From the NCBI RefSeq assembly GCF_014205015.1, contig NZ_JACHMO010000001.1, positions 1,550,001 to 1,614,000 of the forward strand: DNA of 64,000 nucleotides, in the 5' to 3' direction. The notes under the pieces were generated by a model. The model saw nothing but the letters and a program-made list of their open reading frames with translations. It ran no database searches and had not been told where the DNA came from. The DNA is from Saccharothrix ecbatanensis. GTDB lineage: Bacteria; Actinomycetota; Actinomycetes; Mycobacteriales; Pseudonocardiaceae. Positions within the stretch are counted from its first letter, which is position 1. Each line of letters opens with the position of its first letter. The position numbers and the translations under genes were made by a program. Shown here in pieces: positions 1 through 64,000 of the stretch.

Positions 1-1043
1 ATCCGGACCGACGGCGAGCCGGTGCCGTAAGGGGACGGGATCTGCTCCAGGCGTTCCCGGTGGCCGGGCACGTCTTCCAGCCACCGCAACACCTCCGTGC
101 CCATCCTCGGGCCGGGTGGCACGAGGGTGCCGAACGTGCCCTCGATCTCCGGCCGCTCGGTGCTGCGGCGCACCACGACCACCGGCCGCTTGAGCACGCT
201 CACCTCTTCCTGGATGCCGCCGGAGTCGGACACGACCACGGCGGCGCACCGGGCCAGCGCCAGGAACGCCGGGTACGCCTGCGGTTCCACCACCCTGAGC
301 CGGATCAGCAGCGACGTCAGCCCGAAGCCCGACACCCGCTTGGCCGTGCGCGGGTGCAGCGGGAGCACCACCGGCAGCGGCAGCCGGTTCAGCTCGCGCA
401 GGATCGTCTCCAGGGTGACCGGGTCGTCCACGTTCTCCGGCCGGTGGATCGTGGCGAGCACGTAGCCGTCGCGTTCGAGCCGGTGCGAGGCCAGGACCCC
501 GGCCTCGGCGTCACGCCCCGGCAGCGCGGCGACGAGGGCTTCGACCACCGTGTTGCCGGTGATCGCGATCCGCTCCTCGGGGACGCTCTCGGCGAGCAGG
601 TTGGTGCGGTTGAGCGGGGTCGGCGCGCAGCACAGGTCGGCGAGGTGGTCGATGGCCACCCGGTTGTGCTCCTCGGGCATCGCCCGGTCGAAGCTGCGCA
701 GGCCCGCTTCGACGTGCACCAGCGGGACGTCGTTAGCGTTGGCCGCCAACGCCCCCGCGAGCGCGGACGTCGTGTCGCCCTGCACGATCACCGCCCGCGT
801 CGGGTGCTGCGCCAGCACCTCGTCCACCGCCGCCACGGCCGCTCCCAGCTGCGCGCCACGGCGTCCGCCGCCCACGTTCAGCTCGTGGAACCGGCCCGGA
901 CGGCCGATGTCCTGCCGGATCCGGTGGTACATCGCGGTGTCGTAGTGCTGTCCGGTGTAGACGACCGTCGCGTTCGTCCCGATCAGCCGGATCAGCGGAG
1001 CCAGCTTGATCAGCTCCGGCCTGGTGCCGCACACCATCGTCAC
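1..1043 (-). CDS. wecB: UDP-N-acetylglucosamine 2-epimerase (non-hydrolysing), 3' end cut by window
   Basis: Interconverts UDP-GlcNAc and UDP-ManNAc in the cytoplasm for cell-surface polysaccharide synthesis. The reading frame runs open off the left edge, so the C-terminus is missing; about 347 residues are visible. It begins with the family signature CGTRPELIKLAP. Further motifs follow in order: QGDTTSAL, HVEAGLRSFD followed by MPEEHNR, TGNTVVEAL, TIHRPENVD, PLHPRT and SDSGGIQEE, which form the UDP-binding and catalytic regions of the family. I chose the GTG at 1043, which puts GTRPE at the normal distance from the N-terminus. An in-frame GTG at 1076 would add 11 residues but has no proper ribosome binding site. 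No partner genes of a polysaccharide cluster are visible inside the window. Confidence 0.9.
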   Translation of the reverse strand, partial: MTMVCGTRPELIKLAPLIRLIGTNATVVYTGQHYDTAMYHRIRQDIGRPGRFHELNVGGGRRGAQLGAAVAAVDEVLAQHPTRAVIVQGDTTSALAGALAANANDVPLVHVEAGLRSFDRAMPEEHNRVAIDHLADLCCAPTPLNRTNLLAESVPEERIAITGNTVVEALVAALPGRDAEAGVLASHRLERDGYVLATIHRPENVDDPVTLETILRELNRLPLPVVLPLHPRTAKRVSGFGLTSLLIRLRVVEPQAYPAFLALARCAAVVVSDSGGIQEEVSVLKRPVVVVRRSTERPEIEGTFGTLVPPGPRMGTEVLRWLEDVPGHRERLEQIPSPYGTGSPSVR

Positions 1044-1308
1044 GGCGCCGAGAACTCCCTGGTCGATCGGACCCACCTCCAGTAGCGGATGACGCGCGCC
1101 CGGGCGCGATCGCGGTGAAGGCTAGGGCCAGCCCGCCCGATTTCCCTTGTACCTCAGTCGATCGAGTGAACTTGGCGCGTGATGTCCCGGTGGTGCCGGG
1201 GTACTTGAGTAGGTTCTTCCGTGGATCTCTCCGGCATTCGCCGACGTCGCCCGACGACCGCACGCGAACTGCGCGGACGCGCACGACAAATCAGACGGAA
1301 AGAGGACA

Positions 1309-2262
1309 ATGGTGCGGAGATACGTGGCCCTGGTCGGCACGGCGGTGCTCGTGGCCGTGTCGGTGGGGCCGTCGCACGCGGCCGCGGGGGACATGGCTCT
1401 GCTGCCCGATCTCCGGCAGGCGCCGGTGGGGTGCGCGGGCGGCCACACGGTCAGCCCGTCGCGGTGCGTCGACTGGGACGTGTGCCTGGTCGCCGACCCG
1501 TCCGCGCCGAGCGGGCCCTGCGTGACGGGCGTTCCGGCCGGCGCGGTCCGGTTACGCTTCACCTCGGCGGTGGAGAACATCGGCGACGGCCCGCTGCTGG
1601 TCTACGGCACGCGCAGCGACACCGGTCAGCCGCGGATGACGTCGAGGCAGGCCTTCCAGTCCGCTGTGGACGGTTCGATCCCGGCGTCGTACGAGCAGGC
1701 GCAGCACGCGTTGCCGGCGGCGATGTACTACGAGCACGCCCAGGCGCACCAGCACTGGCACATGCTCGACTTCGAGCACTTCCAGCTCCGCACCCCGTCG
1801 GGGACCACGGTGGTCACCGACCGCAAGAACGGCTTCTGCCTGGGCGATCGCTACCGGACGGTAGGCCGGCTGCCGAACCGGCCGGCCGACGACGGCAGCC
1901 CGGCCGCGGAGTTGGCGAAGGTGCTCTGGGCGAACCGGTGCGGCCACCACGCGCCGGAGGCGTTGAGCACGGTGCAGGGCATCTCGGTCGGCTACGGGGA
2001 CGACTACGTGTACGCGGTCGACTTCCAGTGGCTCGACATCACGGCCGTGCCGTCCGGCACCTACGACGTGGTGAACGTCGTCAACGGCGACCGGTCGCTG
2101 GTGGAGAAGTCCTACGCGAACAACGCGTCCTCGATCGCGATCTCCGTGCGGTGGCCGGGTGGCGCCCACAACCCCCCGGCGCAGATCACCGAACCACCGC
2201 AGGTCCGGCTGCTGCGGAGCTGCCCGGGTCAGGAGCGCTGCGCCGGTCGGATCCTCTACTGA
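1309..2262 (+). CDS. Secreted lysyl oxidase-like protein
   Basis: A 317-residue exported protein. Residues 1-27 form a Sec-type signal peptide (RR near the start, hydrophobic core, AAA cleavage region). The mature part matches the bacterial lysyl oxidase-like family (PF01186). It has a VENIGDGPLLVYG segment, then the copper-binding-like histidine cluster in AQAHQHWHMLDFEHFQL, then GISVGYGDDY and a beta-rich end with VVNGDRSLVEKSYANN. Several cysteines could form disulfides. Lysyl oxidases oxidise lysine side chains; activity of the bacterial members is mostly untested, so the function is inferred. The ATG at 1309 is preceded by AAAGAGGACA, a good ribosome binding site. It stands alone between the divergent epimerase and the kinase. 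Confidence 0.85.
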   Translation: MVRRYVALVGTAVLVAVSVGPSHAAAGDMALLPDLRQAPVGCAGGHTVSPSRCVDWDVCLVADPSAPSGPCVTGVPAGAVRLRFTSAVENIGDGPLLVYGTRSDTGQPRMTSRQAFQSAVDGSIPASYEQAQHALPAAMYYEHAQAHQHWHMLDFEHFQLRTPSGTTVVTDRKNGFCLGDRYRTVGRLPNRPADDGSPAAELAKVLWANRCGHHAPEALSTVQGISVGYGDDYVYAVDFQWLDITAVPSGTYDVVNVVNGDRSLVEKSYANNASSIAISVRWPGGAHNPPAQITEPPQVRLLRSCPGQERCAGRILY

Positions 2263-2373
2263 CCGCCGTTCCCTCCCACTCCACGCCGCCGGGTCGTTTC
2301 GGTCGGCGGGTTTGTCGACGCGCAACCGGGGGAACTCGGTGGCGTCCCGACCGGTGACACGAAGGGCGTGGCC

Positions 2374-3243
2374 ATGTCGTTGACCACTGAGAACCGGGTG
2401 CTCGCCGGCCGCTACCGGTTGGACGGCAAGCTCGGCGCGGGCGGAACGTCCGAGGTCCACCGGGGCTGGGACGTGCTGCTCCGGCGGTTCGTCGCGGTCA
2501 AGCTGTTCGACTTCCGGGGTGACCCGGTGGGCGGCCGGCGGTTCGACAACGAGATCCGCACGCTGGCCGCCTTGTCGCACCCGGGGTTGCTGTCGGTCTA
2601 CGACGCGGGCACGTGCGGCGGCCAGTCGTTCGTGGTGTTGCAGCTGGTCGAAGGGGTCACGCTCCGGGATCGGCTGACGCAGGGGACGCTGTCGGCGACG
2701 CACGTCCGCGCCCTCGGCCACCGGATCGCCGACACCCTCGCCCACGTGCACGAACAGGGTGTCGTGCACCGCGACGTGAAGCCGTCGAACATCCTCCTCG
2801 ACCGGACCGGCGCCCCGTACCTGGCCGATTTCGGGCTGGCCCGCTCCCTCGGCTCGACCAGGATCACCAACGCCAAGCAGGTCGTCGGCACCGCCGCCTA
2901 CCTGGCCCCGGAGCAGGTGCGGGGTGAGGACGTCGGACCGGCCGCGGACGTCTACGCGCTGGGGCTGGTCCTGCTGGAATGCCTGACCGGCTACCGCGAG
3001 TACCAGGGCAAGCGGATCGACGCCGCGGTCGCCCGGCTGCACCGCCCGCCCGAGATCCCCCGGACCCTCCCCGCCGACCTGATCCGGCTCCTGTCGCTGA
3101 TGACGTCACTGCCCGCCCGTCGTCGTCCCACGGCCGCGCGGTGCGCCGAGCTGCTGCGCGCGGCGGGCAGGCCGGCGCCCGTGCGACCGGAGAGCCGGGG
3201 CCACCTCAGAGAGCGTCCAGGAACCGTTCCACCACGTCGGTGA
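2374..3243 (+). CDS. Soluble serine/threonine protein kinase
   Basis: Hanks-type kinase of 289 residues, essentially only the catalytic domain. Visible motifs are the glycine loop GAGGTSEV, the ATP lysine in VAVKLF, the catalytic loop HRDVKPSN, the metal-binding DFGLAR, an activation segment with VVGTAAYLAPEQV (APE motif), and the C-lobe DVYALGLVLLECLTG. There is no membrane segment and no PASTA or other sensor domain, unlike the larger actinobacterial kinases, so it should act in the cytosol. The ATG at 2374 has GAAGGG seven bases upstream and is preferred over the GTG at 2368. Its 3' end overlaps the convergent hydrolase gene by 38 bases. Substrate unknown. Confidence 0.88.
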   Translation: MSLTTENRVLAGRYRLDGKLGAGGTSEVHRGWDVLLRRFVAVKLFDFRGDPVGGRRFDNEIRTLAALSHPGLLSVYDAGTCGGQSFVVLQLVEGVTLRDRLTQGTLSATHVRALGHRIADTLAHVHEQGVVHRDVKPSNILLDRTGAPYLADFGLARSLGSTRITNAKQVVGTAAYLAPEQVRGEDVGPAADVYALGLVLLECLTGYREYQGKRIDAAVARLHRPPEIPRTLPADLIRLLSLMTSLPARRRPTAARCAELLRAAGRPAPVRPESRGHLRERPGTVPPRR

Positions 3244-3988
3244 ACTCGTCCGGCCGTTCGAGGTTCGGCATGTGGGCCGCGCCGGGGATCACCGCGAGCG
3301 TCGACCCCGGGATGGTCCGGTGCATCCGCTCGGCCACCGCGACCGGGGTGAACTCGTCCTCCTCGCCGACCACGACGAGCGCGGGCACGGTGGCGCGGGA
3401 CAGGGAATCGAGGTAGTCGGGCCGTTCCGCGCGCCCGCGCACCGCCGCGGCGGCGCCTTCCGGTGACGTGCCGCGCATCATCCGCAGCACGTGGGCGGCG
3501 ACGTCGGGCAGGGCTTGGACGTTGTGCGGAGAGATCATCTTGTCCAGCACGTCGTCGGAGTAGGGCCCCATGCCGTCACGGAGGAAGCTGTCCGCCACCG
3601 CGTACCGGACTTGACGCCCTTCCGGCGTCTCGGCGTCGGGAGACGTGTCCACGAGGATCAGGGCGCGGACGCGCTCCGGGCGGGCGCGGTGCGCCTCCAT
3701 GACGATCTGGCCGCCCATGGACAGCCCGCACAGCACCACCCGGTCCACGTCGAGGCGGTCGAGGAGACCGAACAGGTCGTCGGCGAACACGCTCAGCGGC
3801 GTCTTGCCGGGCACCACCGTCGTCTCGCCGTATCCACGCAGGTCGGGCGCGATGACCCGGTAGCGGGAGCTGAGGCGTTCGAGCTGTGGCTGCCACATCG
3901 AGCGGTTGAACGGGTGGCCGTGCACGAACACGACGGGCACGCCGCTGCCCTTGTCCTCGTAGGCGATGTCGATCTCGTTCACGCGCAT
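3206..3988 (-). CDS. Alpha/beta hydrolase
   Basis: 260-residue alpha/beta-fold hydrolase. The oxyanion-hole motif HGHPFNRSMW is at about residue 24, the nucleophile elbow GLSMGG carries the serine, and the acid and histidine are in EEDEFTP and GAAHMPNLERP near the C-terminus, so the triad is complete. It resembles the 3-oxoadipate enol-lactonase/haloperoxidase-like subgroup, but the substrate cannot be read from sequence. It lies 30 bases downstream of the HxlR regulator on the same strand, with GGGGG before the ATG, and is probably co-transcribed with it. That pairing suggests a small inducible detoxification unit; this is inference. Confidence 0.85.
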   Translation of the reverse strand: MRVNEIDIAYEDKGSGVPVVFVHGHPFNRSMWQPQLERLSSRYRVIAPDLRGYGETTVVPGKTPLSVFADDLFGLLDRLDVDRVVLCGLSMGGQIVMEAHRARPERVRALILVDTSPDAETPEGRQVRYAVADSFLRDGMGPYSDDVLDKMISPHNVQALPDVAAHVLRMMRGTSPEGAAAAVRGRAERPDYLDSLSRATVPALVVVGEEDEFTPVAVAERMHRTIPGSTLAVIPGAAHMPNLERPDEFTDVVERFLDAL

Positions 3989-4018
3989 GTGTCCCCCGGT
4001 TCGCTCGACATTTGAAGC

Positions 4019-4684
4019 CTAGGTCTCCGGAACGGGGGCCGGCTCAGGGGTGGTGATCGAGTCGAGCAGGCGTTCCACCGCGTCGGCGTCGCCGGTGACG
4101 GTCAGGGTTCCGGCGGCGATCGCGTCACCCGGGCGTTGCCGGTGCACCATCAGACCCGCGAACGTCCGCGGATCGGTGTCGATCACCGCGTCGGGCGCGG
4201 CGGCCTCACCTCGGACGATGGTGAGGTGGCCGGCGGCGACGCGGATCGAGAACGCGTCCTCGCCGAGGCGCAGCGTGTAGGACGCGTCCAGGCCGGAGTC
4301 CGGGTCGTGGCCGCTGCGCAACGCGAGCATGAGCGCGTCGACGCCGACAGCCGCGGTGAGGTCGCGCAGGGGGGAGCGGGAGCCCCACTGGGTGAGCTGG
4401 ATGAGGACCTGCTCGAGTTCCCGGCCCCAGTCGGTCAGCTCGTAGACCTGGGAGGCGGCGGGCGGCGGCAGCTTGCGGCGGCGCACGACACCGGTCCGCT
4501 CGAGTTCGCGCAGGCGTTGCGACAGCACGTTGGGGCCGGCTTGGGGCAGGCCCACCCGCAGGTCGGTGAACCGCTTGGGGCCGAGCAGCAGCTCGCGGAC
4601 GACGAGCAGGGCCCAGCGTTCACCGACGAGGTCGAGCGCGTGCGCGGCCGAGCACGCCTGGTCGTAGCTGCGAGCGGTCGCCAT
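4019..4684 (-). CDS. HxlR-family regulator with C-terminal sterol-carrier-like domain
   Basis: 221 residues. Residues 1-100 are an HxlR winged helix: CSAAHALDLVGERWALLVVRELLLGPKRFTDLR, then LSQRLRELERTGVVRRR and YELTDWGREL. HxlR proteins are MarR-like repressors or activators responding to reactive compounds. Residues of about 130-215 resemble the SCP2-like domain often found behind this type of winged helix (DASYTLRLGEDAFSIRVAAG through ADAVERLLDSI). The N-terminal CS cysteine corresponds to the thiol-sensing position in some family members. It is divergent from the membrane protein gene, with an inverted-repeat region between them, and probably leads the downstream hydrolase. Confidence 0.85.
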   Translation of the reverse strand: MATARSYDQACSAAHALDLVGERWALLVVRELLLGPKRFTDLRVGLPQAGPNVLSQRLRELERTGVVRRRKLPPPAASQVYELTDWGRELEQVLIQLTQWGSRSPLRDLTAAVGVDALMLALRSGHDPDSGLDASYTLRLGEDAFSIRVAAGHLTIVRGEAAAPDAVIDTDPRTFAGLMVHRQRPGDAIAAGTLTVTGDADAVERLLDSITTPEPAPVPET

Positions 4685-4703
4685 GACCCCACTCTACCAG
4701 CGG

Positions 4704-4743
4704 TAGTCCTAAAGTCGTACTACTAGTAATTAAGCTAGGACTA
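4704..4743. promoter_or_regulatory. Probable HxlR operator region
   Basis: This AT-rich stretch lies between the divergent HxlR and membrane-protein genes. It contains TAGTCCTA (4704-4711) and its exact reverse complement TAGGACTA (4736-4743), with the palindrome TACTAGTA (4721-4728) between them. Repeated TACTA/TAGTA half-sites next to a self-transcribed regulator are typical of HxlR-type autoregulation. Binding is inferred. Confidence 0.5.
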
Positions 4744-4819
4744 GTTGATACTCCTCGGCAACCGCATGCGTTCCGGGGGTGTCCCGTTCGCGTCAGGTCG
4801 TGCCGATTGGGGTTGCGTC

Positions 4820-5548
4820 ATGGTTTTCGTGACTGTGCTGGTGGTCGTCACTTCGGTCGTGTTGGCCGTGGCCGTGGCGGGTGTGTTGTCCCGGCGGGCA
4901 GGGTTGGTGCTGGCCGGGTGGCTCGTCGTCACCACCGCCGTGGCCGCTTCCGGGCTGTACGCGGACGACCCGTGGTTGGGCGTCGGCGTGGCGGTGCCGT
5001 TGGTGGCGGGGTTGTTCGCGTTGCGCCTGCCGTGGGCCACGACCGGTCTCACGCGCGACCGTGCCGTGGCGCTGCTCGCGGCCGTGCAGACGACGCGGCT
5101 CGTGGGCGCGGCATTCCTGGTGCTGCTCGCGGCGGACCGGCTGCCGCCGGGGTTCGCGCTGCCGGCCGGGCTCGGTGACGTGCTGGTCGGGCTGCTCGCG
5201 CCCTTCGTCGCCTACGCGCTGTGGCGACGGCCGAGTCGGCGGGCGCTCGGTGTCGCGTTCAACGCCTTGGGGTTGCTCGACCTTGTCGTGGCCATCCCGC
5301 TCGGGCTCCTGCACGCGCCGGGACGGCTTCAGCTGATCTTCACCGAGCCTTCCGCCGAGCTCATGGCGTTGCTGCCGATGGCGCTCGTGCCGACGTTCAT
5401 CGTGCCGGTGGCCATCGTGCTGCACGTCGCGTCGTTCCGGCTCCTGGCGGTCAGCGCTCCTCCTCCACGTGCATCGCGTCCTGTTCCGGCCCCCTCGGGT
5501 AGCTGGAGCCGGCCTCGTCGGCGATGGCCGTCGGCTCGTCGTCCGTGA
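4820..5548 (+). CDS. Polytopic membrane protein of unknown function
   Basis: About 242 residues with roughly six or seven hydrophobic helices: FVTVLVVVTSVVLAVAVAGV, LVLAGWLVVTTAVAASGLY, VGVAVPLVAGLFAL, a mid segment around LVGAAFLVLLAADRL, then DVLVGLLAPFVAYALW, FNALGLLDLVVAIPLGLL and LLPMALVPTFIVPVAIVLHV. I do not recognise a named family. The ATG at 4820 begins just before the first helix; an upstream in-frame start at 4745 would add a polar extension. The last 30 or so residues are Arg/Pro/Ser-rich and overlap the antisense gene 5451-5684, so part of this tail may be poorly constrained. It is divergent from the HxlR regulator and possibly regulated by it. Confidence 0.65.
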   Translation: MVFVTVLVVVTSVVLAVAVAGVLSRRAGLVLAGWLVVTTAVAASGLYADDPWLGVGVAVPLVAGLFALRLPWATTGLTRDRAVALLAAVQTTRLVGAAFLVLLAADRLPPGFALPAGLGDVLVGLLAPFVAYALWRRPSRRALGVAFNALGLLDLVVAIPLGLLHAPGRLQLIFTEPSAELMALLPMALVPTFIVPVAIVLHVASFRLLAVSAPPPRASRPVPAPSGSWSRPRRRWPSARRP

Positions 5549-5684
5549 GGTCTCCGCCGCCGTCGTGCGCGGTGTACTGGGGGCCGGCGGCGTCGGTGGC
5601 GCGTTGCCGGCGGTGGTCCTGGCCGGTGTCCCGCCGCAGGTCCAGCTCTTCCTGCTGTTCGGACACCGATCGTTCGTCAGCCAT
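5451..5684 (-). CDS. Small hydrophilic acidic protein
   Basis: 77 residues with no hydrophobic segment, rich in Asp, Glu, Gln and Arg (begins MADERSVSEQQEELDLRRD, ends HVEEER). No known domain recognised. The start is well supported: AAGGAG stands seven bases before the ATG. Its last 98 bases overlap the end of the convergent membrane-protein gene. It looks like one of the small disordered proteins common in actinomycetes. No function assigned. Confidence 0.6.
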   Translation of the reverse strand: MADERSVSEQQEELDLRRDTGQDHRRQRATDAAGPQYTAHDGGGDLTDDEPTAIADEAGSSYPRGPEQDAMHVEEER

Positions 5685-5832
5685 GGGTGGCTCCTTCCGC
5701 TGGGACCCGCTGGGACCTTCCGATGAGACACGGACGGGTTACCCACCGGGCGGCCGGTTTCCGCGTTCGAGCCGCAGTCGTTTGCCACGCGGTGTGGTGG
5801 TGAACCCGGAAGGCATGACGAGGAGCGGCACG

Positions 5833-6462
5833 ATGGCGGTGTCGGTGGACGCGTGGGGCGTCGACCTGGCCGCCGACCTCGGTGTCCCGGACGAAGCCGC
5901 GGGCGTGGTGGTGTTCGCGCACGGTTCGGGCAGTTCACGGCACAGCAGCCGGAACCGGGCCGTGGCGGAGTCGCTGCGGCGGGACGGGTTCGCGACCCTG
6001 CTGTTGGACCTGCTGAACGAGCGTGAGGAGCAGGAGGACCGCGTCACGGGCCGGCTGCGGTTCGACATCGGGCTGTTGGCCGAGCGGGTGGCGGGCGCGG
6101 TCGAGTGGACGTCGCGGCGAGAGGTGACGCGAGGGCTGCCGATCGGGCTGTTCGGCGCGAGCACCGGCGCGGCGGCGGCCCTGGTGGCGGCGGCGGGGAC
6201 GTACCTGGTCAAAGCGGTGGTGTCGCGTGGTGGGCGGCCGGATCTGGCCGGCCCCGCGCTGAGCCGGGTGCGTGCGCCGACGTTGTTGGTGGTGGGCGGT
6301 CAGGACGAGCAGGTGCTGGACCTTAACCTGGCGGCGGCGGAGCAGTTGGCGGTCACCCACCGGATCGAGGTGGTCGAGGGCGCCACGCACCTGTTCGAGG
6401 AGCCGGGCGCGCTGGAGGAAGTCGCACGCCTCGCCGGCTCGTGGTTCCGCGAACACCTCTGA
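5833..6462 (+). CDS. Dienelactone hydrolase-like alpha/beta hydrolase
   Basis: 209 residues. It has an oxyanion region VVVFAHGSGSSRHSSRNR, a nucleophile elbow GLFGASTGAAAAL (Ser), an Asp in VVGGQDEQVLDL and a His in EGATHLFEEPGAL, so a complete catalytic triad. The size and the HGSGSSRHSxRNR signature fit small dienelactone-hydrolase-type proteins, which in actinomycetes are sometimes fused to phosphoribosyltransferases; here the hydrolase stands alone. GAGGAG lies seven bases upstream of the ATG at 5833, which is why I prefer it to the ATG at 5815. Substrate unknown. Confidence 0.8.
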   Translation: MAVSVDAWGVDLAADLGVPDEAAGVVVFAHGSGSSRHSSRNRAVAESLRRDGFATLLLDLLNEREEQEDRVTGRLRFDIGLLAERVAGAVEWTSRREVTRGLPIGLFGASTGAAAALVAAAGTYLVKAVVSRGGRPDLAGPALSRVRAPTLLVVGGQDEQVLDLNLAAAEQLAVTHRIEVVEGATHLFEEPGALEEVARLAGSWFREHL

Positions 6463-6667
6463 CGCCTCTAACACCTCTGACGCCTCGAAAAACCAGTGGA
6501 GCGGCGCCGTTGTGCGCCATTACCGTCCTGCCTGACCAAGTCGGCTAGGCGAAGGCGGGCCGTTGTACATCAAGTGAGACATCCCAAGCGCTGATCTGTA
6601 GCGCGTCGCGCATCTGCGCCGCGCTTCCTTTTGCTGCGGACTTTCTCACTGGGATCGGTGTGCTTCT

Positions 6668-7216
6668 GTGCTCAAAAACTGGATGGTCGTGCCCACCAGC
6701 CTGCCCCTCGTCCGCCGCCGTTGCCACGCGTGCGGGTCCGAGCGCTTCCGGGCAAGCGGCAAATTCCGCGTCAACGCGAACCACAAGCTCCTCGACGCCT
6801 GGCTCCTCGTGCTCTGCAACGCTTGCGAGGACACCGTGAAGCTCACGCTCCTGGAACGGGTGAACGTGCGTTCCGTACGGCCCGAGCTGCTGGACCGGTT
6901 GCACGCCAACGATCCTGGCCTGACAGCGGAACTGCTCCAGGACCCGGTCGTGCTGCACCGCAACCGCATCGCCCTCGACTGGGACCACGCGTGGCGCCTC
7001 GACACCGGCGGATCGGATCACCTGGACCGAGAGGTGATCGACGTTTCGGTCCGCTTCGCCGCGCGGATCCCGGTCCGGCCGGTGCGACTGATCGCTGAAG
7101 GTTGCGACCTCTCGCGGGCCGAGGTCGAAAGGCTGATCGTGGAGGGCAAAGTCGTTTCGGCGTTCCGGCTGACCGGCAAGCTCTCCGGCGACTTCACCTT
7201 CAGGCTCAAGCGCTGA
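6668..7216 (+). CDS. DUF1062 family protein
   Basis: 182-residue protein of the DUF1062 family. The N-terminal part has a CHACGS...CNAC four-cysteine arrangement (about residues 18-58) suggestive of a zinc ribbon. The C-terminal part carries an SRAEVERLIVEGKVVSAFRL segment reminiscent of an S4-like nucleic-acid-binding turn. Family function is unknown. GTG at 6668 gives MLKNWMVVPTSLP, the usual start of the family; ATG at 6683 is the alternative. A strong hairpin follows the stop. Confidence 0.75.
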   Translation: MLKNWMVVPTSLPLVRRRCHACGSERFRASGKFRVNANHKLLDAWLLVLCNACEDTVKLTLLERVNVRSVRPELLDRLHANDPGLTAELLQDPVVLHRNRIALDWDHAWRLDTGGSDHLDREVIDVSVRFAARIPVRPVRLIAEGCDLSRAEVERLIVEGKVVSAFRLTGKLSGDFTFRLKR

Positions 7217-7230
7217 GCCCTTTCGGGGCA

Positions 7231-7265
7231 CGGGCCTGTCCGGCGAGATCCGCCGGACAGGCCCG
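7231..7265. terminator. Bidirectional hairpin terminator
   Basis: A perfect 15-base-pair stem (7231-7245 with 7251-7265) and a 5-base loop lies between the stop of the DUF1062 gene and the stop of the convergent glucanase gene. It is GC-rich with no long T-run, as usual in actinomycetes. Confidence 0.8.
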
Positions 7266-7283
7266 TTGTGTTCGATTTGGAGG

Positions 7284-8873
7284 CTAGCCGCGACGCCACT
7301 TCTGGTTCGCGGTGCCGGCGCAGTCCCACAGTTGCAGCACCGCGTCGTTGTTCGGGTTCCAGTCCGCGATGTCCACGCACTTGTTGGCCTGCGGGTTGAC
7401 GAGGTCGCCCGCCGCGGTCAGAACGAACTGCTGTGCCGGGTTGCCGCTACAGCGCGCGACCTGGATCGCCGCGCCGTTGGCGGTCGAGCCCCACGCGACG
7501 TCCATGCACATGTTGTTCTGCGTGCGGAACGTCCCGCCGGTCGACTCCCACTTCTGGTTCGTGCCGCCCGTGCAGTTCCACACGATCAGCCGCTGGCCGT
7601 CGACGAAGTTCCAGTTCGGCACGTCGACGCACTTGCCGTGCCACGCGCTCACGATGCTGCCCCCGGGCGGGGGAGGGGGAGGGCCGCCGGCGCCGAACGG
7701 GGTCAGGATGATGCCCGCCGCACGCGGGTCGCCGTCGTGCACCAACGACTCCTGCGCCTGCACGTCGTCGAACGCGAAGCCGTAAGCCTTGCCGTCCACC
7801 ATGTTCTGGTGGACCAACCGCGAGTAGTGGTTGGTGATCGCGCCCTTGTAGAAGTCTGCGGGACCACCGCCCGGCTGGGTGTCGATCGTGCCGAGCGTGG
7901 AGCGGTGCAGCGCGGCGCACAGGGTGCGGGCGATCGGGCCGACCACCTGGTCGTTGGGCGCGTGCAGCGCGCCGTCGCAGCCCCACACGTTCGGTGTGGA
8001 CGGCTTGGCGAACGACGCCACGTGCTGACCGGCGGAGTTGGTGAAATTCATGGTGGTGCCCGAGGTGCGGCCGAAGTAGCGCACGTCCGGGCGGTCGGTG
8101 AACGGGACCACGGTCAACGTCTTGGTGGTGTACGCGTTCCACGCCTGCGTGATGTACGGGTCCAGGTAGGCCCGGTCGAACAGGCCCGCGTCGGCCGCCT
8201 TGCCCGGTGCGAGCACGCGCAGCACCGTGCCGTCGGACCGCGTGCGGACCGTGTTCGCCCAACCGGCCTGGTTGCGCACACCGCTGATCACGTTCTCACG
8301 GCCGTTGTTGACCAGCTCGCCGGTCTTCTTCGTCACGCCGCTCGCACCCGTCACGGTGACGGCGTGCGGCACGGCGAACATGTCCACCTGGGAGCTGTTC
8401 AGCCACAGGCCCGAGTCGTTGTAGGTGAACTCGCTCCAGTCGAACAGGATGTTGTGGTTCGGGTCGCCCGAGGCCCACGGCGCGGGCTGCACCAGGCCGT
8501 CCGGCGTCAGGAAGAACTTCAGCTTCTCGCCGAACGACATGTAGACGCGGCCGGAGATGAACCGGGGGACGCGCAGGGTGACGTTGCCGCCGTTGGCCGG
8601 GCCGGCGATCGACACGTCCGGTGCGGGCACGGGCGGGTTGGCGCCGGGCGACCACGGGGTGAAGGCGCCCGCCTGGTTGACGTACCCGAGCCGGCCGTTG
8701 CGGATGTCGGTGCCCAGGACGTAGAGGTGGACGGCCTCCGAACGCCCGCTGTTGTTCGTGATGGTCATCGGCAGCAGGTCGGGGCCGATGGCCGCGGCCG
8801 GTGTGACCGCGGTTAGTGACACTGACGTGGCCAGCGCGACGAAGGCGCTCAGCCACTTCATTCGGGTGCGCAT
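7284..8873 (-). CDS. Secreted GH64 beta-1,3-glucanase with ricin-type lectin (CBM13) domain
   Basis: 529 residues from the ATG at 8873. Residues 1-29 are a Sec signal peptide (MRTRMKWLSAFVAL ... PAAA). Residues of about 30-390 match glycoside hydrolase family 64, the laminaripentaose-producing beta-1,3-glucanases (PMTITNNSGRSEAVHLYVLG, GRVYMSFGEKLKF, FDWSEFTYN, and the late KGAITNHYSRLVHQNMVDGKAYGFAFDDVQ). A proline/glycine linker (GAGGPPPPPPGG) leads to a roughly 120-residue ricin B-type trefoil with repeated QKW/QxW motifs (NQKWES, AQQFVL, NQKWRR). The enzyme should degrade fungal or plant beta-1,3-glucan outside the cell, with the lectin holding it to the polymer. GAGGAG precedes the start. 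The upstream region has two kinds of carbon-control operator-like sequences. Confidence 0.9.
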   Translation of the reverse strand: MRTRMKWLSAFVALATSVSLTAVTPAAAIGPDLLPMTITNNSGRSEAVHLYVLGTDIRNGRLGYVNQAGAFTPWSPGANPPVPAPDVSIAGPANGGNVTLRVPRFISGRVYMSFGEKLKFFLTPDGLVQPAPWASGDPNHNILFDWSEFTYNDSGLWLNSSQVDMFAVPHAVTVTGASGVTKKTGELVNNGRENVISGVRNQAGWANTVRTRSDGTVLRVLAPGKAADAGLFDRAYLDPYITQAWNAYTTKTLTVVPFTDRPDVRYFGRTSGTTMNFTNSAGQHVASFAKPSTPNVWGCDGALHAPNDQVVGPIARTLCAALHRSTLGTIDTQPGGGPADFYKGAITNHYSRLVHQNMVDGKAYGFAFDDVQAQESLVHDGDPRAAGIILTPFGAGGPPPPPPGGSIVSAWHGKCVDVPNWNFVDGQRLIVWNCTGGTNQKWESTGGTFRTQNNMCMDVAWGSTANGAAIQVARCSGNPAQQFVLTAAGDLVNPQANKCVDIADWNPNNDAVLQLWDCAGTANQKWRRG

Positions 8874-8977
8874 GGGTGCGACTCCTCGGTGCAGGGCAGG
8901 CTGATCCGACCTCCCGGCCGGGTTCAGGGCGGCCGTGAGGTGAGCGCGACGGACGGGCCGGTGCCGCGGACCGTCCG

Positions 8978-8991
8978 TGAGAGCGCTTCCA
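8978..8991 (-). promoter_or_regulatory. CebR-like palindromic operator upstream of the GH64 gene
   Basis: Read on the minus strand the site is TGGAAGCGCTCTCA, matching 12 of 14 positions of the CebR box TGGGAGCGCTCCCA known from Streptomyces cellulase genes. It lies about 105 bases upstream of the glucanase start, just downstream of a TTGACA-like hexamer. A LacI-family repressor responding to oligosaccharides is the likely partner; this is inference. Confidence 0.5.
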
Positions 8992-9005
8992 CATAGGGTT
9001 GTGCT

Positions 9006-9047
9006 GTGGTCCAACCAATGTCAAGAGGTGAACGTGGTTTGGACCAC
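9006..9047 (-). promoter_or_regulatory. Pair of DasR-like (dre) sites in the glucanase promoter
   Basis: TGGTTTGGACCA (9035-9046) matches 10 of 12 positions of the dre core TGGTCTAGACCA. A second, shorter copy GTGGTCCAACCA lies at 9006-9017 in the opposite arrangement. A TTGACA hexamer on the minus strand lies between them. In Streptomyces such sites upstream of chitinase genes bind the GntR regulator DasR. The role here is inferred. Confidence 0.45.
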
Positions 9048-9066
9048 TCCGGTCAAGCGGTGTCGA

Positions 9067-9699
9067 TCAACGCCGACGCGGCCCGAACTTCATCCGCAGC
9101 CCGCGAATGCCGACGCTGACCAGCGGCCGGTGCGGGCGCAACCACGACAGCCGGCCGCCGGGGCTGACGCTCCAGGTCGCCCGGAGTGGTGCGACGGAAC
9201 CGGTGGCACGCAACGGTGTCCGCGCCAGACCACGGCCGAACGCCTGCCACGTCGACGTCATCAGCGGCAGCCACAGCCCGAACCGCGGCGGCTCCGCGCG
9301 CACCGAGGCGATCGTGCCGTCGACATCCCGGGCGGACGCGGTGAGCCCTCGTTCCCACTCGAACTCCGCCAACTCCTTGGGAATGCCCCACAGCTCACGT
9401 CCACCGGCGCGCGAGGCCGCGCTGTCCACCCAGATCCGCGTGATCGACACCCCGAGGCGCAACCCGTGCCGCACCAGCACCGCCGCCACCAACTCCCGGT
9501 ACACCATGCCGGGCGGCTGGTAGTCGACGAACGCCGTGCCCACCACGGCCCGCCCGGACAACGTCACCGGACGCACCGGCAACGGTGGCAGCGCCGTGAC
9601 CGGAACCGACCACACGGACAGGCACGCGCGGCCGTGGAGCACCCACGGTTCGGGCGGATAGCTCACCATGGTCACCCATTGTCGGCCGGTGAACCGCAT
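9067..9699 (-). CDS. Acetoacetate decarboxylase family protein
   Basis: 210 residues with the fold signature of the acetoacetate decarboxylase family (PF06314): YQPPGMVYRELVAAVLVR, then RIWVDSAASRAGGRELWGIPKELAEFEW. The lysine in GIPKE lies where the family keeps its Schiff-base lysine; the following residue is Glu, whereas classical enzymes have a second Lys there. This suggests a divergent, possibly non-decarboxylating member. The end is Arg-rich. An ATG at 9669 (MVSYPPEPW) is an alternative start. Function is inferred from family only. Confidence 0.75.
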   Translation of the reverse strand: MRFTGRQWVTMVSYPPEPWVLHGRACLSVWSVPVTALPPLPVRPVTLSGRAVVGTAFVDYQPPGMVYRELVAAVLVRHGLRLGVSITRIWVDSAASRAGGRELWGIPKELAEFEWERGLTASARDVDGTIASVRAEPPRFGLWLPLMTSTWQAFGRGLARTPLRATGSVAPLRATWSVSPGGRLSWLRPHRPLVSVGIRGLRMKFGPRRR

Positions 9700-9723
9700 C
9701 CGGCCGGGTGGGTCAGCGGTGGG

Positions 9724-12700
9724 TCAGCGCCTTGCGCCCAACCCCCGGCGTGGACGTGCGGGCGGTGGGGTCGGGGTCTCGGTGGCGGTGTTCAGGTTCG
9801 TGTAGGCGTCGAGCCAGCCCGAGGCACGGTAGTCGCCGCGGCGGGTGAACACGGCGACGCCCGTCTCGGTCGGGTCGTCGTCCTCCGTCACCGGGTACGC
9901 GATGGTCGCGGACGTCGCGGGCGCCGTCCAGGTCCGGCCGCGCCAGGCGATCGCGGTGGCGCCGGTGCCTCCGGTGACGGTGGCCTTGTCGTCGTGCGCG
10001 GTCAGGGTGTAGTTGGTGGTTCGCTCGCGCAGCAGTGCGGTGTAGCCGGCGTGGTCGAGGACGCAGCCCGCCGGTGAGCGGCCCGGTTGCCAGTCCGGCG
10101 CGCGGACGCCGCGTGCCACGGCCGAGCGCCACAGGGCCGGGACCACGTCCTTCAGGTGAGCGCGGGTGGCCATCTCCTCGCACATCCACAGCAGCCTGCC
10201 CGCGCCACGGGTCGGCGCCAGGGCCCGCCAGCGGACGCGGTGGTCCAGGTCGGCGGCGACCACGGCGATCCACGGATGAACCGTGCCCAGCACACCCTGC
10301 GCGGCCAGCCACGCGAGGAACCTGGGCGCCTGCTCGTATACCGGGTGCAGGGTGGCCATCGGGATGCCGCCCGCCACGCGTCGACCTCTGCCCGGTTTGC
10401 CCGTTTCGAACAGGTGCGGCGAGCGTGCCGCCAGCAGCAGTGCCGCCCAGGCCAGGTCACCGGGCGCGGTGGTCGTCTGCGAGCCCAGGCCCTTGACCGA
10501 CGTCGTGTTGGTGATCTGCGACGTCTTGCCGCCCGCCTTGATCACCGTGGCCACCGCCGGCCGCACCGGTTCCGGCACCGGGATGCCCGCCAGATCACGC
10601 ACCGCCACCGACAGCACGAGGCTCAGCGCGTTCTCCGCCTCGTCCGGGTCGTGCGGCACGGGCAGCAGGCCGAGCGTGCGGCGCAACCGGTGCCCGGTAT
10701 GGGTGGACACCATCATCCGCGCGGTCAGCCGACCCAGTTCGGTGATCGCCAACCGGCCGTCCGCCAGGGTCAGGTGCCCCTCGTCCACCAGGAACTCCGC
10801 GGCCTCCTGCACCGGTTCCAGGTCGTCGTCGCCCTGCGCGTGTGCCAGCGTCTCGACCCACCACGCCTGCGCGTCGTCCATCGTCCCGATCCGGCCTTGC
10901 AGCACCTCGGCCAGCACGTGGTCGGGCAGCGAGTCGCGGATCCGCGAGTACACCGAGTACCCGGCCACCAGCCGGGTCTGCCAGTCGGCGCGCTGCGTCT
11001 CGTCCACGATCAGGTAGGACCAGCCCTCGGTCTCACCGGCCCCGATGCGTCCCGCGCGGCCGAACATCTGGAGGACGGTGGACGTGTCGATCGGATCGCC
11101 GCCGATCGAGGCGTCCCTGATGATCACCGCGCGGGCGGGCAGGTTCACGCCGGCCGCGACGGTGGACGTGGCCACCAGCACGTCCGCCTCACGTGCTCGG
11201 AACGCCCGTTCGGCGGCGTGTTTGTGCTCGTAGTCGGCGTAGTGGAGGCGGACGCCGACGTCCGCGCACACCTTGGTCAGGCCGTCGATGTCGTCGGCGG
11301 CGACGGTGTGCACGGGCGCGCCCCGGTCGGCCGCGATCGCCATCGCGGTGGAGCGGACGTTGCGCTTGGAACCGCAGAACACGAGCACGCTGCCGCCCTC
11401 GGCGGTGTGCCGCTGGGTCAGGTCGAGCACGACCTGTTCCCGCCGGCGGTTGTTCGCGGCGAACCCGGAGGCCGCCGGGATCGTCGGCAGCTGCCACGTG
11501 ACGCGGGACGGCCGCCAGGTCGTGGCCACCAGGTCCGCTTCCAGCCACTCCGCCACCTCGGCCGCGTTCGACACGGTCGCCGAGAGCCCGACGATCCGGA
11601 CCGGCGAGTCGGTGCCCCGGACCCTGGCCAGCAACGCTTCCAGCAGCGCGCCGCGACCGGGGCTGCCGAGCAGGTGGATCTCGTCCACGACCAGGCAGCC
11701 GACCTCGCCGAGCGCGGCCTGGAGGGAGCCGGCGCGGCAGATCGCCTCGAACTTCTCCGTGGTGGCGACCCACAGGTCCGCCGCTTTGACCGCTTCGACG
11801 TCCACGGTGTACTCGCCGGACAGCCGTTCGACCCGGAGGCCTTGGGTGCGCCAGGTTTCCAGTTCGCGGTCGAGTTCGTCGGTGAGGGAGCGTTGCGGGA
11901 CGAGCCAGGCGGCCTTGCGACCCTCGTCCAGGATGGATTTCAGCACCGCGAGCATCCCCATCGCCGTCTTGCCCGCGCCGGTCGGTGCGGTGATCAGCAG
12001 GTGGGAGTCGCCGTCCACCAGGTGGGGTGCGGCCTGCGCCTGCGCGGGGTTGAGCACGGGGAACGGCAGGAACCTGGCCCAGTCGGCCGGGACGAAGCGG
12101 GTGACCGGCACCGGATCGGGGACGTCGGCGGGGTCGACCGGTTCGTGCAGGTCCCACAGCATCTCGAAGGCCAGTCGAGCGGCCCGCGCACCGTCCCCGA
12201 CCACCTCCTCGCACCGCTCCGGCACCACCCCGCCGACGTCGGACAGCCAGGCCGACGCGGCGCTGGTGGTCACTTCTTCCTGCTCAAGCCAGTGCCGAAC
12301 CGTCCGGAACGGCACCCCGGCCTGATCAAGGCGTGCGCGCAGCCTGTCGAACCCGGCGCGATCAGGCATCACCACCCGCGCGTCCACGCCGGGCGGCAGG
12401 TCGGGCACGTCCAACGCCGGGTCCACGGTCTTGCACCACCACACGGGCCGCGACTCCAGCGCCGCCAACGCCGGTGGCAACACAGGAGCGCCCGCCGTAC
12501 GAGTGGACGGCGCGACCTCCGAACCGCTGAGGATCGACCTGATCCGTGCCGCCATCGCCACGGTCGACACCCGCCGCACCGCGCGCGCCGGCACCACCCC
12601 AGCCGCAGCCGCCCCGGGCACGACTTCAGTGTCCGCCGTACCGGCTGCCGACATCGACTCGCGCTCCGGCACAGGCACCGCCGGCGTCGGATCCGACGCC

Positions 12701-13377
12701 GGCGACAAGTCCCGCTCAGCTTCGGGGGTGACTGCCTCGGTGCCGGTGCCGGTGCCGGTGCCGGTGTCGGCGGTGCCGGGTGCGGTGCCGGTGCTGGGTG
12801 CGGTGCCGGTTGTGCCGGCGGTGGTGCCGGTGGCGGTGGCGGTGGTGGCGGTGGCGGTGCCGGGTGCGGGGCGGGAGCGAGGCTTGTTGCGGGTCGGCGG
12901 ATCTTGGCGCGGCTCCTGGGCGGGGCTCTGGGGCGGGCGCTCGGGCTGGTCTGGTCGCTGGAGCTGGCTTTGCGGCCGGCTCTGGGCCGGTTTCGCGGCC
13001 GGCGGGCGGACTGGGCGGGAGTTGCGGGCCAGGGCTTCCAGCTGGGCGTCCTCGGCCAGCCGACGGCTCACCGCGTCGGGCCGCAGCTCACCCAGCACCG
13101 ACCGCTGCGAGAGCTTCAACTCCCGCAGCGTGAACGACGCCGGGCACGTGGGACACACGACGGCGGCTTGCAACTGCTGCCGACCACGGTCCGGATGAGC
13201 CCGGTACAGCCCGTGCAGCTCACCCTCGCAGGTCGGGCACCGCCGGTCGACGGGCACAGGCGACAGCTGCCAGCCCGGCTCCGCGTACCGCGCGATCGCG
13301 GGCTCCGGGCGGACGCCCCACCGGGCTTCCGCGACCCCGGCGACCGACGTGTCCACGACGGGCGCGCCGTGCTCCAC
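9724..13377 (-). CDS. Ski2-like DEAD/DEAH-box helicase with N-terminal zinc ribbon
   Basis: 1217 residues. At about 45-80 there are paired CPTC motifs (zinc ribbon). Residues of about 110-250 form a low-complexity linker of Pro, Arg, Gln and then Thr-Gly-Ala repeats. The helicase core has motif I TAPTGAGKT, motif II DEIH, motif III SAT, LVFCGSKR, VATSTVAAGVNLPAR and the motif VI region QMFGRAGR. This order and the following winged-helix/ratchet-like region are those of Ski2/Hel308 superfamily 2 helicases. The C-terminal 350 residues are not recognised. It probably remodels RNA or DNA; I cannot assign a pathway. It ends 24 bases from the acetoacetate decarboxylase-like gene on the same strand. 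The linker is encoded by a hexanucleotide-like repeat (12741-12872), a likely length-variable site. Confidence 0.8.
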   Translation of the reverse strand: MEHGAPVVDTSVAGVAEARWGVRPEPAIARYAEPGWQLSPVPVDRRCPTCEGELHGLYRAHPDRGRQQLQAAVVCPTCPASFTLRELKLSQRSVLGELRPDAVSRRLAEDAQLEALARNSRPVRPPAAKPAQSRPQSQLQRPDQPERPPQSPAQEPRQDPPTRNKPRSRPAPGTATATTATATGTTAGTTGTAPSTGTAPGTADTGTGTGTGTEAVTPEAERDLSPASDPTPAVPVPERESMSAAGTADTEVVPGAAAAGVVPARAVRRVSTVAMAARIRSILSGSEVAPSTRTAGAPVLPPALAALESRPVWWCKTVDPALDVPDLPPGVDARVVMPDRAGFDRLRARLDQAGVPFRTVRHWLEQEEVTTSAASAWLSDVGGVVPERCEEVVGDGARAARLAFEMLWDLHEPVDPADVPDPVPVTRFVPADWARFLPFPVLNPAQAQAAPHLVDGDSHLLITAPTGAGKTAMGMLAVLKSILDEGRKAAWLVPQRSLTDELDRELETWRTQGLRVERLSGEYTVDVEAVKAADLWVATTEKFEAICRAGSLQAALGEVGCLVVDEIHLLGSPGRGALLEALLARVRGTDSPVRIVGLSATVSNAAEVAEWLEADLVATTWRPSRVTWQLPTIPAASGFAANNRRREQVVLDLTQRHTAEGGSVLVFCGSKRNVRSTAMAIAADRGAPVHTVAADDIDGLTKVCADVGVRLHYADYEHKHAAERAFRAREADVLVATSTVAAGVNLPARAVIIRDASIGGDPIDTSTVLQMFGRAGRIGAGETEGWSYLIVDETQRADWQTRLVAGYSVYSRIRDSLPDHVLAEVLQGRIGTMDDAQAWWVETLAHAQGDDDLEPVQEAAEFLVDEGHLTLADGRLAITELGRLTARMMVSTHTGHRLRRTLGLLPVPHDPDEAENALSLVLSVAVRDLAGIPVPEPVRPAVATVIKAGGKTSQITNTTSVKGLGSQTTTAPGDLAWAALLLAARSPHLFETGKPGRGRRVAGGIPMATLHPVYEQAPRFLAWLAAQGVLGTVHPWIAVVAADLDHRVRWRALAPTRGAGRLLWMCEEMATRAHLKDVVPALWRSAVARGVRAPDWQPGRSPAGCVLDHAGYTALLRERTTNYTLTAHDDKATVTGGTGATAIAWRGRTWTAPATSATIAYPVTEDDDPTETGVAVFTRRGDYRASGWLDAYTNLNTATETPTPPPARPRRGLGARR
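12741..12872. repeat. Imperfect GGTGCC/GGTGGC hexanucleotide repeat inside the helicase gene
   Basis: Tandem GGTGCC-type units, exact at first (12741-12766) and then degenerate, encode the Thr-Gly-Thr-Ala-Pro linker of the helicase. The six-base period keeps the reading frame, so copy-number change would only alter linker length. Confidence 0.6.
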
Positions 13378-13456
13378 TCATCGCCTCCGTCCCGGTCGCC
13401 GGCCGTCGACCCCACTCGGCGGGGCCGACACGTGATGCTATGCGGAAGACGGCAGA

Positions 13457-14584
13457 TCAGGTGGCCACCAGCACCGGGATGTGCTGCTCCTCCTCCGTCA
13501 ACGACCCGTGGTGGCCCACGAACGTGGTGGCGTTCGGCTCGACCGTCGAACGCACCAACGCCAGCGAACCCTTCGCCGCCACCACCAGGTCACCGATCCG
13601 CGGCAGCACGTAGTCCGCCACGCGAGGCCCGAACCAGCCGGCCGCCACCGCCTCCGCACGCGACGCCACCCACGCCCGGTCACCCAGGCGCTCGGTCCAC
13701 CTGCCCCGCACGCCATCCGCGTCCGACGTGTAGACGTGCCGGATCCGCGGCTCACCACCGAGCACCCGCACCCCGTCCTGCAACCCGGCGTCCGTGTCGA
13801 AATCCACCCGGTCGTCCGCCGGCACCATCCCGTGATCGGCCGTCACCACCAACGCACCCCCGTGCGGCAACCCGTCCGCCAACGCCGCCGCCAACCGGTC
13901 GACGAACCGCAGCTGCCACCGCCACGGATCACTCCCGGTCCCGTACACGTGCCCGAGCGCGTCGAGATCACCGTGGTACGCGTAGCAGAGCACCCGATCT
14001 TCCGACCGCATCGCCTCCGCCACCCGCGCCACCAGGTCACCGAACCCCAGCACCGCCTGGAACCGCCCACCCCGCAACGCCGCCCGCGACAGCCCGCTGT
14101 CCTTCTGCTCCCGAGGCAGCACGAGCCGCACCGCCACCCCCGCGTCCGACGCCGCCTCGAACGCCGTCCGCCGGGGCTGCACCTCCTCCGGCACCAGCAC
14201 CGACCGCAGGTCGACGTGCTCCGGCACCCCGTACCGCGTCCACCGCAAGGCGTTCAACACCTCGGCGCCGTCCTCGAACGAGTACCCGACCAACCCGTGC
14301 TCGCCGGTCGGCAAGCCGGTGCCCAACGCCGCCAGGCTGCTCGCCGTGGTCGACGGGAACCCGGCCGTGATCGGCGAACCGACCAACGACGCCAGGAACG
14401 GCGCGTCCGAGGAGTACTCCCGCAGCAACCGCCACCCGAGACCGTCCACGAGCAGCACGCACACCCGCGACGAACCGGAGATGCCCAGCACGTCCACCAT
14501 CCCCGGCACCCCCAGCCCGGCGAGCAACGACGGCACGACGTCAGCGAGCGAACCGCCCCCGTACCGGGGGACCAGCGGATCCAT
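13457..14584 (-). CDS. Alkaline phosphatase family protein (nucleotide pyrophosphatase/phosphodiesterase type)
   Basis: 375 residues of the type I phosphodiesterase/nucleotide pyrophosphatase family (PF01663). The metal and nucleophile residues are in order: Asp in VLLVDGLGW, the nucleophile Thr in [39 protein letters not shown] (Asp, His) and VVTADHGM (Asp, His). A late [10 protein letters not shown] supplies the last His. No signal peptide or membrane segment is evident, so it is probably cytoplasmic. ATG at 14584 ([11 protein letters not shown]) is the natural start. It is divergent from the phosphoketolase gene. Substrate unknown. Confidence 0.85.
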
Positions 14585-14667
14585 GGAACCCGACCCTAGT
14601 CCGCACGATGGGGACACCTGAACGGTTCGAGTTTCGGGTCGCGGTGATCAGAGCTAGCGTCGGGTGC

Positions 14668-16995
14668 ATGGCGTCGACCGCGACGGACGATCTCGACCTG
14701 CTGGACGCCTACTGGCGTGCGGCGAACTACCTGTCCGTCGGGCAGATCTACCTGCTCGACAACCCGCTGCTGCGCGAACCGCTGCGTCCCGAGCACGTCA
14801 AGCCACGCCTGCTCGGCCACTGGGGCACCACCCCCGGCCTCAACCTGGTCTACGCGCACATGAACCGCGTGATCCGGCAACGCGACCTGAACGCCCTGTA
14901 CGTCACCGGCCCTGGTCACGGCGGTCCCGGCCTGGTCGCGAACGCCTACCTGGAGGGCACCTACAGCGAGGTGTACTCCGGCATCGGCGAAGACGTCGAC
15001 GGCCTGCGCGCGCTGTTCCGCCAGTTCTCGTTCCCCGGCGGCATCCCCAGCCACGTCGCACCCGAGACACCCGGCTCGATCCACGAGGGCGGCGAACTCG
15101 GCTACGCCCTCCTGCACGCCTACGGCGCGGTGTTCGACAACCCGGACCTGCTGGCGGTGTGCGTGGTCGGGGACGGTGAGGCGGAGACCGGGCCGCTGGC
15201 CGCGAGCTGGCACTCGAACAAGTTCCTCGACCCGGTCCGTGACGGCGTGGTGCTGCCCGTGCTGCACCTGAACGGCTACAAGATCGCCAACCCGACGGTG
15301 CTGGCGCGCATCCCGGACGACGAGCTGGCGTCGTTGCTGCGCGGCTACGGCCACACGCCGCACTTCGTCGTCGGTGACGAGCCGAAGGCCGTGCACGACC
15401 AGCTGGCGTCCACTTTGGACCGGGTGCTGGACGACATCGCCGAGATGCAGTCGGCGAAGCGACGCCCGCCGTGGCCGATGATCGTGCTGCGCACCCCGAA
15501 AGGCTGGACCGGTCCCAAAGAGGTGGACGGCCGACCGGTCGAGGGCACGTTCCACTCGCACCAGGTGCCGCTCGCCGGCACCCGCACCGACGCCGGGCAC
15601 CGCGCCCGGCTGGAGGAGTGGATGCGAAGCTACCGCCCCGAGGAGCTGTTCGACGACAACGGCCGGCTGATGCCCGAACTGCGTGCCCTCGCGCCCACCG
15701 GCGACCGGCGGATGAGCGCCAACCCGCACACCAACGGCGGCCGGCTGCTGCGCGACCTGCGGATGCCCGACTTCCGCGACCACGCCGTGACCGTCGACCG
15801 GCCCGCCGCCGGGAGCAGTGAGGCCACGAAGGTGCTCGGCGCGTTCCTGCGGGACGTGGTGCGCCTCAACCCGGACAACTTCCTGATCATGGGCCCGGAC
15901 GAGGTGGCGTCCAACCGGCTGTCCGAGGTGTTCGACGTGACCGGCCGCAAGTGGCAGGCGGCGACCGTCCCCGGTGACGACCACCTCGCGCCGCAAGGCC
16001 GGGTGCTCGAAGTGCTGTCCGAGCACCTGTGCCAGGGCTGGTTGGAGGGCTACCTGCTGACCGGCAGGCACGGCCTGTTCACCAGCTACGAGGCGTTCAT
16101 CCACATCGTCGACTCGATGCTCAACCAGCACGCGAAGTGGCTCAAGACGACCCGGGTGATCCCGTGGCGCGCGCCGCTCGCGTCGCTGAACTACCTGCTG
16201 TCGTCGCACGTGTGGCGGCAGGACCACAACGGGTTCAGCCACCAGGACCCGGGCTTCCTCGACCACGTGGTCAACAAGAAGGCCGAGATCGTCCGCGTGT
16301 ACCTGCCGCCGGACACCAACACACTGCTGTCGGTCGCCGACCACTGCCTCCGCAGCCGGCACTACGTCAACGTGATCGTGGCGGGCAAGCAACCCGCGCT
16401 CACCTACCTGGACATGCCCGACGCGATCGCGCACTGCACCCGCGGCCTGGGCATCTGGGACTGGGCGGGCACCACGGAGGGCGAGCCGGACGTGGTGCTG
16501 GCGTGCGCGGGCGACATCCCGACGCTGGAGACCCTGGCCGCCGCCAAGCTGCTGCGCGAACACCTGCCGGAGCTGAAGGTGCGCGTCGTCAACGTCGTGG
16601 ACCTGATGCGCCTGCAGCCGGACACCGAGCACCCGCACGGCCTGTCCGACCGTGATTTCGACGCCCTGTTCACCACCGACAAGCCGGTGATCTTCGCCTT
16701 CCACGGCTACCCGTGGCTCATCCACCGCCTCACGTACCGCCGCACGAACCACGCCAACCTGCACGTGCGCGGCTACAAGGAGGAAGGCACCACGACCACC
16801 CCTTTCGACATGGTGATGCTCAACGACCTGGACCGGTTCCACCTGGTCATGGACGTGATCGACCGGGTGCCGTCGCTGGGCGGCGCGGCGGCGTCCCTGC
16901 GGCAGCGCATGTCGGACGCCCGGCTGTCCGCACGCCAGCACACCCGCGAGCACGGCGAGGACGATCCGGCGATCGCCGACTGGACGTGGCGCTGA
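14668..16995 (+). CDS. xfp: Xylulose-5-phosphate/fructose-6-phosphate phosphoketolase
   Basis: 775 residues, the normal length for phosphoketolase. This thiamine-diphosphate enzyme splits xylulose-5-P (or fructose-6-P) with phosphate to acetyl phosphate plus glyceraldehyde-3-P (or erythrose-4-P). Family marks include [38 protein letters not shown], the TDP-binding [34 protein letters not shown] and the C-terminal [22 protein letters not shown]. It ends one base before the GTG of acetate kinase, so the two form a coupled phosphoketolase shunt that produces ATP from acetyl phosphate. ATG at 14668 fits the family N-terminus; the ribosome binding site is weak. Confidence 0.95.
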
Positions 16996-16996
16996 G

Positions 16997-18070
16997 GTGC
17001 GGGTCCTGGTGGTCAACGCGGGCTCGTCCAGCCTGAAGCTGCGGCTGCTGGCGGCCGACGACGAAGTGGAGCGCACCGCCGACGTCGAACCCGACCCCGC
17101 ACGGCTCGGTGACGTCCTGGAGGACTGGCCCGCGCCGGACGCCATCGGCCACCGAGTGGTGCACGGCGGCACCCGGTTCACCGACCCGGTCGTGATCGAC
17201 GACCTCGTCCGCCGGGCGCTGGTGGACCTGACGTCGCTCGCGCCGCTGCACCAGCCGAAGTCGTTGGCCGGCCTGGACGCGGTGCACAAGCTGCTGCCGG
17301 ACGTCCCGGCGGTCGCGTGCTTCGACACCGCGTTCCACACCACCATCCCGGCCGCGGCTGCGACGTACGCGGTGCCCAAGGAGTGGCGGGAGCGTTACGC
17401 CATCCGCCGGTACGGGTTCCACGGTCTCTCCCACGCCTACTGCGCACGTCGAGTGGCCGAGCTGTGCGCGCCGAAGCGGCTCGTCACCTGCCACTTGGGC
17501 GCGGGCGCGTCCCTGGCCGCGATCGCCGACGGCCGGAGCGTCGACACCACCATGGGTTTCACGCCGCTGGAGGGCCTGGTCATGGCGACCAGGTCGGGCA
17601 CGGTCGACCCTGGTCTGGTGCTCTGGCTGGAGGAGCACGAGAACCTGTCGCCGCACGAGGTCGCGACCGCGTTGGAGGAACGGTCGGGCCTCACCGCGTT
17701 GGCCGGCACCGCTGACATGCGCGAGATCGACGCCCGTGCGGCGGAAGGCGACCGCGATGCCGTGCTGGCGCTGGACGTCTACACGCATCGGCTGGTCGCG
17801 GGCGTCGCCGCGATGGCTGCCGCGTTGGGCGGTCTGGACGTGCTCGCGTTCACCGGCGGCGTCGGCGAGAAGTCGGTCACGGTGCGCCGCCGTGCCGCCG
17901 AACGCCTGGGCTTCCTCGGAGTCGCCGTCGACAACGACCGCAACGAGCAGGTCGACGGCGACACCGACATCAGCGGCCCGCACGCCACCACCCGGACCCT
18001 CGTCGTCACCGCCCGGGAAGACCTGGAGATCGCGCACGGCACGCGCGCCGCGTTGCGCGACGGCGACTGA
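16997..18070 (+). CDS. ackA: Acetate kinase
   Basis: Converts acetyl phosphate and ADP to acetate and ATP, using the product of the upstream phosphoketolase. It is 357 residues, somewhat shorter than the usual 400. Motifs present: VNAGSSSLKLRLL, GHRVVHGG, ACFDTAFHTTIP (catalytic Asp), RRYGFHGLSHAY, CHLGAGASLAAI, DTTMGFTPLEGLVMATRSGTVDP and FTGGVGEKS. GTG start at 16997, one base after the xfp stop, so translation is coupled. There is no phosphotransacetylase nearby. Confidence 0.95.
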   Translation: MRVLVVNAGSSSLKLRLLAADDEVERTADVEPDPARLGDVLEDWPAPDAIGHRVVHGGTRFTDPVVIDDLVRRALVDLTSLAPLHQPKSLAGLDAVHKLLPDVPAVACFDTAFHTTIPAAAATYAVPKEWRERYAIRRYGFHGLSHAYCARRVAELCAPKRLVTCHLGAGASLAAIADGRSVDTTMGFTPLEGLVMATRSGTVDPGLVLWLEEHENLSPHEVATALEERSGLTALAGTADMREIDARAAEGDRDAVLALDVYTHRLVAGVAAMAAALGGLDVLAFTGGVGEKSVTVRRRAAERLGFLGVAVDNDRNEQVDGDTDISGPHATTRTLVVTAREDLEIAHGTRAALRDGD

Positions 18071-18181
18071 TCTTCCGCAACAGTGCGGCTTCCGTGCGCC
18101 GCATGTGGCCGTTGGGCGGATTGACACACCCGGTGAAACCGGCGTTACTTGGCTCGTCGCGTAATGCGAAGGGGTGGGGGA

Positions 18182-19720
18182 ATGTCGGAGCCCGGGGGAC
18201 ACTGGAGTCCCCGTTTTCGTGTTGTCCTGATCGGGGTAATCCTGCTGGTCGGCATCGCCGTGACCATGGTGTCCACCCTCTTGTTCACGGAGTTGGAGAA
18301 GTCGTGGACGCCCGGCTCCGTGGCGCGGGCCGTGCTCGGTGCGATGTTGGCGCTGTTCTCCGGCGTCTACGTGAACCTCATGCTGGCGGTGATCGTCAGG
18401 GTGTGGCGCCGGCCCGAGCCGACGGAACTCCGGCTGGGTGACGCGGTCAGCAATCTCGGGACAGCGCTGCGGCAACCGCTGAGGCGGGTCGGGATCGTGC
18501 TGACCGTCGTCGCCATCGTCGTGGTGGGCCTGGTCCTGCGCCCGCCGGACGCCGGCCCGGAGCCGGGCGGACTGGTCATCATGACGGCGTTCAACGAGAG
18601 CGCCAACGACCCGCGGACGATCCTCTTCGAGCAGTGGAACCAGGCGAACCCGGACAACCAGCTCGAAGTCGTCCCCGTGTCCGGCGAGCCGGACCAGCAG
18701 AACGAGCGGATGGTCAACGACGCGAAGCCGGGTGGCGCCAACCGCGCCGACGTCTACCTGCTGGACGTCGTGTGGACGGCGCAATTCGCGGAACTCGAGT
18801 ACATCCGGGAACTCGACCGGTCGGCCGTGGCGGGTGATTTCGTGCCCCGGATCCTCGACACCTGCACCTATGAAGAGAAGTTGTGGGCCGTGCCGTTCAA
18901 CACCGACGTCGGAATGCTGTTCTACCGCGACGACTTGACCGCCGCGCCGAAGAACTGGGACGACTACTTCGGCCGTGCCGCGGCGGACGCGGCCAGGGCA
19001 GCCGGTGTGGAGGCGGCGAACGCGGCGTCGCTGGACGATGAGGAGATCCTCACCGTCGTCGCGTTGGAGGCCATGTGGGCGGCCGGCGGCGAGGCGTTCG
19101 GCCGTGACGGCGAAGTCGCGCGGAACGCGGACGAGAGCGCCGTCGAACTCGGGCCGGCCGACCTGACCGGCATCGAGCGCCTGGTCGCGGCGTCCCGCGA
19201 CCCCGACATCGTGCTGGACGAGGCTCGGACGACCACGGACAACGCGGCGGTCGGCGCGTTCGCCGACGGGCGGTCGTTGTACATGCGCAACTGGCCGGTC
19301 GCGTACGACAAACTGCTCGACCGCGTCGAGTTCGGGGTCGTCGCACCGCCCACGGCGAGCGTCCTCGGCGGGCAGAACCTGGCCATCAGCGCGTCCACGG
19401 ACAAACCGCGCGCCGCGCGGGCGTTGATCGAGTTCCTGACCAGCGCGTCCAGCCAGCTGATCCTGTCCGAGCTGGGCGGGTTCGCGCCGACCAGGCAGTC
19501 CGCGTACGACAACAGCAAGCGTGCCGACATCCAGCAGATCCGCACCGCTCTGAACGACGCTCGCCTTCGCCCGCGCACGCCGAACTACGTGGAGTTCAGC
19601 CGGGTGTTCCGCGAGGGCATCGCATACGCGCTCACCGACCCGAAGGGTCAGTTGCCGCCGGACCTCTTGGAGCGGCTGGCGGAGATCCTGGACAAGCCGG
19701 TCACGCAACCCACCCGCTGA
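18182..19720 (+). CDS. Membrane-anchored extracellular solute-binding protein (family 1)
   Basis: 512 residues. The N-terminal 120 residues contain three hydrophobic helices (about residues 14-36, 51-73 and 104-123) instead of the usual lipoprotein signal; no lipobox is seen. With the N-terminus inside, three helices place the rest outside the cell. The remainder is a sugar-type ABC solute-binding domain: VIMTAFNESANDPRTILFEQWNQANPDNQLEVV, the DVYLLDVVWTAQFAELEYIRELD segment, LWAVPFNTDVGMLFYRDDL, ALEAMWAAGGEAF, and RAARALIEFLTSASSQ near the end. No permease or ATPase genes are adjacent, so it is an orphan. It may serve as a sensor-like or shared binding protein; that is inference. ATG at 18182 follows an AAGGGG-type ribosome binding site. 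Confidence 0.8.
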   Translation: MSEPGGHWSPRFRVVLIGVILLVGIAVTMVSTLLFTELEKSWTPGSVARAVLGAMLALFSGVYVNLMLAVIVRVWRRPEPTELRLGDAVSNLGTALRQPLRRVGIVLTVVAIVVVGLVLRPPDAGPEPGGLVIMTAFNESANDPRTILFEQWNQANPDNQLEVVPVSGEPDQQNERMVNDAKPGGANRADVYLLDVVWTAQFAELEYIRELDRSAVAGDFVPRILDTCTYEEKLWAVPFNTDVGMLFYRDDLTAAPKNWDDYFGRAAADAARAAGVEAANAASLDDEEILTVVALEAMWAAGGEAFGRDGEVARNADESAVELGPADLTGIERLVAASRDPDIVLDEARTTTDNAAVGAFADGRSLYMRNWPVAYDKLLDRVEFGVVAPPTASVLGGQNLAISASTDKPRAARALIEFLTSASSQLILSELGGFAPTRQSAYDNSKRADIQQIRTALNDARLRPRTPNYVEFSRVFREGIAYALTDPKGQLPPDLLERLAEILDKPVTQPTR

Positions 19721-19802
19721 TCGGCTTTCCGGGTTCATCCCGGTGTTCACGATCACCGTCGTCAGATAGGGTCGACCTCAAGACCTTGGACGGGGGGCGC
19801 CC

Positions 19803-20570
19803 ATGGCCGACAACACTTTCACGCCGCCGGGTCCGGCGGAGTTCTTCCCGCCGGCGATCTTCGGCGGAGTGACCAAACCGATGATCCTCGTGGTGCTGTC
19901 GGTGGTGATCATCGCGGCGTTCTTCCTGATCACGAGCCGGAAACTCAAGCTGGTGCCGGGCAAGTGGCAGTTCGCCGCCGAGTCGGTCTACGACTTCGGC
20001 CGCAACTCGATCGCCCGCGAGCAGATCGGCGCGAAGGACTTCCAGCCGTACGTGCCGCTTGTGCTGTCCCTGTTCACCTTCGTCCTGGTGAACAACCTCT
20101 TCGGCATCGTGCCGCTGGTGCAGTTCCCGACCATGGCGCACATCGGCTTCCCCGCGGCGGTCGCGCTGCTGGTCGTGTTCCCGGTGTACCACTTCGTCGG
20201 GATCAGGCGGCACGGCCTCGTCGGCTACCTGCGCAACCAGTTCATCATCCCGGACGTGCCGAAACCGGTGCTGTGGCTGCTGCTCATCCCCACCGAGGTC
20301 ATCCTCAAGTTCTTCTTCGACCCGGTGAACCTGGCGATCCGGGTGTTCGCGGCGATGTTCGCGGGGCACCTGCTGGTGTTGGTGTTCGTACTCGGCGGCG
20401 AGTTCCTGCTCCTGGAAGGCGCCCCGCTGCTGAAACCGCTGGCCGCGGTCAGCTTCGCGCTGGCGATCGGCATCACCGCGCTGGAAGCGCTGATCCAGGT
20501 GCTCCAGGCGTACATCTTCGCCACCCTGAGCGCCCACTTCATCGGCCGCGCCCTGGCCGCCCACCACTGA
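19803..20570 (+). CDS. Orphan ATP synthase F0 a-subunit paralogue
   Basis: 255 residues, clearly homologous to AtpB, the proton-channel a subunit. It has about six membrane helices, VLSLFTFVLVNNLFGIVPLVQFP, then the conserved stator-arginine helix NLAIRVFAAMFAGHLLVLVF, and the final helix ALEALIQVLQAYIFATLSAHFIGRAL. The essential arginine is kept, but the usual RLFGNM is RVFAAM. No other atp genes are nearby; the main ATP synthase operon must be elsewhere. It may be a duplicate used under special conditions, or a protein with another channel function. ATG at 19803 has GGGGGGCGCCC upstream. Confidence 0.85.
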   Translation: MADNTFTPPGPAEFFPPAIFGGVTKPMILVVLSVVIIAAFFLITSRKLKLVPGKWQFAAESVYDFGRNSIAREQIGAKDFQPYVPLVLSLFTFVLVNNLFGIVPLVQFPTMAHIGFPAAVALLVVFPVYHFVGIRRHGLVGYLRNQFIIPDVPKPVLWLLLIPTEVILKFFFDPVNLAIRVFAAMFAGHLLVLVFVLGGEFLLLEGAPLLKPLAAVSFALAIGITALEALIQVLQAYIFATLSAHFIGRALAAHH

Positions 20571-20610
20571 ACCGGTGCCATGATGGTGGCCCGGAGCAGG
20601 GGAGGCCGCC

Positions 20611-20808
20611 ATGCCACACCGTCACGACGACATTGAAGCGAAGCTCCCGGACGTGACCACCATCCCGCTGGACGCCCTGGCCGCGCTCTCGACGGAGCAG
20701 CTGTCCGAGGCTTTGCGGCTGGTGGTCAGCCGGGCGCTGTCGGATGCGGAGATCCAGGTGCAGGTCCAGGACGACTGGCCGCCGGAGGAGTCCGAACCTC
20801 GGCGGTGA
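20611..20808 (+). CDS. Small protein resembling the N-terminal part of FxSxx-COOH (FxsA-type) precursors
   Basis: 65 residues; AGGGGAGG six bases before the ATG makes translation credible. The pattern LPDVTTIPLDALAALSTEQLSEALRLVVSRA resembles the leader portion of FxsA-type small proteins as I remember them. The C-terminus (EESEPRR) lacks the FxSxx end that is modified in that system, and no radical SAM gene is near. It faces an NB-ARC/TPR gene, the kind of partner seen with FxSxx systems, and its last 83 bases overlap that gene. The identification is tentative; it may simply be a small hypothetical protein. Confidence 0.55.
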   Translation: MPHRHDDIEAKLPDVTTIPLDALAALSTEQLSEALRLVVSRALSDAEIQVQVQDDWPPEESEPRR

Positions 20809-22981
20809 GGGCGGCGAGGTCCCGCCTCGTGCGGTCGGCAACGGCACCCGCGCTGACCGCCGGCAGCGCTTCGAAGACCCGCAGCGCCTCCGCCCAGCAC
20901 ACGACGGCGTCGTCGTCCCGTCCCATCTCCCGGTAGGTCGCGCCGAGTTCCTTCAGCACCTGGCCGACGCTGGGCAGCGAGCCGAACGCCCGGAACGTCC
21001 GCAGCGCCTCCAGGTGGCAGCTCACCGCCTCGGTCAGCCGGTCGGCGACCCGGTAGGTCACCGCCAGCGTCGCCATCGTCAGGGCATTGCCGTGAGGATC
21101 TGCCACCGCCTCGGTGATGCGCAGGTTGCGCCGGTGGCACTCGATCGCCTCGCTCACCCTGCCCATCTCCCGGTAGGTGACGCCGAGTTGGTCGAGCACG
21201 CGCCCTTCGAGCAGTGGACCGAGTTCCCGGCACAGCACCAGGCACTCCAGGTGCAGCGCCGCCGCCTGGTCGAGGTCGCGCAGCCGCCGGTGCAGCACCG
21301 CCATGTTGTGCAACGCGCCGAGTTGCCCCTTCGGGTCGCCGGCTTCCCGGAACAGGTCACGCGCCCACGTGTGGCAGGCCATCGCCCACCGCGACCTTCC
21401 CGTGTGCCGGAACATCACGCCGAGCCGGTTGAGCGCCTCGGCGAACCCGACCCGGTCGCCCAACCGCCGGAAGAGCGGCAGGGCCGCGCGGAAACAGGCC
21501 ATCGCGACCTCGGTGCGCAGTAGCTGGCCGTGTGCCAGGCCGAGCTTGACCAGCAGCGTCGCCTCGGCCTCCCGGTCGCCGGCTCCACGGGCGGCCGACA
21601 GGGCCAGCTCGTGGGTGGAGATCCACTCGGTCCACAGCTTGCGCAGGTCGAAGTACATGGTGAGGGCTCTGGTGAGGGCGACCACGTGCCCCGGGTGCCC
21701 TGCGGTGTGGGCGAGGTCGATCACGGGAACCAGGTTGGCGCGTTCGGCGTCGACCGCGCGCACCGCCTCGGTGCCCACCCTCACCTCGCCGTGGCTGTCG
21801 CCGGCTGCCGTCACCGTGGCGAGGTAGTGGTCGAGCATCCGGACGATCGTCCGGTCGTGATCGGGATCCTCGGCCGCCTTCTCCGCCGCGTACAGCTTGA
21901 CCAGGTCGTGCATCCGCCAGCGATCCGCTGACTGGCCGGGTTGCACCAGGTGGGCGGCACGCAGGCGGCGGATGAGCCGCAACGCGGTCGTGCGGTCGGT
22001 GTCGGCGATCGCGGCGATGGTGTCGAGGCCGACGTCCGGTCCCGGGTCGAGCGCGGTCAGGCGCAGCAGTCTTGCCTGGTCCGGGTCGAGGTGGGCGTAG
22101 GACAGGTCGAACGCGGCGCGCACGGCGAGGCTCCCGTCGAAGTTCAACTCCCGCAGGCGATGCCGGCCATCGGCCAACGCCTCGGCGAGGTCGGCGACCG
22201 ACCGCTCCGGGTCTGCCACCAGCAGCGCTGCGGCCACTCTGACCGCCAACGGCAACCCGCCGCACAGCTGCGCGACCCGCTCGCACTCCACAGGATTATC
22301 CGCCGCGCGGGTGTCATCGGGGTTGCTGATGTCCAGCACGGCGGCGAGCATCCGCACCGCGTCCGGCACGTCCAACACGTCGAGGTCCAGCAGGCGGGTG
22401 TGGTCGAGGCCGGCCATCCGATGTCGGCTCGTGATCAGCACCTGGTGCCGGGAGTCGCCGGGCAGCAGCGGGACGACCTGGTCGGGGTCGGACACGTTGT
22501 CCGCCACCACCAGCATCCGCTCACGGTCGGCGAGCAGCGATCGCCACAGCCGCGCCCGGTCCTCCACCTCCGGCGGGATGTGCTCGTCGGCCACACCCAG
22601 CGCGCCGAGCAGCCCGGCCAACGCGGTAGACGCGGTGAGCCGCTGGTTGGCCTGGTCATAGCCGCGCAGGTTGGTCATCACCACCCCGCCGGGGAACCAC
22701 CCGGCGGCGACCGCCTGACGGGCCGCGCACACCGCGAGCGCGGTCTTGCCGACCCCGGGCAGCCCGCCGACGGACCACACCAGCACGGCCTCCGACCCGC
22801 CCGGCTCCAGTGCGGCGGTCAGTCGGGCCAGCTCATTCTCACGTCCCACGAACACGGCCGGTGGTGGCAGGCCGGCGACCGCGGTCGGCCGGGCCTCCGG
22901 CGGGATCACGGTCGCGCTGCCGGCCTGCACCACGTTCCCGACGACCCGCCCGACCACGACGTTGCGCACCGAGTCGGTCAC
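20726..22981 (-). CDS. NB-ARC domain protein with C-terminal tetratricopeptide repeats
   Basis: 751 residues. The N-terminal NVVVGRVVGNVVQAG segment is common in this protein type. The NB-ARC ATPase follows: VFVGRENELARL, P-loop VGGLPGVGKTAL, Walker-B-like RMLVVADNV, LITSRHR, and GLPLAVRVAAALL. A winged-helix-like region (FDLSYAHLDPDQARLLRL) precedes at least six TPR units from about residue 430, each with the RLGVMFRHTGR or QLGVTYREMGR type pattern. Such STAND NTPases act as switches or scaffolds in regulation and in some peptide biosynthesis systems. GTG start at 22981, 22 bases after the TetR stop on the same strand, so likely co-transcribed. It lacks the SARP-type DNA-binding domain of AfsR. 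Confidence 0.85.
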   Translation of the reverse strand: MTDSVRNVVVGRVVGNVVQAGSATVIPPEARPTAVAGLPPPAVFVGRENELARLTAALEPGGSEAVLVWSVGGLPGVGKTALAVCAARQAVAAGWFPGGVVMTNLRGYDQANQRLTASTALAGLLGALGVADEHIPPEVEDRARLWRSLLADRERMLVVADNVSDPDQVVPLLPGDSRHQVLITSRHRMAGLDHTRLLDLDVLDVPDAVRMLAAVLDISNPDDTRAADNPVECERVAQLCGGLPLAVRVAAALLVADPERSVADLAEALADGRHRLRELNFDGSLAVRAAFDLSYAHLDPDQARLLRLTALDPGPDVGLDTIAAIADTDRTTALRLIRRLRAAHLVQPGQSADRWRMHDLVKLYAAEKAAEDPDHDRTIVRMLDHYLATVTAAGDSHGEVRVGTEAVRAVDAERANLVPVIDLAHTAGHPGHVVALTRALTMYFDLRKLWTEWISTHELALSAARGAGDREAEATLLVKLGLAHGQLLRTEVAMACFRAALPLFRRLGDRVGFAEALNRLGVMFRHTGRSRWAMACHTWARDLFREAGDPKGQLGALHNMAVLHRRLRDLDQAAALHLECLVLCRELGPLLEGRVLDQLGVTYREMGRVSEAIECHRRNLRITEAVADPHGNALTMATLAVTYRVADRLTEAVSCHLEALRTFRAFGSLPSVGQVLKELGATYREMGRDDDAVVCWAEALRVFEALPAVSAGAVADRTRRDLAALTAEVRTPPAASRPGPAPGSPHPTAPG

Positions 22982-23003
22982 AGCACCAGGTTTACCAGCA
23001 CCC

Positions 23004-23624
23004 CTACCGCGGCGTGATGCCGTTCAACACGGTCGCCACCAACTTCTCCACGTAACCCGGCGGCACCTCGGCGGGCGTCGTCGTGCCGCGGTAGAGGCGG
23101 GGGAGGAGGAGTTCGTGGCAGGCGCCGATGACCAGCGTGGCCACCGCGTCGGGATCGGTGTCCGCGCCGACCCGCCCCTGCTCCTGCTCGACGCGCAGGT
23201 AGTCGGCGAGTGCCGCGTGCAGCCCGCGTCCGTCGGCCGTCGGGTTCGGCAGCGCTTCGAACCGGGCGAACACCTCCGGCTGACCCACCAGACCGGCGAA
23301 CGCGGGCAGGAACGCGGCGTGCACGGCCAACGCGTGCGTGACGAACGCTTGCAGGTTCTCCGCGAGCGTGCCGTCCGCCGCCGGCCGTCCGACCCGCTGC
23401 TCCACCGCGCGGACGTGTGCGTGCAGGGCGAGCGCGAGCAGCTCTTCCTTGTCCGCGAAGTGGTTGTAGAGCACGCCGACCGCCACGTCCGCCGCACGGG
23501 CGATGTCGCGGACGGTGAGCCCGGCCGTGCCGCGGTCGGCGATGAGGCGCGTGGCCGCGGCGATCAGGTGGTCGCGCAGGCTCACGTCGCCGTCACGCAG
23601 TGCTGCTGCTCGTCGCGGTGCCAT
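23004..23624 (-). CDS. TetR-family transcriptional regulator
   Basis: 206 residues. The N-terminal helix-turn-helix is typical: AATRLIADRGTAGLTVRDIARAADVAVGVLYNHFADKEELLALAL. The C-terminal ligand domain is alpha-helical and not assignable to an inducer. It sits between the methyltransferase gene (upstream, same strand) and the NB-ARC gene. The tandem palindromes at 24515-24542, in front of the methyltransferase, are the best candidate for its operator; this would make the operon self-repressed. Confidence 0.85.
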   Translation of the reverse strand: MAPRRAAALRDGDVSLRDHLIAAATRLIADRGTAGLTVRDIARAADVAVGVLYNHFADKEELLALALHAHVRAVEQRVGRPAADGTLAENLQAFVTHALAVHAAFLPAFAGLVGQPEVFARFEALPNPTADGRGLHAALADYLRVEQEQGRVGADTDPDAVATLVIGACHELLLPRLYRGTTTPAEVPPGYVEKLVATVLNGITPR

Positions 23625-23674
23625 CGCGTCGCATCGTAGGCGGTGCGCCGCGCCGGCGACCGTCCGCGGTTACG

Positions 23675-24496
23675 TCAGGCCGTCGCTGTGACGAGTCGGG
23701 CGGTGCCGCGCAGCCGCACCGCGTCCGCGTCGGCGTACGGGGTCAGGGCGTGCGCGACGGACTCCCGGATCTGGTCCTCAGTGGACAGTGAGGCGTCGCG
23801 CAGCGCGAACCGGACCGGCCCCCAGCCCATGATGAACTCCGTGGCGTCGGCGACGTCCCGGCCCCACACCCCTTCCGTCTCCACCGCCTCGGCCTTGACG
23901 TCGGTGAACCCGGCGGCGGTGAGCACGCGGTCGATCACGTCCGGGTCGGACAGCGACAACGGCCCCGAGCCGGTGGGCGGCCGCCCTGCGCCCGAGGTGG
24001 CGAACACCGGGGCGAACACGTGGGCCAGTTGGCCAAGGTCGCGCATCGACAGGAACGCCAGCCTCCCGCCGGGCCGGAGCGCGCTCCGGATGTTGCCGAA
24101 CGCCGCGACCGGGTCGGCGAAGAACATGATCCCGAACCTGCTCAGCGCGACGTCGAACGTGTGCGGCGGCAACGGGAAGACCTGAGCGTCACCCTGCTCG
24201 AACGCGACGTTGTCGACGTCTTCCGCCACGGCGGACGCCCGTGCGCGGGCCAGCATCGGGCCGGACAGGTCGAGGCCGGTCGCGTGCGCGGCACGCCGGG
24301 CCGCCAGCCGGGTCACCTGCCCGTTGCCGCAGCCGACGTCGAGCACCCGGTCCTGCGGCCCGATACCGGCGGCGGTCAGCAGCATGTCGTTGAAACCGCT
24401 GTTCACGGCGTCGTAGCGGGTCTGGTTGTCGGCCCAGTGGCCGCCTTCGTACCCGTTCCAAGCCTCGGCCTGATGGGTGTTGACGATGTCCGGCAC
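23675..24496 (-). CDS. Class I SAM-dependent methyltransferase
   Basis: 273 residues. SAM-binding motif I is VLDVGCGNGQVTRLAA, followed by ATGLDLSGPMLARAR, FEQGDAQVFPLPPHTFDVALSRFGIMFF and the ALRPGGRLAFLSMRD region. It looks like the UbiE/arsenite-methyltransferase-like small-molecule group; the substrate is not readable. The GTG at 24496 has GAGAGGGGCGAG upstream, and it avoids reading through the operator. First gene of a probable operon with TetR and NB-ARC genes; divergent from the YnfA gene. Confidence 0.8.
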   Translation of the reverse strand: MPDIVNTHQAEAWNGYEGGHWADNQTRYDAVNSGFNDMLLTAAGIGPQDRVLDVGCGNGQVTRLAARRAAHATGLDLSGPMLARARASAVAEDVDNVAFEQGDAQVFPLPPHTFDVALSRFGIMFFADPVAAFGNIRSALRPGGRLAFLSMRDLGQLAHVFAPVFATSGAGRPPTGSGPLSLSDPDVIDRVLTAAGFTDVKAEAVETEGVWGRDVADATEFIMGWGPVRFALRDASLSTEDQIRESVAHALTPYADADAVRLRGTARLVTATA

Positions 24497-24514
24497 GGCT
24501 CGCCCCTCTCGTTG

Positions 24515-24542
24515 TGAACGTGTGTTCATGAACGACTGTTCA
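24515..24542. promoter_or_regulatory. Tandem palindromic operator (two TGAAC-N4-GTTCA units)
   Basis: Two abutting 14-base palindromes, 24515-24528 (TGAACGTGTGTTCA) and 24529-24542 (TGAACGACTGTTCA), lie 19 bases before the methyltransferase start and 50 bases before the divergent YnfA gene. Perfect 5-base arms and exact tandem spacing point to cooperative binding of a TetR-type dimer, most simply the TetR encoded at 23004-23624. Confidence 0.65.
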
Positions 24543-24591
24543 CGGCAACGCCGGGTCTTGTCAAGTGGCCCGAGGGTTTATCGTCGCGATC

Positions 24592-24921
24592 ATGACCGTG
24601 GTCCGCTCGCTGTTGTTGTTCGCGCTGGCCGCGCTCGCCGAGATCGGTGGCGCCTGGCTCGTCTGGCAGGGCGTGCGCGAGCACCGCGGCCTGCTGTGGA
24701 TCGGCGCGGGCGTGGTGTCGCTCGGCCTGTACGGGTTCGTGGCCACGCTGCAGCCCGACGCGCACTTCGGCCGGATCCTGGCCGCGTACGGCGGGATCTT
24801 CGTGGCCGGATCGCTCGCCTGGGGCGTGGTCGTGGACAAGTTCCAGCCCGACCGGTGGGACTACGTCGGCGCGGCGATCTGCCTGGTCGGCGTGGCTGTG
24901 ATCATGTACGCGCCCCGTTAG
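24592..24921 (+). CDS. ynfA: YnfA family (UPF0060) membrane protein
   Basis: 109 residues with four transmembrane helices, the family length. Typical sequence: [86 protein letters not shown]. YnfA proteins belong to the small drug/metabolite transporter group and are linked to export of cationic toxic compounds in some species. ATG at 24592 gives the family N-terminus. Its stop overlaps the pirin stop by four bases (convergent). It may share the operator with the divergent methyltransferase gene. Confidence 0.88.
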
Positions 24922-25880
24922 GGCCTGGTGCGCGGCCGGAGGCGGGCGGTCGGCATGGGTGGTGCGGGCAGGCGGTCACCGGCGTAGCCCCCGACCCGGC
25001 CGAACCGCTCCGACTCCTGCTGCCACTGCTCGCGGTACCGGACGATCTCGTCGTGGCTTCGGCCGACGAAGTTCCACCACATCACCAGGTCCTCGCCGAG
25101 CGGCTCACCGCCCAAAAGGATCACCCGTGCGGGTGTGTCGGCGACGTTGACCAGGCGCAACCCGGCCGTGCCGACACCGACGTGACCGAGCGTGCCGCGG
25201 GCCAGCGGCGTGCCCGCCAGCTCCACCGCGCCGACGTCGACCAGCACACCGTGCTCGAACGCGGTGTCCACGTCGAGCGTCAGCCGTGCGCCGGGTTCGA
25301 GCAGGATTTCGGCGCCCAGCAACGGCGTGAAGGTGCGCACCGGTGACGTCTCGCCCGCGACCGTGCCGAGGAACACCCGCGCCGTCGCGCCGTCCAACGT
25401 CACCACGCCGGGCACGTAGTGCTCGAACGCGGGCGGCGTGTCGCGGTGGGCGTCGGGCAGCGCGATCCACAACTGCACGCCGTGCAACACGGTCGTGGTC
25501 GCGGTCGACACCTCCGAGTGGCAGATGCCGTGACCGGCGGTCATCAGGTTCAGCTCGCCCGGCCGCACCATCGCGTGCGTGCCCAGGCTGTCGCGGTGCT
25601 CGATCTCGCCGCTGAACAGCCAGCTCGCGGTCTGGAGACCGGTGTGCGGGTGCGGCGCGACGTCCATGCCGCCGCTGACCGAGACGTCGTCGGGCCCGTA
25701 GTGGTCGGCGAAGCACCACGCGCCGATCATGGAGCGCTGACGCCTCGGCAGCGTGCGCCGCACGGTCATCGCCCGCGGCCCGCCCAGCGGGACGTCCCGC
25801 GGTTCCAGCACCTCGACCGCCGCGACGCCGGACGTGTTCTCGCAGATCAGCTCGGACGGGTCCGTTTCCACGTTGCTCAT
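24918..25880 (-). CDS. Pirin family protein
   Basis: 320-residue bicupin of the pirin family (PF02678 plus PF05726). The N-terminal cupin contains the metal-binding set: [28 protein letters not shown] and AGHGICHSE, with His residues for iron. The C-terminal part continues with [26 protein letters not shown]. Pirins act as quercetin dioxygenase-like enzymes or redox-sensing cofactors; the role here is not known. Upstream gene on the same strand is the peptidase-like protein, 58 bases away. Confidence 0.9.
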
Positions 25881-25938
25881 CGCGACCCCGATCGAACGGC
25901 CATCGGGCCATCGTAGGGCCCGGTGGCGGTGATCCGCG

Positions 25939-26796
25939 CTAGCGGAAACGGAGGTATTCCTCCCACGTCCGCTTCGGCGTGACCACCGGCCCGTCGTCGG
26001 GCGCGCGGTTGGCCAGGCCGTTGAAGCCGAGGTAGTAGTCGCCCGACTGGTGCTGGGCGCCGGACGACTGGTCCGGGTCGCCGAGCGCGATGGCGTGGAT
26101 GTGGTAGCCCCAGTCGCCCTGCGCCGGCGTGCGGACCCAGGCCGCGAAACCGACCTGCCGCAGCGCCCTCGCCACCGCGGTCCGGGTGGTCGCCGTCATG
26201 CCCGACACGGAGATGTCCAGCGCGCCGCCGCCGTCGTGCGTGCCGGCCGAACCGGGCACGCCGCCGGGGTTGTAGGAGCCCTGGGTGACGCCCAGAGACC
26301 GGCCGAGCAGGCGTTCCGCTTCGACCAGCATCGCCTTGGTCCGGGTGTTCATCAGCGCGTTGTGGTAGGTGACCCGGCTGCCCGCCGACACCGGCCGGAC
26401 GACGCTGTACCTCGTCTCGCCGAGCAGGCGCAACGAGGTGGGTCCGGGCAGGCCGGAGGCGTCGATCCCGGTGTAGCCGAGGGACCGCTGGTACGCCGCG
26501 TAGGCGTCGATGGTCCTGGTGCCGAAGTGCCCGTCCACGTACGTGGACGCCAGGAAGTTCTTCGCGTCCAGGGCCTGCTCGACCCGCAGCACGCTGTCCC
26601 CGCTGCCCGGCGTGATGGCCGAGTCGGCGCGGCGCGGGTCGATCTGCGCGGCCTTGAGCACGGCCTCCATGTCGACCGTGGGCAGTGCGACGGCCTGCGG
26701 TGGAGCCTGTGGCGCGGCGGTCGCGGGGGCGGCGAGGCCGACCGACCCGATCAGCACCAAGGCCAGTGCGGCGATCCTGACGTTGACCACGTCCAC
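25939..26796 (-). CDS. Secreted M15-like peptidase with peptidoglycan-binding-like N-terminus
   Basis: 285 residues. Residues 1-28 are a Sec signal peptide (ALALVLIGSVGLAAPATAAP). Residues of about 65-115 resemble a peptidoglycan-binding repeat (LRVEQALDAKNFLASTYVDGHFGTRTIDAYAAYQRSLGY). The C-terminal part carries GTHDGGGALDISV and GYHIHAIALG, the His-Asp-His zinc-ligand spacing of M15-type DD-carboxypeptidases. It likely trims peptidoglycan outside the membrane; this is a family-level inference. Confidence 0.7.
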   Translation of the reverse strand: MDVVNVRIAALALVLIGSVGLAAPATAAPQAPPQAVALPTVDMEAVLKAAQIDPRRADSAITPGSGDSVLRVEQALDAKNFLASTYVDGHFGTRTIDAYAAYQRSLGYTGIDASGLPGPTSLRLLGETRYSVVRPVSAGSRVTYHNALMNTRTKAMLVEAERLLGRSLGVTQGSYNPGGVPGSAGTHDGGGALDISVSGMTATTRTAVARALRQVGFAAWVRTPAQGDWGYHIHAIALGDPDQSSGAQHQSGDYYLGFNGLANRAPDDGPVVTPKRTWEEYLRFR

Positions 26797-26935
26797 CTCC
26801 GGTCGACACCCGACGAACCGAGGTCAGTCAAGCGCGAACCGGCCGTTTCTGGCAATGGTTTACTGCGGATGCTCGTAGTTGGTTAGAGATTGACGCGCAC
26901 TCGGCGGGCTCGGGTCGGCGGTTCGGGTCAGCGGG

Positions 26936-27163
26936 TCAGCGGTTCGACGACGGGAACCGGTTGCCGGCGCTGCCGAGGGCGACCAGGTCGGTGTACTGGT
27001 CCTGCCACGACCGCTCGGTGGCCAGCAGGTCGGCCAGCCGCTGCACCCAGGTCGCGTCGAGCGGCGGCGTCGCCCCGGCCAGGTGGCGGGCGGTCTCGTC
27101 ACGCGCTTTGAGCCAGCCGGCCAGCGTGGGCGCGAGCGCCGGTCCACCCTCTTGTTCCGCCAT
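26936..27163 (-). CDS. Small protein of unknown function
   Basis: 75 residues, predicted mostly helical: begins MAEQEGGPALAPTLAGWLKARDE and contains WVQRLADLLATERSWQDQYTDLVALG. No family recognised. ATG at 27163 chosen because the upstream extension (to 27259) is Pro/Arg-rich and unlike coding sequence. The ribosome binding site is weak. Confidence 0.4.
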   Translation of the reverse strand: MAEQEGGPALAPTLAGWLKARDETARHLAGATPPLDATWVQRLADLLATERSWQDQYTDLVALGSAGNRFPSSNR

Positions 27164-27440
27164 ACCGGAACCGTACTTCGTGTGCGGGGGGACCGGGGAG
27201 TAGAGTCTCCCTGGTTGGGGCACGAGCTGTCGGCATTCGGTCGGCGCGGTCCCCGGCACAGTCCGGCCCGCGGTTCGCGGCCGGGGACGGGAGCACCGGC
27301 TTGTCGCCGGACCATCCGTTCACATCAGCTACCCCCACAGCCCGCGGGCACGCCGGACCGAACGATCACGCTTCCGACGCGCGGGACGATGTCCGCCGTC
27401 AGCGTGGTACGGCCCTGCCGGCTGGGGAGACGGGGTCGTC
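27164..27440. other. Intergenic region between divergent small genes
   Basis: 277 bases between two divergent small genes. I see GC-rich inverted segments (for example around 27270-27315) but no convincing RNA gene, promoter box or protein-coding frame on either strand. Confidence 0.4.
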
Positions 27441-27746
27441 ATGACGCAGACCAGACCTGGCCGATCACAGGGTGCCGCAGTGGGCTTCGCCGACGCGCGT
27501 GCCGCGGCCGACAGGGCCGAGACCGTCCAGCGCAGCCAGGCCGCCCGCACCGTCGCGGACAACTCGGTCGACGCGAACGACTGCCGAGAGCTGCTGCTCA
27601 TGCTCGGCCTGCCGGACCCGCCCGCCGATGGCGCACCCGTGCGCACGCAGAACGAGCGGGCGCAGGACCAGCGCGCGGCCGAGCAGCGCGTGCCGGACTA
27701 CGCGTACCCGGATCCGTCGGACTCGCCCCGCCAGCCGGGAACCTGA
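27441..27746 (+). CDS. Small hydrophilic protein of unknown function
   Basis: 101 residues with no hydrophobic segment, rich in Ala, Arg, Gln and Asp; residues 15-60 could form a helix (FADARAAADRAETVQRSQAARTVADNSVDANDCRELLLMLGLP). GGGGAG stands upstream of the ATG. The C-terminus (YAYPDPSDSPRQPGT) is likely disordered. It is the first of a group of small stress-type genes; no function assigned. Confidence 0.5.
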   Translation: MTQTRPGRSQGAAVGFADARAAADRAETVQRSQAARTVADNSVDANDCRELLLMLGLPDPPADGAPVRTQNERAQDQRAAEQRVPDYAYPDPSDSPRQPGT

Positions 27747-27922
27747 TCCGCCGCCGATTTGGTGCGAATGTCGTGTTCGGACGGACGTACTGCGTTGTCC
27801 CTGCTCCTGGGGCTAACTCAACCGGGTGAGTTGTGGGTTCCACGTGCTTGGGACGCACCGGCCTCCGGGTAGTCCTCGCACAGAGTGTCCACGAGGGACA
27901 CCCTTGGAGGAGGTCGAGCGCA

Positions 27923-28192
27923 GTGGGTATCGGCGACAAGTTCGACGACATGAAGAGCAAGGCCAAGGACGCCCTCGGGCAGCACGGCGACAAGGTCGAC
28001 GAAGGCGTCGACCGCGCCGGGCAGTTCGCCGACGAGCGGACCGGTGGCCAGCACTCCGACCGCATCCAGCAGGGCACGGACAAGGCGAAGGAGGGCCTGG
28101 GCCGGTTCCGCGAACAGGACCAGGACCAGTCTCTCGGTCAGGACGAGCCCCTCGGTGGGGGTCAGTACGTCGACCCCGACCAGCAGCGGTAA
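27923..28192 (+). CDS. MT0933-like antitoxin family protein
   Basis: 89 residues matching the MT0933-type antitoxin family (PF14013): GIGDKFDDMKSKAKDALGQHGDKVDEGVDRAGQFADERTGGQHSDRIQQGTDKAKEGL. The protein is highly charged and helical, similar also to CsbD-like stress proteins. GTG at 27923 has GGAGGAGG upstream. In mycobacteria the family name comes from a toxin-antitoxin assignment, but no toxin gene lies next to it here, so it may act alone. A direct-repeat tract and a strong terminator follow. Confidence 0.65.
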   Translation: MGIGDKFDDMKSKAKDALGQHGDKVDEGVDRAGQFADERTGGQHSDRIQQGTDKAKEGLGRFREQDQDQSLGQDEPLGGGQYVDPDQQR

Positions 28193-28199
28193 CGCCTCG

Positions 28200-28262
28200 G
28201 CACGACACGTACGAAACGCAGCACGACAAGTACGAAACGCACGGCACGACGGCACGACGGCA
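28200..28262. repeat. Short tandem repeats behind the MT0933-like gene
   Basis: Two adjacent 21-base units (28200-28220 and 28221-28241, one mismatch; GCACGACACGTACGAAACGCA in the first) are followed by three copies of an 8-base CGGCACGA unit. They lie immediately before the terminator. No function evident. Confidence 0.6.
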
Positions 28263-28267
28263 CGATC

Positions 28268-28297
28268 AAGGGCCGCCCTCGGCTGAGGGCGGCCCTT
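28268..28297. terminator. Strong hairpin terminator
   Basis: Perfect 13-base-pair stem (28268-28280 with 28285-28297) and a four-base GGCT loop between the convergent MT0933-like gene and the gene at 28335-28571. The 3' side is TTCCC rather than a T-run. Confidence 0.8.
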
Positions 28298-28334
28298 CCC
28301 GTGTCGCGGGCACTCCCGTGCAGTGGGCGGCGAC

Positions 28335-28571
28335 CTACGACGTCCCGGTGATGCGCGACGCGAGCAGCTGCTTGCCCTGCTCGGCGCCCTTGCGGCTCTC
28401 ACCCTGGGCGCGGCGGAAGAACTCGGCCAGCTCGCGGTCGCCCGCGCGCTCGGCGTCGCCGATGTAGGTCTCCAGGCGTAGTGCGTTGCTCAAGCACGCT
28501 TCTACGAACCAGATGATGTTGTAGTCCTTGTCCTGGGTGCCGGTCACCTGACCGGTTTCGGTCGTGGACAC
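28335..28571 (-). CDS. Small conserved-looking protein of unknown function
   Basis: 78 residues, helical: NIIWFVEACLSNALRLETYIGDAERAGDRELAEFFRRAQGESRKGAEQGKQLLASRI. The four-helix-like pattern resembles small stress-associated helical proteins of actinomycetes, but I cannot name a family. The GTG at 28571 has GAGGAGG at ideal distance. Likely transcribed alone. Confidence 0.6.
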   Translation of the reverse strand: MSTTETGQVTGTQDKDYNIIWFVEACLSNALRLETYIGDAERAGDRELAEFFRRAQGESRKGAEQGKQLLASRITGTS

Positions 28572-28671
28572 GTGACCTCCTCACTAGTCGGTGACCAGGG
28601 GATACCACGTTTTCCGGGCCCTGAACGCCGCGTGCGAGTGAAGGTGGGTCAGCCGGTCGGGTCCGGTCGGC

Positions 28672-29058
28672 TCAGGCGGCGAGCTCGGCCCAGACGACCT
28701 TGCCGTCGGACGTCGGCTCGGAGCCCCACGAGCGGCTCAACGCGGCCACGATGATCAGCCCTCGGCCACGGGCGGAGTCGACCCGCACGGGTCTCGGCTC
28801 GGGCAGCGCGGACGAGCGGTCGGCCACCTCGATCCGCACGCCGGACTCGGTCCGGGTCACGGTCAGCCCCACCGGACCCGCCGCGTGGTCCACCGCGTTG
28901 GACACGAGTTCGGTCACCACCAGGGCGGCGTCGTCCGCGACGTCCGCCGACAAACCCCAGGCTGACGCCGCTTCGCCAACCACCCGCCTGGCACGCGCCG
29001 ATGAGCCCGCCGAGGCGGGCAGCGTCACGGCCACCGGCGCTGCTGGCTCGTTGCGCAC
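28672..29058 (-). CDS. ATP-binding anti-sigma factor kinase (RsbW-like)
   Basis: 128 residues forming a HATPase_c_2 domain. ADDAALVVTELVSNAVDHA is the N-box with the catalytic Asn, and EVADRSS and SARGRGLIIVAALSRSWG are the G1 and G2 boxes. Such proteins bind sigma factors and phosphorylate STAS antagonists in partner switching. Several in-frame starts exist (29133, 29100, 29058); GGGGAG five bases before the GTG at 29058 decides for the shortest. It is divergent from the STAS gene at 29293, its probable partner. Confidence 0.75.
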   Translation of the reverse strand: MRNEPAAPVAVTLPASAGSSARARRVVGEAASAWGLSADVADDAALVVTELVSNAVDHAAGPVGLTVTRTESGVRIEVADRSSALPEPRPVRVDSARGRGLIIVAALSRSWGSEPTSDGKVVWAELAA

Positions 29059-29292
29059 ATCCGCTCCCCGTTGATCGGCCGTTACCGCATCGTCGCACAT
29101 CCTCCGTTCGCGGTACCGAGTGGTCGCGCTCACCGGCGGTGTGGCGGCGACGGGCGGCGACGGGCGGCGACGCGGTGACCGGCGCGACTGCGGGTCGGAT
29201 GTGCGGTTGTGGCGGGTTGTGGCGCGTCCGGTGGCGGCGTGGCGGTGAGGGGTGGCGGCATGAGACGCATCGGGTAGCTAGGCTCGGGCACC

Positions 29293-29625
29293 ATGGAGTT
29301 GCAGGTGCGCAGTGAGGTGCGGGGCGACTGGACGGTCGTCGCGGTGTCGGGAGAACTCGACGCGGACACCGTCCCCGTGCTGTCCGACCGCCTCGAAGAG
29401 AGCGTGGGCGCCCGGCTGGTGGTGGATCTGAGCGGCGTGCCGTTCATGGACACCACCGGTCTGTCCCTGATGCTCGACTGGCACCGGCGTCTGGACGGCG
29501 CGGGCGGCGAGTTCAGAATGGCGTCCATGCAACCGGCGGTGCACAAGCTGTTCCGGCTGACCGAGTTGACCGAGGTCATGCACATCCACGAAACCGTCGA
29601 GTCGGCCACGACACCCACGTCGTGA
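29293..29625 (+). CDS. STAS-domain anti-sigma factor antagonist
   Basis: 110 residues, a single STAS domain: GDWTVVAVSGELDADTVPVLSDRL, then LVVDLSGVPFMDTTGLSLMLDWHRR. The usual phosphorylated DSSG is DTTG here, so a threonine would be the phosphoacceptor. It ought to be phosphorylated by an RsbW-like kinase (candidate: the divergent gene) and dephosphorylated by a SpoIIE-type phosphatase (candidate at 34375). Confidence 0.85.
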   Translation: MELQVRSEVRGDWTVVAVSGELDADTVPVLSDRLEESVGARLVVDLSGVPFMDTTGLSLMLDWHRRLDGAGGEFRMASMQPAVHKLFRLTELTEVMHIHETVESATTPTS

Positions 29626-29670
29626 CCCACCGTCGTGACCCCGTCACGCCAGCCCGCCCCACCAACCCCG

Positions 29671-29831
29671 CGTGAGTCCTACGTTCACGACCCGTGAGTC
29701 CTACGTTCAGGACCCCCGAGTTCAACGCTCAGAACACCCGAGTTGAACGCTCGCGCCCGCGCCGGGGCTCCTGAGCGTTGAATTCAGGCGTTCTGAACGT
29801 AGGACTCACGCGTTCTGAACGTAGGACTCAC
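29671..29831. repeat. Seven-unit 22-base repeat cluster arranged as a large palindrome
   Basis: Four direct units with exact 22-base period (GAGT cores at 29674, 29696, 29718 and 29740) are followed by a GC-rich centre and three inverted units (about 29769-29831; the last two are identical, each ACGTAGGACTCAC at its end). The consensus of a unit is GAGTyCwACGyTCAGaAC. Two sub-types alternate, GAGTCCTACGTTCA and GAGTTCAACGCTCA. The block fills the space between the convergent STAS and histidine kinase genes and could fold into a long stem acting as a terminator. Confidence 0.8.
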
Positions 29832-29836
29832 GCGGG

Positions 29837-34279
<4,443 letters not shown>

Positions 34280-34374
34280 ACGAGCCTCCGATGTCAGCGG
34301 AACTGGGCCAAGCCTGCCACTGTTGGAGTCAACTTGTCCGATAGGTTGGGTCGACCCGACACACAGGAGCCGTG

Positions 34375-35772
34375 ATGGCCCAGGGCTACCGGCAAGGCGC
34401 CGACACGGGCCTCGACCTCGACGCGTGGCGTCGTGTGGTCGACGGCTTCCACGAGGCCGTCGTCGTGCTGGACCCTGAGGGCGTCGTCCGGCTGGTCAAC
34501 CCGCTCGCGGCCGTGCTGATCCCGGAGGCACGGCCGGGCTCGACGCTGCCGGAGGCCGTCGACCACGGCCGTCACCAGGACCTGGGCGGCGGGTGGAGCG
34601 CCTGGTACCGGGGTGTGGACCACTACCTGGACGAGGCCGCGCGGCGGTTGTCGGCGCTCACGGAACGTGCCGACACGTTGCGCGCGGTGGTCGAGTTGGC
34701 CCCCGCGAAGCACAGCGTCGTGGTGCTGCCGGGGGTGCGTGGACGCCTGGAGTGGTGGCGCCGCACGCCGGCCGGTGACGTGGCCGTCGCCCGCACCACC
34801 CGGCAGGTCGCCGGCACCGTGGCCGGTTTCACCGACGTGCTGGACCGGCTGGTCGAGCACGCGGAGCTCACCGACCTGGGTGAGGGCCCGTGGGGCACGT
34901 CCGGGACCGGCCTGGCCGTGCCGCTGACCGAGGGCGGCGCCCTGGTGTGCTTCGACGGGACCTGGAACGTCGACCTGCTGAAACGTTTCGCCGCACGGGC
35001 CGCGGCGGCGATGGAGGCGAGCGACCGGTTCGTCCAGCAGGAGCGGACCGTGGACGCGCTGAGGACGAACCTGCTGCCCGCGACGCTGCCGGACGTGCCG
35101 GGTGTCCGCCTGGCCAGGGTGTACGAGCCCGCGCACCGGCGGGTGCTGATCGGCGGCGACTTCTACGACGTCCACCCGCGTGAGGACGGCAGCGCGGCGT
35201 TCGTGCTCGGTGACGTGGCGGGCAACGGGCTGGAGGCGGCCGTGCACAGCGGTCGGGTGCGGCAGAGCCTGCACACCCTGCTCGTGGTCGAGCAGCGGCC
35301 CGCGCACCTGTTGCACCTGCTCAACTCCGCTCTGCGGGCGGCCGGCAGCCGCCTGTTCACCACCCTGGTCGTCGGCACGATGATGCCCGTGCAGGCCGGC
35401 GGGCTGCGCTTGACCCTCGCCGCCGGCGGTCACCCCGCGCCGCTCGTGCTGCGCTCCGACGGGCGGGTGGACGAGGTGGCGGTGCACGGCGGGATCGTCG
35501 GCGTGCTGGCGGAGGTGCGGTTCCACCAGACGACGGTGACGCTCGCGCCGGGGGAGACGTTGCTGCTGTACAGCGACGGGTTGACCGAGGCGCGCAAGCA
35601 CGGTGACCGCGAGCAGCTGTTCGGGGATGTGCGGCTGAAGGCGGCGCTGGCCCAGTGCGTCGGGCTGCCCGCCGAGGCGGTGGCCCAACACGTCCGGCAA
35701 GTGGCGTTCGAGTGGCTCGGCGAGACCGAGCACGACGACCTGACCCTGCTGGTGTTGCAGGCCGAGTCCTGA
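34375..35772 (+). CDS. SpoIIE-type PP2C phosphatase with N-terminal PAS-like domain
   Basis: 465 residues. Residues of about 15-60 look like a PAS domain ([29 protein letters not shown]). A GAF-like region follows. From about 225 to the end is the SpoIIE phosphatase: [32 protein letters not shown] (metal Asp), [39 protein letters not shown], and [10 protein letters not shown]. It should dephosphorylate a STAS antagonist such as the one at 29293. AGGAG precedes the ATG at 34375. The divergent orientation with the hybrid kinase suggests shared control. Confidence 0.88.
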
Positions 35773-35785
35773 CGCCGGAGATCGT

Positions 35786-36661
35786 CTACGCGAAGGCCCG
35801 TCGGCAGTGGGCCACCAGCTCACGGGTCGCGGGGCCGCGGGGGTTCCGCCAGATCAGGGCGAGCAACGCGGGCGTCGTGACGTCGGTGATGGTCAGGGCG
35901 ACGAGCCGGTCGCGGTAGTGCGCGGCCATCGAGTCGCTGAGGATGGCGATGCCCAGGCCGCGGGCGGCGAGGTCGGCGATGGCGTCCGCGGCGCCGGCTT
36001 GGAGCGCGATCGACGGGTGCAGGCCTTGGGTCGCGCACGCCTGGTCGAACACCGTGCGCAGGCCGGTGCCGACCGGCATGCACACGATCGGGTGGGGAAC
36101 CAGGTCCCGCAACGTGATCCGCCGTGATCTCGCCAACGGGTGGCCGTTCGGGACCGCCGCGACCAGCCGTTCGTCGATGATCGTCAACGCGTCCAGTCCT
36201 TCCGGGATGGCGCCCGCGGCCCCGATGAGGGCCAGGTCGACGGTTCCACCGCGCACCGCGTGGACGAGTTGGGCGGAGTTGTCCTCCAGCAGGGAGATCT
36301 CCACGCCTGGGTGTGCCCGGTGGAACGTGGCGAGGGCGTCGAACAGCGGTGTGACGGTGCAGCCGACGACCATGCCCACGGTGAGCGTGCCGCGGATCAG
36401 GTCGGCCACCTCGCCGACCGCCTGGCTGACCGCGTCGGCGGCGGCCAGTGCGGCGCGGGCGTGTTCGAGGGCCGCCTTGCCCGCGACGGTGAGGGTGACG
36501 ACGCGGGCCGACCGGTCGAACAGGTCGGCGCCCAGTTCACGCTCCAGCTGACGGATCTGGGCGCTGACACCGGATTGGCTGATGTGCACGCGCTCGGCGG
36601 CGCGGGTGAAGTTCCGCTCCTCGGCGACCGCGACGAAGTACTCCAGCTGCCTCAGTTCCAT
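35786..36661 (-). CDS. LysR-family transcriptional regulator
   Basis: 291 residues. N-terminal winged helix: MELRQLEYFVAVAEERNFTRAAERVHISQSGVSAQIRQLERELGADLFDR. The C-terminal effector domain is complete (VGMVVGCTVTPLFDAL, VDLALIGAAGAIPEGL, GLGIAILSDSMA). It is divergent from the SnoaL-like gene with 70 bases between, the usual arrangement for LysR control. The AT-rich stretch 36665-36710 should hold the binding site. Inducer unknown. Confidence 0.9.
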   Translation of the reverse strand: MELRQLEYFVAVAEERNFTRAAERVHISQSGVSAQIRQLERELGADLFDRSARVVTLTVAGKAALEHARAALAAADAVSQAVGEVADLIRGTLTVGMVVGCTVTPLFDALATFHRAHPGVEISLLEDNSAQLVHAVRGGTVDLALIGAAGAIPEGLDALTIIDERLVAAVPNGHPLARSRRITLRDLVPHPIVCMPVGTGLRTVFDQACATQGLHPSIALQAGAADAIADLAARGLGIAILSDSMAAHYRDRLVALTITDVTTPALLALIWRNPRGPATRELVAHCRRAFA

Positions 36662-36731
36662 GACTGGCAATTCTAGTTTGTATGAGATCCATCTGTTGGA
36701 CTTCTGGTCGGTCCGCCACCAGGCTGGACCC

Positions 36732-37112
36732 ATGTCGGAATACGAGAAGGCCATGCGGCCGGAAGACCTGACCCGCCTGTTCGTCGAACGATCCAACGCC
36801 GGTGACGCGGCCGGAGTGGCGGCGCTGTACGAGGAGGACGCGGTGCTCGCCTACCCGCCGGGCAGCCGGACCGAAGGGCGGGAGGCGATCCGTGCGCTGT
36901 GGGAGAAGGTGCTGGCCAACCGCCCGCACTTCGAGCCGGAACCACCACTGCCGACGTTGATCAGCGGTGACATCGCACTGACCGCGACGCCGCCGAAGGA
37001 CGGGAGCGGCGCACGCGCGCAGGTCGTCCGGCGTCAGCCCGACGGGAGTTGGCTGCGGCTCCTCGACCAGCCCGAGTTCACGCCCCCGGACCGCGCCGGT
37101 GAGCGTGGCTAG
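36732..37112 (+). CDS. SnoaL-like (NTF2-fold) protein
   Basis: 126 residues, one NTF2-like domain: PEDLTRLFVERSNAGDAAGVAALYEEDAVLAYPPGSRTEGREAIRALWEKVLA and a closing VVRRQPDGSWLRLLDQP. Such proteins are small isomerases, hydrolases or ligand-binding proteins. It is divergent from the LysR gene and 11 bases before the mycothiol-enzyme-like gene, so probably the first gene of a LysR-controlled pair. Confidence 0.8.
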   Translation: MSEYEKAMRPEDLTRLFVERSNAGDAAGVAALYEEDAVLAYPPGSRTEGREAIRALWEKVLANRPHFEPEPPLPTLISGDIALTATPPKDGSGARAQVVRRQPDGSWLRLLDQPEFTPPDRAGERG

Positions 37113-37123
37113 GATCGGGTGGC

Positions 37124-37813
37124 GTGAAGCCACCCACCGACGCCGTAGCGCAGGCCCATCGGCGTCTGCTCCAGGTGATCGCCCACCTCACCGACGCCCA
37201 GGTCGCGGAACCGTCGTTGCTGCCGGGGTGGACGCGTGGTCACGTGCTGGCCCACCTCGCGGACGCCGCTCGGGCTCGCAGTCGCGTTGTGGAACACGCG
37301 TCGCGCGGCGAGCTGGTCGACATGTGGGCGCCGGGCGAACGGGACGCGATCATCGAGGCCACGGCGTGCCGGCGCGCAGCTGAGCACCGTGCCGCCACGG
37401 CCGAGCACTCGGACCGGCTGGAGCGGGCGTGGGCGGGTGTCGAGGACTGGTCGCCGCCGACCGATCCCGCTGTCGTCGACCCGGTACCGGCCGTGTTCAC
37501 GCGCTGGCGCGAGTTGTGGATCCACATGATCGACCTCGACCTGGGCGTCCGCCCCACCGAGTGGAGCGTCGAGTTCTCCTGCCACACCATCGACATCCTG
37601 CAACCGCGTCTGCCCGACGACGTTTCGGTGCGCGCGACCGATGTTCAGCGGACGTGGGGGAGCGGTACGGAGGTGACCGGCGGTGTCCGTGACCTCGCCG
37701 CCTGGCTCGCCGGACGCGTTCCCGATGAGCTGCCCGTGTCCGCCGCGCCGCTGCCGGTGCTCGGCCCGTGGCCCGCGTACCCAGCCCGTCGTGCGGCTCC
37801 TTCACAGTCCTGA
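37124..37813 (+). CDS. Maleylpyruvate isomerase family mycothiol-dependent enzyme
   Basis: 229 residues of the DinB-like/MDMPI family (PF11716). Signatures: LPGWTRGHVLAHLADAARA at about residues 37-55 and a second conserved WRELWIHMIDLDLGVRPTEW segment. The N-terminal histidines form the metal site used with mycothiol in actinobacterial maleylpyruvate isomerase. Whether it acts on maleylpyruvate or another thiol-detoxified compound is unknown; no gentisate genes are near. GTG start. The last 12 bases overlap a NicO pseudogene on the other strand. Confidence 0.8.
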   Translation: MKPPTDAVAQAHRRLLQVIAHLTDAQVAEPSLLPGWTRGHVLAHLADAARARSRVVEHASRGELVDMWAPGERDAIIEATACRRAAEHRAATAEHSDRLERAWAGVEDWSPPTDPAVVDPVPAVFTRWRELWIHMIDLDLGVRPTEWSVEFSCHTIDILQPRLPDDVSVRATDVQRTWGSGTEVTGGVRDLAAWLAGRVPDELPVSAAPLPVLGPWPAYPARRAAPSQS

Positions 37814-38090
37814 CCCCGCTCGCACGGCCAGGTCGACGCCGACCACCAGGACGAAGGCTGCGGTGATGGTGGGTAGGGCGGTGAAGCGGTCTCGGAAGCG
37901 TTCTACGGCGGTCAGGCGGTCTCGTAGGCGGACCAGCAGGAGGCCTACGGCGGTGAGGGTGGCGGCCATGCCCAGGCCGTAGCCGACGACGAGTAGCACG
38001 CCGAACCACGTCCGGCCCAGGGCTACCGCGCCCAGCAGGACGACCAGTGCGGAGGGGCTGGGCACCAGGCCACACCCGTGCCGATCAGGG
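37802..38090 (-). pseudogene. Remnant of a NicO-type nickel/cobalt transporter
   Basis: Only the C-terminal portion survives: SPSALVVLLGAVALGRTWFGVLLVVGYGLGMAATL ... LLLVRLRDRL ... FVLVVGVDLAVRAGSGL, two to three membrane helices typical of the end of NicO/HoxN-like transporters. Just upstream, LIGTGVA is readable in another frame, so about seven bases (the family's Gly-Gly turn) seem lost, shifting the frame. The whole N-terminal half is absent, replaced by the methyltransferase gene and the IS256 remnant. Confidence 0.75.
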
Positions 38091-38125
38091 AGGAATAGTC
38101 AACTTGGCAGCAACGTGAACGCCGA

Positions 38126-38884
38126 TCAGTCGCGCGCGCCGGCGGCGGCGACGTCGTGCAGGACGAAGGTGGCGAACCCAAGCTCGCGTCGCGCGCCGCT
38201 CAGCCAGGCCTCGCGATGCTCACGGGCAACGGCAAGCGCCTGGTCGCGATCCTCCGGCGTCGAGGCCTCCCGTACGGCCCAGTCGACGAGCGACCCGGTC
38301 CAACTGAACTGGTAGTCGTCCCACTCGGCCAACGTGCTTACGTGCCCGTACGACGGCTCGAACCCGTGCTCACGGATGGCTCGCACGAAGCCGGCGAGGT
38401 CGGGATAAGCGTCGGCAGAAACCTCGAGCGCCGCCAGCGCAGAGGCCGATGGGGAGCTTTCCCAGATGCTGTCGCCGATCAGCGCTTGGCCGCCGGGGCG
38501 CAGATGCCGCCGGACAGCGACCAGCATGTCCTCCAGCCGGCCGAAGGCGTGGCTCGCACCGACGCACAGCACCACGTCGAAGACCCCGTCGGCCCAGGTG
38601 GCGGCATCCGTTTCGATCCAGCGCACACGGTCGCTCAGCCCCCGCTCGCCGGCACGCCCGGCGGCAGAGGCCGGGAGCATGTGGTCTATCCCTACGCCCG
38701 TGATCCCGGGGTGGGCAAGCAGCAACGCCTGCAGCCACTCGCCCTCTCCGCACCCGAGGTCGACGGCGCGGGCGCCGTCGCTTGGGCGCAGCCAGCCGAC
38801 CAGTTCGCGTAGCTGCTGGGGCGCCACTGGCGCCGCGATCGGATGGCGCAGGTGGGCAATGTCGAAGATCTCGGAGCGCTCCAC
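38126..38884 (-). CDS. SAM-dependent methyltransferase
   Basis: 252 residues. Motif I is AVDLGCGEGEWLQALLL, followed by GVGIDHMLP, WIETDAATWADGVFDVVLCVGASHAFG and HLRPGGQALIGDSIWE. Substrate not identifiable. GTG at 38884 (MERSEIFDIAHLRHPI) is chosen because the upstream extension is atypical; the ribosome binding site is weak. It sits inside the scar where the ancestral TPR and NicO genes were broken, so it was probably brought in with the rearrangement. Confidence 0.75.
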   Translation of the reverse strand: MERSEIFDIAHLRHPIAAPVAPQQLRELVGWLRPSDGARAVDLGCGEGEWLQALLLAHPGITGVGIDHMLPASAAGRAGERGLSDRVRWIETDAATWADGVFDVVLCVGASHAFGRLEDMLVAVRRHLRPGGQALIGDSIWESSPSASALAALEVSADAYPDLAGFVRAIREHGFEPSYGHVSTLAEWDDYQFSWTGSLVDWAVREASTPEDRDQALAVAREHREAWLSGARRELGFATFVLHDVAAAGARD

Positions 38885-38939
38885 TGCGGCAACCCTACAA
38901 GCCGACTCAACCGAGGCTGAGGCATGCCGGAGTGAGGCA

Positions 38940-39257
38940 CATGATCCGCCGCACTTGTGTGGATCGGCGTGGTCATGCGACGTGCTGATCGCCTCCTGAC
39001 TTCTCATCGGGTCGCTCGACCAGGACGCCGCGTTCGAAGGTCGCGCCGGCGCGGACGAGGGCGACCAGGTGGGGTGCGTTGGCCGCTCGCCACCGGTGCT
39101 GGGCGGACTCGATCAGCTTGAACGCCATAGCCAGGCCTGCCGCGCGGGATCCGGGGCCCTTGGTGACCTTCCGCCGCAACCGCACGGTCGCGACGGTCGA
39201 CTCGATCGGGTTCGTGGTCCGCAGGTGCACCCAGTGCTCGGCCGGGTAGTTGTAGAA
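38940..39257 (-). mobile_element. IS256-family (Mutator) transposase C-terminal remnant
   Basis: The reading frame FYNYPAEHWVHLRTTNPIESTVATVRLRRKVTKGPGSRAAGLAMAFKLIESAQHRWRAANAPHLVALVRAGATFERG is the C-terminal quarter (about 95 of about 410 residues) of an IS256-type transposase, ending at 38973. Beyond the stop a GATCCACACAAGT stretch resembles the right end of such elements. The left part is gone and the frame is fused directly to a TPR gene at 39257/39258. The element cannot move by itself. Confidence 0.8.
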
Positions 39258-39655
39258 CTCCGCCGCCGTGTCAGGCAGCAACGCCTGGGCTTGGGATGCA
39301 TGATCACGCGCCGCGCCGAAGTCATGACGAGCATTCGCCAACGCCCCCAACCCGACCAAAGCGAACCCGTTCCCGGAAGGCTGGTGCTTCAACGACGAGT
39401 CCAGCGCACCCCGTGCCTTCTCGTAGTACGACGCATCACCGGTGATCCGCGTCTGCTCGACGTAAGCCGAACCCAGCGCGGCCCACGCCCCGGCGTCCGG
39501 CGCAGCTTGTCCTGCAACGCGGACACGGTCCGGTGCGACGCGACCTCCACCACCGGGCCGACCGGTTGATCCTCCGAAGTGGACAGTGAGGACACCGCCG
39601 TGACGAGCAGGGCGACACCGCCCACGACGGAGGTGACGGCGATGAGACGGAGCAT
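39258..39655 (-). pseudogene. Truncated, frameshifted tetratricopeptide-repeat protein
   Basis: Begins with MLRLIAVTSVVGGVALLVTAV, a membrane anchor, and continues through VASHRTVSALQDKLRRTP. Then the frame changes near 39500, and AGAWAALGSAYVEQTRITGDASYYEKARGALDSSL ... GFALVGLGALANARHDFGAARDHASQAQALLPDTAAE gives two or three TPR units. The end is cut by the IS256 fragment. Both a one-base shift and a truncation make it non-functional. Confidence 0.8.
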
Positions 39656-39748
39656 GGCGACCTCCAAGGCTCCAAGGCTCCAGAGCTCCATGGCTCCAGG
39701 GAGAAACCCCCGTTCGGAGGGAGGGGTGCCCTCCGAACGGGGGGCGGA

Positions 39749-40565
39749 CTACTCGGTCGGGGAGTCCTGCTGGGCGCGGTGGCGCAACACCCACGCACCG
39801 GCGCCGATCAGCAGGATGGCGAGTAGTCCGCTCAACAGGGGCGCGGTCGGAATCCCGCCGCCGCCCGCTGTCGGCTTGATCGCGACCTCCGCCCCACCGG
39901 CGTTGACCGCGGTGTTGTTGGGCAGCGCCACGTACGGGAACTTCTTCTCGAACGCGTTCTCGTTCGCGTCGACCTTGTCACCGGCGGCCGGCGCCTCGAC
40001 CACGCCGTTCACCGCCGCGCCCTCCAGCGCCTGCAACCCGATGTCCAGCACGTCGTCCGACAGCCTGCGGCCGTTCGGGAAGCCCAGGTTGTCCTGGGCC
40101 AGCACGCCGAGCCGGTTCGGGTCGGCGGCCGGCGCCACGGATATGTTCAGCCGCAACTGCTCGGAGGGCACGAACTTCCGCACGTCCACTTCCGCGTTGT
40201 CGACCTGCGAGTTCAGGTCGGCCTTGATCGGTCCGCCGAGCTTCGTGGTGATGCCGGTCAGGAAGATCTCCACCAGGTCGTCCCGCCGTCCCTTGGGTTC
40301 CCCAGCCGGGAGACCTGCACCCAGTCGCCGTGCGCGGCGAGAAGGTCGCGATCAGCGTCACGGTGTCCGGGTGGTCGGGGCTCACGAACGCGTAGACGTC
40401 GGTGTTGTCGACCGCCGCGTCGCCCGCGATCAGCGGCGCCTCGCGGTGGCTCGACGCGCCCGCACCGGACACGCCGAACAGGCCGGTGGCCAGGGCCGTG
40501 GCGCCGACCGCGGCCAACGCGCCGGCCACCCGGGTGGCGCGGCGGCTGGTGAGCGGTGTGGACAT
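39749..40565 (-). pseudogene. Internally deleted DUF4331 protein gene
   Basis: The start is intact: signal peptide (MSTPLTSRRATRVAGALAAVGATALATG) and SSHREAPLIAGDAAVDNTDVYAFVSPDHPDTVTLIATFSP, the DUF4331 N-terminus. Near 40340 the sequence jumps into DWVQVSRLGNP in another frame, and near 40290 into DLVEIFLTGITTKLGGPIKADLNSQ in a third frame. It then reads to a C-terminal membrane anchor (LLSGLLAILLIGAGAWVL). About 200 residues of the usual protein are missing in two deletions. AAGGGA precedes the start, so the promoter side is intact. Confidence 0.8.
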
Positions 40566-40761
40566 GCTCGATCCCTTCATGGGGTGCGCGGGCTGACATG
40601 AGGCAATTCGTCCCGCGGGCACGTCCGGTTCAGAAGGTAGGGGTTCCAGGGCTTCCGGTGAGTGGAAGTTCCCGTTGACCCGTGTCGAGCGCGCTCAATA
40701 GCGTTCGCCGTCGTTCGCCGCACTGGATCGGCGGTTCGGACCGCGCACAACGGGAGGTCGG

Positions 40762-41559
40762 ATGGCCGCCATCGCACCCCTCGCGGACGCCGTGGCACAC
40801 GTCGTGCGTGACGGCGACACCGTGGCTTTCGAGGGGTTCACGCACCTGATCCCGTTCGCGGCGGGGCACGAGGTGATCCGGCAGGGCAGGCGCGACCTGA
40901 CCCTGGTCCGGATGACCCCGGACGTGCTGTACGACCAGCTCATCGGGGCCGGCTGCGCACGGAAGCTGGTGTTCTCCTGGGGCGGCAACCCGGGCGTCGG
41001 CTCGCTGCACCGGTTCCGTGACGCGGTCCAGCACGGTTGGCCAAGGCCGCTGGAACTGGAGGAGCACAGCCACGCGGGCATGGCGAACCGGTACGTGGCG
41101 GCGGCGTCCGGGCTGCCGTTCGCGGTGCTGCGCGGCTACACCGGCACCGACCTGCCCGCCCAGACGGCCAACATCTCGTCGGTGACGTGCCCGTTCACGG
41201 GTGAGGTGCTGACCGCCGTCGCCGCGTTGCGCCTGGACGCCGCGGTGGTGCACGCGCAGCGGGCCGACCGGCACGGCAACGTGCAGCTGTGGGGGATCAC
41301 CGGCGTGCAGAAGGAGGCCGTGCTGGCGGCTTCGCGTTCGCTGGTCACGGTCGAGGAGATCGTGGACGAGCTGGAGCCGCGGCCGGGCGCGGTGGTGCTG
41401 CCGTCGTGGGTGGTGGACTACGTGTCCGTGGCGCCGGGCGGGGCGCACCCGTCCTACGCGCACGACTACTCCGTGCGGGACAACGACTTCTACCAGGCGT
41501 GGGACGAGATCAGCCGCGATCGGGACCGGTTCGCGCAGTGGTTGGAGGGTGTCGCGTGA
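40762..41559 (+). CDS. pcaI: 3-oxoadipate CoA-transferase subunit A
   Basis: 265 residues of CoA-transferase family I, alpha type: DGDTVAFEGFTHLIPFAAGHEVIRQGRRDLTLVRMTPDVLYDQLI, and GGNPGVGSLHRFRDAV. With PcaJ it transfers CoA from succinyl-CoA to 3-oxoadipate, the penultimate step of the beta-ketoadipate pathway. The next gene starts inside its stop (GTGA), so the two subunits are made together. First gene of the pca operon; no dedicated regulator gene is adjacent. Confidence 0.9.
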   Translation: MAAIAPLADAVAHVVRDGDTVAFEGFTHLIPFAAGHEVIRQGRRDLTLVRMTPDVLYDQLIGAGCARKLVFSWGGNPGVGSLHRFRDAVQHGWPRPLELEEHSHAGMANRYVAAASGLPFAVLRGYTGTDLPAQTANISSVTCPFTGEVLTAVAALRLDAAVVHAQRADRHGNVQLWGITGVQKEAVLAASRSLVTVEEIVDELEPRPGAVVLPSWVVDYVSVAPGGAHPSYAHDYSVRDNDFYQAWDEISRDRDRFAQWLEGVA

Positions 41560-42317
41560 GCGGTTACACGGCTGGCGGTTACACGTCCGACGAGATGATG
41601 ACCGTCGCGGCGGCGCGGGCGTTGCGTGACGGCGCGGTGTGCTTCGTCGGCATCGGCCTGCCCAGCACCGCGGCCAACCTGGCCCGCCGCACGCACGCGG
41701 AGAACCTGGTGCTGGTGTACGAATCCGGCACGATCGGCGCGAAACCGGACCGGTTGCCGCTGTCCATCGGCGACGGCGTGCTGGCCGACACGGCGGTCAG
41801 CGTGGTGGGCGTGCCGGAGATCTTCAACTACTGGTTGCAGCCCGGCCGGATCGACGTCGGCTTCCTCGGCGCGGCCCAGCTCGACCGGTTCGGCAACATC
41901 AACACCACGGTCATCGGCGGCGACTACCGCAACCCCGGCGTCCGGCTGCCGGGAGCGGGTGGCGCGCCGGAGATCGCCGCGTCCTGCCGCGAGGTCGTCG
42001 TGGTGGTGCGGCAGACCAAGCGGGCGTTCGTCGAACGGGTCGACTTCGTGACGTCGTTCGGCTTCGGGTCCGGGCCGGGGGAGCGGGAGGAGCTGGGCCT
42101 GACCGGTGCGGGTCCTCAGCTCGTGATCACCGACCTGGGCGTGCTGCGGCCCGACCCCCGGACCTGCGAGCTGGTGCTCACGCGGCTGCACCCCGGTGTC
42201 GACCCGGCGACCGTGCGTGAGCGGACCGGGTGGGACCTGAAGTTCGCCGACGACCTGGGCCGCACCGAGCCGCCGACCGAGCGTGAACTCGCCGTGCTGC
42301 GCGAGCTGACCCGCTAG
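41556..42317 (+). CDS. pcaJ: 3-oxoadipate CoA-transferase subunit B
   Basis: 253 residues, beta subunit of the CoA-transferase. The active-site glutamate lies in VLVYESGTIGAKPDRLPLSIGD, followed by NYWLQPGRIDVGFLGAAQLDRFGNINTTVIG. GTG at 41556 overlaps the pcaI stop by four bases. Together with PcaI it makes 3-oxoadipyl-CoA; the thiolase (PcaF) needed to finish the pathway is not in this window. Confidence 0.9.
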   Translation: MSGYTAGGYTSDEMMTVAAARALRDGAVCFVGIGLPSTAANLARRTHAENLVLVYESGTIGAKPDRLPLSIGDGVLADTAVSVVGVPEIFNYWLQPGRIDVGFLGAAQLDRFGNINTTVIGGDYRNPGVRLPGAGGAPEIAASCREVVVVVRQTKRAFVERVDFVTSFGFGSGPGEREELGLTGAGPQLVITDLGVLRPDPRTCELVLTRLHPGVDPATVRERTGWDLKFADDLGRTEPPTERELAVLRELTR

Positions 42318-42351
42318 ACAATCCCTTCGGCACGACGAACAGGAGACCCCG

Positions 42352-43059
42352 GTGCCGACCTATCGGCAAGACACCGCGTCGCACCCACCGGTGCGGTTCC
42401 CCGAATACCGGTCCAACGTGCCCCGCGCGCCGCACCGGCCGTTCGTGCTGCTGCCGCAGCGGCTGGGCGAGATCACCGGCCCGCTGCTCGGCGAGGGACG
42501 CGTCGGCCCGAACGACAACGACCTGACCCTCGGCCACGACGGCGAGCCGCAGGGCCAGCGGATCATCGTGTCCGGCCGGGTGCTGGACGGTGACGGGCGG
42601 CCGGTCGCGGGCACGTTGGTAGAGGCGTGGCAGGCCAACGCGGCCGGCCGGTACCGGCACGACGCCGACCGCCACCCCGCGCCGCTCGACCCGAACTTCA
42701 CCGGCGTCGGCCGCACGATCACCGACGCGGACGGCCGCTACTCGTTCACCACCATCCACCCCGGCGCGTACCCGTGGCGCAACCACGACAACGCCTGGCG
42801 GCCCGCGCACATCCACTTCTCGCTGTTCGGGACCGCGTTCACCCAGCGGTTGATCACCCAGATGTACTTCCCCGGCGACCCGCTGTTCGCCCAGGACCCG
42901 ATCTTCAACTCGGTCCGCGACCCCAAGGCCCGGGAAGCGATGGTGGCCCGGTTCGACCTGGACACCACCGTGTCCGAGTGGGCGCTCGGCTACCAGTGGG
43001 ACATCGTGCTGCGGGGCAAGAACCCCACGCCGCTTGAAGAGGAGGACGACGATGAGTGA
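42352..43059 (+). CDS. pcaH: Protocatechuate 3,4-dioxygenase beta subunit
   Basis: 235 residues. The non-haem iron(III) ligands are visible: Tyr in NAAGRYRHDADRH, Tyr in GAYPWRNHDNAWRPAHIHFSLFG, and the two His of PAHIHF. The N-terminal YRQDTASHPPVRFPEYRSNVPRAPHRP is typical of PcaH. With PcaG it cleaves protocatechuate between the hydroxyls to 3-carboxy-cis,cis-muconate. AGGAG precedes the GTG; eight bases overlap pcaG. Confidence 0.95.
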   Translation: MPTYRQDTASHPPVRFPEYRSNVPRAPHRPFVLLPQRLGEITGPLLGEGRVGPNDNDLTLGHDGEPQGQRIIVSGRVLDGDGRPVAGTLVEAWQANAAGRYRHDADRHPAPLDPNFTGVGRTITDADGRYSFTTIHPGAYPWRNHDNAWRPAHIHFSLFGTAFTQRLITQMYFPGDPLFAQDPIFNSVRDPKAREAMVARFDLDTTVSEWALGYQWDIVLRGKNPTPLEEEDDDE

Positions 43060-43627
43060 ACTTCAGGTGAAGCCTCTTCAGACGACGCCGTCGCAGACCG
43101 TCGGCCCGTTCTTCTCGTTCGGCCTGGTGTGGGAGGACGGACCGTACGTCGTTCCCGAAGGCACGCCCGGCGCGTTCCGCATCGAAGGCACGGTGTTCGA
43201 CGGCGCGGGCGTGCCGGTGCCGGACGCGGTGATCGAGACCTGGCAGGCCGACCAGGACGGCCGGTTCGACCACCCCGACGACCCGCGCGGACCGGTGCGC
43301 TGGAAGGATTTCCGCGGCTTCGGGCGCAGTGCCACCGACCCCGTGGGCGGGTATTCGCTGCTGACCGTCAAGCCCGGTCCACTGCCGGTGATCGGCGGCG
43401 GACTGGAGGCACCCCACCTCAACGTGTCCGTGTTCAGCCGGGGCATGCTGGTGCGACTGGTCACCCGCATCTACTTCCCCGACGAGGAGGCCAACACCGC
43501 GGACCCGGTCCTGACCTCGATCGACCCCGCCAGGCGGGCCACGCTCGTCGCCGAGAGCGCTCCGCACGGCTACCGCTTCGACATCCACCTGCAAGGGGAG
43601 CATGAAACCGTCTTCTTCGACCTCTGA
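43052..43627 (+). CDS. pcaG: Protocatechuate 3,4-dioxygenase alpha subunit
   Basis: 191 residues: TPSQTVGPFFSFGLVWEDGPYVV, VIETWQADQDGRFDHPDD, and LNVSVFSRGMLVRLVTRIYFPDE, all typical of the PcaG alpha subunit, which lacks the iron ligands. ATG at 43052 lies inside the pcaH stop region (ATGAGTGA) with GAGGAGG upstream; an earlier start at 43034 would only lengthen the overlap. It forms the ring-cleaving dioxygenase with PcaH. Confidence 0.93.
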   Translation: MSELQVKPLQTTPSQTVGPFFSFGLVWEDGPYVVPEGTPGAFRIEGTVFDGAGVPVPDAVIETWQADQDGRFDHPDDPRGPVRWKDFRGFGRSATDPVGGYSLLTVKPGPLPVIGGGLEAPHLNVSVFSRGMLVRLVTRIYFPDEEANTADPVLTSIDPARRATLVAESAPHGYRFDIHLQGEHETVFFDL

Positions 43628-44981
43628 GCACGGCGGCCGGTCGCCCGGCGGCGCCGCCCGCTCGCTCTGGGGCACGCTGTTCACCGATCCGGACGTCGAG
43701 GCCGAGACCTCCGACCGGGCGTGGCTGCGCGCCATGCTGGACTTCGAGCGCGCCCTGGCCATCGTGCAGGCCAGGGCGGGCATCGTGACCGAGGAGGCCG
43801 CCCGGATGGTGGTCACGGCCATCGACGTCGGGCACTACGACCCGGTGGCCCTCGGCGAGGGCGCGCTCACGTCCGGCACGCCCGTGGTGCCGCTGGTCCG
43901 GGCGATCGGCGCGCACGTCACCGCCGAGGGGCGTGCGGCCGTGCACAACGGCGCGACCAGCCAGGACGTGCTGGACACGGCGTTGTCGCTGGTCGCCTAC
44001 CGGGCGCTCGGGCCGGTCCTGGACGGGCTGCGCGGCGTCGCGGCCGAGTGCGAACGGCTCGCCCGGCGGCACCGGGACACGTTGATCGCCGGCCGCACGT
44101 TGGCGCAGCACGCGCTGCCGACCACGTTCGGGCTGAAGTGCGCCGGGTGGCTGGTCGCGGTGGACGAGGCCGAAGCCGTGCTGGCGCGGGTGCGCACGCA
44201 CCGGTTGGCGGTGCAGTTCGGTGGCGCTGCCGGGACGTTGGCCGCGGTGCCCTCGGGTGGCGACCTGACCGGTCAGTTGGCCGCCGAACTGGGACTGGCC
44301 GCGCCGTTGATCCCGTGGCACACCAACCGGACGAGGGTCGCGGAGCTGGCGTGCGCGCTGGGTGAGGCGTCCGGCGTGCTGGCCAAGATCGCGCAGGACG
44401 TGGTGCTGCTGGCGCAGACCGAGGTCGCGGAGGTGGCGGAGGCGGACGGTGGCACGTCGTCCGCCATGCCGCACAAACACAATCCGGTGCGTGCGGTGCT
44501 GGTGACGGCGTGCACGCGCCGGGTGCCGGGGCTGGTGTCCACGGTGCTGTCGGCGATGGCTCAGGAGCACGAGCGCGCGGCGGGGGCGTGGCACAGCGAG
44601 TGGCAGACCGTGACCGAGTTGCTGCGGCTGGTCGGCGGGGCGGTGCGCGGGACGCGTGAGCTGTTGTCCCGGCTCGTGGTCGATGCCGGGCGGATGCGCC
44701 GCAACCTGGACCTGACCGGTGGGCTGCTGATGGCCGAGAACGTGGCCGTGCGGCTGACCGGGCGTATCGGGCGGTCCGAGGCGCAGGACCTGGTGGCGGA
44801 GGTGTGCCGGACGGCGGTGGCGTCCGGTCAGCCGTTGCGCGCCGCGTTGCTGGCGGACCTGCGGATCGGGTTGTCGGAGCAGGAGATCGACGACGCGCTG
44901 GACCCGGCCGGGTACGTCGGCAGCGCGGGGGAGTTCGTGGACCGCGCCCTCGCGGCGCATCGGGGAAGGGGGCGGCCGTGA
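43602..44981 (+). CDS. pcaB: 3-carboxy-cis,cis-muconate cycloisomerase
   Basis: 459 residues of the fumarase/argininosuccinate lyase superfamily: TSQDVLDTALSL, and the signature GGTSSAMPHKHNPVRAVLV containing the conserved SxxMPxKxN loop. It lactonises 3-carboxymuconate to 4-carboxymuconolactone. The start lies 26 bases inside pcaG. Its stop overlaps the GTG of pcaD. An N-terminal extension of about 20 residues is Ser/Gly-rich, so a later start is possible. Confidence 0.93.
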   Translation: MKPSSSTSEHGGRSPGGAARSLWGTLFTDPDVEAETSDRAWLRAMLDFERALAIVQARAGIVTEEAARMVVTAIDVGHYDPVALGEGALTSGTPVVPLVRAIGAHVTAEGRAAVHNGATSQDVLDTALSLVAYRALGPVLDGLRGVAAECERLARRHRDTLIAGRTLAQHALPTTFGLKCAGWLVAVDEAEAVLARVRTHRLAVQFGGAAGTLAAVPSGGDLTGQLAAELGLAAPLIPWHTNRTRVAELACALGEASGVLAKIAQDVVLLAQTEVAEVAEADGGTSSAMPHKHNPVRAVLVTACTRRVPGLVSTVLSAMAQEHERAAGAWHSEWQTVTELLRLVGGAVRGTRELLSRLVVDAGRMRRNLDLTGGLLMAENVAVRLTGRIGRSEAQDLVAEVCRTAVASGQPLRAALLADLRIGLSEQEIDDALDPAGYVGSAGEFVDRALAAHRGRGRP

Positions 44982-45727
44982 AGCCGTACTACGAGTTGAG
45001 CGGGCCTTCGGACGCGCCGGTGGTCGTCCTGGGGAACTCGCTCGGCACCACGACGGCGTTGTGGGAGCGCCAGTTGCCGGTGCTGCACCAGCGTTTCCGG
45101 GTGTTGCGCTACGACCACCGCGGTCACGGGGGCAGTCCGGCCCCGGCGGGTCCGTACCGGATCGACGACCTCGCCGACGACGTGCTGGAGCTGTTGGACG
45201 CGCTGGGGTTGGCGAGGGTGTCGTACTGCGGGGTGTCGATGGGCGGGATGGTCGGCATGTGGCTGGCCGGGCACGCGCCGGAGCGCATCGAGCGGTTGGT
45301 GTTGTGCTGCACGGCGGCTACGTTCGACAGTTTTCAGCCGTGGGTGGACCGGGCTGCGGCCGTGCGTTCTTCCGGGACCGGGTCGATCGCACCTGCCGCC
45401 GTCGGCCGGTGGTTCACTCCGGAGTTCCGTGAGCGGTCGCCCGAGGTGGTGGCCTCCTTCGAGGCCGGTCTGTCCGAAGTGGATGACGAAGGGTACGCGG
45501 CTTGCTGTGACGCGTTGGCGGCACTGGACTTGAGGTCGGTGCTGCCCGCGATCGAAGCGCCGACCGTGGTGATTTCGGGGGAGGACGACCAGGCCACGCC
45601 GATGGAGTGCGGGCGCCTCATCGCCGAGGCGATACCGGGTGCTGCTTATCGGGTGGTTCCGGGGGCGCACTTGGCGAACGTCGAGTCGCACGAAGAGGTC
45701 TCGGCGATCCTGGAGGCGCACCTGTGA
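44978..45727 (+). CDS. pcaD: 3-oxoadipate enol-lactonase
   Basis: 249-residue alpha/beta hydrolase: VVLGNSLGTTTALWERQLPVL, RYDHRGHGGSPAP, nucleophile elbow GVSMGGMVGMWLA, Asp in SGEDDQATP, His in PGAHLANVESHEE. It hydrolyses 3-oxoadipate enol-lactone to 3-oxoadipate. The GTGA overlap with pcaB and with pcaC shows it is a separate gene here, not the fused PcaL form (PcaD-PcaC) found in many actinomycetes. Confidence 0.93.
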   Translation: MKPYYELSGPSDAPVVVLGNSLGTTTALWERQLPVLHQRFRVLRYDHRGHGGSPAPAGPYRIDDLADDVLELLDALGLARVSYCGVSMGGMVGMWLAGHAPERIERLVLCCTAATFDSFQPWVDRAAAVRSSGTGSIAPAAVGRWFTPEFRERSPEVVASFEAGLSEVDDEGYAACCDALAALDLRSVLPAIEAPTVVISGEDDQATPMECGRLIAEAIPGAAYRVVPGAHLANVESHEEVSAILEAHL

Positions 45728-46122
45728 GCTCCGACTGCGACTGCGACTGCGACTCCGACTCCGACTCCGACGAGGGTATGCGGGTGCGGCGGGAAGTGCT
45801 CGGTGATGAGCACGTGGACCGGGCGGTGGCGGGGACCGACGCGTTCACGGCGGATTTCCAGGACTTCATCACCCGGTACGCGTGGGGTGAGGTGTGGGCG
45901 CGTCCGGGTTTGGACCGACGGGTGCGGTCGTGCATCACGTTGGCCATGCTGGCGGCGCTCGGGCATGAGCAGGAGTTGGCGATGCACGTGCGCGCGGCGT
46001 TGCGGAACGGGCTGACGGCGGACGAGATCAAGGAAGTGCTGTTGCAGGTGGGGGTCTACGCGGGAGTGCCGGCGGCGAACCGGGCTTTCGCCGTGGCCCA
46101 ACCGATCCTGAACAGCGCTTAG
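45724..46122 (+). CDS. pcaC: 4-carboxymuconolactone decarboxylase
   Basis: 132 residues, carboxymuconolactone decarboxylase fold: GMRVRREVLGDEHVDRAVAGTDAFTADFQDFITRYAWGEVWARPGLDRRVRSCITLAMLAALG and EIKEVLLQVGVYAGVPAANRAF. It decarboxylates 4-carboxymuconolactone to the enol-lactone. GTG at 45724 is coupled to the pcaD stop and gives an unusual Asp-Cys/Asp-Ser repeat at residues 4-16; ATG at 45778 would remove it. Last gene of the operon; a terminator follows. Confidence 0.9.
   Translation: MSSDCDCDCDSDSDSDEGMRVRREVLGDEHVDRAVAGTDAFTADFQDFITRYAWGEVWARPGLDRRVRSCITLAMLAALGHEQELAMHVRAALRNGLTADEIKEVLLQVGVYAGVPAANRAFAVAQPILNSA
45733..45768 (+). repeat. Hexanucleotide repeat at the pcaD/pcaC junction
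   Basis: Three GACTGC units followed by three GACTCC units, in frame with pcaC, encode DCDCDCDSDSDS directly after the start codon. The region corresponds to the place where actinomycete PcaL proteins have their fusion linker. Confidence 0.75.
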
Positions 46123-46148
46123 CGCGACACGTGCTCTGGGTAGCGCTC

Positions 46149-46178
46149 AGCGCCGGTCTCCGTCTGGAGATCGGCGCT
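46149..46178 (+). terminator. Hairpin terminator of the pca operon
   Basis: 13-base arms with one mismatch (46149-46161 and 46166-46178) around a GTCT loop, 26 bases after the pcaC stop and before the convergent DUF3618 gene. Confidence 0.7.
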
Positions 46179-46210
46179 GGTTGCCGGGACGTGTCACCCG
46201 GCGGGTCGCG

Positions 46211-46978
46211 CTAGTACTGGTTCCTTGCTTCGTGCTTGACCTGCTGACCAGACTCACGGGCGTGGTCGGTCACCTCGTGGGCCGAACCCTTCGCCTGGTC
46301 CACGGTGGTCTGCTTGGCGTCCTGGGCCACCTGCTTCACCTGGCCCGTCGCCTCGCCGACCATGGTGCCCGCCTCGTCCTTCAGCTTCTGCGCGGACTCG
46401 GTGACGGCTTCCTTCACCGGCTCGATGGCGCCGCTCGCACGGTCGCCGAGCTCCCGGACGGCGTCCTGCTCGGCTCGGGTCGCCGGGATCAGGGTCGCCA
46501 CCAACGCACCTGCGCCGAACGCGATCAAACCCGCCGCCAGCGGGTTGCCGCGGGCCTGTTGGCGTGCCTGCTCGGGCGCCGTCTGGACGGCTTGGGCGGC
46601 GTGCTGTGCCTTGTCGCTCATCGTGGACGCAGCGTGCTGCGCCTTGTCACCGACGGTCGAGGCGGCGTCGTGCGCACGCCCTCCGACCGTGGACGCGGCG
46701 TCGTGGGCGCGGTCGCCCATGGTGGACGCGACGTCCCTCGTGCGCTCACCGGCGGTGGACGCCATGCCCGCCGCACGGTGCTGCATCGTGGAGGCGCTCT
46801 CCGGAACCGTGCCCATGACTCGCTCCTTCAAACTGCTCATGCCGTGCCGCACCCGGTCCACCCGGCGCTGGGCGATGTTGCGCGGCCTGGTGTGGTCGAC
46901 GATCCGGTTGGCGTCGGCGACCAGCTCGGCACGGGTCCGGTCGATGTCGTGCCTTATTTCGTCGGGTGACGTGCCCAT
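46211..46978 (-). CDS. DUF3618 protein with amphipathic repeats
   Basis: 255 residues. The N-terminus is DUF3618 (SPDEIRHDIDRTRAELVADANRI). Residues of about 75-145 are a run of 11-residue repeats of the type AASTVGDKAQH, as in LEA-like and apolipoprotein-like amphipathic helices. One hydrophobic segment follows (NPLAAGLIAFGAGALVATLI), then further charged helices with KDEAGTMVGEATGQVKQVAQDAKQ. It probably associates with the membrane and may stabilise the envelope under stress. AAGGAGGA six bases before the ATG. Last gene of a three-gene operon with overlaps. Confidence 0.75.
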   Translation of the reverse strand: MGTSPDEIRHDIDRTRAELVADANRIVDHTRPRNIAQRRVDRVRHGMSSLKERVMGTVPESASTMQHRAAGMASTAGERTRDVASTMGDRAHDAASTVGGRAHDAASTVGDKAQHAASTMSDKAQHAAQAVQTAPEQARQQARGNPLAAGLIAFGAGALVATLIPATRAEQDAVRELGDRASGAIEPVKEAVTESAQKLKDEAGTMVGEATGQVKQVAQDAKQTTVDQAKGSAHEVTDHARESGQQVKHEARNQY

Positions 46979-47406
46979 TCCGCGTCCTCCTTCAACGTTT
47001 CGACGGTGCGTTCCGGCTTGGGCGACACCTTGCGCAGCCGCGACCGACCGGCGGAGAACAAGATGGCCCCGGCGACGGCCCACAGGACCGCCACCACCAG
47101 CGTGGCCCAGCCCAAGCCTATGAACGACGCCAAAGCGAACACGAGCGCCAGGCTGAGCAGGACCGCGGTCATGTAGCCCGCGAACCCGGCCGCGCCCAGC
47201 ATCCCCGCCGCCTTGCCCGCCTTGCCGGCCTCCTGCCGGATCTCGGCCTTGGCGAGTTCGAGTTCCTGGCGCATCAACCGCGACAGGTCCTCGGTCAGCT
47301 CACCGACGAGTTCCCCGAGCGACGGCTCCTCGCCGGTCGGTGGCACCGCGGTCGCGCCCGCCTCGGGCATGCGCGTGTGCGGCACACGGGTCTCAGCGCT
47401 GGACAT
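46954..47406 (-). CDS. Holin-X-like (phage holin family) membrane protein
   Basis: 150 residues similar to the actinobacterial holin-X/YqjE-like family (PF07332): SLGELVGELTEDLSRLMRQELELAKAEIRQEAGKAGKAAGMLGAAGFAGYMTAVLLSLALVFALASFIGLGWATLVVAVLWAVAGAIL, that is a charged helix followed by two membrane helices. The family name does not mean lysis; these are housekeeping envelope proteins. It overlaps its neighbours by 25 and 14 bases, so it is translated together with them. Confidence 0.75.
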   Translation of the reverse strand: MSSAETRVPHTRMPEAGATAVPPTGEEPSLGELVGELTEDLSRLMRQELELAKAEIRQEAGKAGKAAGMLGAAGFAGYMTAVLLSLALVFALASFIGLGWATLVVAVLWAVAGAILFSAGRSRLRKVSPKPERTVETLKEDAEWARHPTK

Positions 47407-48073
47407 ACGGCGCTCCCTCCGGCTGGTACGGCGTGCGCGGCGACGGCGTCGGGTTCGACGGGAACTGCGGCGCCAACGTGCCGTATTCAGGCGCAGGCGC
47501 AGGCGTTGGAGTCGCTGTCGTCGGCGGCACCGCGGTCGGCGTGGTGACCGGAGTCGTCGGCGTCTGGTCGGTGTACCCGCTCTGCGTTCGCGGCTCGTTC
47601 GCGGCGCCCATGCTCTTGGCGGCACGGGCGACCATGAAACCGGCCACGGCAGCGCCGATCAGGAACGTCCCCGGCTTGCGGCGGGCGAAGTCCTGCGCCG
47701 AGTCCAGCAGCCCGCGCGCGCCCCGCTCGTCCAGGTACCGCGCCGCCTGCCGGCTGGTGTCCGCGACCTGGCGCAACGCGCCCGCGGTCAGCGAGTCCGG
47801 ACCCGAGTCGTCGGCCATCGTGCCCAACTCGTCGGCGATCCGGTTGATCTGCCGCGACACCCGCCGCGCCTGCTCCTCGGCCTCACTGGCCACCCGTTCC
47901 CGCATGTCCCGCGCGACGTGCTTGGCCTGGCCCGCCGCCTCGTGGGCCACCTGCCCGGCCTGCGCACGCGCGGTCGCGCCCACGTCTCCTGCGGCCTGCC
48001 TGGCGTGCTGCGCCATGGCGGTGCCCTCCTGCTGGGCGGTCTCCCGGACCGCACCCACTTGGTTCTCGTCCAC
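47393..48073 (-). CDS. Amphipathic-helix membrane-associated protein of unknown family
   Basis: 226 residues. The N-terminal 110 residues are charged helices with repeats (AGDVGATARAQAGQVAHEAAGQAKHVARDMRER), then RKPGTFLIGAAVAGFMVARAAKSMG forms one membrane segment, and the last 60 residues are Thr/Pro-rich (TPTTPVTTPTAVPPTTATPTPAPAP), probably exposed outside. GTG at 48073 with AGGAG upstream. First gene of the operon with holin-X-like and DUF3618 proteins; the three together look like an envelope-stress module. Confidence 0.7.
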   Translation of the reverse strand: MDENQVGAVRETAQQEGTAMAQHARQAAGDVGATARAQAGQVAHEAAGQAKHVARDMRERVASEAEEQARRVSRQINRIADELGTMADDSGPDSLTAGALRQVADTSRQAARYLDERGARGLLDSAQDFARRKPGTFLIGAAVAGFMVARAAKSMGAANEPRTQSGYTDQTPTTPVTTPTAVPPTTATPTPAPAPEYGTLAPQFPSNPTPSPRTPYQPEGAPYVQR

Positions 48074-48289
48074 GGCTGACTCCTCATGTCGGCGTGTTCT
48101 CGCCTACCGACCTACCCACCTGACAGCCGGCTAACCTCCTTCGCAACGGCAACTATCCGGGCGCGAGCGTGTCCTCCGCACGTGGCGGCGGAATAGCCCA
48201 CAAAGTCGGCCCTTCACCTGTACGAGAACGTAATCGGCCGGATTGGCGGGTCACCGTGAGGTCGTAATACGCGAATCGCGAGGAATCGG

Positions 48290-49045
48290 TCACCAGGTCG
48301 GTCGGGCGGTGATCCCACCGTCCACGACCAGGTTGTTCCCGGTGATCCACGACGCCATCGGCGAGGCCAGGAAAACGCAGGCGTCACCGACGTCCTCGGG
48401 TCGACCGAGGCGACCCATCGGCACGGCCCTGGTCCACCGCTCGACCCCGTCCGGCCAGTCTTCGGCCAATCCCGGTCGCTCGATCAAACCGGGCGACACG
48501 GTGTTGACGCGGATGCCCCGCGGCCCGTACTCCAGGGCGGCCGACCGGGCGTACATGATGAGAGCAGCCTTCGACGCGCTGTAGTGCGCGTGCCCGGCGG
48601 CGGGCTGGAGGCCTTCGATGGAGGCGATGTGGGTGACCGACCCACCTTCCGGCAGCACCTCGACGGCGGCCTGGGTGCAGGAGAACGCGCTGGTCAGATT
48701 CACGTCCACCACCGCACGCCACTGCGCGTCCGTCATGTCCGACAGCTCCTGCACCGGCTGCACGCCCACGCAGTTGACCACCGCGTCCAACCGCCCACGC
48801 CAAGACGCCGCCTCGCGCACCAGCCGACGGCACTCGTCCACGGACGAGAGGTCGGCCCGCAAGCCGGTCGCCCGACCACCCGCCGTAGTGATCTCCGCGA
48901 CGAGCGCCCGCACGTCACCCCGATGCCCGTGCACGACCACCGCCGCCCCGGCCTGCGCGAACCGCACCGCGATGCCGTGCCCGATGCCCCCACTGGCCCC
49001 GGTGACGAGCGCGACCTTGTCCGTGAGAAGTCCTGTCACGGGCAC
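48290..49045 (-). CDS. Short-chain dehydrogenase/reductase
   Basis: 251 residues of the classical SDR type: TGASGGIGHGIAVRF (cofactor binding), NCVGVQP, catalytic Ser in ITHIASIEG (written THIASIEG), YSASKAAL (Tyr and Lys), and SPGLIERPG. C-terminal GNNLVVDGGITARP is typical of 3-oxoacyl-ACP reductase/glucose dehydrogenase-like members. Substrate unknown. Two GTG codons (49045, 49039) are possible starts; neither has a strong ribosome binding site. Confidence 0.85.
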   Translation of the reverse strand: MPVTGLLTDKVALVTGASGGIGHGIAVRFAQAGAAVVVHGHRGDVRALVAEITTAGGRATGLRADLSSVDECRRLVREAASWRGRLDAVVNCVGVQPVQELSDMTDAQWRAVVDVNLTSAFSCTQAAVEVLPEGGSVTHIASIEGLQPAAGHAHYSASKAALIMYARSAALEYGPRGIRVNTVSPGLIERPGLAEDWPDGVERWTRAVPMGRLGRPEDVGDACVFLASPMASWITGNNLVVDGGITARPTW

Positions 49046-49188
49046 GGAGAGTAGCGCCAAGCCCCGGCAAGCGCCGCCTGTCACCGAAAGGTCCCGGCGT
49101 GGAATGTCGGTGTGGCGTTCAAGGCCCTCGCGCAGCTCGCTGACCAGCACGAATGCGCGTTCGCCGAGGACGTGTTTCGATCAACGGC

Positions 49189-49325
49189 ATGGCGCTTGAC
49201 CTCGTCCATCCTCCGAAGGCCCGACCGGGAGACCGGATCGCGGTCCTCTCGCCGTCGTCGGCGGCGAGGACCAGATCACGGTGATCCCGCACCTCGACGC
49301 CGACCTCGTCCAGTCGGACCGGACG
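49189..49325 (+). pseudogene. Fragment of an LD-carboxypeptidase (peptidase S66) gene
   Basis: From the ATG at 49189 one reads MALDLVHPPKARPGDRIAVL followed by SPSS, the N-terminus of S66 LD-carboxypeptidases. In a second frame from 49263, GEDQITVIPHLDADLVQSD follows, which is the region around residue 75 of that family. The roughly 50 residues between and the whole remainder are missing, so only two short pieces survive. It ends where the NDK-like gene begins. Confidence 0.6.
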
Positions 49326-49336
49326 GAAACAGGCCG

Positions 49337-50293
49337 ATGACCCCCGGCCCGGTGATCGACCTGGACCCCGGTGACCAGGAGTGGGTCGGGCTCACCCGGT
49401 CGGCCCGCAAGCGCGAGCTCTTCACCGAGGACCTGTACTTCAGGGAGGCCTGGGCGGACGCCGTGAGCGTCTTCGGGGACCGCACCACCGCCGTCATGGG
49501 CGAGGTGGCGCTGTTGAACTTCAAGTGCGACGGGCTGATCGGCCGCCGGATAGGCGCCACGCTGGATTTCCTGTCCACCAACGGCTTCCAGGTCGTCGGC
49601 GTCTCACCCATGCGGCACAACCGGCACTCCATGCGGGAGCTGTGGCGCTACAACTGGCACGTCTACACGGTCGACCGGCTGGCGCTGACGACCGTGATGC
49701 ACGCCGCCACCGACACCATGCTGCTGATCCTGCGCGACACCCGCTACGACGGCGTGGTGCCCGGATCGGTGCGGCTGGCGGACATGAAGGGCTCGGCGAA
49801 CCCGGCCGGCCGTGACCCGGACAGCCTGCGTTCGGTGTTGCGGCCACCCAACCAGGTGATCAACTTCGTGCACGTCGCCGACGAGCCCGCCGACATCGTC
49901 CGCGAGGTCGGCATCTTCCTCGACCGGGCGCAACGGCGTGAGCTGTTCGCCCTGGTGCGCGACCGGTTCACCACGGGCGCGGACGAGGAGGCCGCGGCGC
50001 TGCGCGTGAAGCTGGAAGCCGAGTACCCCGAGAACGACTTCGACATCGCCAAGGCGCTGCTGCGCGTCGAACGGACCGGCTCGGTGAGCGCCGCGGACAT
50101 GGCCGAGCTCCGTGCCGCGGTCGACGGGGGAGAGCCGCTGGGCTGGGACCGGCTGCGGGCGATCTTCCCGCCGGACTCGCCGGTGGACCGGTGGGACTTC
50201 GTGATGATCGCGACCGACACGATGGTCCCCGAGCGCACGGGCGTGGTCGACCTGCTCCCGGCCGGCAGCCGCGCGGAGTGGGCCGGACCGTGA
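49337..50293 (+). CDS. Nucleoside-diphosphate-kinase-like protein
   Basis: 318 residues. Residues of about 45-205 resemble an NDK domain: GEVALLNFKCDGLIGRRIGATLDFLSTNGFQVVGVSPMRHN at the start and PNQVINFVHVADEPADIVREVGIFL at the end. The latter keeps the histidine of the NDK active site (N-x-x-H-x-x-D). The usual NDK has about 140 residues; here an N-terminal extension of 40 and a C-terminal helical region of about 110 residues are added (LKAEYP-like ENDFDIAKALLRVE). It may use the phosphohistidine for another transfer. ATG at 49337 is preceded by a weak AGG. Function uncertain. Confidence 0.55.
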   Translation: MTPGPVIDLDPGDQEWVGLTRSARKRELFTEDLYFREAWADAVSVFGDRTTAVMGEVALLNFKCDGLIGRRIGATLDFLSTNGFQVVGVSPMRHNRHSMRELWRYNWHVYTVDRLALTTVMHAATDTMLLILRDTRYDGVVPGSVRLADMKGSANPAGRDPDSLRSVLRPPNQVINFVHVADEPADIVREVGIFLDRAQRRELFALVRDRFTTGADEEAAALRVKLEAEYPENDFDIAKALLRVERTGSVSAADMAELRAAVDGGEPLGWDRLRAIFPPDSPVDRWDFVMIATDTMVPERTGVVDLLPAGSRAEWAGP

Positions 50294-51781
<1,488 letters not shown>

Positions 51782-51911
51782 CGCACGACAGAACGACCGG
51801 TGCCCGCTCGTCCCACTTCGGGGCCGGCGGGCACCGCGCTGTCCAGGGGCCGGTGGGTGTCCCGGGCCGGTGCTGTCCGGGACTGGTGCTGTGCGGGGCC
51901 GGGTGTTCGGG

Positions 51912-52709
51912 TCAGTCGCCGAACTCGATCGAGCCGTCCCGCCGCCCGCTCTCCGCGAGGTGCCGGAAGGCGAAGCCCGCGACCACCAGCCAACCGGTCG
52001 CCACGCACAGCTCCAGCGCCGCACCGCCCGCCACCACGCCCGCCGGCGCCCCTGCCAGCAGGTCGCGCACCGCACCCAACCCGTGGGTCAGCGGCAGCAC
52101 CTCGGCCACCTGCGGGAACGGCGCCGGCCAGAACGTCGTCGGCACCTGGACCCCGCACACGAGCATCAGCGTCAGCGAGCCGATCCCGCTCACCAGGTTG
52201 CGCACCTCCACCTTGCGCAGCACGAACGCCGCCAGCACCAGCCCGAAGCAGTACGTCGACCACGACACCAACGCGATCAGCGGCAACGCGAGCAGCGCCC
52301 GTGGCATCGGCAACGGCAGGCCGAACAGCGGCGACAGCACGAACAGCGCGATCGAAGCGCACAACGTCCCGTCCAGCAGCCACTGCGCGCTGCGCCCGAC
52401 GAACAGCGGAAACGCGCTGGTCGGCGCGGCCACCAGCAGCGGCAGCGTGCCCGCCTGCCGTTCCCACGCCGTCGACGCGCACACGAACAGCGACACCAGC
52501 GCGGCGATGAACACCGCGTTCCCGACGAGCAGGTACTGGGTGCGCTCGGCCGACCCGAGCAGCCGCCCGATCACGGCGTAGAACGCCACCTGCGTCAAGA
52601 TCCGGGACAGCCACGCGAACGACCAGGTGCGCCACGTGTAGATCACCTTCAGGTCGGCCCGCGCGCTGACGAACGCGGCGGCCAGCACCCGCACGTTGTC
52701 GCGGATCAC
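51912..52709 (-). CDS. ABC-2 type permease (second subunit) of the peptide-locus exporter
   Basis: 265 residues with about six membrane helices (ILTQVAFYAVIGRLL, YLLVGNAVFIAALVSLFVCAS, WLLDGTLCASIALFVLSPLFGLP, ALLALPLIALVSWSTYCFGLVLAAFVL, IGSLTLMLVCGVQV, ALELCVATGWLVVAGFAF). ABC-2 family, as in drug, O-antigen or bacteriocin exporters. The GTG overlaps the stop of the first permease by four bases, so both are made in equal amounts. Last gene of the operon that begins with the 20-residue peptide; the likely cargo is that peptide. Confidence 0.85.
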   Translation of the reverse strand: MIRDNVRVLAAAFVSARADLKVIYTWRTWSFAWLSRILTQVAFYAVIGRLLGSAERTQYLLVGNAVFIAALVSLFVCASTAWERQAGTLPLLVAAPTSAFPLFVGRSAQWLLDGTLCASIALFVLSPLFGLPLPMPRALLALPLIALVSWSTYCFGLVLAAFVLRKVEVRNLVSGIGSLTLMLVCGVQVPTTFWPAPFPQVAEVLPLTHGLGAVRDLLAGAPAGVVAGGAALELCVATGWLVVAGFAFRHLAESGRRDGSIEFGD

Positions 52710-53473
52710 GCGAAGCTCACCGCCCCCGTCGTGCGGACGCGTTGCAGGATGCGCCGCAGCACCCACACGCCCACCACCATCGCGGCCAGCCCCAGCCCGG
52801 CCACCACGGCCAGGCGCGCCGGCGCGTTCGGCACGGCGCCCGGACGCAGGCAGTCGCGGATCAGGTCGGTCGACCACGACAAGAAGATGACTTTGGTGAT
52901 CGGTTGCAGCCACTCCGGCAGCAGCGGCGCGGGCACGACGGCACCGCTGAGCAGGTAGAACGGGTACGACAAGGCGTTCTGGAACGTCCGGGCCGACCGG
53001 GACAGCACGAAGACGCCCGCCAGCGCCGACGCGGTCATCGCCATCGCCACGGCGGTCAGCGCCAGCGTCGCCGCGAACAGTCCCACGTGGTGGACGTCCA
53101 CCACCACGCCGAACGTGAGGCGAGCCACCACGACGCTCTCCACCAGGGAAAGCAGGCTGATCACCGTGATGGTCGTGGTCCGGCCGAGCACCACCAGCGA
53201 CAGCGGCGCGGGCGTGCTGATCAACGCTTCCAGCGTGCCCTGGCCGCGGTCCGCGTCGATGATGTCGCCGGACTCGTTGATCGCCATCTGCCACACCGCG
53301 ATCACCGTCGCGCCCACCACCGCGTACGGGGCCAGGTCCGCCCTCCCGGAGTGCACCATGATCGCGACCAGGGCGAGGGTGAACAGCGGTGTGGCGACGA
53401 GCGCGCTCAGGTTCGCGATCCGGCGCATCTGAAGCCCCTGGAACCACACCGCGGCGCCGAAGACCGTGATCAC
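52706..53473 (-). CDS. ABC-2 type permease (first subunit) of the peptide-locus exporter
   Basis: 255 residues, about six helices (LSALVATPLFTLALVAIMV, YAVVGATVIAVWQMAI, VISLLSLVESVVVARLTFGVVV, VGLFAATLALTAVAMAMTASALAGVFVL, ALSYPFYLLSGAVVPAPLLP, LAVVAGLGLAAMVVGVWVLRRIL). Typical ABC-2 features include DADRGQGTLEALISTPAPLS in the first cytoplasmic loop. GTG overlaps the ATPase stop by four bases. Pairs with the downstream permease as a heterodimer. Confidence 0.85.
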   Translation of the reverse strand: MITVFGAAVWFQGLQMRRIANLSALVATPLFTLALVAIMVHSGRADLAPYAVVGATVIAVWQMAINESGDIIDADRGQGTLEALISTPAPLSLVVLGRTTTITVISLLSLVESVVVARLTFGVVVDVHHVGLFAATLALTAVAMAMTASALAGVFVLSRSARTFQNALSYPFYLLSGAVVPAPLLPEWLQPITKVIFLSWSTDLIRDCLRPGAVPNAPARLAVVAGLGLAAMVVGVWVLRRILQRVRTTGAVSFA

Positions 53474-54429
53474 CGCACCACGCTGCCCCGGTCGCCGATG
53501 ACGTGCAGGTAGACGTCCGCCAGCGACGGCTTGCCGGTGGAGATCCGCGCGACGCCCGCCTTGACCAGCAGCTCGACCACCCGTGCCGCCGCACCCGCCG
53601 CGTCGGTCTCCACCACCAGCGAACCCTCGGCCCGGGTGGCGTCCCGCACGCCCGGCACCGCACGCACGGCGACGGCCACGTCTTCGGGAACGTCCTCGGC
53701 GACCACCCGTTCGTAGGTGCTCAGCCAGTCGCCGATCGTCCTCGGGTTCTCGGTGGCCACGAGCCTGCCCTCGTCGATCAGCGACACCCGGTCGCAGACC
53801 GCCTCGGCCTCCGCCATGTCGTGCGTGGTGATCAGAATCGTCCGGCCCTCCGCGCGCAGTTCGCCGACCAGGGCGCGGAAGTCCCTGGCCGCCACCGGGT
53901 CCATGCCGATGGTGGGCTCGTCCAGCACGAGCAGCTTGGGGTCGCCGATCAGCCCGCGGGCCAGGTGCAGGCGCTGCTTCATGCCGCGCGAGAACGTCTC
54001 GACGCGCTCGTCCGCCCGGTCGGCCAGGCCCACCCGCTCCAGCAGGGCGGCGGACCGCTGCCTGCCGACGGATCGCGGCTGCCGGTACAGCGCCGACCAG
54101 TAACGCAGGTTCTGCCGCGCGGTGAGCCTGCCGTACAGGCCGCGCTCGCCGCCGAACACGATGCCGAGGAGACGTCGCACCGCGGCGGTGTCGGAGACCA
54201 CGTCGTGGCCGAAGATCTCCGCCCGGCCGCCGGTCGGCAGCAGCACGGTGGACAGGATCTTGCACAGGGTGGTCTTGCCCGCGCCGTTCGGTCCCAGGAG
54301 GCCGTGCACCTCGCCTACGGCGACGGACAGGTCGATCCCGTCCAGGGCGACGCGCGGCTCCTGCCGTTTGCGCTCGTAGGCGCGCCGCAGCCCTTCGACG
54401 ACGACGGCCGAGCCGGTCGGTTCGCTCAT
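53470..54429 (-). CDS. ABC transporter ATP-binding protein of the peptide locus
   Basis: 319 residues. Walker A GPNGAGKTT, Q-loop, signature FSRGMKQRLHLARGL (SRGMK in place of LSGGQ, common in ABC-2 ATPases), Walker B LLVLDEPTIGMDP and H-loop TTHDMAEAEAV. A C-terminal DrrA-like extension of about 90 residues follows. It powers the two permeases encoded behind it. Its ATG overlaps the nucleotidyltransferase stop (TGATG). Confidence 0.9.
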   Translation of the reverse strand: MSEPTGSAVVVEGLRRAYERKRQEPRVALDGIDLSVAVGEVHGLLGPNGAGKTTLCKILSTVLLPTGGRAEIFGHDVVSDTAAVRRLLGIVFGGERGLYGRLTARQNLRYWSALYRQPRSVGRQRSAALLERVGLADRADERVETFSRGMKQRLHLARGLIGDPKLLVLDEPTIGMDPVAARDFRALVGELRAEGRTILITTHDMAEAEAVCDRVSLIDEGRLVATENPRTIGDWLSTYERVVAEDVPEDVAVAVRAVPGVRDATRAEGSLVVETDAAGAAARVVELLVKAGVARISTGKPSLADVYLHVIGDRGSVVR

Positions 54430-55517
54430 CAGGCCCCACCAGCGCGGTCGGCGTCGACACGGTCCAGTTCGGCGAGTGCCCGGTCGTACTGCTCCTGGGT
54501 CACCTCGGGGTGGTCCACCATCAGGTAGTCGCCGACCGGGGTCTCCATCACGACACCGCCGTCGTACCGCAGCACGCGGGACCGCGTCATGTCGTCGCGC
54601 CGCTCCTCTCGCAGCAGCAGGCCGCCGACCTCCCGGCCCGCCGCCAGCGCCGCCGCGATCGGGTCGTCCGGCGGTTCCGGCGATGACCAGGCGAGCCGCC
54701 GCTCCCGTTCCCGCGCGGCCGAGTCACGCAACGGCGGCAGCGCGTCGGCGAGCCCGCCGAGGTCGGTCTCGGGCGCCGCGAGTTCCAGCAGTTCCAGCAG
54801 TTCCGGCGCGAGGTTCCACTCGACGGCCGCGGCGGCGACGTCCGCGCCCGACCGGACCAGCGGGGCGAGCACGGCCACGTCGACCAGGTCCTTGGCGGTG
54901 AAGGCGCGCTGGAACCGCTCCTCTGCCACCGCGAGCAGATCGGACGTGACCGGGTCGGCCGGCAGCGGCACCCGGACCGGCACCGACCCCTGGTCGCCGG
55001 GGAACGCCGCGGTGGACAGCTCCACCCGGTGCTCCTTGTCCAGGAACGGGTCCGCGCCCGGCCACGCCAGGTCGATGATCAGGTGCTGCTCGGGGTGGCC
55101 GTACACCGACACCCCGACCGCCTCGACCGGGCACAGCTCAAGCACCGCCCGCACCGCGCGCCACAGCGCCTCCTCGTCGGCCACCACCAGGTCGAGGTCG
55201 CCGACCGCGCGCACCAGCCCGTCCGGGTAGTGCCGGGCGATCGACGGTCCTTTGAGGACGTTGACCGGCACGCGCGCGGAAAGCCCGGCGAGGACCCCGG
55301 CGTAGAGCGTCCGGCGCGTCGTGGTGCGGTTCAGCTCGTCCGACGAGCCGCTGCCCAGCGCCATGCCGTCGCGTGCGAACGCAGACAGCACCAAGGCGGG
55401 GAAGGACCAGCCGTGGTCGCGAGCGGTGCGCACCAGCACGTCGGGTGTGTCGTCCTCGTCCACGTCCAGCAGCCGGTGGAGCAGGGCGAGGTCGACACCG
55501 GTGGCGGTGGTGGTCAT
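54429..55517 (-). CDS. Nucleotidyltransferase family protein (PF14907-like) of the peptide locus
   Basis: 362 residues. The middle region VNVLKGPSIARHYPDGLVRAVGDLDLVVADEEALW has the LKG ... R ... GDLDL pattern of the uncharacterised nucleotidyltransferase family, with the DxD acting as metal ligand. Members turn up in lasso-peptide and other RiPP clusters, where transfer of a nucleotide or of a sugar has been suggested but is rarely proven. It lies seven bases after the second M16 gene, whose last codons contain its GGAGGA ribosome binding site. Role here: possibly a peptide modification or self-protection step. Confidence 0.7.
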   Translation of the reverse strand: MTTTATGVDLALLHRLLDVDEDDTPDVLVRTARDHGWSFPALVLSAFARDGMALGSGSSDELNRTTTRRTLYAGVLAGLSARVPVNVLKGPSIARHYPDGLVRAVGDLDLVVADEEALWRAVRAVLELCPVEAVGVSVYGHPEQHLIIDLAWPGADPFLDKEHRVELSTAAFPGDQGSVPVRVPLPADPVTSDLLAVAEERFQRAFTAKDLVDVAVLAPLVRSGADVAAAAVEWNLAPELLELLELAAPETDLGGLADALPPLRDSAARERERRLAWSSPEPPDDPIAAALAAGREVGGLLLREERRDDMTRSRVLRYDGGVVMETPVGDYLMVDHPEVTQEQYDRALAELDRVDADRAGGA

Positions 55518-55524
55518 GGGGTGG

Positions 55525-56706
55525 TCATCCTCCGGCTCGTACCACGGTCGTCAGGTTGGCCAGCACGTCGGCGGCGGCCTCGGCGATCGCGCCGGCCGGC
55601 ACCGCGGTCAGTGCCGCCAGGTCCGCGTCCGCGGACCACGGGACGCCGCCCGCACGGGACCGGACACCCGCCAACTTCGCAAGTTCCAACGGGTTCTCGG
55701 TCTGGAGCAGCAGTTGCACTTCCGCCCGGCGCTTGGCCGTGCGCAGGTCCTCGTCCTCGGGTCCGCGGTCGGCGAGTTCGCCGAGCAGGCCGCGCACGAT
55801 CCGCTCGACGCGGTCGCCGTTGCCGTCGTCGACACCCACGAGCATCCGCCACGCGCCGGCCTCGGTGTAGCCGCGGTCCCACGTGTCGAACGCGTAGCCG
55901 AGCGCGTGCTCGTCACGCAGCCGCCGGTACAGCAGGGACGCGGGGCTGGAGTCCAGCAGCAGCGCCAGCAGGTCGTACGCCGGGCGTTCCGGGTCGCCCA
56001 TCGCGGGGGAGCGGACGCCGAAGCACAGCCAGAAGTAGCCCTGCGGCCAGGTGATCGGGTCCCGCCGCACGGGTGTGAGCGGCGTGCGGTCGTCGGGCAG
56101 GCGGTCGTCGGCGAGGTTCGCGATCACGTCGCCGGGCAGGTCCGGGATCTCGGGTCCGACCACGGACAGGCTCACCGGGCGGGTCAGCACCGCGCCGGTG
56201 TGGTGCGCGCGCACGTGCTCGGGGCGGATCGCGCGGATGCCCTCCGGTGTTCCGCCGACCGGCGCGCCGAGCGGGTGACCGGGGAACAGGGCTTCGAGGA
56301 TGGCGTCCTGCGCCTGCTCGCTCGGATCGGCCGCGCCACCGGCCAACTCCTGGAGCACGACGTCCTTCTCCCGCTCCACGGTCGCCTCGTCGGTGTCGAG
56401 CGAGAACGCCGCCTCCAGCAGCAGGTCGAGCACTTCCGGCGCGTCGTCCGCGTGCACCTGGGCGTAGAACTGCTGTTCCTCCAGGCCGGTGTGCGCGTTG
56501 ACCGTGCCGCCCATCCGCTCGGTGCGCCGGCTGAACGACTCGCCGCCGCGCAGGGGGGCGGACATCACCAGGTGCTCGACCAGGTGGGTCAGGCCGCCGA
56601 GGCCGTCCGGGTCCGAACGCGACCCGCACGTGACGGTGAGGCAGAGACTGGTGGTCCGCAGACCTGGTTGGACCGCGGGCAACAGGGTCAAGCGGCGGTC
56701 AGCCAC
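55525..56706 (-). CDS. M16-family zinc metallopeptidase (second of the pair)
   Basis: 393 residues of the M16B type. Zinc motif HLVEH in GGLTHLVEHLVMSAPLRGGESF, and the distal glutamate in EKDVVLQELAG. Second, non-catalytic-like half: LLALLLDSSPASLLYRRLRDEHALGYAFDTWDRGYTEAGAWRMLVGV. M16 enzymes act as two-halved clamshells on short unstructured peptides. GTG at 56706 overlaps the GNAT stop. Similar pairs process subtilosin A (AlbE/AlbF) and PQQ (PqqF/PqqG). Here both members keep HxxEH. Confidence 0.85.
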   Translation of the reverse strand: MADRRLTLLPAVQPGLRTTSLCLTVTCGSRSDPDGLGGLTHLVEHLVMSAPLRGGESFSRRTERMGGTVNAHTGLEEQQFYAQVHADDAPEVLDLLLEAAFSLDTDEATVEREKDVVLQELAGGAADPSEQAQDAILEALFPGHPLGAPVGGTPEGIRAIRPEHVRAHHTGAVLTRPVSLSVVGPEIPDLPGDVIANLADDRLPDDRTPLTPVRRDPITWPQGYFWLCFGVRSPAMGDPERPAYDLLALLLDSSPASLLYRRLRDEHALGYAFDTWDRGYTEAGAWRMLVGVDDGNGDRVERIVRGLLGELADRGPEDEDLRTAKRRAEVQLLLQTENPLELAKLAGVRSRAGGVPWSADADLAALTAVPAGAIAEAAADVLANLTTVVRAGG

Positions 56707-57568
56707 CGGGAACCACCTCCGCCGGCCGTGCGAGCGAGGACAACGGGAGTGACCAGTACGTGGTGTCCGGCCGCCAGCCCTTGGCCAGCAGCGCGTCGAA
56801 GACCTTGTCCGCGGTGGCGTCACCACCGGACACGTAGCCGCGCAGCGGGAGCCCCACCCGTCGGGCGTGCTCCACCGCAGCCGACGTGAGCAGCGGTCCC
56901 ACGGGGGTGCCGTGCGCGCGGGGCAGCACGAACTGGTCGAACAGCTCCAGGCGGTCCTGGCCGGTCAGGTCGTCCTGGTCGGGCAGCACGGTGGCGTGGC
57001 CCGCGAAGCCGTCGCCGTCGTGCGCGACGAACACCGCACCCACTTCGAGCGCCTCGACGAACAGCTCGGCCGCATAGTCGTCCACTGTGGACTGGTCTGT
57101 GGTGGACCCGGACCGGCGGTAGCCGTCGACCAGCGCGGCGGCGAACAGCGGCACGACGTCGTCGGCGTCGTCCGCGGTCGCCCTCCGCACCTGCGTGCCC
57201 GGTGCCGGACGCGCGGTCACGAGCCGATCGGTGGCGAGCACGTAACGCATGTAGGCCGCACCGCCGGGTGTTGTGGGCGGCTCGCTGCCGGCGAGGAGCA
57301 CCAGCACCAGTCGGTCGATCTCCGGGTGGCGTGCCGCCGCGGCCGTGGCCAGCTCCGCCACCAGGTCGGATCCGGTGTGGACGGACGGCGCGAGGAACGT
57401 GACCAGGGCGCGGGCGTCGCCGCTGACCTCGTCCACTTCGGGGGTGATCACGACGAGGTGGTCCGCCACCCGGGCGAGCGCGTCGGACCCGGCCAGCAGC
57501 TCGGCGACGTCGGCCGCGACGCCCAGCGCGCGGAGCTCGGCCGCGTCGGCGTCAGGACGCGACGACAT
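56699..57568 (-). CDS. GNAT-family acyltransferase of the peptide locus
   Basis: 289 residues. The C-terminal 155 residues are a GNAT domain: VRRATADDADDVVPLFAAALVDGYR, VGAVFVAHDGDGFAGHATV (beta strand 4), DQFVLPRAHGTPVGPLLTSAAVEHARRVGLPLRGYV (acyl-CoA binding region) and ALLAKGWRPDTTYWSLPL. The N-terminal half has no recognised domain and may bind the peptide. A transferase between two peptidase genes in an operon led by a Lys-rich peptide suggests N-acylation of lysines or of the N-terminus, as GNAT maturases do in selidamide biosynthesis; this is inference. ATG at 57568 overlaps the first M16 gene by 17 bases. Confidence 0.7.
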   Translation of the reverse strand: MSSRPDADAAELRALGVAADVAELLAGSDALARVADHLVVITPEVDEVSGDARALVTFLAPSVHTGSDLVAELATAAAARHPEIDRLVLVLLAGSEPPTTPGGAAYMRYVLATDRLVTARPAPGTQVRRATADDADDVVPLFAAALVDGYRRSGSTTDQSTVDDYAAELFVEALEVGAVFVAHDGDGFAGHATVLPDQDDLTGQDRLELFDQFVLPRAHGTPVGPLLTSAAVEHARRVGLPLRGYVSGGDATADKVFDALLAKGWRPDTTYWSLPLSSLARPAEVVPGG

Positions 57569-58766
57569 GCGTGTAACCCTCCAACACTTGTGCGGCGAAG
57601 GCGCGGACATCGCCGTGGCTCACTCCGGCGAGCAGCCGCCGGACCGCGTCGACCGGGGGTTCGTCCGATCCGGTCCGGGGCAGCCACGCGCAGTCCAGGT
57701 GGGCCAGCGCGACCGGGTCCTCGTTGTCCAGCAGCACGGAGCCGACCGCCTGCCGTTTCGCGGCGTCGAGGTGCTCGCCCGCCAACCGGCCGGACGCCAC
57801 GGCTTCGAGGCAGTCGTGGACCGTCCTCTCCACCAGCGGGACGTCTTCCGGCGGCGCGCCCACGACGACCGACCACGAGCCGACGTCGTGGTAGGCGGTG
57901 TGGAAGGACTGGAGTTGGTAGCCCATGCCGAGTTCGCCGCGCAGCCGTTCGTACAACACCGAACCGGGGGTGCCGCCGATCGCCGCCGCGAGCACTTCGG
58001 CCGCGGCCCACCGCGCGGTGGAGCGGCCCGCGCCGGGTCCACCCGCCACCAGGTACGCGTAGTCGGCGTCGGGGTCGGCGGCCGGTCGGGGCGGTTCGAG
58101 TGGTGTCCAGTCGGGTGGCGTCGGTGCGCCCGCCTGCTCAAGGCGGGCCAGTTCGCCGACGGCGAGCACGTCGAACGACTCGGCGAGCAGATCGGGCGGG
58201 CCCACCAAGCTGATGCCGACCGGGTACGACGCCAAGGTGTTCCGGTGCGCCCGGAGCACGTCCTCGGCGGACGGCTCGGGGAAGTCGTCGGGGTCGCCGC
58301 CGACGGGACGGGCGAACGGGCCGCCCGCGAACAGCTTGCCGTGGAACGATTCCCTGGCCACGTCGATCGGATCGGCCGCCGCGGCGAGGAGTTCCTGGAG
58401 GACGACCGAGCGCTCGGAGGCGCACAGCTCGTCGGTGATCCGCGGCTGTGCGACCGCGAGGTCCAGGTGGCGCACGCACTCGACCGCGGCCTCCGGGGGC
58501 ACGCGGGCCCAGAACACCACTGCCTCGTGCGACGTGGAGGCGTTGGACTGGCCGCCGACGGAGTCGACCCACTTGCTCAGCGAGGTGTCACCGTGGCAGG
58601 GCGCCTCGAGCACCAGGTGTTCCACCAAATGAGACAGTCCACTCAGGTCTGCGGCATCGTGTGCGGCACCCGCTCCGAGTGACACGCACACGGTCACGCT
58701 GCGAACTCCGAGCGACCCGTCGAGCGCCACGCGGACGCCGTTGTCCAGGGCCTTCACCACGAACAT
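57552..58766 (-). CDS. M16-family zinc metallopeptidase (first of the pair)
   Basis: 404 residues, M16B type. HLVEH in SGLSHLVEHLVLEAPCHGDTSLSKW, distal glutamate in SERSVVLQELLA, and the second half with LAAAIGGTPGSVLYERLRGELGMGYQLQSFHTAYHDVGSWSVVVGA. It starts at the ATG 58766 with GGGAG upstream, 74 bases after the peptide gene, behind a hairpin. Its proximity to the peptide suggests that it cuts the precursor or degrades leftovers. Confidence 0.85.
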   Translation of the reverse strand: MFVVKALDNGVRVALDGSLGVRSVTVCVSLGAGAAHDAADLSGLSHLVEHLVLEAPCHGDTSLSKWVDSVGGQSNASTSHEAVVFWARVPPEAAVECVRHLDLAVAQPRITDELCASERSVVLQELLAAAADPIDVARESFHGKLFAGGPFARPVGGDPDDFPEPSAEDVLRAHRNTLASYPVGISLVGPPDLLAESFDVLAVGELARLEQAGAPTPPDWTPLEPPRPAADPDADYAYLVAGGPGAGRSTARWAAAEVLAAAIGGTPGSVLYERLRGELGMGYQLQSFHTAYHDVGSWSVVVGAPPEDVPLVERTVHDCLEAVASGRLAGEHLDAAKRQAVGSVLLDNEDPVALAHLDCAWLPRTGSDEPPVDAVRRLLAGVSHGDVRAFAAQVLEGYTHVVAS

Positions 58767-58800
58767 CGCGCTCCCGGGGGTGTTGCGATCCGAAAGGAGT

Positions 58801-58832
58801 GCGGGGGCGGCGTCCGGGGACACCGCCCCCGC
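58801..58832 (-). terminator. Attenuator-like hairpin between precursor and processing genes
   Basis: Perfect 10-base-pair GC stem (58801-58810 with 58823-58832) and a 12-base loop, nine bases after the peptide stop. Such partial terminators let a precursor mRNA be made in excess of the enzymes downstream, a standard layout in RiPP operons. Confidence 0.65.
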
Positions 58833-58840
58833 TCCGGGCA

Positions 58841-58903
58841 CTACTTGCCCTTGCCCTTGATCACCAGCTTCGGGCGCAGCGTCGCCATGTGGTTGCGAGT
58901 CAT
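58841..58903 (-). CDS. Putative 20-residue precursor peptide
   Basis: Encodes MTRNHMATLRPKLVIKGKGK. AAGGGAGG stands six bases before the ATG, one of the best ribosome binding sites in the window. The peptide has no Cys, Ser or acidic residues; its C-terminal half (RPKLVIKGKGK) has four lysines. It is followed by a hairpin and then two M16 peptidases, a GNAT, a nucleotidyltransferase and an ABC exporter in one operon. This is the pattern of a RiPP precursor, comparable in size with PqqA. I know of no described peptide with this sequence. An internal ATG (sixth codon) is a less likely start. Confidence 0.7.
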   Translation of the reverse strand: MTRNHMATLRPKLVIKGKGK

Positions 58904-59350
58904 TGTGAACCTCCCTTCAACGTAGTTCCCGGTCGCGCGAGCGCCACCGGAAATGGGGCTGGGCCGGGAGATCACGAGTAGGCGAGAGGCCGAGTCCCGC
59001 AAGCTCCCCCTGTTGCGGTTGCCGCCACTGTGTTTCCAGCGGGTGCAACGTGTCGGCCAGACTACGACCGGTGACCGGGTGGTGACCGAGGACGACTCGG
59101 ATGTAACTTCGGACTCGCGCGTCACGACTGCCGGGCGGCTGCCCCCGCCGGCGGCGTCCGAAGCGCGGGATCTGCGCCGACGCGGGTCTTGCCGCTCTGG
59201 AACCGCCCGGCCGCCACCGCAACGGGCACTTCGGTCTCCAACTCCGTGAGACACCGCTTTGTGGCCGTAGCCGACGCTTCGCGGTAAGACTTCGCGGGGT
59301 CGCGGCGATATGCCCAGTGGACACCTAACTGGGGACGACGGTGAAAGATC
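58904..59350. promoter_or_regulatory. Long divergent regulatory region of the peptide locus
   Basis: 447 bases without a convincing gene, between the precursor gene (minus) and the small winged-helix-like gene (plus). Within it GGTGACCG occurs twice as a direct repeat with an 11-base period (59070-59077 and 59081-59088), one helical turn apart, a plausible operator. A weak TTGCGG-N16-TACTCG promoter-like pair reads toward the precursor at about 58980-59010. No coding frame inside looks real. Confidence 0.4.
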
Positions 59351-59587
59351 ATGTATGACGAGTTGAACCATCGGGCGCGGGCCCTGCTCCGCGCGATCGA
59401 GGCGGGACGGGCCGAAGTGACCCGGAGCAGCGAGCCGGACCTGAAGGTGGACGGCCTGCTCTGCTCCGACCAGGTCGCCGCCCGCGAACTGGCCCACGCC
59501 GGACTGCTCCGTCCGGCGCAACCGGGTCCCATCGGGCCGTGGGTGCGGGCGGAGTTGACGCCCGCCGGACGCGCGATCCTGGCCTGA
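59351..59587 (+). CDS. Small winged-helix-like protein
   Basis: 78 residues. The second half, GLLCSDQVAARELAHAGLLRPAQPGPIGPWVRAELTPAGRAILA, reads like the recognition helix and wing of a small winged-helix protein (LTPAGRAIL end). The first 25 residues form one charged helix. GGTGAAAG upstream of the ATG. Divergent from the putative RiPP precursor, so it might regulate that locus; unproven. Confidence 0.55.
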   Translation: MYDELNHRARALLRAIEAGRAEVTRSSEPDLKVDGLLCSDQVAARELAHAGLLRPAQPGPIGPWVRAELTPAGRAILA

Positions 59588-59650
59588 CCACCGCGAATCC
59601 CGGTCTCACGACCCTTGACGCTGCGTGCGCATAGCGGTTGACTGCGTGTC

Positions 59651-59676
59651 CGTAACCGGTTTCGGTACCGGTTACG
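59651..59676. promoter_or_regulatory. LacI-type palindromic operator
   Basis: Perfect 10-base arms, CGTAACCGGT and ACCGGTTACG, around TTCGGT, 40 bases before the LacI gene start. The central ACCGGTTTCGGTACCGGT matches the style of LacI/GalR operators, so autoregulation is likely. Confidence 0.65.
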
Positions 59677-59716
59677 CAGCCGCTTTCACTGGGGTCAGCA
59701 GCCGAGGAGTGTCACC

Positions 59717-60703
59717 GTGCGGGTCACGATCGCCGAAGTCGCCCAACGCGCCCAGGTGAGCAAGGCGACCGTGTCCCGCGTGCTCAACGGCAAACCGGAC
59801 GTCGACGCGGCCACGGCGGCGCGGGTGCGGCAGGTGATCGCGGACGTCGGCTACGTGCCCAGCGCACGGGCCGTCGGCCTCGCCCGTGGCCGCGCCCGCA
59901 CCGTCGGCATGCTGGTTCCGTCGCTGACCTGGCCGTGGACCGGCGAGGTCGTGCAGGGCGCGGTGGACGAGCTGGAGGCCGAGGGGTACGGCCTGCTGCT
60001 GTACACGGTGAACCGGGGCGCGGAGTCGTTGGCGCAGTTCGCGAGCCACGTGTCGGCGAAGGCGTTCGACGGGCTGCTGGTGATCGAGCCGCCGGACACG
60101 TTGAGCTACATCGAGACCTTGTACGACCAGGGCCTGCCGGTGGTGATGATCGACGACCGGGGCAGCAGGCCAGGCTTCCCGTCGGTGACCACCACGAACC
60201 GGGAGGGCGCGCAGCACGCGGCGCAGCACCTGATGTCGGCCGGCCGCACCGCGTTCGCCGTGGTGACGGGGCCGTCGAACTTCGGGTGCGTGCGGGAGCG
60301 GCTGGACGGTTTCCTCGACGCCCTGGGTGACGCGGGCGTGCACGTCGACCCGCGATTGGTGGTGGAGGGCGATTTCGGCACCGATCGCGGTGCGGAGGCG
60401 ACGGAGAAGATGTTGGCCACCGGCCTGCGCTTCGACGCGGTGTTCGCGCACAACGACCTGTCGGCGCTGGGCGTCATCCGGGCGTTGAACGCGGCCGGCC
60501 GGACCGTGCCGGAGGACGTCGCGGTGGTCGGCTTCGACGACGTGCCGATCGCCGCGCACGCCGAGCTGACGACCGTGCGGCAGCCGATGCGGGAGATGGG
60601 CGAGGCCGCCGCACGACTGCTGTTGTCCCGGCTCGAAGGCGCGGTCCTGGCGCCGGAACCGGTCGTGCTGCCGACCGAGTTCATCGCCCGCCGATCCGGC
60701 TGA
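59717..60703 (+). CDS. LacI-family transcriptional regulator
   Basis: 328 residues. HTH and hinge: VTIAEVAQRAQVSKATVSRVLNGKPDVDAATAARVRQVIADVGYVPSARAVGLARGRARTVGMLVPSL. The periplasmic-binding-like effector domain is complete (AFDGLLVIEP, VVMIDDRG, FAHNDLSALGVIRALNAAGRTVPEDVAVVGFDDVPIA). It should bind a sugar. GTG start with GAGGAG upstream. No transporter or glycosidase genes are adjacent; the downstream secreted hydrolase is on the other strand. Confidence 0.9.
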   Translation: MRVTIAEVAQRAQVSKATVSRVLNGKPDVDAATAARVRQVIADVGYVPSARAVGLARGRARTVGMLVPSLTWPWTGEVVQGAVDELEAEGYGLLLYTVNRGAESLAQFASHVSAKAFDGLLVIEPPDTLSYIETLYDQGLPVVMIDDRGSRPGFPSVTTTNREGAQHAAQHLMSAGRTAFAVVTGPSNFGCVRERLDGFLDALGDAGVHVDPRLVVEGDFGTDRGAEATEKMLATGLRFDAVFAHNDLSALGVIRALNAAGRTVPEDVAVVGFDDVPIAAHAELTTVRQPMREMGEAAARLLLSRLEGAVLAPEPVVLPTEFIARRSG

Positions 60704-60802
60704 GCCGAGCCGGGCCTGTCCCGCGCGGCCGCCGCGGACAGGAGTTGCGAGTAGCCGGGCCGGGCCTGTCGCGCGCCTGCCGCGAACGGGAGCCGCGAAC
60801 AG

Positions 60803-60837
60803 CCGGGCTGGGCCTGTGTCGCACAGGCCCGGCCCGG
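60803..60837. terminator. Hairpin terminator behind the LacI gene
   Basis: 16-base arms with one mismatch (60803-60818 and 60822-60837) around a TCG loop. It is the third, most symmetric unit of a run of related CCGGGCCTGTC-containing segments (from about 60710). It separates the convergent LacI and SGNH hydrolase genes. Confidence 0.7.
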
Positions 60838-60868
60838 ATCTGCACGTGCGGTGTCTCGTTACGGGTGG

Positions 60869-62083
60869 TCAGCGGAACAGGCGCAGCGGGATCGCCTCGG
60901 CCATCGCCTCGTTGCCCTTGTCGTTGGGGTGCAGGTGGTCGCCGCTGTCGAACGCCGCGAGGAGGCGGTCCGGTGCGGCGGGGTCGCGCAGCGCCCGGTC
61001 GAAGTCGATCACCGCGTCGAACGCGCCGCCGGTGCGGATCCACCGGTTCACCTCTTGCCTGGTGGCCTCGTTCTCCGGGCTGTAGAAGCCGAACGTGTCG
61101 TCGCGGAACGGCGTGATCGTGCCGCCGTACACCTTCAGGCCGCGTTCGCGCGCCCGTGCGATGAGCTGCGAGTGGCCGGCGATGATGTCCGCCGCGGTGA
61201 CCTTCTCCGACGCGGGCGCGGTGGGCGTGCCGGGGTGGCCGATGTCGTTGACGCCCAACAGGACGATCACGTGCCGCGCGCCCGGCTGGACCAGCACGTC
61301 ACGGTCCAACCGGCGCAGGCCGCTCTCGCCGAACAGCGCCGCGTAACCCTCGGCCGGTGAGCCCGCCGGCGGGTTGGGGTCGTGCAGCAGGCGGTTGCCC
61401 GCGATGCCCTTGTTCAGCACGCCCAGGTGCGGCGCGCGCCGGGCGAGGTAGTCGGACCAGCGGTTGTTGGCGTTGAGGGACGTCCCGGCGGTGATCGAGT
61501 CGCCGAACGCCACCACGGCCGGAGCCGCCGACCGCACGCTCACCCCGGACAGGAAGTACCACCGCTCGGTCGTGCTGGTCGGAGTGATGTCCGCGCTGCC
61601 GGTGACGTTGCCCGCCGCGATGTAGTTCTGCTGGTACGCGAACGCGCTGGTGGTCGTGCCGGGCGTGTGGTTCGGCAGGTGGACGCTCACGAGCAGGTCC
61701 ACCCGGGCCTTGAGTCGCAGCGGGATCGGGTCGCTCAGCGCGGGCGCGCCGGGCGGGATGGTGACGGCCTTGCGGCCGCCGAACGTGACCAGGCGGTCGG
61801 TCGACGGCACCGCCCGCGCGCCGGAGTCGCGGAGTGCCACGTGCGTCTCGCCGACGACGAGCGGCGACGTGCCGAACTCGTTGGACAGCCGCACGCGCAC
61901 CGAGTCGCCGCCGACGCTGGTCCGCACGACCTGCCGGATCGTCTGGTCCTGGAACGCGGTCGAGTCGCTCGCCGGCACGGTGGTGACCGCGCCGGACCAC
62001 GTGCCGACCCAGCGGTCGGGGGAGGCGGCGGCCGGGGCGACCCCGAGCAACGCCAACACCAGTGCGGCGACCAGAGCTCTCAC
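60869..62083 (-). CDS. Secreted SGNH/GDSL hydrolase
   Basis: 404 residues. Residues 1-20 are a signal peptide (VRALVAALVLALLGVAPAAA read from GTG). An N-terminal domain of about 165 residues (WVGTWSGAVTTVPASD through WYFLSGVSV) precedes the SGNH domain: block I VVAFGDSITAG (Ser), block II KGIAGNR (Gly), block III LLGVNDIGH (Asn), block V DHLHPNDKG (Asp, His). This two-part build is known in GDSL esterases/lipases of actinomycetes. GAGGAG upstream of the GTG. Substrate probably an ester on polysaccharide or lipid. Confidence 0.88.
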   Translation of the reverse strand: MRALVAALVLALLGVAPAAASPDRWVGTWSGAVTTVPASDSTAFQDQTIRQVVRTSVGGDSVRVRLSNEFGTSPLVVGETHVALRDSGARAVPSTDRLVTFGGRKAVTIPPGAPALSDPIPLRLKARVDLLVSVHLPNHTPGTTTSAFAYQQNYIAAGNVTGSADITPTSTTERWYFLSGVSVRSAAPAVVAFGDSITAGTSLNANNRWSDYLARRAPHLGVLNKGIAGNRLLHDPNPPAGSPAEGYAALFGESGLRRLDRDVLVQPGARHVIVLLGVNDIGHPGTPTAPASEKVTAADIIAGHSQLIARARERGLKVYGGTITPFRDDTFGFYSPENEATRQEVNRWIRTGGAFDAVIDFDRALRDPAAPDRLLAAFDSGDHLHPNDKGNEAMAEAIPLRLFR

Positions 62084-62120
62084 GGCGGCACTCTCCTCAG
62101 CACGTCGACAGAAAGTTTCG

Positions 62121-62134
62121 ATCGAGTGCTCGAT
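62121..62134. promoter_or_regulatory. Palindrome ATCGAG-TG-CTCGAT before the SGNH gene
   Basis: A 14-base palindrome with perfect 6-base arms, 38 bases upstream of the SGNH hydrolase start and right after the stop of the MBL gene. Its style fits a repressor operator for the secreted hydrolase. Confidence 0.4.
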
Positions 62135-62136
62135 AG

Positions 62137-62784
62137 TTAAAGCCGTAGGCGACTCCCGGTCAAGAGCGGATCGCCGTGGCCGACGCACAGGACGTCCGGC
62201 CCGAGGTCCAGCAGGCGCCGCACCGACTCCAGGAGCAGCGGTCGGTCGAGGTTGAAGACGCCGGGGATCGCCGCGCCCTCCCACGTCGCCACGGTGTCGC
62301 CGGTGAACAGGACCCCGGCGTCCGGCAGGTGGATCGCGATGCTGCCCGGCGTGTGCCCGGGGATCGACAACACCCGCGCGCCGCCGCCGAAGTCCAGCAC
62401 GTCGCCCTCGTCCACCTCGCGGTCCACGGGGGAGTGGGGTGCGATGGGCGCGCCGGGCGTCACGCGGTCGTACAGCTCCCGTTCCTCCGGCGGCACGATC
62501 GGCGGCGGCGCGGGGGCGTCGCCACGGATCACCGGGGCCTCCAACCCGTGCGCGTACACCGGCGCGTCCGTCAACGCCCGCAGTTCCGCCGCCGACCCGA
62601 TGTGGTCGTCGTGGAAGTGCGTCAGCACGATCCGCTCGATCCGACCCAGTTCGGCGATCCGCTCGGCGTACCCGGCGATGCCGGTGTCGATCACGGTCAG
62701 CGCGTCGCCTTCCTGCCACACGTACGCCTGCCCGACCGGGAACCGCAGCATCCGCAGGCCTGGCACCACATCGATGATCTCCAC
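62137..62784 (-). CDS. MBL-fold metallo-hydrolase
   Basis: 215 residues with the metallo-beta-lactamase motif THFHDDHIGS, further ligands in SIPGHTPGSIAIHLPDAGVLFTGDTVATW (His, Asp) and VGHGDPLL (His). N-terminal VEIIDVVPGLRMLRFPVGQAYVWQEGDALTVIDTGIAGYA fits the glyoxalase II-like/YflN-like group. GTG at 62784 with AGGTGG upstream. Precedes the SGNH gene by 53 bases on the same strand. Confidence 0.88.
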   Translation of the reverse strand: MEIIDVVPGLRMLRFPVGQAYVWQEGDALTVIDTGIAGYAERIAELGRIERIVLTHFHDDHIGSAAELRALTDAPVYAHGLEAPVIRGDAPAPPPIVPPEERELYDRVTPGAPIAPHSPVDREVDEGDVLDFGGGARVLSIPGHTPGSIAIHLPDAGVLFTGDTVATWEGAAIPGVFNLDRPLLLESVRRLLDLGPDVLCVGHGDPLLTGSRLRL

Positions 62785-62926
62785 GCCACCTACGCTAAGC
62801 CGCCCGAAGCAAGCCCTCACGCCGGTTTCGCCACCGGCAGACAGTCGCGTGCGCGCAACGCGATCAGGGTCGGCAGCGATCGGCTGTTCGGCGTAACGGG
62901 TTCGCCGGTCGGGCCGATTCCGAGGT

Positions 62927-64000
62927 ATGCGCCTCTTGTTCGCGACCACGGCCAACGCGGGCCACTTCGGACCGATGGCGCCGTTCGCGCGAGCCTGTGC
63001 GGACGCTGGGCACGACGTGCGGGTGTGTGCCCCGGCCTCGTTCGCCGGCGCGGTGGAGCGGGCCGGTTTCCGGCACCTCCCGGTGCTGGATTCGGACCCC
63101 GCCGTGATGGGGCCGATCTTCGCCCGGCTGCCCGAACTGCCGATGGAGGAAGCCAACGCGGTGGTCGTCCGGGATGTCTTCGCGGGCCTGAACGCCCGTG
63201 CGGCCATGCCCGGCGTCGAGGCGGCGGTGCGGGAGTTCGAGCCGGACCTGATCGTGCGCGAGATGGCGGAGTTCGCGTCGTTCGTGGTCGCACGGCGGCT
63301 GGACGTCCCCCAGGTGGAGATCGCGCTCGGCCTGGCCGAAATGGAAGCCGCCGCGTACGCGATGCTCGGTGACGCCTTGGCGCAGCTGGGCTGCGACGAC
63401 GATGGTGATCTGCTCACCACGCCGGTGCTGACCTGCGTTCCGGAGTCGCTGGACCCCACCGACGGCCTGCCCGCCCGGCCGGTCCACCGCTTCCGCTACG
63501 AGCCGCCCCCGGCGACGGCACGCGGCCTGCCGGAGTTCCCGAACCCGGACGACCCGCTGATCTACGCGAGCTTCGGCACGGTCGCCGCCGCTCTCGACCC
63601 GTTCCGCAAGACGTACCGCGCGCTGGTCGACGCGCTGGCCGACCACCCGTTCCGGGTCCTGCTCACGGTCGGCGAGGCGGCCGATCCCGACCTGCTGGGT
63701 CCGACCCCCGACCACGTGCGGGTCGAACGGTTCTGGCCGCAGCAGGACGTCATGCCGCACGCCGCCGCCGTCATCGGGCACGGCGGCTTCGGCACCACCA
63801 TGACCGCGCTCGCGGCCGGCGTTCCCCAGGTCGTGGTCCCGCTGTTCGCGATGGACCAGTTCCACAACGCGCGGGCCGTCGAGCGGGCCGGGGCGGGCGT
63901 GGTGGTCGACGCCGCGCTCACCGACCTGGTCGACGCCCTGTCACGCGTGCTCCGGACCCGCCCGGCCGCCCGCCGCCTGGCCGCCGAGATCGCGGATCTG
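62927..64000 (+). CDS. Glycosyltransferase (UGT/macrolide type), 3' end cut by window
   Basis: 358 residues visible, open to the right edge. GT-B fold family 1: MRLLFATTANAGHFGPMAPFARACADAGHDVRVCAP at the start, and the C-terminal nucleotide-sugar region YASFGTVAA, VRVERFWPQQDVMPHAAAVIGHGGFGTTMTALAAGVPQVVVPLFAMDQFHNARAVERAGAGV. It resembles macrolide and other natural-product glycosyltransferases that add a sugar to a small molecule. The acceptor is unknown; only about the last 30-40 residues seem to be missing. A short GAGG precedes the ATG. Confidence 0.88.
   Translation, partial: MRLLFATTANAGHFGPMAPFARACADAGHDVRVCAPASFAGAVERAGFRHLPVLDSDPAVMGPIFARLPELPMEEANAVVVRDVFAGLNARAAMPGVEAAVREFEPDLIVREMAEFASFVVARRLDVPQVEIALGLAEMEAAAYAMLGDALAQLGCDDDGDLLTTPVLTCVPESLDPTDGLPARPVHRFRYEPPPATARGLPEFPNPDDPLIYASFGTVAAALDPFRKTYRALVDALADHPFRVLLTVGEAADPDLLGPTPDHVRVERFWPQQDVMPHAAAVIGHGGFGTTMTALAAGVPQVVVPLFAMDQFHNARAVERAGAGVVVDAALTDLVDALSRVLRTRPAARRLAAEIADL

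Follow-up and report, generated by a model that had tools for sequence, protein, structure and literature searches.

A short conserved basic peptide gene beside peptidase, nucleotidyltransferase and exporter genes in Saccharothrix ecbatanensis: a probable member of an actinobacterial RiPP-like cluster family

PQQ formation, with the short precursor PqqA and the peptidase PqqF, requires the radical SAM enzyme PqqE. The subtilosin system joins SboA to the M16-like pair AlbEF and an exporter, and requires the radical SAM enzyme AlbA and a Cys-containing core. In microcin C, MccB is a ThiF-type adenylating enzyme. The parts of the microcin C source drawn on here describe a tiny precursor gene set off from the enzyme genes by a terminator hairpin; besides the nucleotide-transferring enzyme, the system includes an acetyltransferase and a peptidase, as well as an exporter (PMC6495379). 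The peptidases PttP1/P2 and Bcn-gP1/gP2 of paenithopeptin and bacinapeptin combine an HxxEH subunit with an R/Y subunit and, in the sections of the source used, are encoded outside the lanthipeptide clusters (PMC8960859). Pseudomycoidin PsmN and albusnodin AlbT, as the excerpted source presents them, provide earlier examples of RiPPs tailored by a nucleotidyltransferase-family protein and by an acetyltransferase (PMC9266682).

We analysed a stretch of 64,000 nt from Saccharothrix ecbatanensis, hereafter the window (GCF_014205015.1, contig NZ_JACHMO010000001.1, positions 1,550,001-1,614,000, forward strand). A sequence-only reading had described a 63-base gene with a ribosome-binding site and a hairpin, followed by seven tightly packed minus-strand genes. 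All of these were present and the layout was confirmed, with the exception of the start of the first peptidase gene, M16A, for which ATG 58766 is likeliest (the nearest three homologues have 404 aa in two cases and 457 aa in one). The peptide gene (58841-58903, minus strand, 63 bases) encodes the precursor-like 20-residue peptide MTRNHMATLRPKLVIKGKGK, which has a net charge of +6 (K+R minus D+E), contains no Cys and matched no family in Pfam or NCBIfam. Its ribosome-binding site, GAAGGGAGG (58910-58918, minus strand), ends 6 nt upstream of the ATG. The M16A start at 58766 leaves a gap of 74 nt after the peptide gene, and this gap contains a hairpin with 15-nt arms (58801-58832, minus strand) that, from its folding, is a probable terminator or attenuator. 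The following genes, all on the minus strand, encode the M16A peptidase (57552-58766, 404 aa), a GNAT-like protein with an additional N-terminal domain (56699-57568, 289 aa; start checked), the M16B peptidase (55525-56706, 393 aa), a nucleotidyltransferase-like protein (54429-55517), the DrrA-like ATPase of an ABC exporter (53470-54429; Pfam and NCBIfam) and two ABC-2 permeases (52706-53473 and 51912-52709). From M16A onward the junctions are overlaps of 17 and 8 nt, a gap of 7 nt, and overlaps of 1, 4 and 4 nt. The Pfam matches in the operon were M16 (twice), PF14907 (NTP_transf_5), ABC_tran and ABC2_membrane (twice). Neither an Rfam family at gathering thresholds nor a tRNA was found within the 64-kb window.

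Conservation of the small gene was assessed by one criterion, an ORF of 12-30 residues that carries the motif [LM]RP[KR] and starts no more than 300 nt ahead of the first M16 gene in the locus. Of 23 related loci, 19 had such an ORF, the motif being a narrowing of an earlier search motif, chosen after the peptides had been seen; this count leaves out L033 and L038, where the peptide gene precedes the GNAT rather than the M16 gene, and L037, L098, L108, L112 and L113, which have no M16 gene. The proportion was 16/20 once the window, L058 and L059, known through the peptide itself, were left out. Among 280 control genes of the same loci, taken from the output of a simple ORF caller, 20 had any small RBS-led ORF and none had the motif. 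With the window included, [LM]RP[KR] peptide genes were present in 22 loci (the 21 that were folded, and L109). The peptides have 14-25 residues, a net charge of +3 to +9 and a consensus of roughly M-x-R-[NK]-H-x3-L-R-P-[RK]-L; the His four residues ahead of LRP, which lies outside the search motif, was kept in 19/21. In the five Saccharothrix-type genes, pairwise differences numbered 18, 14 and 61 at codon positions 1, 2 and 3, and 41 of 63 coding positions were invariant as against 17 of 177 upstream positions. By its own terms, the sequence-only reading would have failed had the small ORF not been conserved next to M16 homologues; the ORF proved to be conserved as a protein. The KGKGK-like ends that it expected are present locally, but the signature shared more widely is R-[NK]-H-x3-L-R-P-[RK]-L. 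The window peptide ends in Lys, and two of the 21 peptides (L039, L096) end in Asn.

The family ranges over the Saccharothrix family, a genus taken as Streptomyces, and Micromonosporaceae. The LRPK pattern was found in 4/390 genomes of the window's family, all of the window's genus, and LRPR-L-[DE]-K in 9/394 genomes of the class, at 10 places, with three short ORFs alike (L047, L051, L055). An N-terminal peptide pattern was found in 2/295 genomes of the genus of G733. The Micromonosporaceae search matched 9/200 genomes, and six of the eight new ones were examined as loci. L058 has an 80% match to a Streptomyces protein, which, with named homologues, is the basis for reading that genus as Streptomyces.

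Given that the ORF precedes a hairpin and lies upstream of enzyme genes, it might be a regulatory leader of the M16 operon, an attenuation or arrest peptide that yields no product. A hairpin was found at most 70 nt past the stop in all 21 peptide genes folded, with z ≤ -2.5 in 18 of them. However, the peptide gene of L084 stands alone on the strand opposite to M16, at a distance of 6 kb, and has a hairpin and a T-run of its own, and in L033 and L038 the gene precedes GNAT. The position thus shifts while the protein sequence stays constant, and the varying gene order counts against a mere leader ORF. We therefore rejected leader or attenuator activity as the sole function, a reading that we consider highly improbable.

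Across loci, the peptide ORF is accompanied by genes for M16 (one or two), the GNAT-like protein, the nucleotidyltransferase and the exporter, and often by nucleotide-kinase-like genes; the order differs between loci, the content remaining largely constant. Exceptions weigh against a single cluster family: L085 has M16 without such a peptide, L038 has the peptide without M16, and the only peptides of L110 and L111 are diverged, Lys-rich ones encoded downstream of M16. In three kin genomes (L030-L032), an open GNAT gene is kept while the peptide and M16 are absent, indicating that GNAT can persist alone. The nucleotidyltransferase is found repeatedly in company with M16 and the exporter, and some loci have neighbouring genes of radical-SAM-like, JmjC or nucleotide-kinase-like type that may serve in tailoring. 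The expectation of a system without radical SAM enzymes thus held for the window operon by Pfam, but not for the vicinity of some related loci. L029 adjoins PEP-mutase-like genes, read by eye, a phosphonate hint at one locus that possibly belongs to a separate cluster.

This gene content bears on two other functions. The product might be a finished, little-modified cationic antimicrobial that the pump removes, the M16, GNAT and nucleotidyltransferase proteins serving as self-immunity inactivators inside the producer. The peptides are basic with a conserved LRP[KR], and in the portion of the source used, the peptidase MccF, the acetyltransferase domain at the MccE C-terminus and the pump MccC of microcin C serve immunity and export (PMC6495379). 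The recurring nucleotidyltransferase, M16 and exporter set, together with the possible tailoring genes, suits biosynthesis better, and we regard the immunity function as unlikely. Trimming and export genes would also fit a secreted pheromone sensed by a large SARP-type regulator. A SARP-like family, named by eye, occurs in 9/30 loci and lies at most 1 kb from the peptide gene in L058, L059 and L087; but no SARP-like gene was called within the stretch examined in the other 21, the window included, and SARP genes are common near natural-product clusters. Signalling is accordingly rated as distinctly unlikely.

In both window M16 proteins, HxxEH (as HLVEH) is preserved together with the third Glu and the R/Y pair. 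All 25 M16 proteins checked have HxxEH and, at the expected spacing, a Glu; a strict R/Y pattern matched 16/25, both window copies among them. A heteromeric pair of one active and one inactive subunit was ruled out, as neither window subunit lacks HxxEH. The pair that the sequence-only reading stressed is real in the window but not general: M16A and M16B occur together in just 4/23 loci (the window, L027, L028 and L029). Against the PqqF model of NCBIfam, the two proteins scored 48.9 and 45.1 bits (cut-off 320).

The GNAT assignment draws on a sub-threshold Pfam match (17.8 bits, cut-off 20.7) and on a predicted model whose element order was judged by eye to be GNAT-like; NCBIfam had no family for the protein. 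In the nucleotidyltransferase, D107 and D109 of GDLDLVV were invariant in 49/49 aligned proteins (49 of the 53 returned), and a sequence-profile search of the PDB found no relative at E ≤ 1. The protein was present in 19/295 genomes of the genus of G733. Of the 17 besides G544 and G733, 15 were examined as loci, G944 and G1022 being left out, as were second matches in G544, G854 and G973. Four of these loci (L088, L090, L091, L094) have the nucleotidyltransferase but neither an LRP-type peptide nor any match to M16 or GNAT, with a weak ABC match in L090 and weak ABC and permease matches in L094; the protein alone is therefore no marker of the family.

On the plus strand, a nucleoside-diphosphate-kinase (NDK)-like protein with NxxH (PF00334) is encoded at 49112-50293 (alternative ATG 49337). 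Its Pfam score was 24.2 bits (cut-off 27), or 27.4 when taken with its neighbours, and it is the genome's only second PF00334 match. NDK-like genes were found in 10/30 cluster loci and 0/9 control loci, the controls including L030-L032 and four loci with the nucleotidyltransferase but no cluster. The gene is a probable accessory cluster gene. Between it and the operon lies an enolase paralogue (50501-51781, plus strand) of uncertain membership; the genome encodes another enolase, 59% identical, at 8.23 Mb. The PF14907 protein and the NDK-like or TMK-like genes are genomic hints of nucleotide chemistry. We tentatively suggest, as a doubtful possibility, that the PF14907 protein, supplied by an NDK-like or thymidylate-kinase-like enzyme dedicated to it, nucleotidylates the 14-25-residue LRP[KR] peptide, which would then be acylated, M16-trimmed and exported; such peptide-nucleotide or nucleotide-derived products would form a new class. 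If true, actinobacteria would have arrived at the microcin C principle independently.

A peptide gene ahead of modify-, cut- and export-type genes, with related peptides and gene sets elsewhere, looks like an undescribed peptide-product family, and no paper describing it was found in the open-access literature searched. A gene-encoded conserved precursor is clustered with candidate modifying enzymes, in line with the broad RiPP definition. Judged from sequence comparison, the locus is probably a member of an actinobacterial short-precursor RiPP-like cluster family whose peptide would be modified, M16-trimmed and exported. The hairpin would keep expression of the peptide gene above that of the enzyme genes. 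The nucleotidyltransferase and the GNAT-like protein would modify the peptide, possibly by nucleotidylation. One or both M16 enzymes, closed-chamber peptidases suited to short peptides, would trim it, most likely removing the M-x-R-N-H-x3 leader ahead of LRP, and the ABC transporter would export it. The modify-cut-export proposal of the sequence-only reading thus found partial support in the conservation of the ORF and in the set of genes that accompanies it, while its details of the pair and the KGKGK ends changed. Its remark that class-defining lasso, lanthipeptide and YcaO enzymes are absent from the operon was borne out by Pfam and NCBIfam; these also matched no RiPP-recognition domain in the operon proteins, a kind of domain that is easily missed. 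Anti-phage defence was rejected as a role, five proteins being without a PADLOC match at E ≤ 0.01 (the GNAT-like query lacked its first residue).

The short conserved peptide, the peptidase and the variable neighbour genes would also suit a scaffold. In pearlins, a small molecule is built at the peptide end and then released by a peptidase, and the same could occur here; yet Pfam matched neither a peptide aminoacyl-tRNA ligase nor TldD/E among the window operon proteins, and we hold this to be quite improbable. If the RiPP-like reading is right, the family is an unlisted one that class-based mining passes over because its precursors have just 14-25 residues and it has no class-defining enzyme. 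It would suggest a role for some PF14907 'uncharacterised nucleotidyltransferases' and actinobacterial M16 peptidases, and would make nucleotidylation of a ribosomal peptide by a PF14907-type enzyme a testable question. The peptide motif is a direct search handle for further clusters.

The locus resembles PQQ in its short precursor and M16 peptidase, and no PqqE-type radical SAM enzyme was matched among the seven operon proteins (Pfam, NCBIfam). It resembles subtilosin in its M16 pair and exporter, but unlike in sactipeptides, Cys is missing from the peptide and no radical SAM enzyme was matched in the operon. Its likeness to PsmN and AlbT, as presented in that excerpt, is one of enzyme kind; both belong to lasso peptides, and the operon has no lasso cyclase match in Pfam. 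Like PttP1/P2 and Bcn-gP1/gP2, which act on RiPP precursors, the window has two peptidases of M16B size; unlike those pairs, in the account drawn on, both keep the zinc site and lie within the operon. With microcin C (mccABCDE, mccF), as far as the parts of the source go, the window shares a tiny precursor, a hairpin, a candidate of the nucleotide-transferring type, an acetyltransferase-like protein, a peptidase and an exporter, no homology being claimed. In contrast to microcin C, the candidate is a PF14907 protein rather than MccB (Pfam matched no ThiF-like enzyme among the seven operon proteins), the peptidase is of the M16 type, the peptides seldom end in Asn (2 of 21), and the precursors have 14-25 aa instead of 7 aa.

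The tiny 63-base gene with its ribosome binding site, the hairpin and the seven minus-strand genes that the sequence-only reading described were all found in the window. The peptide ORF (58903-58841, minus strand) is preceded by GAAGGGAGG and encodes MTRNHMATLRPKLVIKGKGK; a hairpin with 15-nt arms lies 3' of it at 58801-58832. The operon follows on the same strand in the order M16A, GNAT-like protein, M16B, PF14907 nucleotidyltransferase, ABC ATPase, permease and permease, with junctions formed by a 17-nt overlap, an 8-nt overlap, a 7-nt gap and overlaps of 1, 4 and 4 nt. Two of the three closest M16A homologues have 404 aa and the third 457 aa, which favours 58766 as the M16A start and would put the hairpin inside a 74-nt gap between the peptide gene and M16A. 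Approximately 160 nt 5' of the peptide start, TAGTCT (59059-59064, minus strand) is kept in L027, a related locus, and -10-like elements were seen by eye at similar distances in the related loci L028 (TATTAC), L029 (TAATAG) and L034 (TAGCCT); together, these elements suggest that the peptide gene may have a long 5' leader. A 78-aa ORF at 59351-59587 (plus strand), divergent from the peptide gene, is conserved in L027 and could, as a guess by eye, fit a small regulator.

Of 149 genomes, 18 gave a match to the GNAT-like protein, counting the genome of the window. Five further genomes from the genus or family carry the small ORF, ahead of the operon in L027 (MTRKHTATLRPKLVIKGKGK), L028 (MTRKHTANLRPKLVVKGKGK), L029 (MTRKHMAALRPKLVVKGKGK) and L034 (MTRKHVATLRPKLVVKAKGRGKK), and ahead of GNAT in L033 (MVATLRPKVVVKKK). 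In comparisons of the long forms, of which there are five (window, L027, L028, L029 and L034), pairwise differences at codon positions 1, 2 and 3 numbered 18, 14 and 61, respectively. Relative to the window sequence, their alignment is invariant at 41 of 63 coding positions, versus 17 of 177 upstream. Three kin genomes (L030-L032) keep an open GNAT gene next to an enolase gene, but neither an M16 match nor an LRP peptide was found; a short nucleotidyltransferase remnant was seen by eye in L030 and L031. This joint absence of peptide and peptidases with persistence of GNAT points to decay of the cluster in a sister lineage.

The association was assessed in 23 loci with a family M16, scoring whether the 300 nt that precede the first M16 gene hold a ribosome-binding-site-led ORF of 12-30 aa with [LM]RP[KR]. 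Conservation of a small upstream ORF beside homologous M16 genes, the check proposed earlier, was borne out: 19 of the 23 loci carried it, compared with 0 of the 280 remaining genes there; 20 of those 280 had any such small ORF. The count was 16/20 once the peptide-derived loci were set aside (the window, and L058 and L059, which were reached through the peptide itself by the pattern LRPR-L-[DE]-K). In the other four, the peptide lay 6 kb off (L084), was not found (L085), or was represented by diverged tandem peptides downstream (L110 and L111).

A second peptide form appeared in loci reached via GNAT or nucleotidyltransferase homology, the peptide not serving as query: L035 (MRKHATSLRPRLDKVKTR), L036 (MNRNHVSLLRPRLDKVQTPKR), L038 (MLMQLRPRLDKIGASAKPKDTEKAK) and L039 (MNRNHVSLLRPRLEKVVTKKN), and, in a genus taken to be Streptomyces, L084, L086, L087, L089, L092, L093, L095, L096 and L097. 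Micromonosporaceae contribute the L109 peptide (MIRRHAGLLRPRLSTDRLGR) and otherwise diverged candidates only (L108, L110 and L111 with two in tandem, and L113); L098 of the presumed Streptomyces genus is a further diverged candidate. R and P, and a preceding L or M, were conserved in 21/21 tabulated peptide genes, these residues being part of the search motif; outside it, His stood four residues before the motif in 19/21 and Arg six residues before in 16/19. The two tandem Lys-rich peptide genes of L110 (7508-7659, minus strand) and L111 (11887-12037, plus strand), MNRNMKFGRRPRVKKKTTTTRK (GTG start) and MNRQAVHTRRPVVKKKKR, adjoin M16, nucleotidyltransferase and NDK-like genes and are possibly a diverged branch of the family.

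Proteins resembling nucleoside diphosphate kinase (NDK) occur in 10/30 loci (window, L027, L058, L059, L085 weakly, L087, L092, L098, L110 and L111) and thymidylate-kinase-like proteins in 4/30 (L033, L039, L112 and L113), with zero of either in nine control loci (174,109 bases). Weaker nucleotide-kinase-like matches were noted in the L034 flank (L060, E 2e-6) and L029 (24.6 bits, cut-off 27), and an adenylate-kinase-like gene in L095 and L096. Pfam NDK scores, where found, were 24-53 bits, exceeding the cut-off of 27 in L027, L092, L098, L110 and L111 (window, 24.2); L058, L059 and L087 are tied to NDK solely via mutual similarity and the similarity of L058 to L092. All seven NDK-like proteins compared have a His matching the catalytic His of ordinary NDK, L110 being without the usual Asn. 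In the window genome (9.69 Mb, single contig), whose closest named relatives are Saccharothrix, PF00334 matches twice: once in the window protein and once in the ordinary enzyme, encoded at 8.92 Mb. From these kinase-like genes, a nucleotide-derived group on the peptide is plausible, not proven. The enolase between the NDK-like gene and the operon is a second genomic copy, 59% identical to the 8.23-Mb enolase, and an uncertain member of the cluster.

Other neighbours were named mostly by eye. L095 and L096 share, 3' of the exporter at about 13-19 kb of each locus, a radical-SAM-like gene (CRRNCTHC) and a gene of an uncharacterised family (about 500 aa), and L095 additionally has a PEP-synthase-like gene. 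PEP-mutase-like and phosphonopyruvate-decarboxylase-like genes (L029, 17942-19501), about 3 kb past the exporter, may form a phosphonate cluster of their own. A methylation-linked variant is suggested by three genes found in both L035 and L084: one S-adenosylhomocysteinase-like, one its partner and one resembling class III aminotransferases. A JmjC-type protein adjoins the peptide-M16 units of L093 (3540-4646, plus strand, PF08007) and L097 (8251-9222, minus strand, by 56% identity), possibly a hydroxylase variant.

The nucleotidyltransferase has K89, G90, D107 and D109 invariant in 49/49 aligned sequences and a confident predicted model (pLDDT 95.5); a PDB sequence search with it returned zero relatives at E <= 1. 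The GNAT-like protein, whose Pfam match falls below cut-off, carries an additional domain at its N-terminus, and the elements of its predicted model (pLDDT 89.6) follow, by eye, a GNAT-like order. A tree of 29 rows places M16A in a five-row clade (support 100/99) drawn entirely from LRPK-type clusters, and M16B among the M16 proteins of clusters that have just one (fork 93/92, not starred). Searched against PDB sequences, the M16A profile matched 3hdi, 'Processing protease', best (E 6e-54).

Our reading is that the family consists of short-precursor RiPP-like clusters. The sequences show conservation, co-occurrence and motif-level enzyme competence; each chemical step is inferred: the peptide would be made abundantly, modified by the nucleotidyltransferase and GNAT, trimmed by M16 and exported by the ABC-2 transporter. 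In L038 both M16 and the R-N-H-x3 leader are missing, as would be expected if M16 cuts before LRP; the hint is weak because L033, whose leader is missing, still has one M16. In open-access literature, no paper was found for four peptide strings, and none that, judged by the opening of its abstract, describes such clusters; given this coverage, novelty is not proven.

All 21 peptide genes folded had a hairpin within 70 nt 3' of the stop codon, which in 18 reached z <= -2.5 relative to 60 dinucleotide shuffles and was weaker in L028 (-1.9), L033 (-2.0) and L034 (-0.5). The stems are similar in close relatives, such as the Saccharothrix set, and unlike between groups; in L084, where the peptide gene stands alone, TTTTT follows the hairpin. 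The arrangement resembles microcin C, for which PMC6495379 places a terminator between mccA and mccB. The hairpin may raise the peptide-to-enzyme ratio. All 25 M16 proteins checked retain HxxEH and, at the expected spacing, a Glu; a strict R/Y pattern fits 16 of the 25. According to PMC8960859, the M16B pairs of lanthipeptides have HxxEH on one subunit and R/Y on the other; the window pair differs, because both of its copies keep HxxEH and the R/Y pair.
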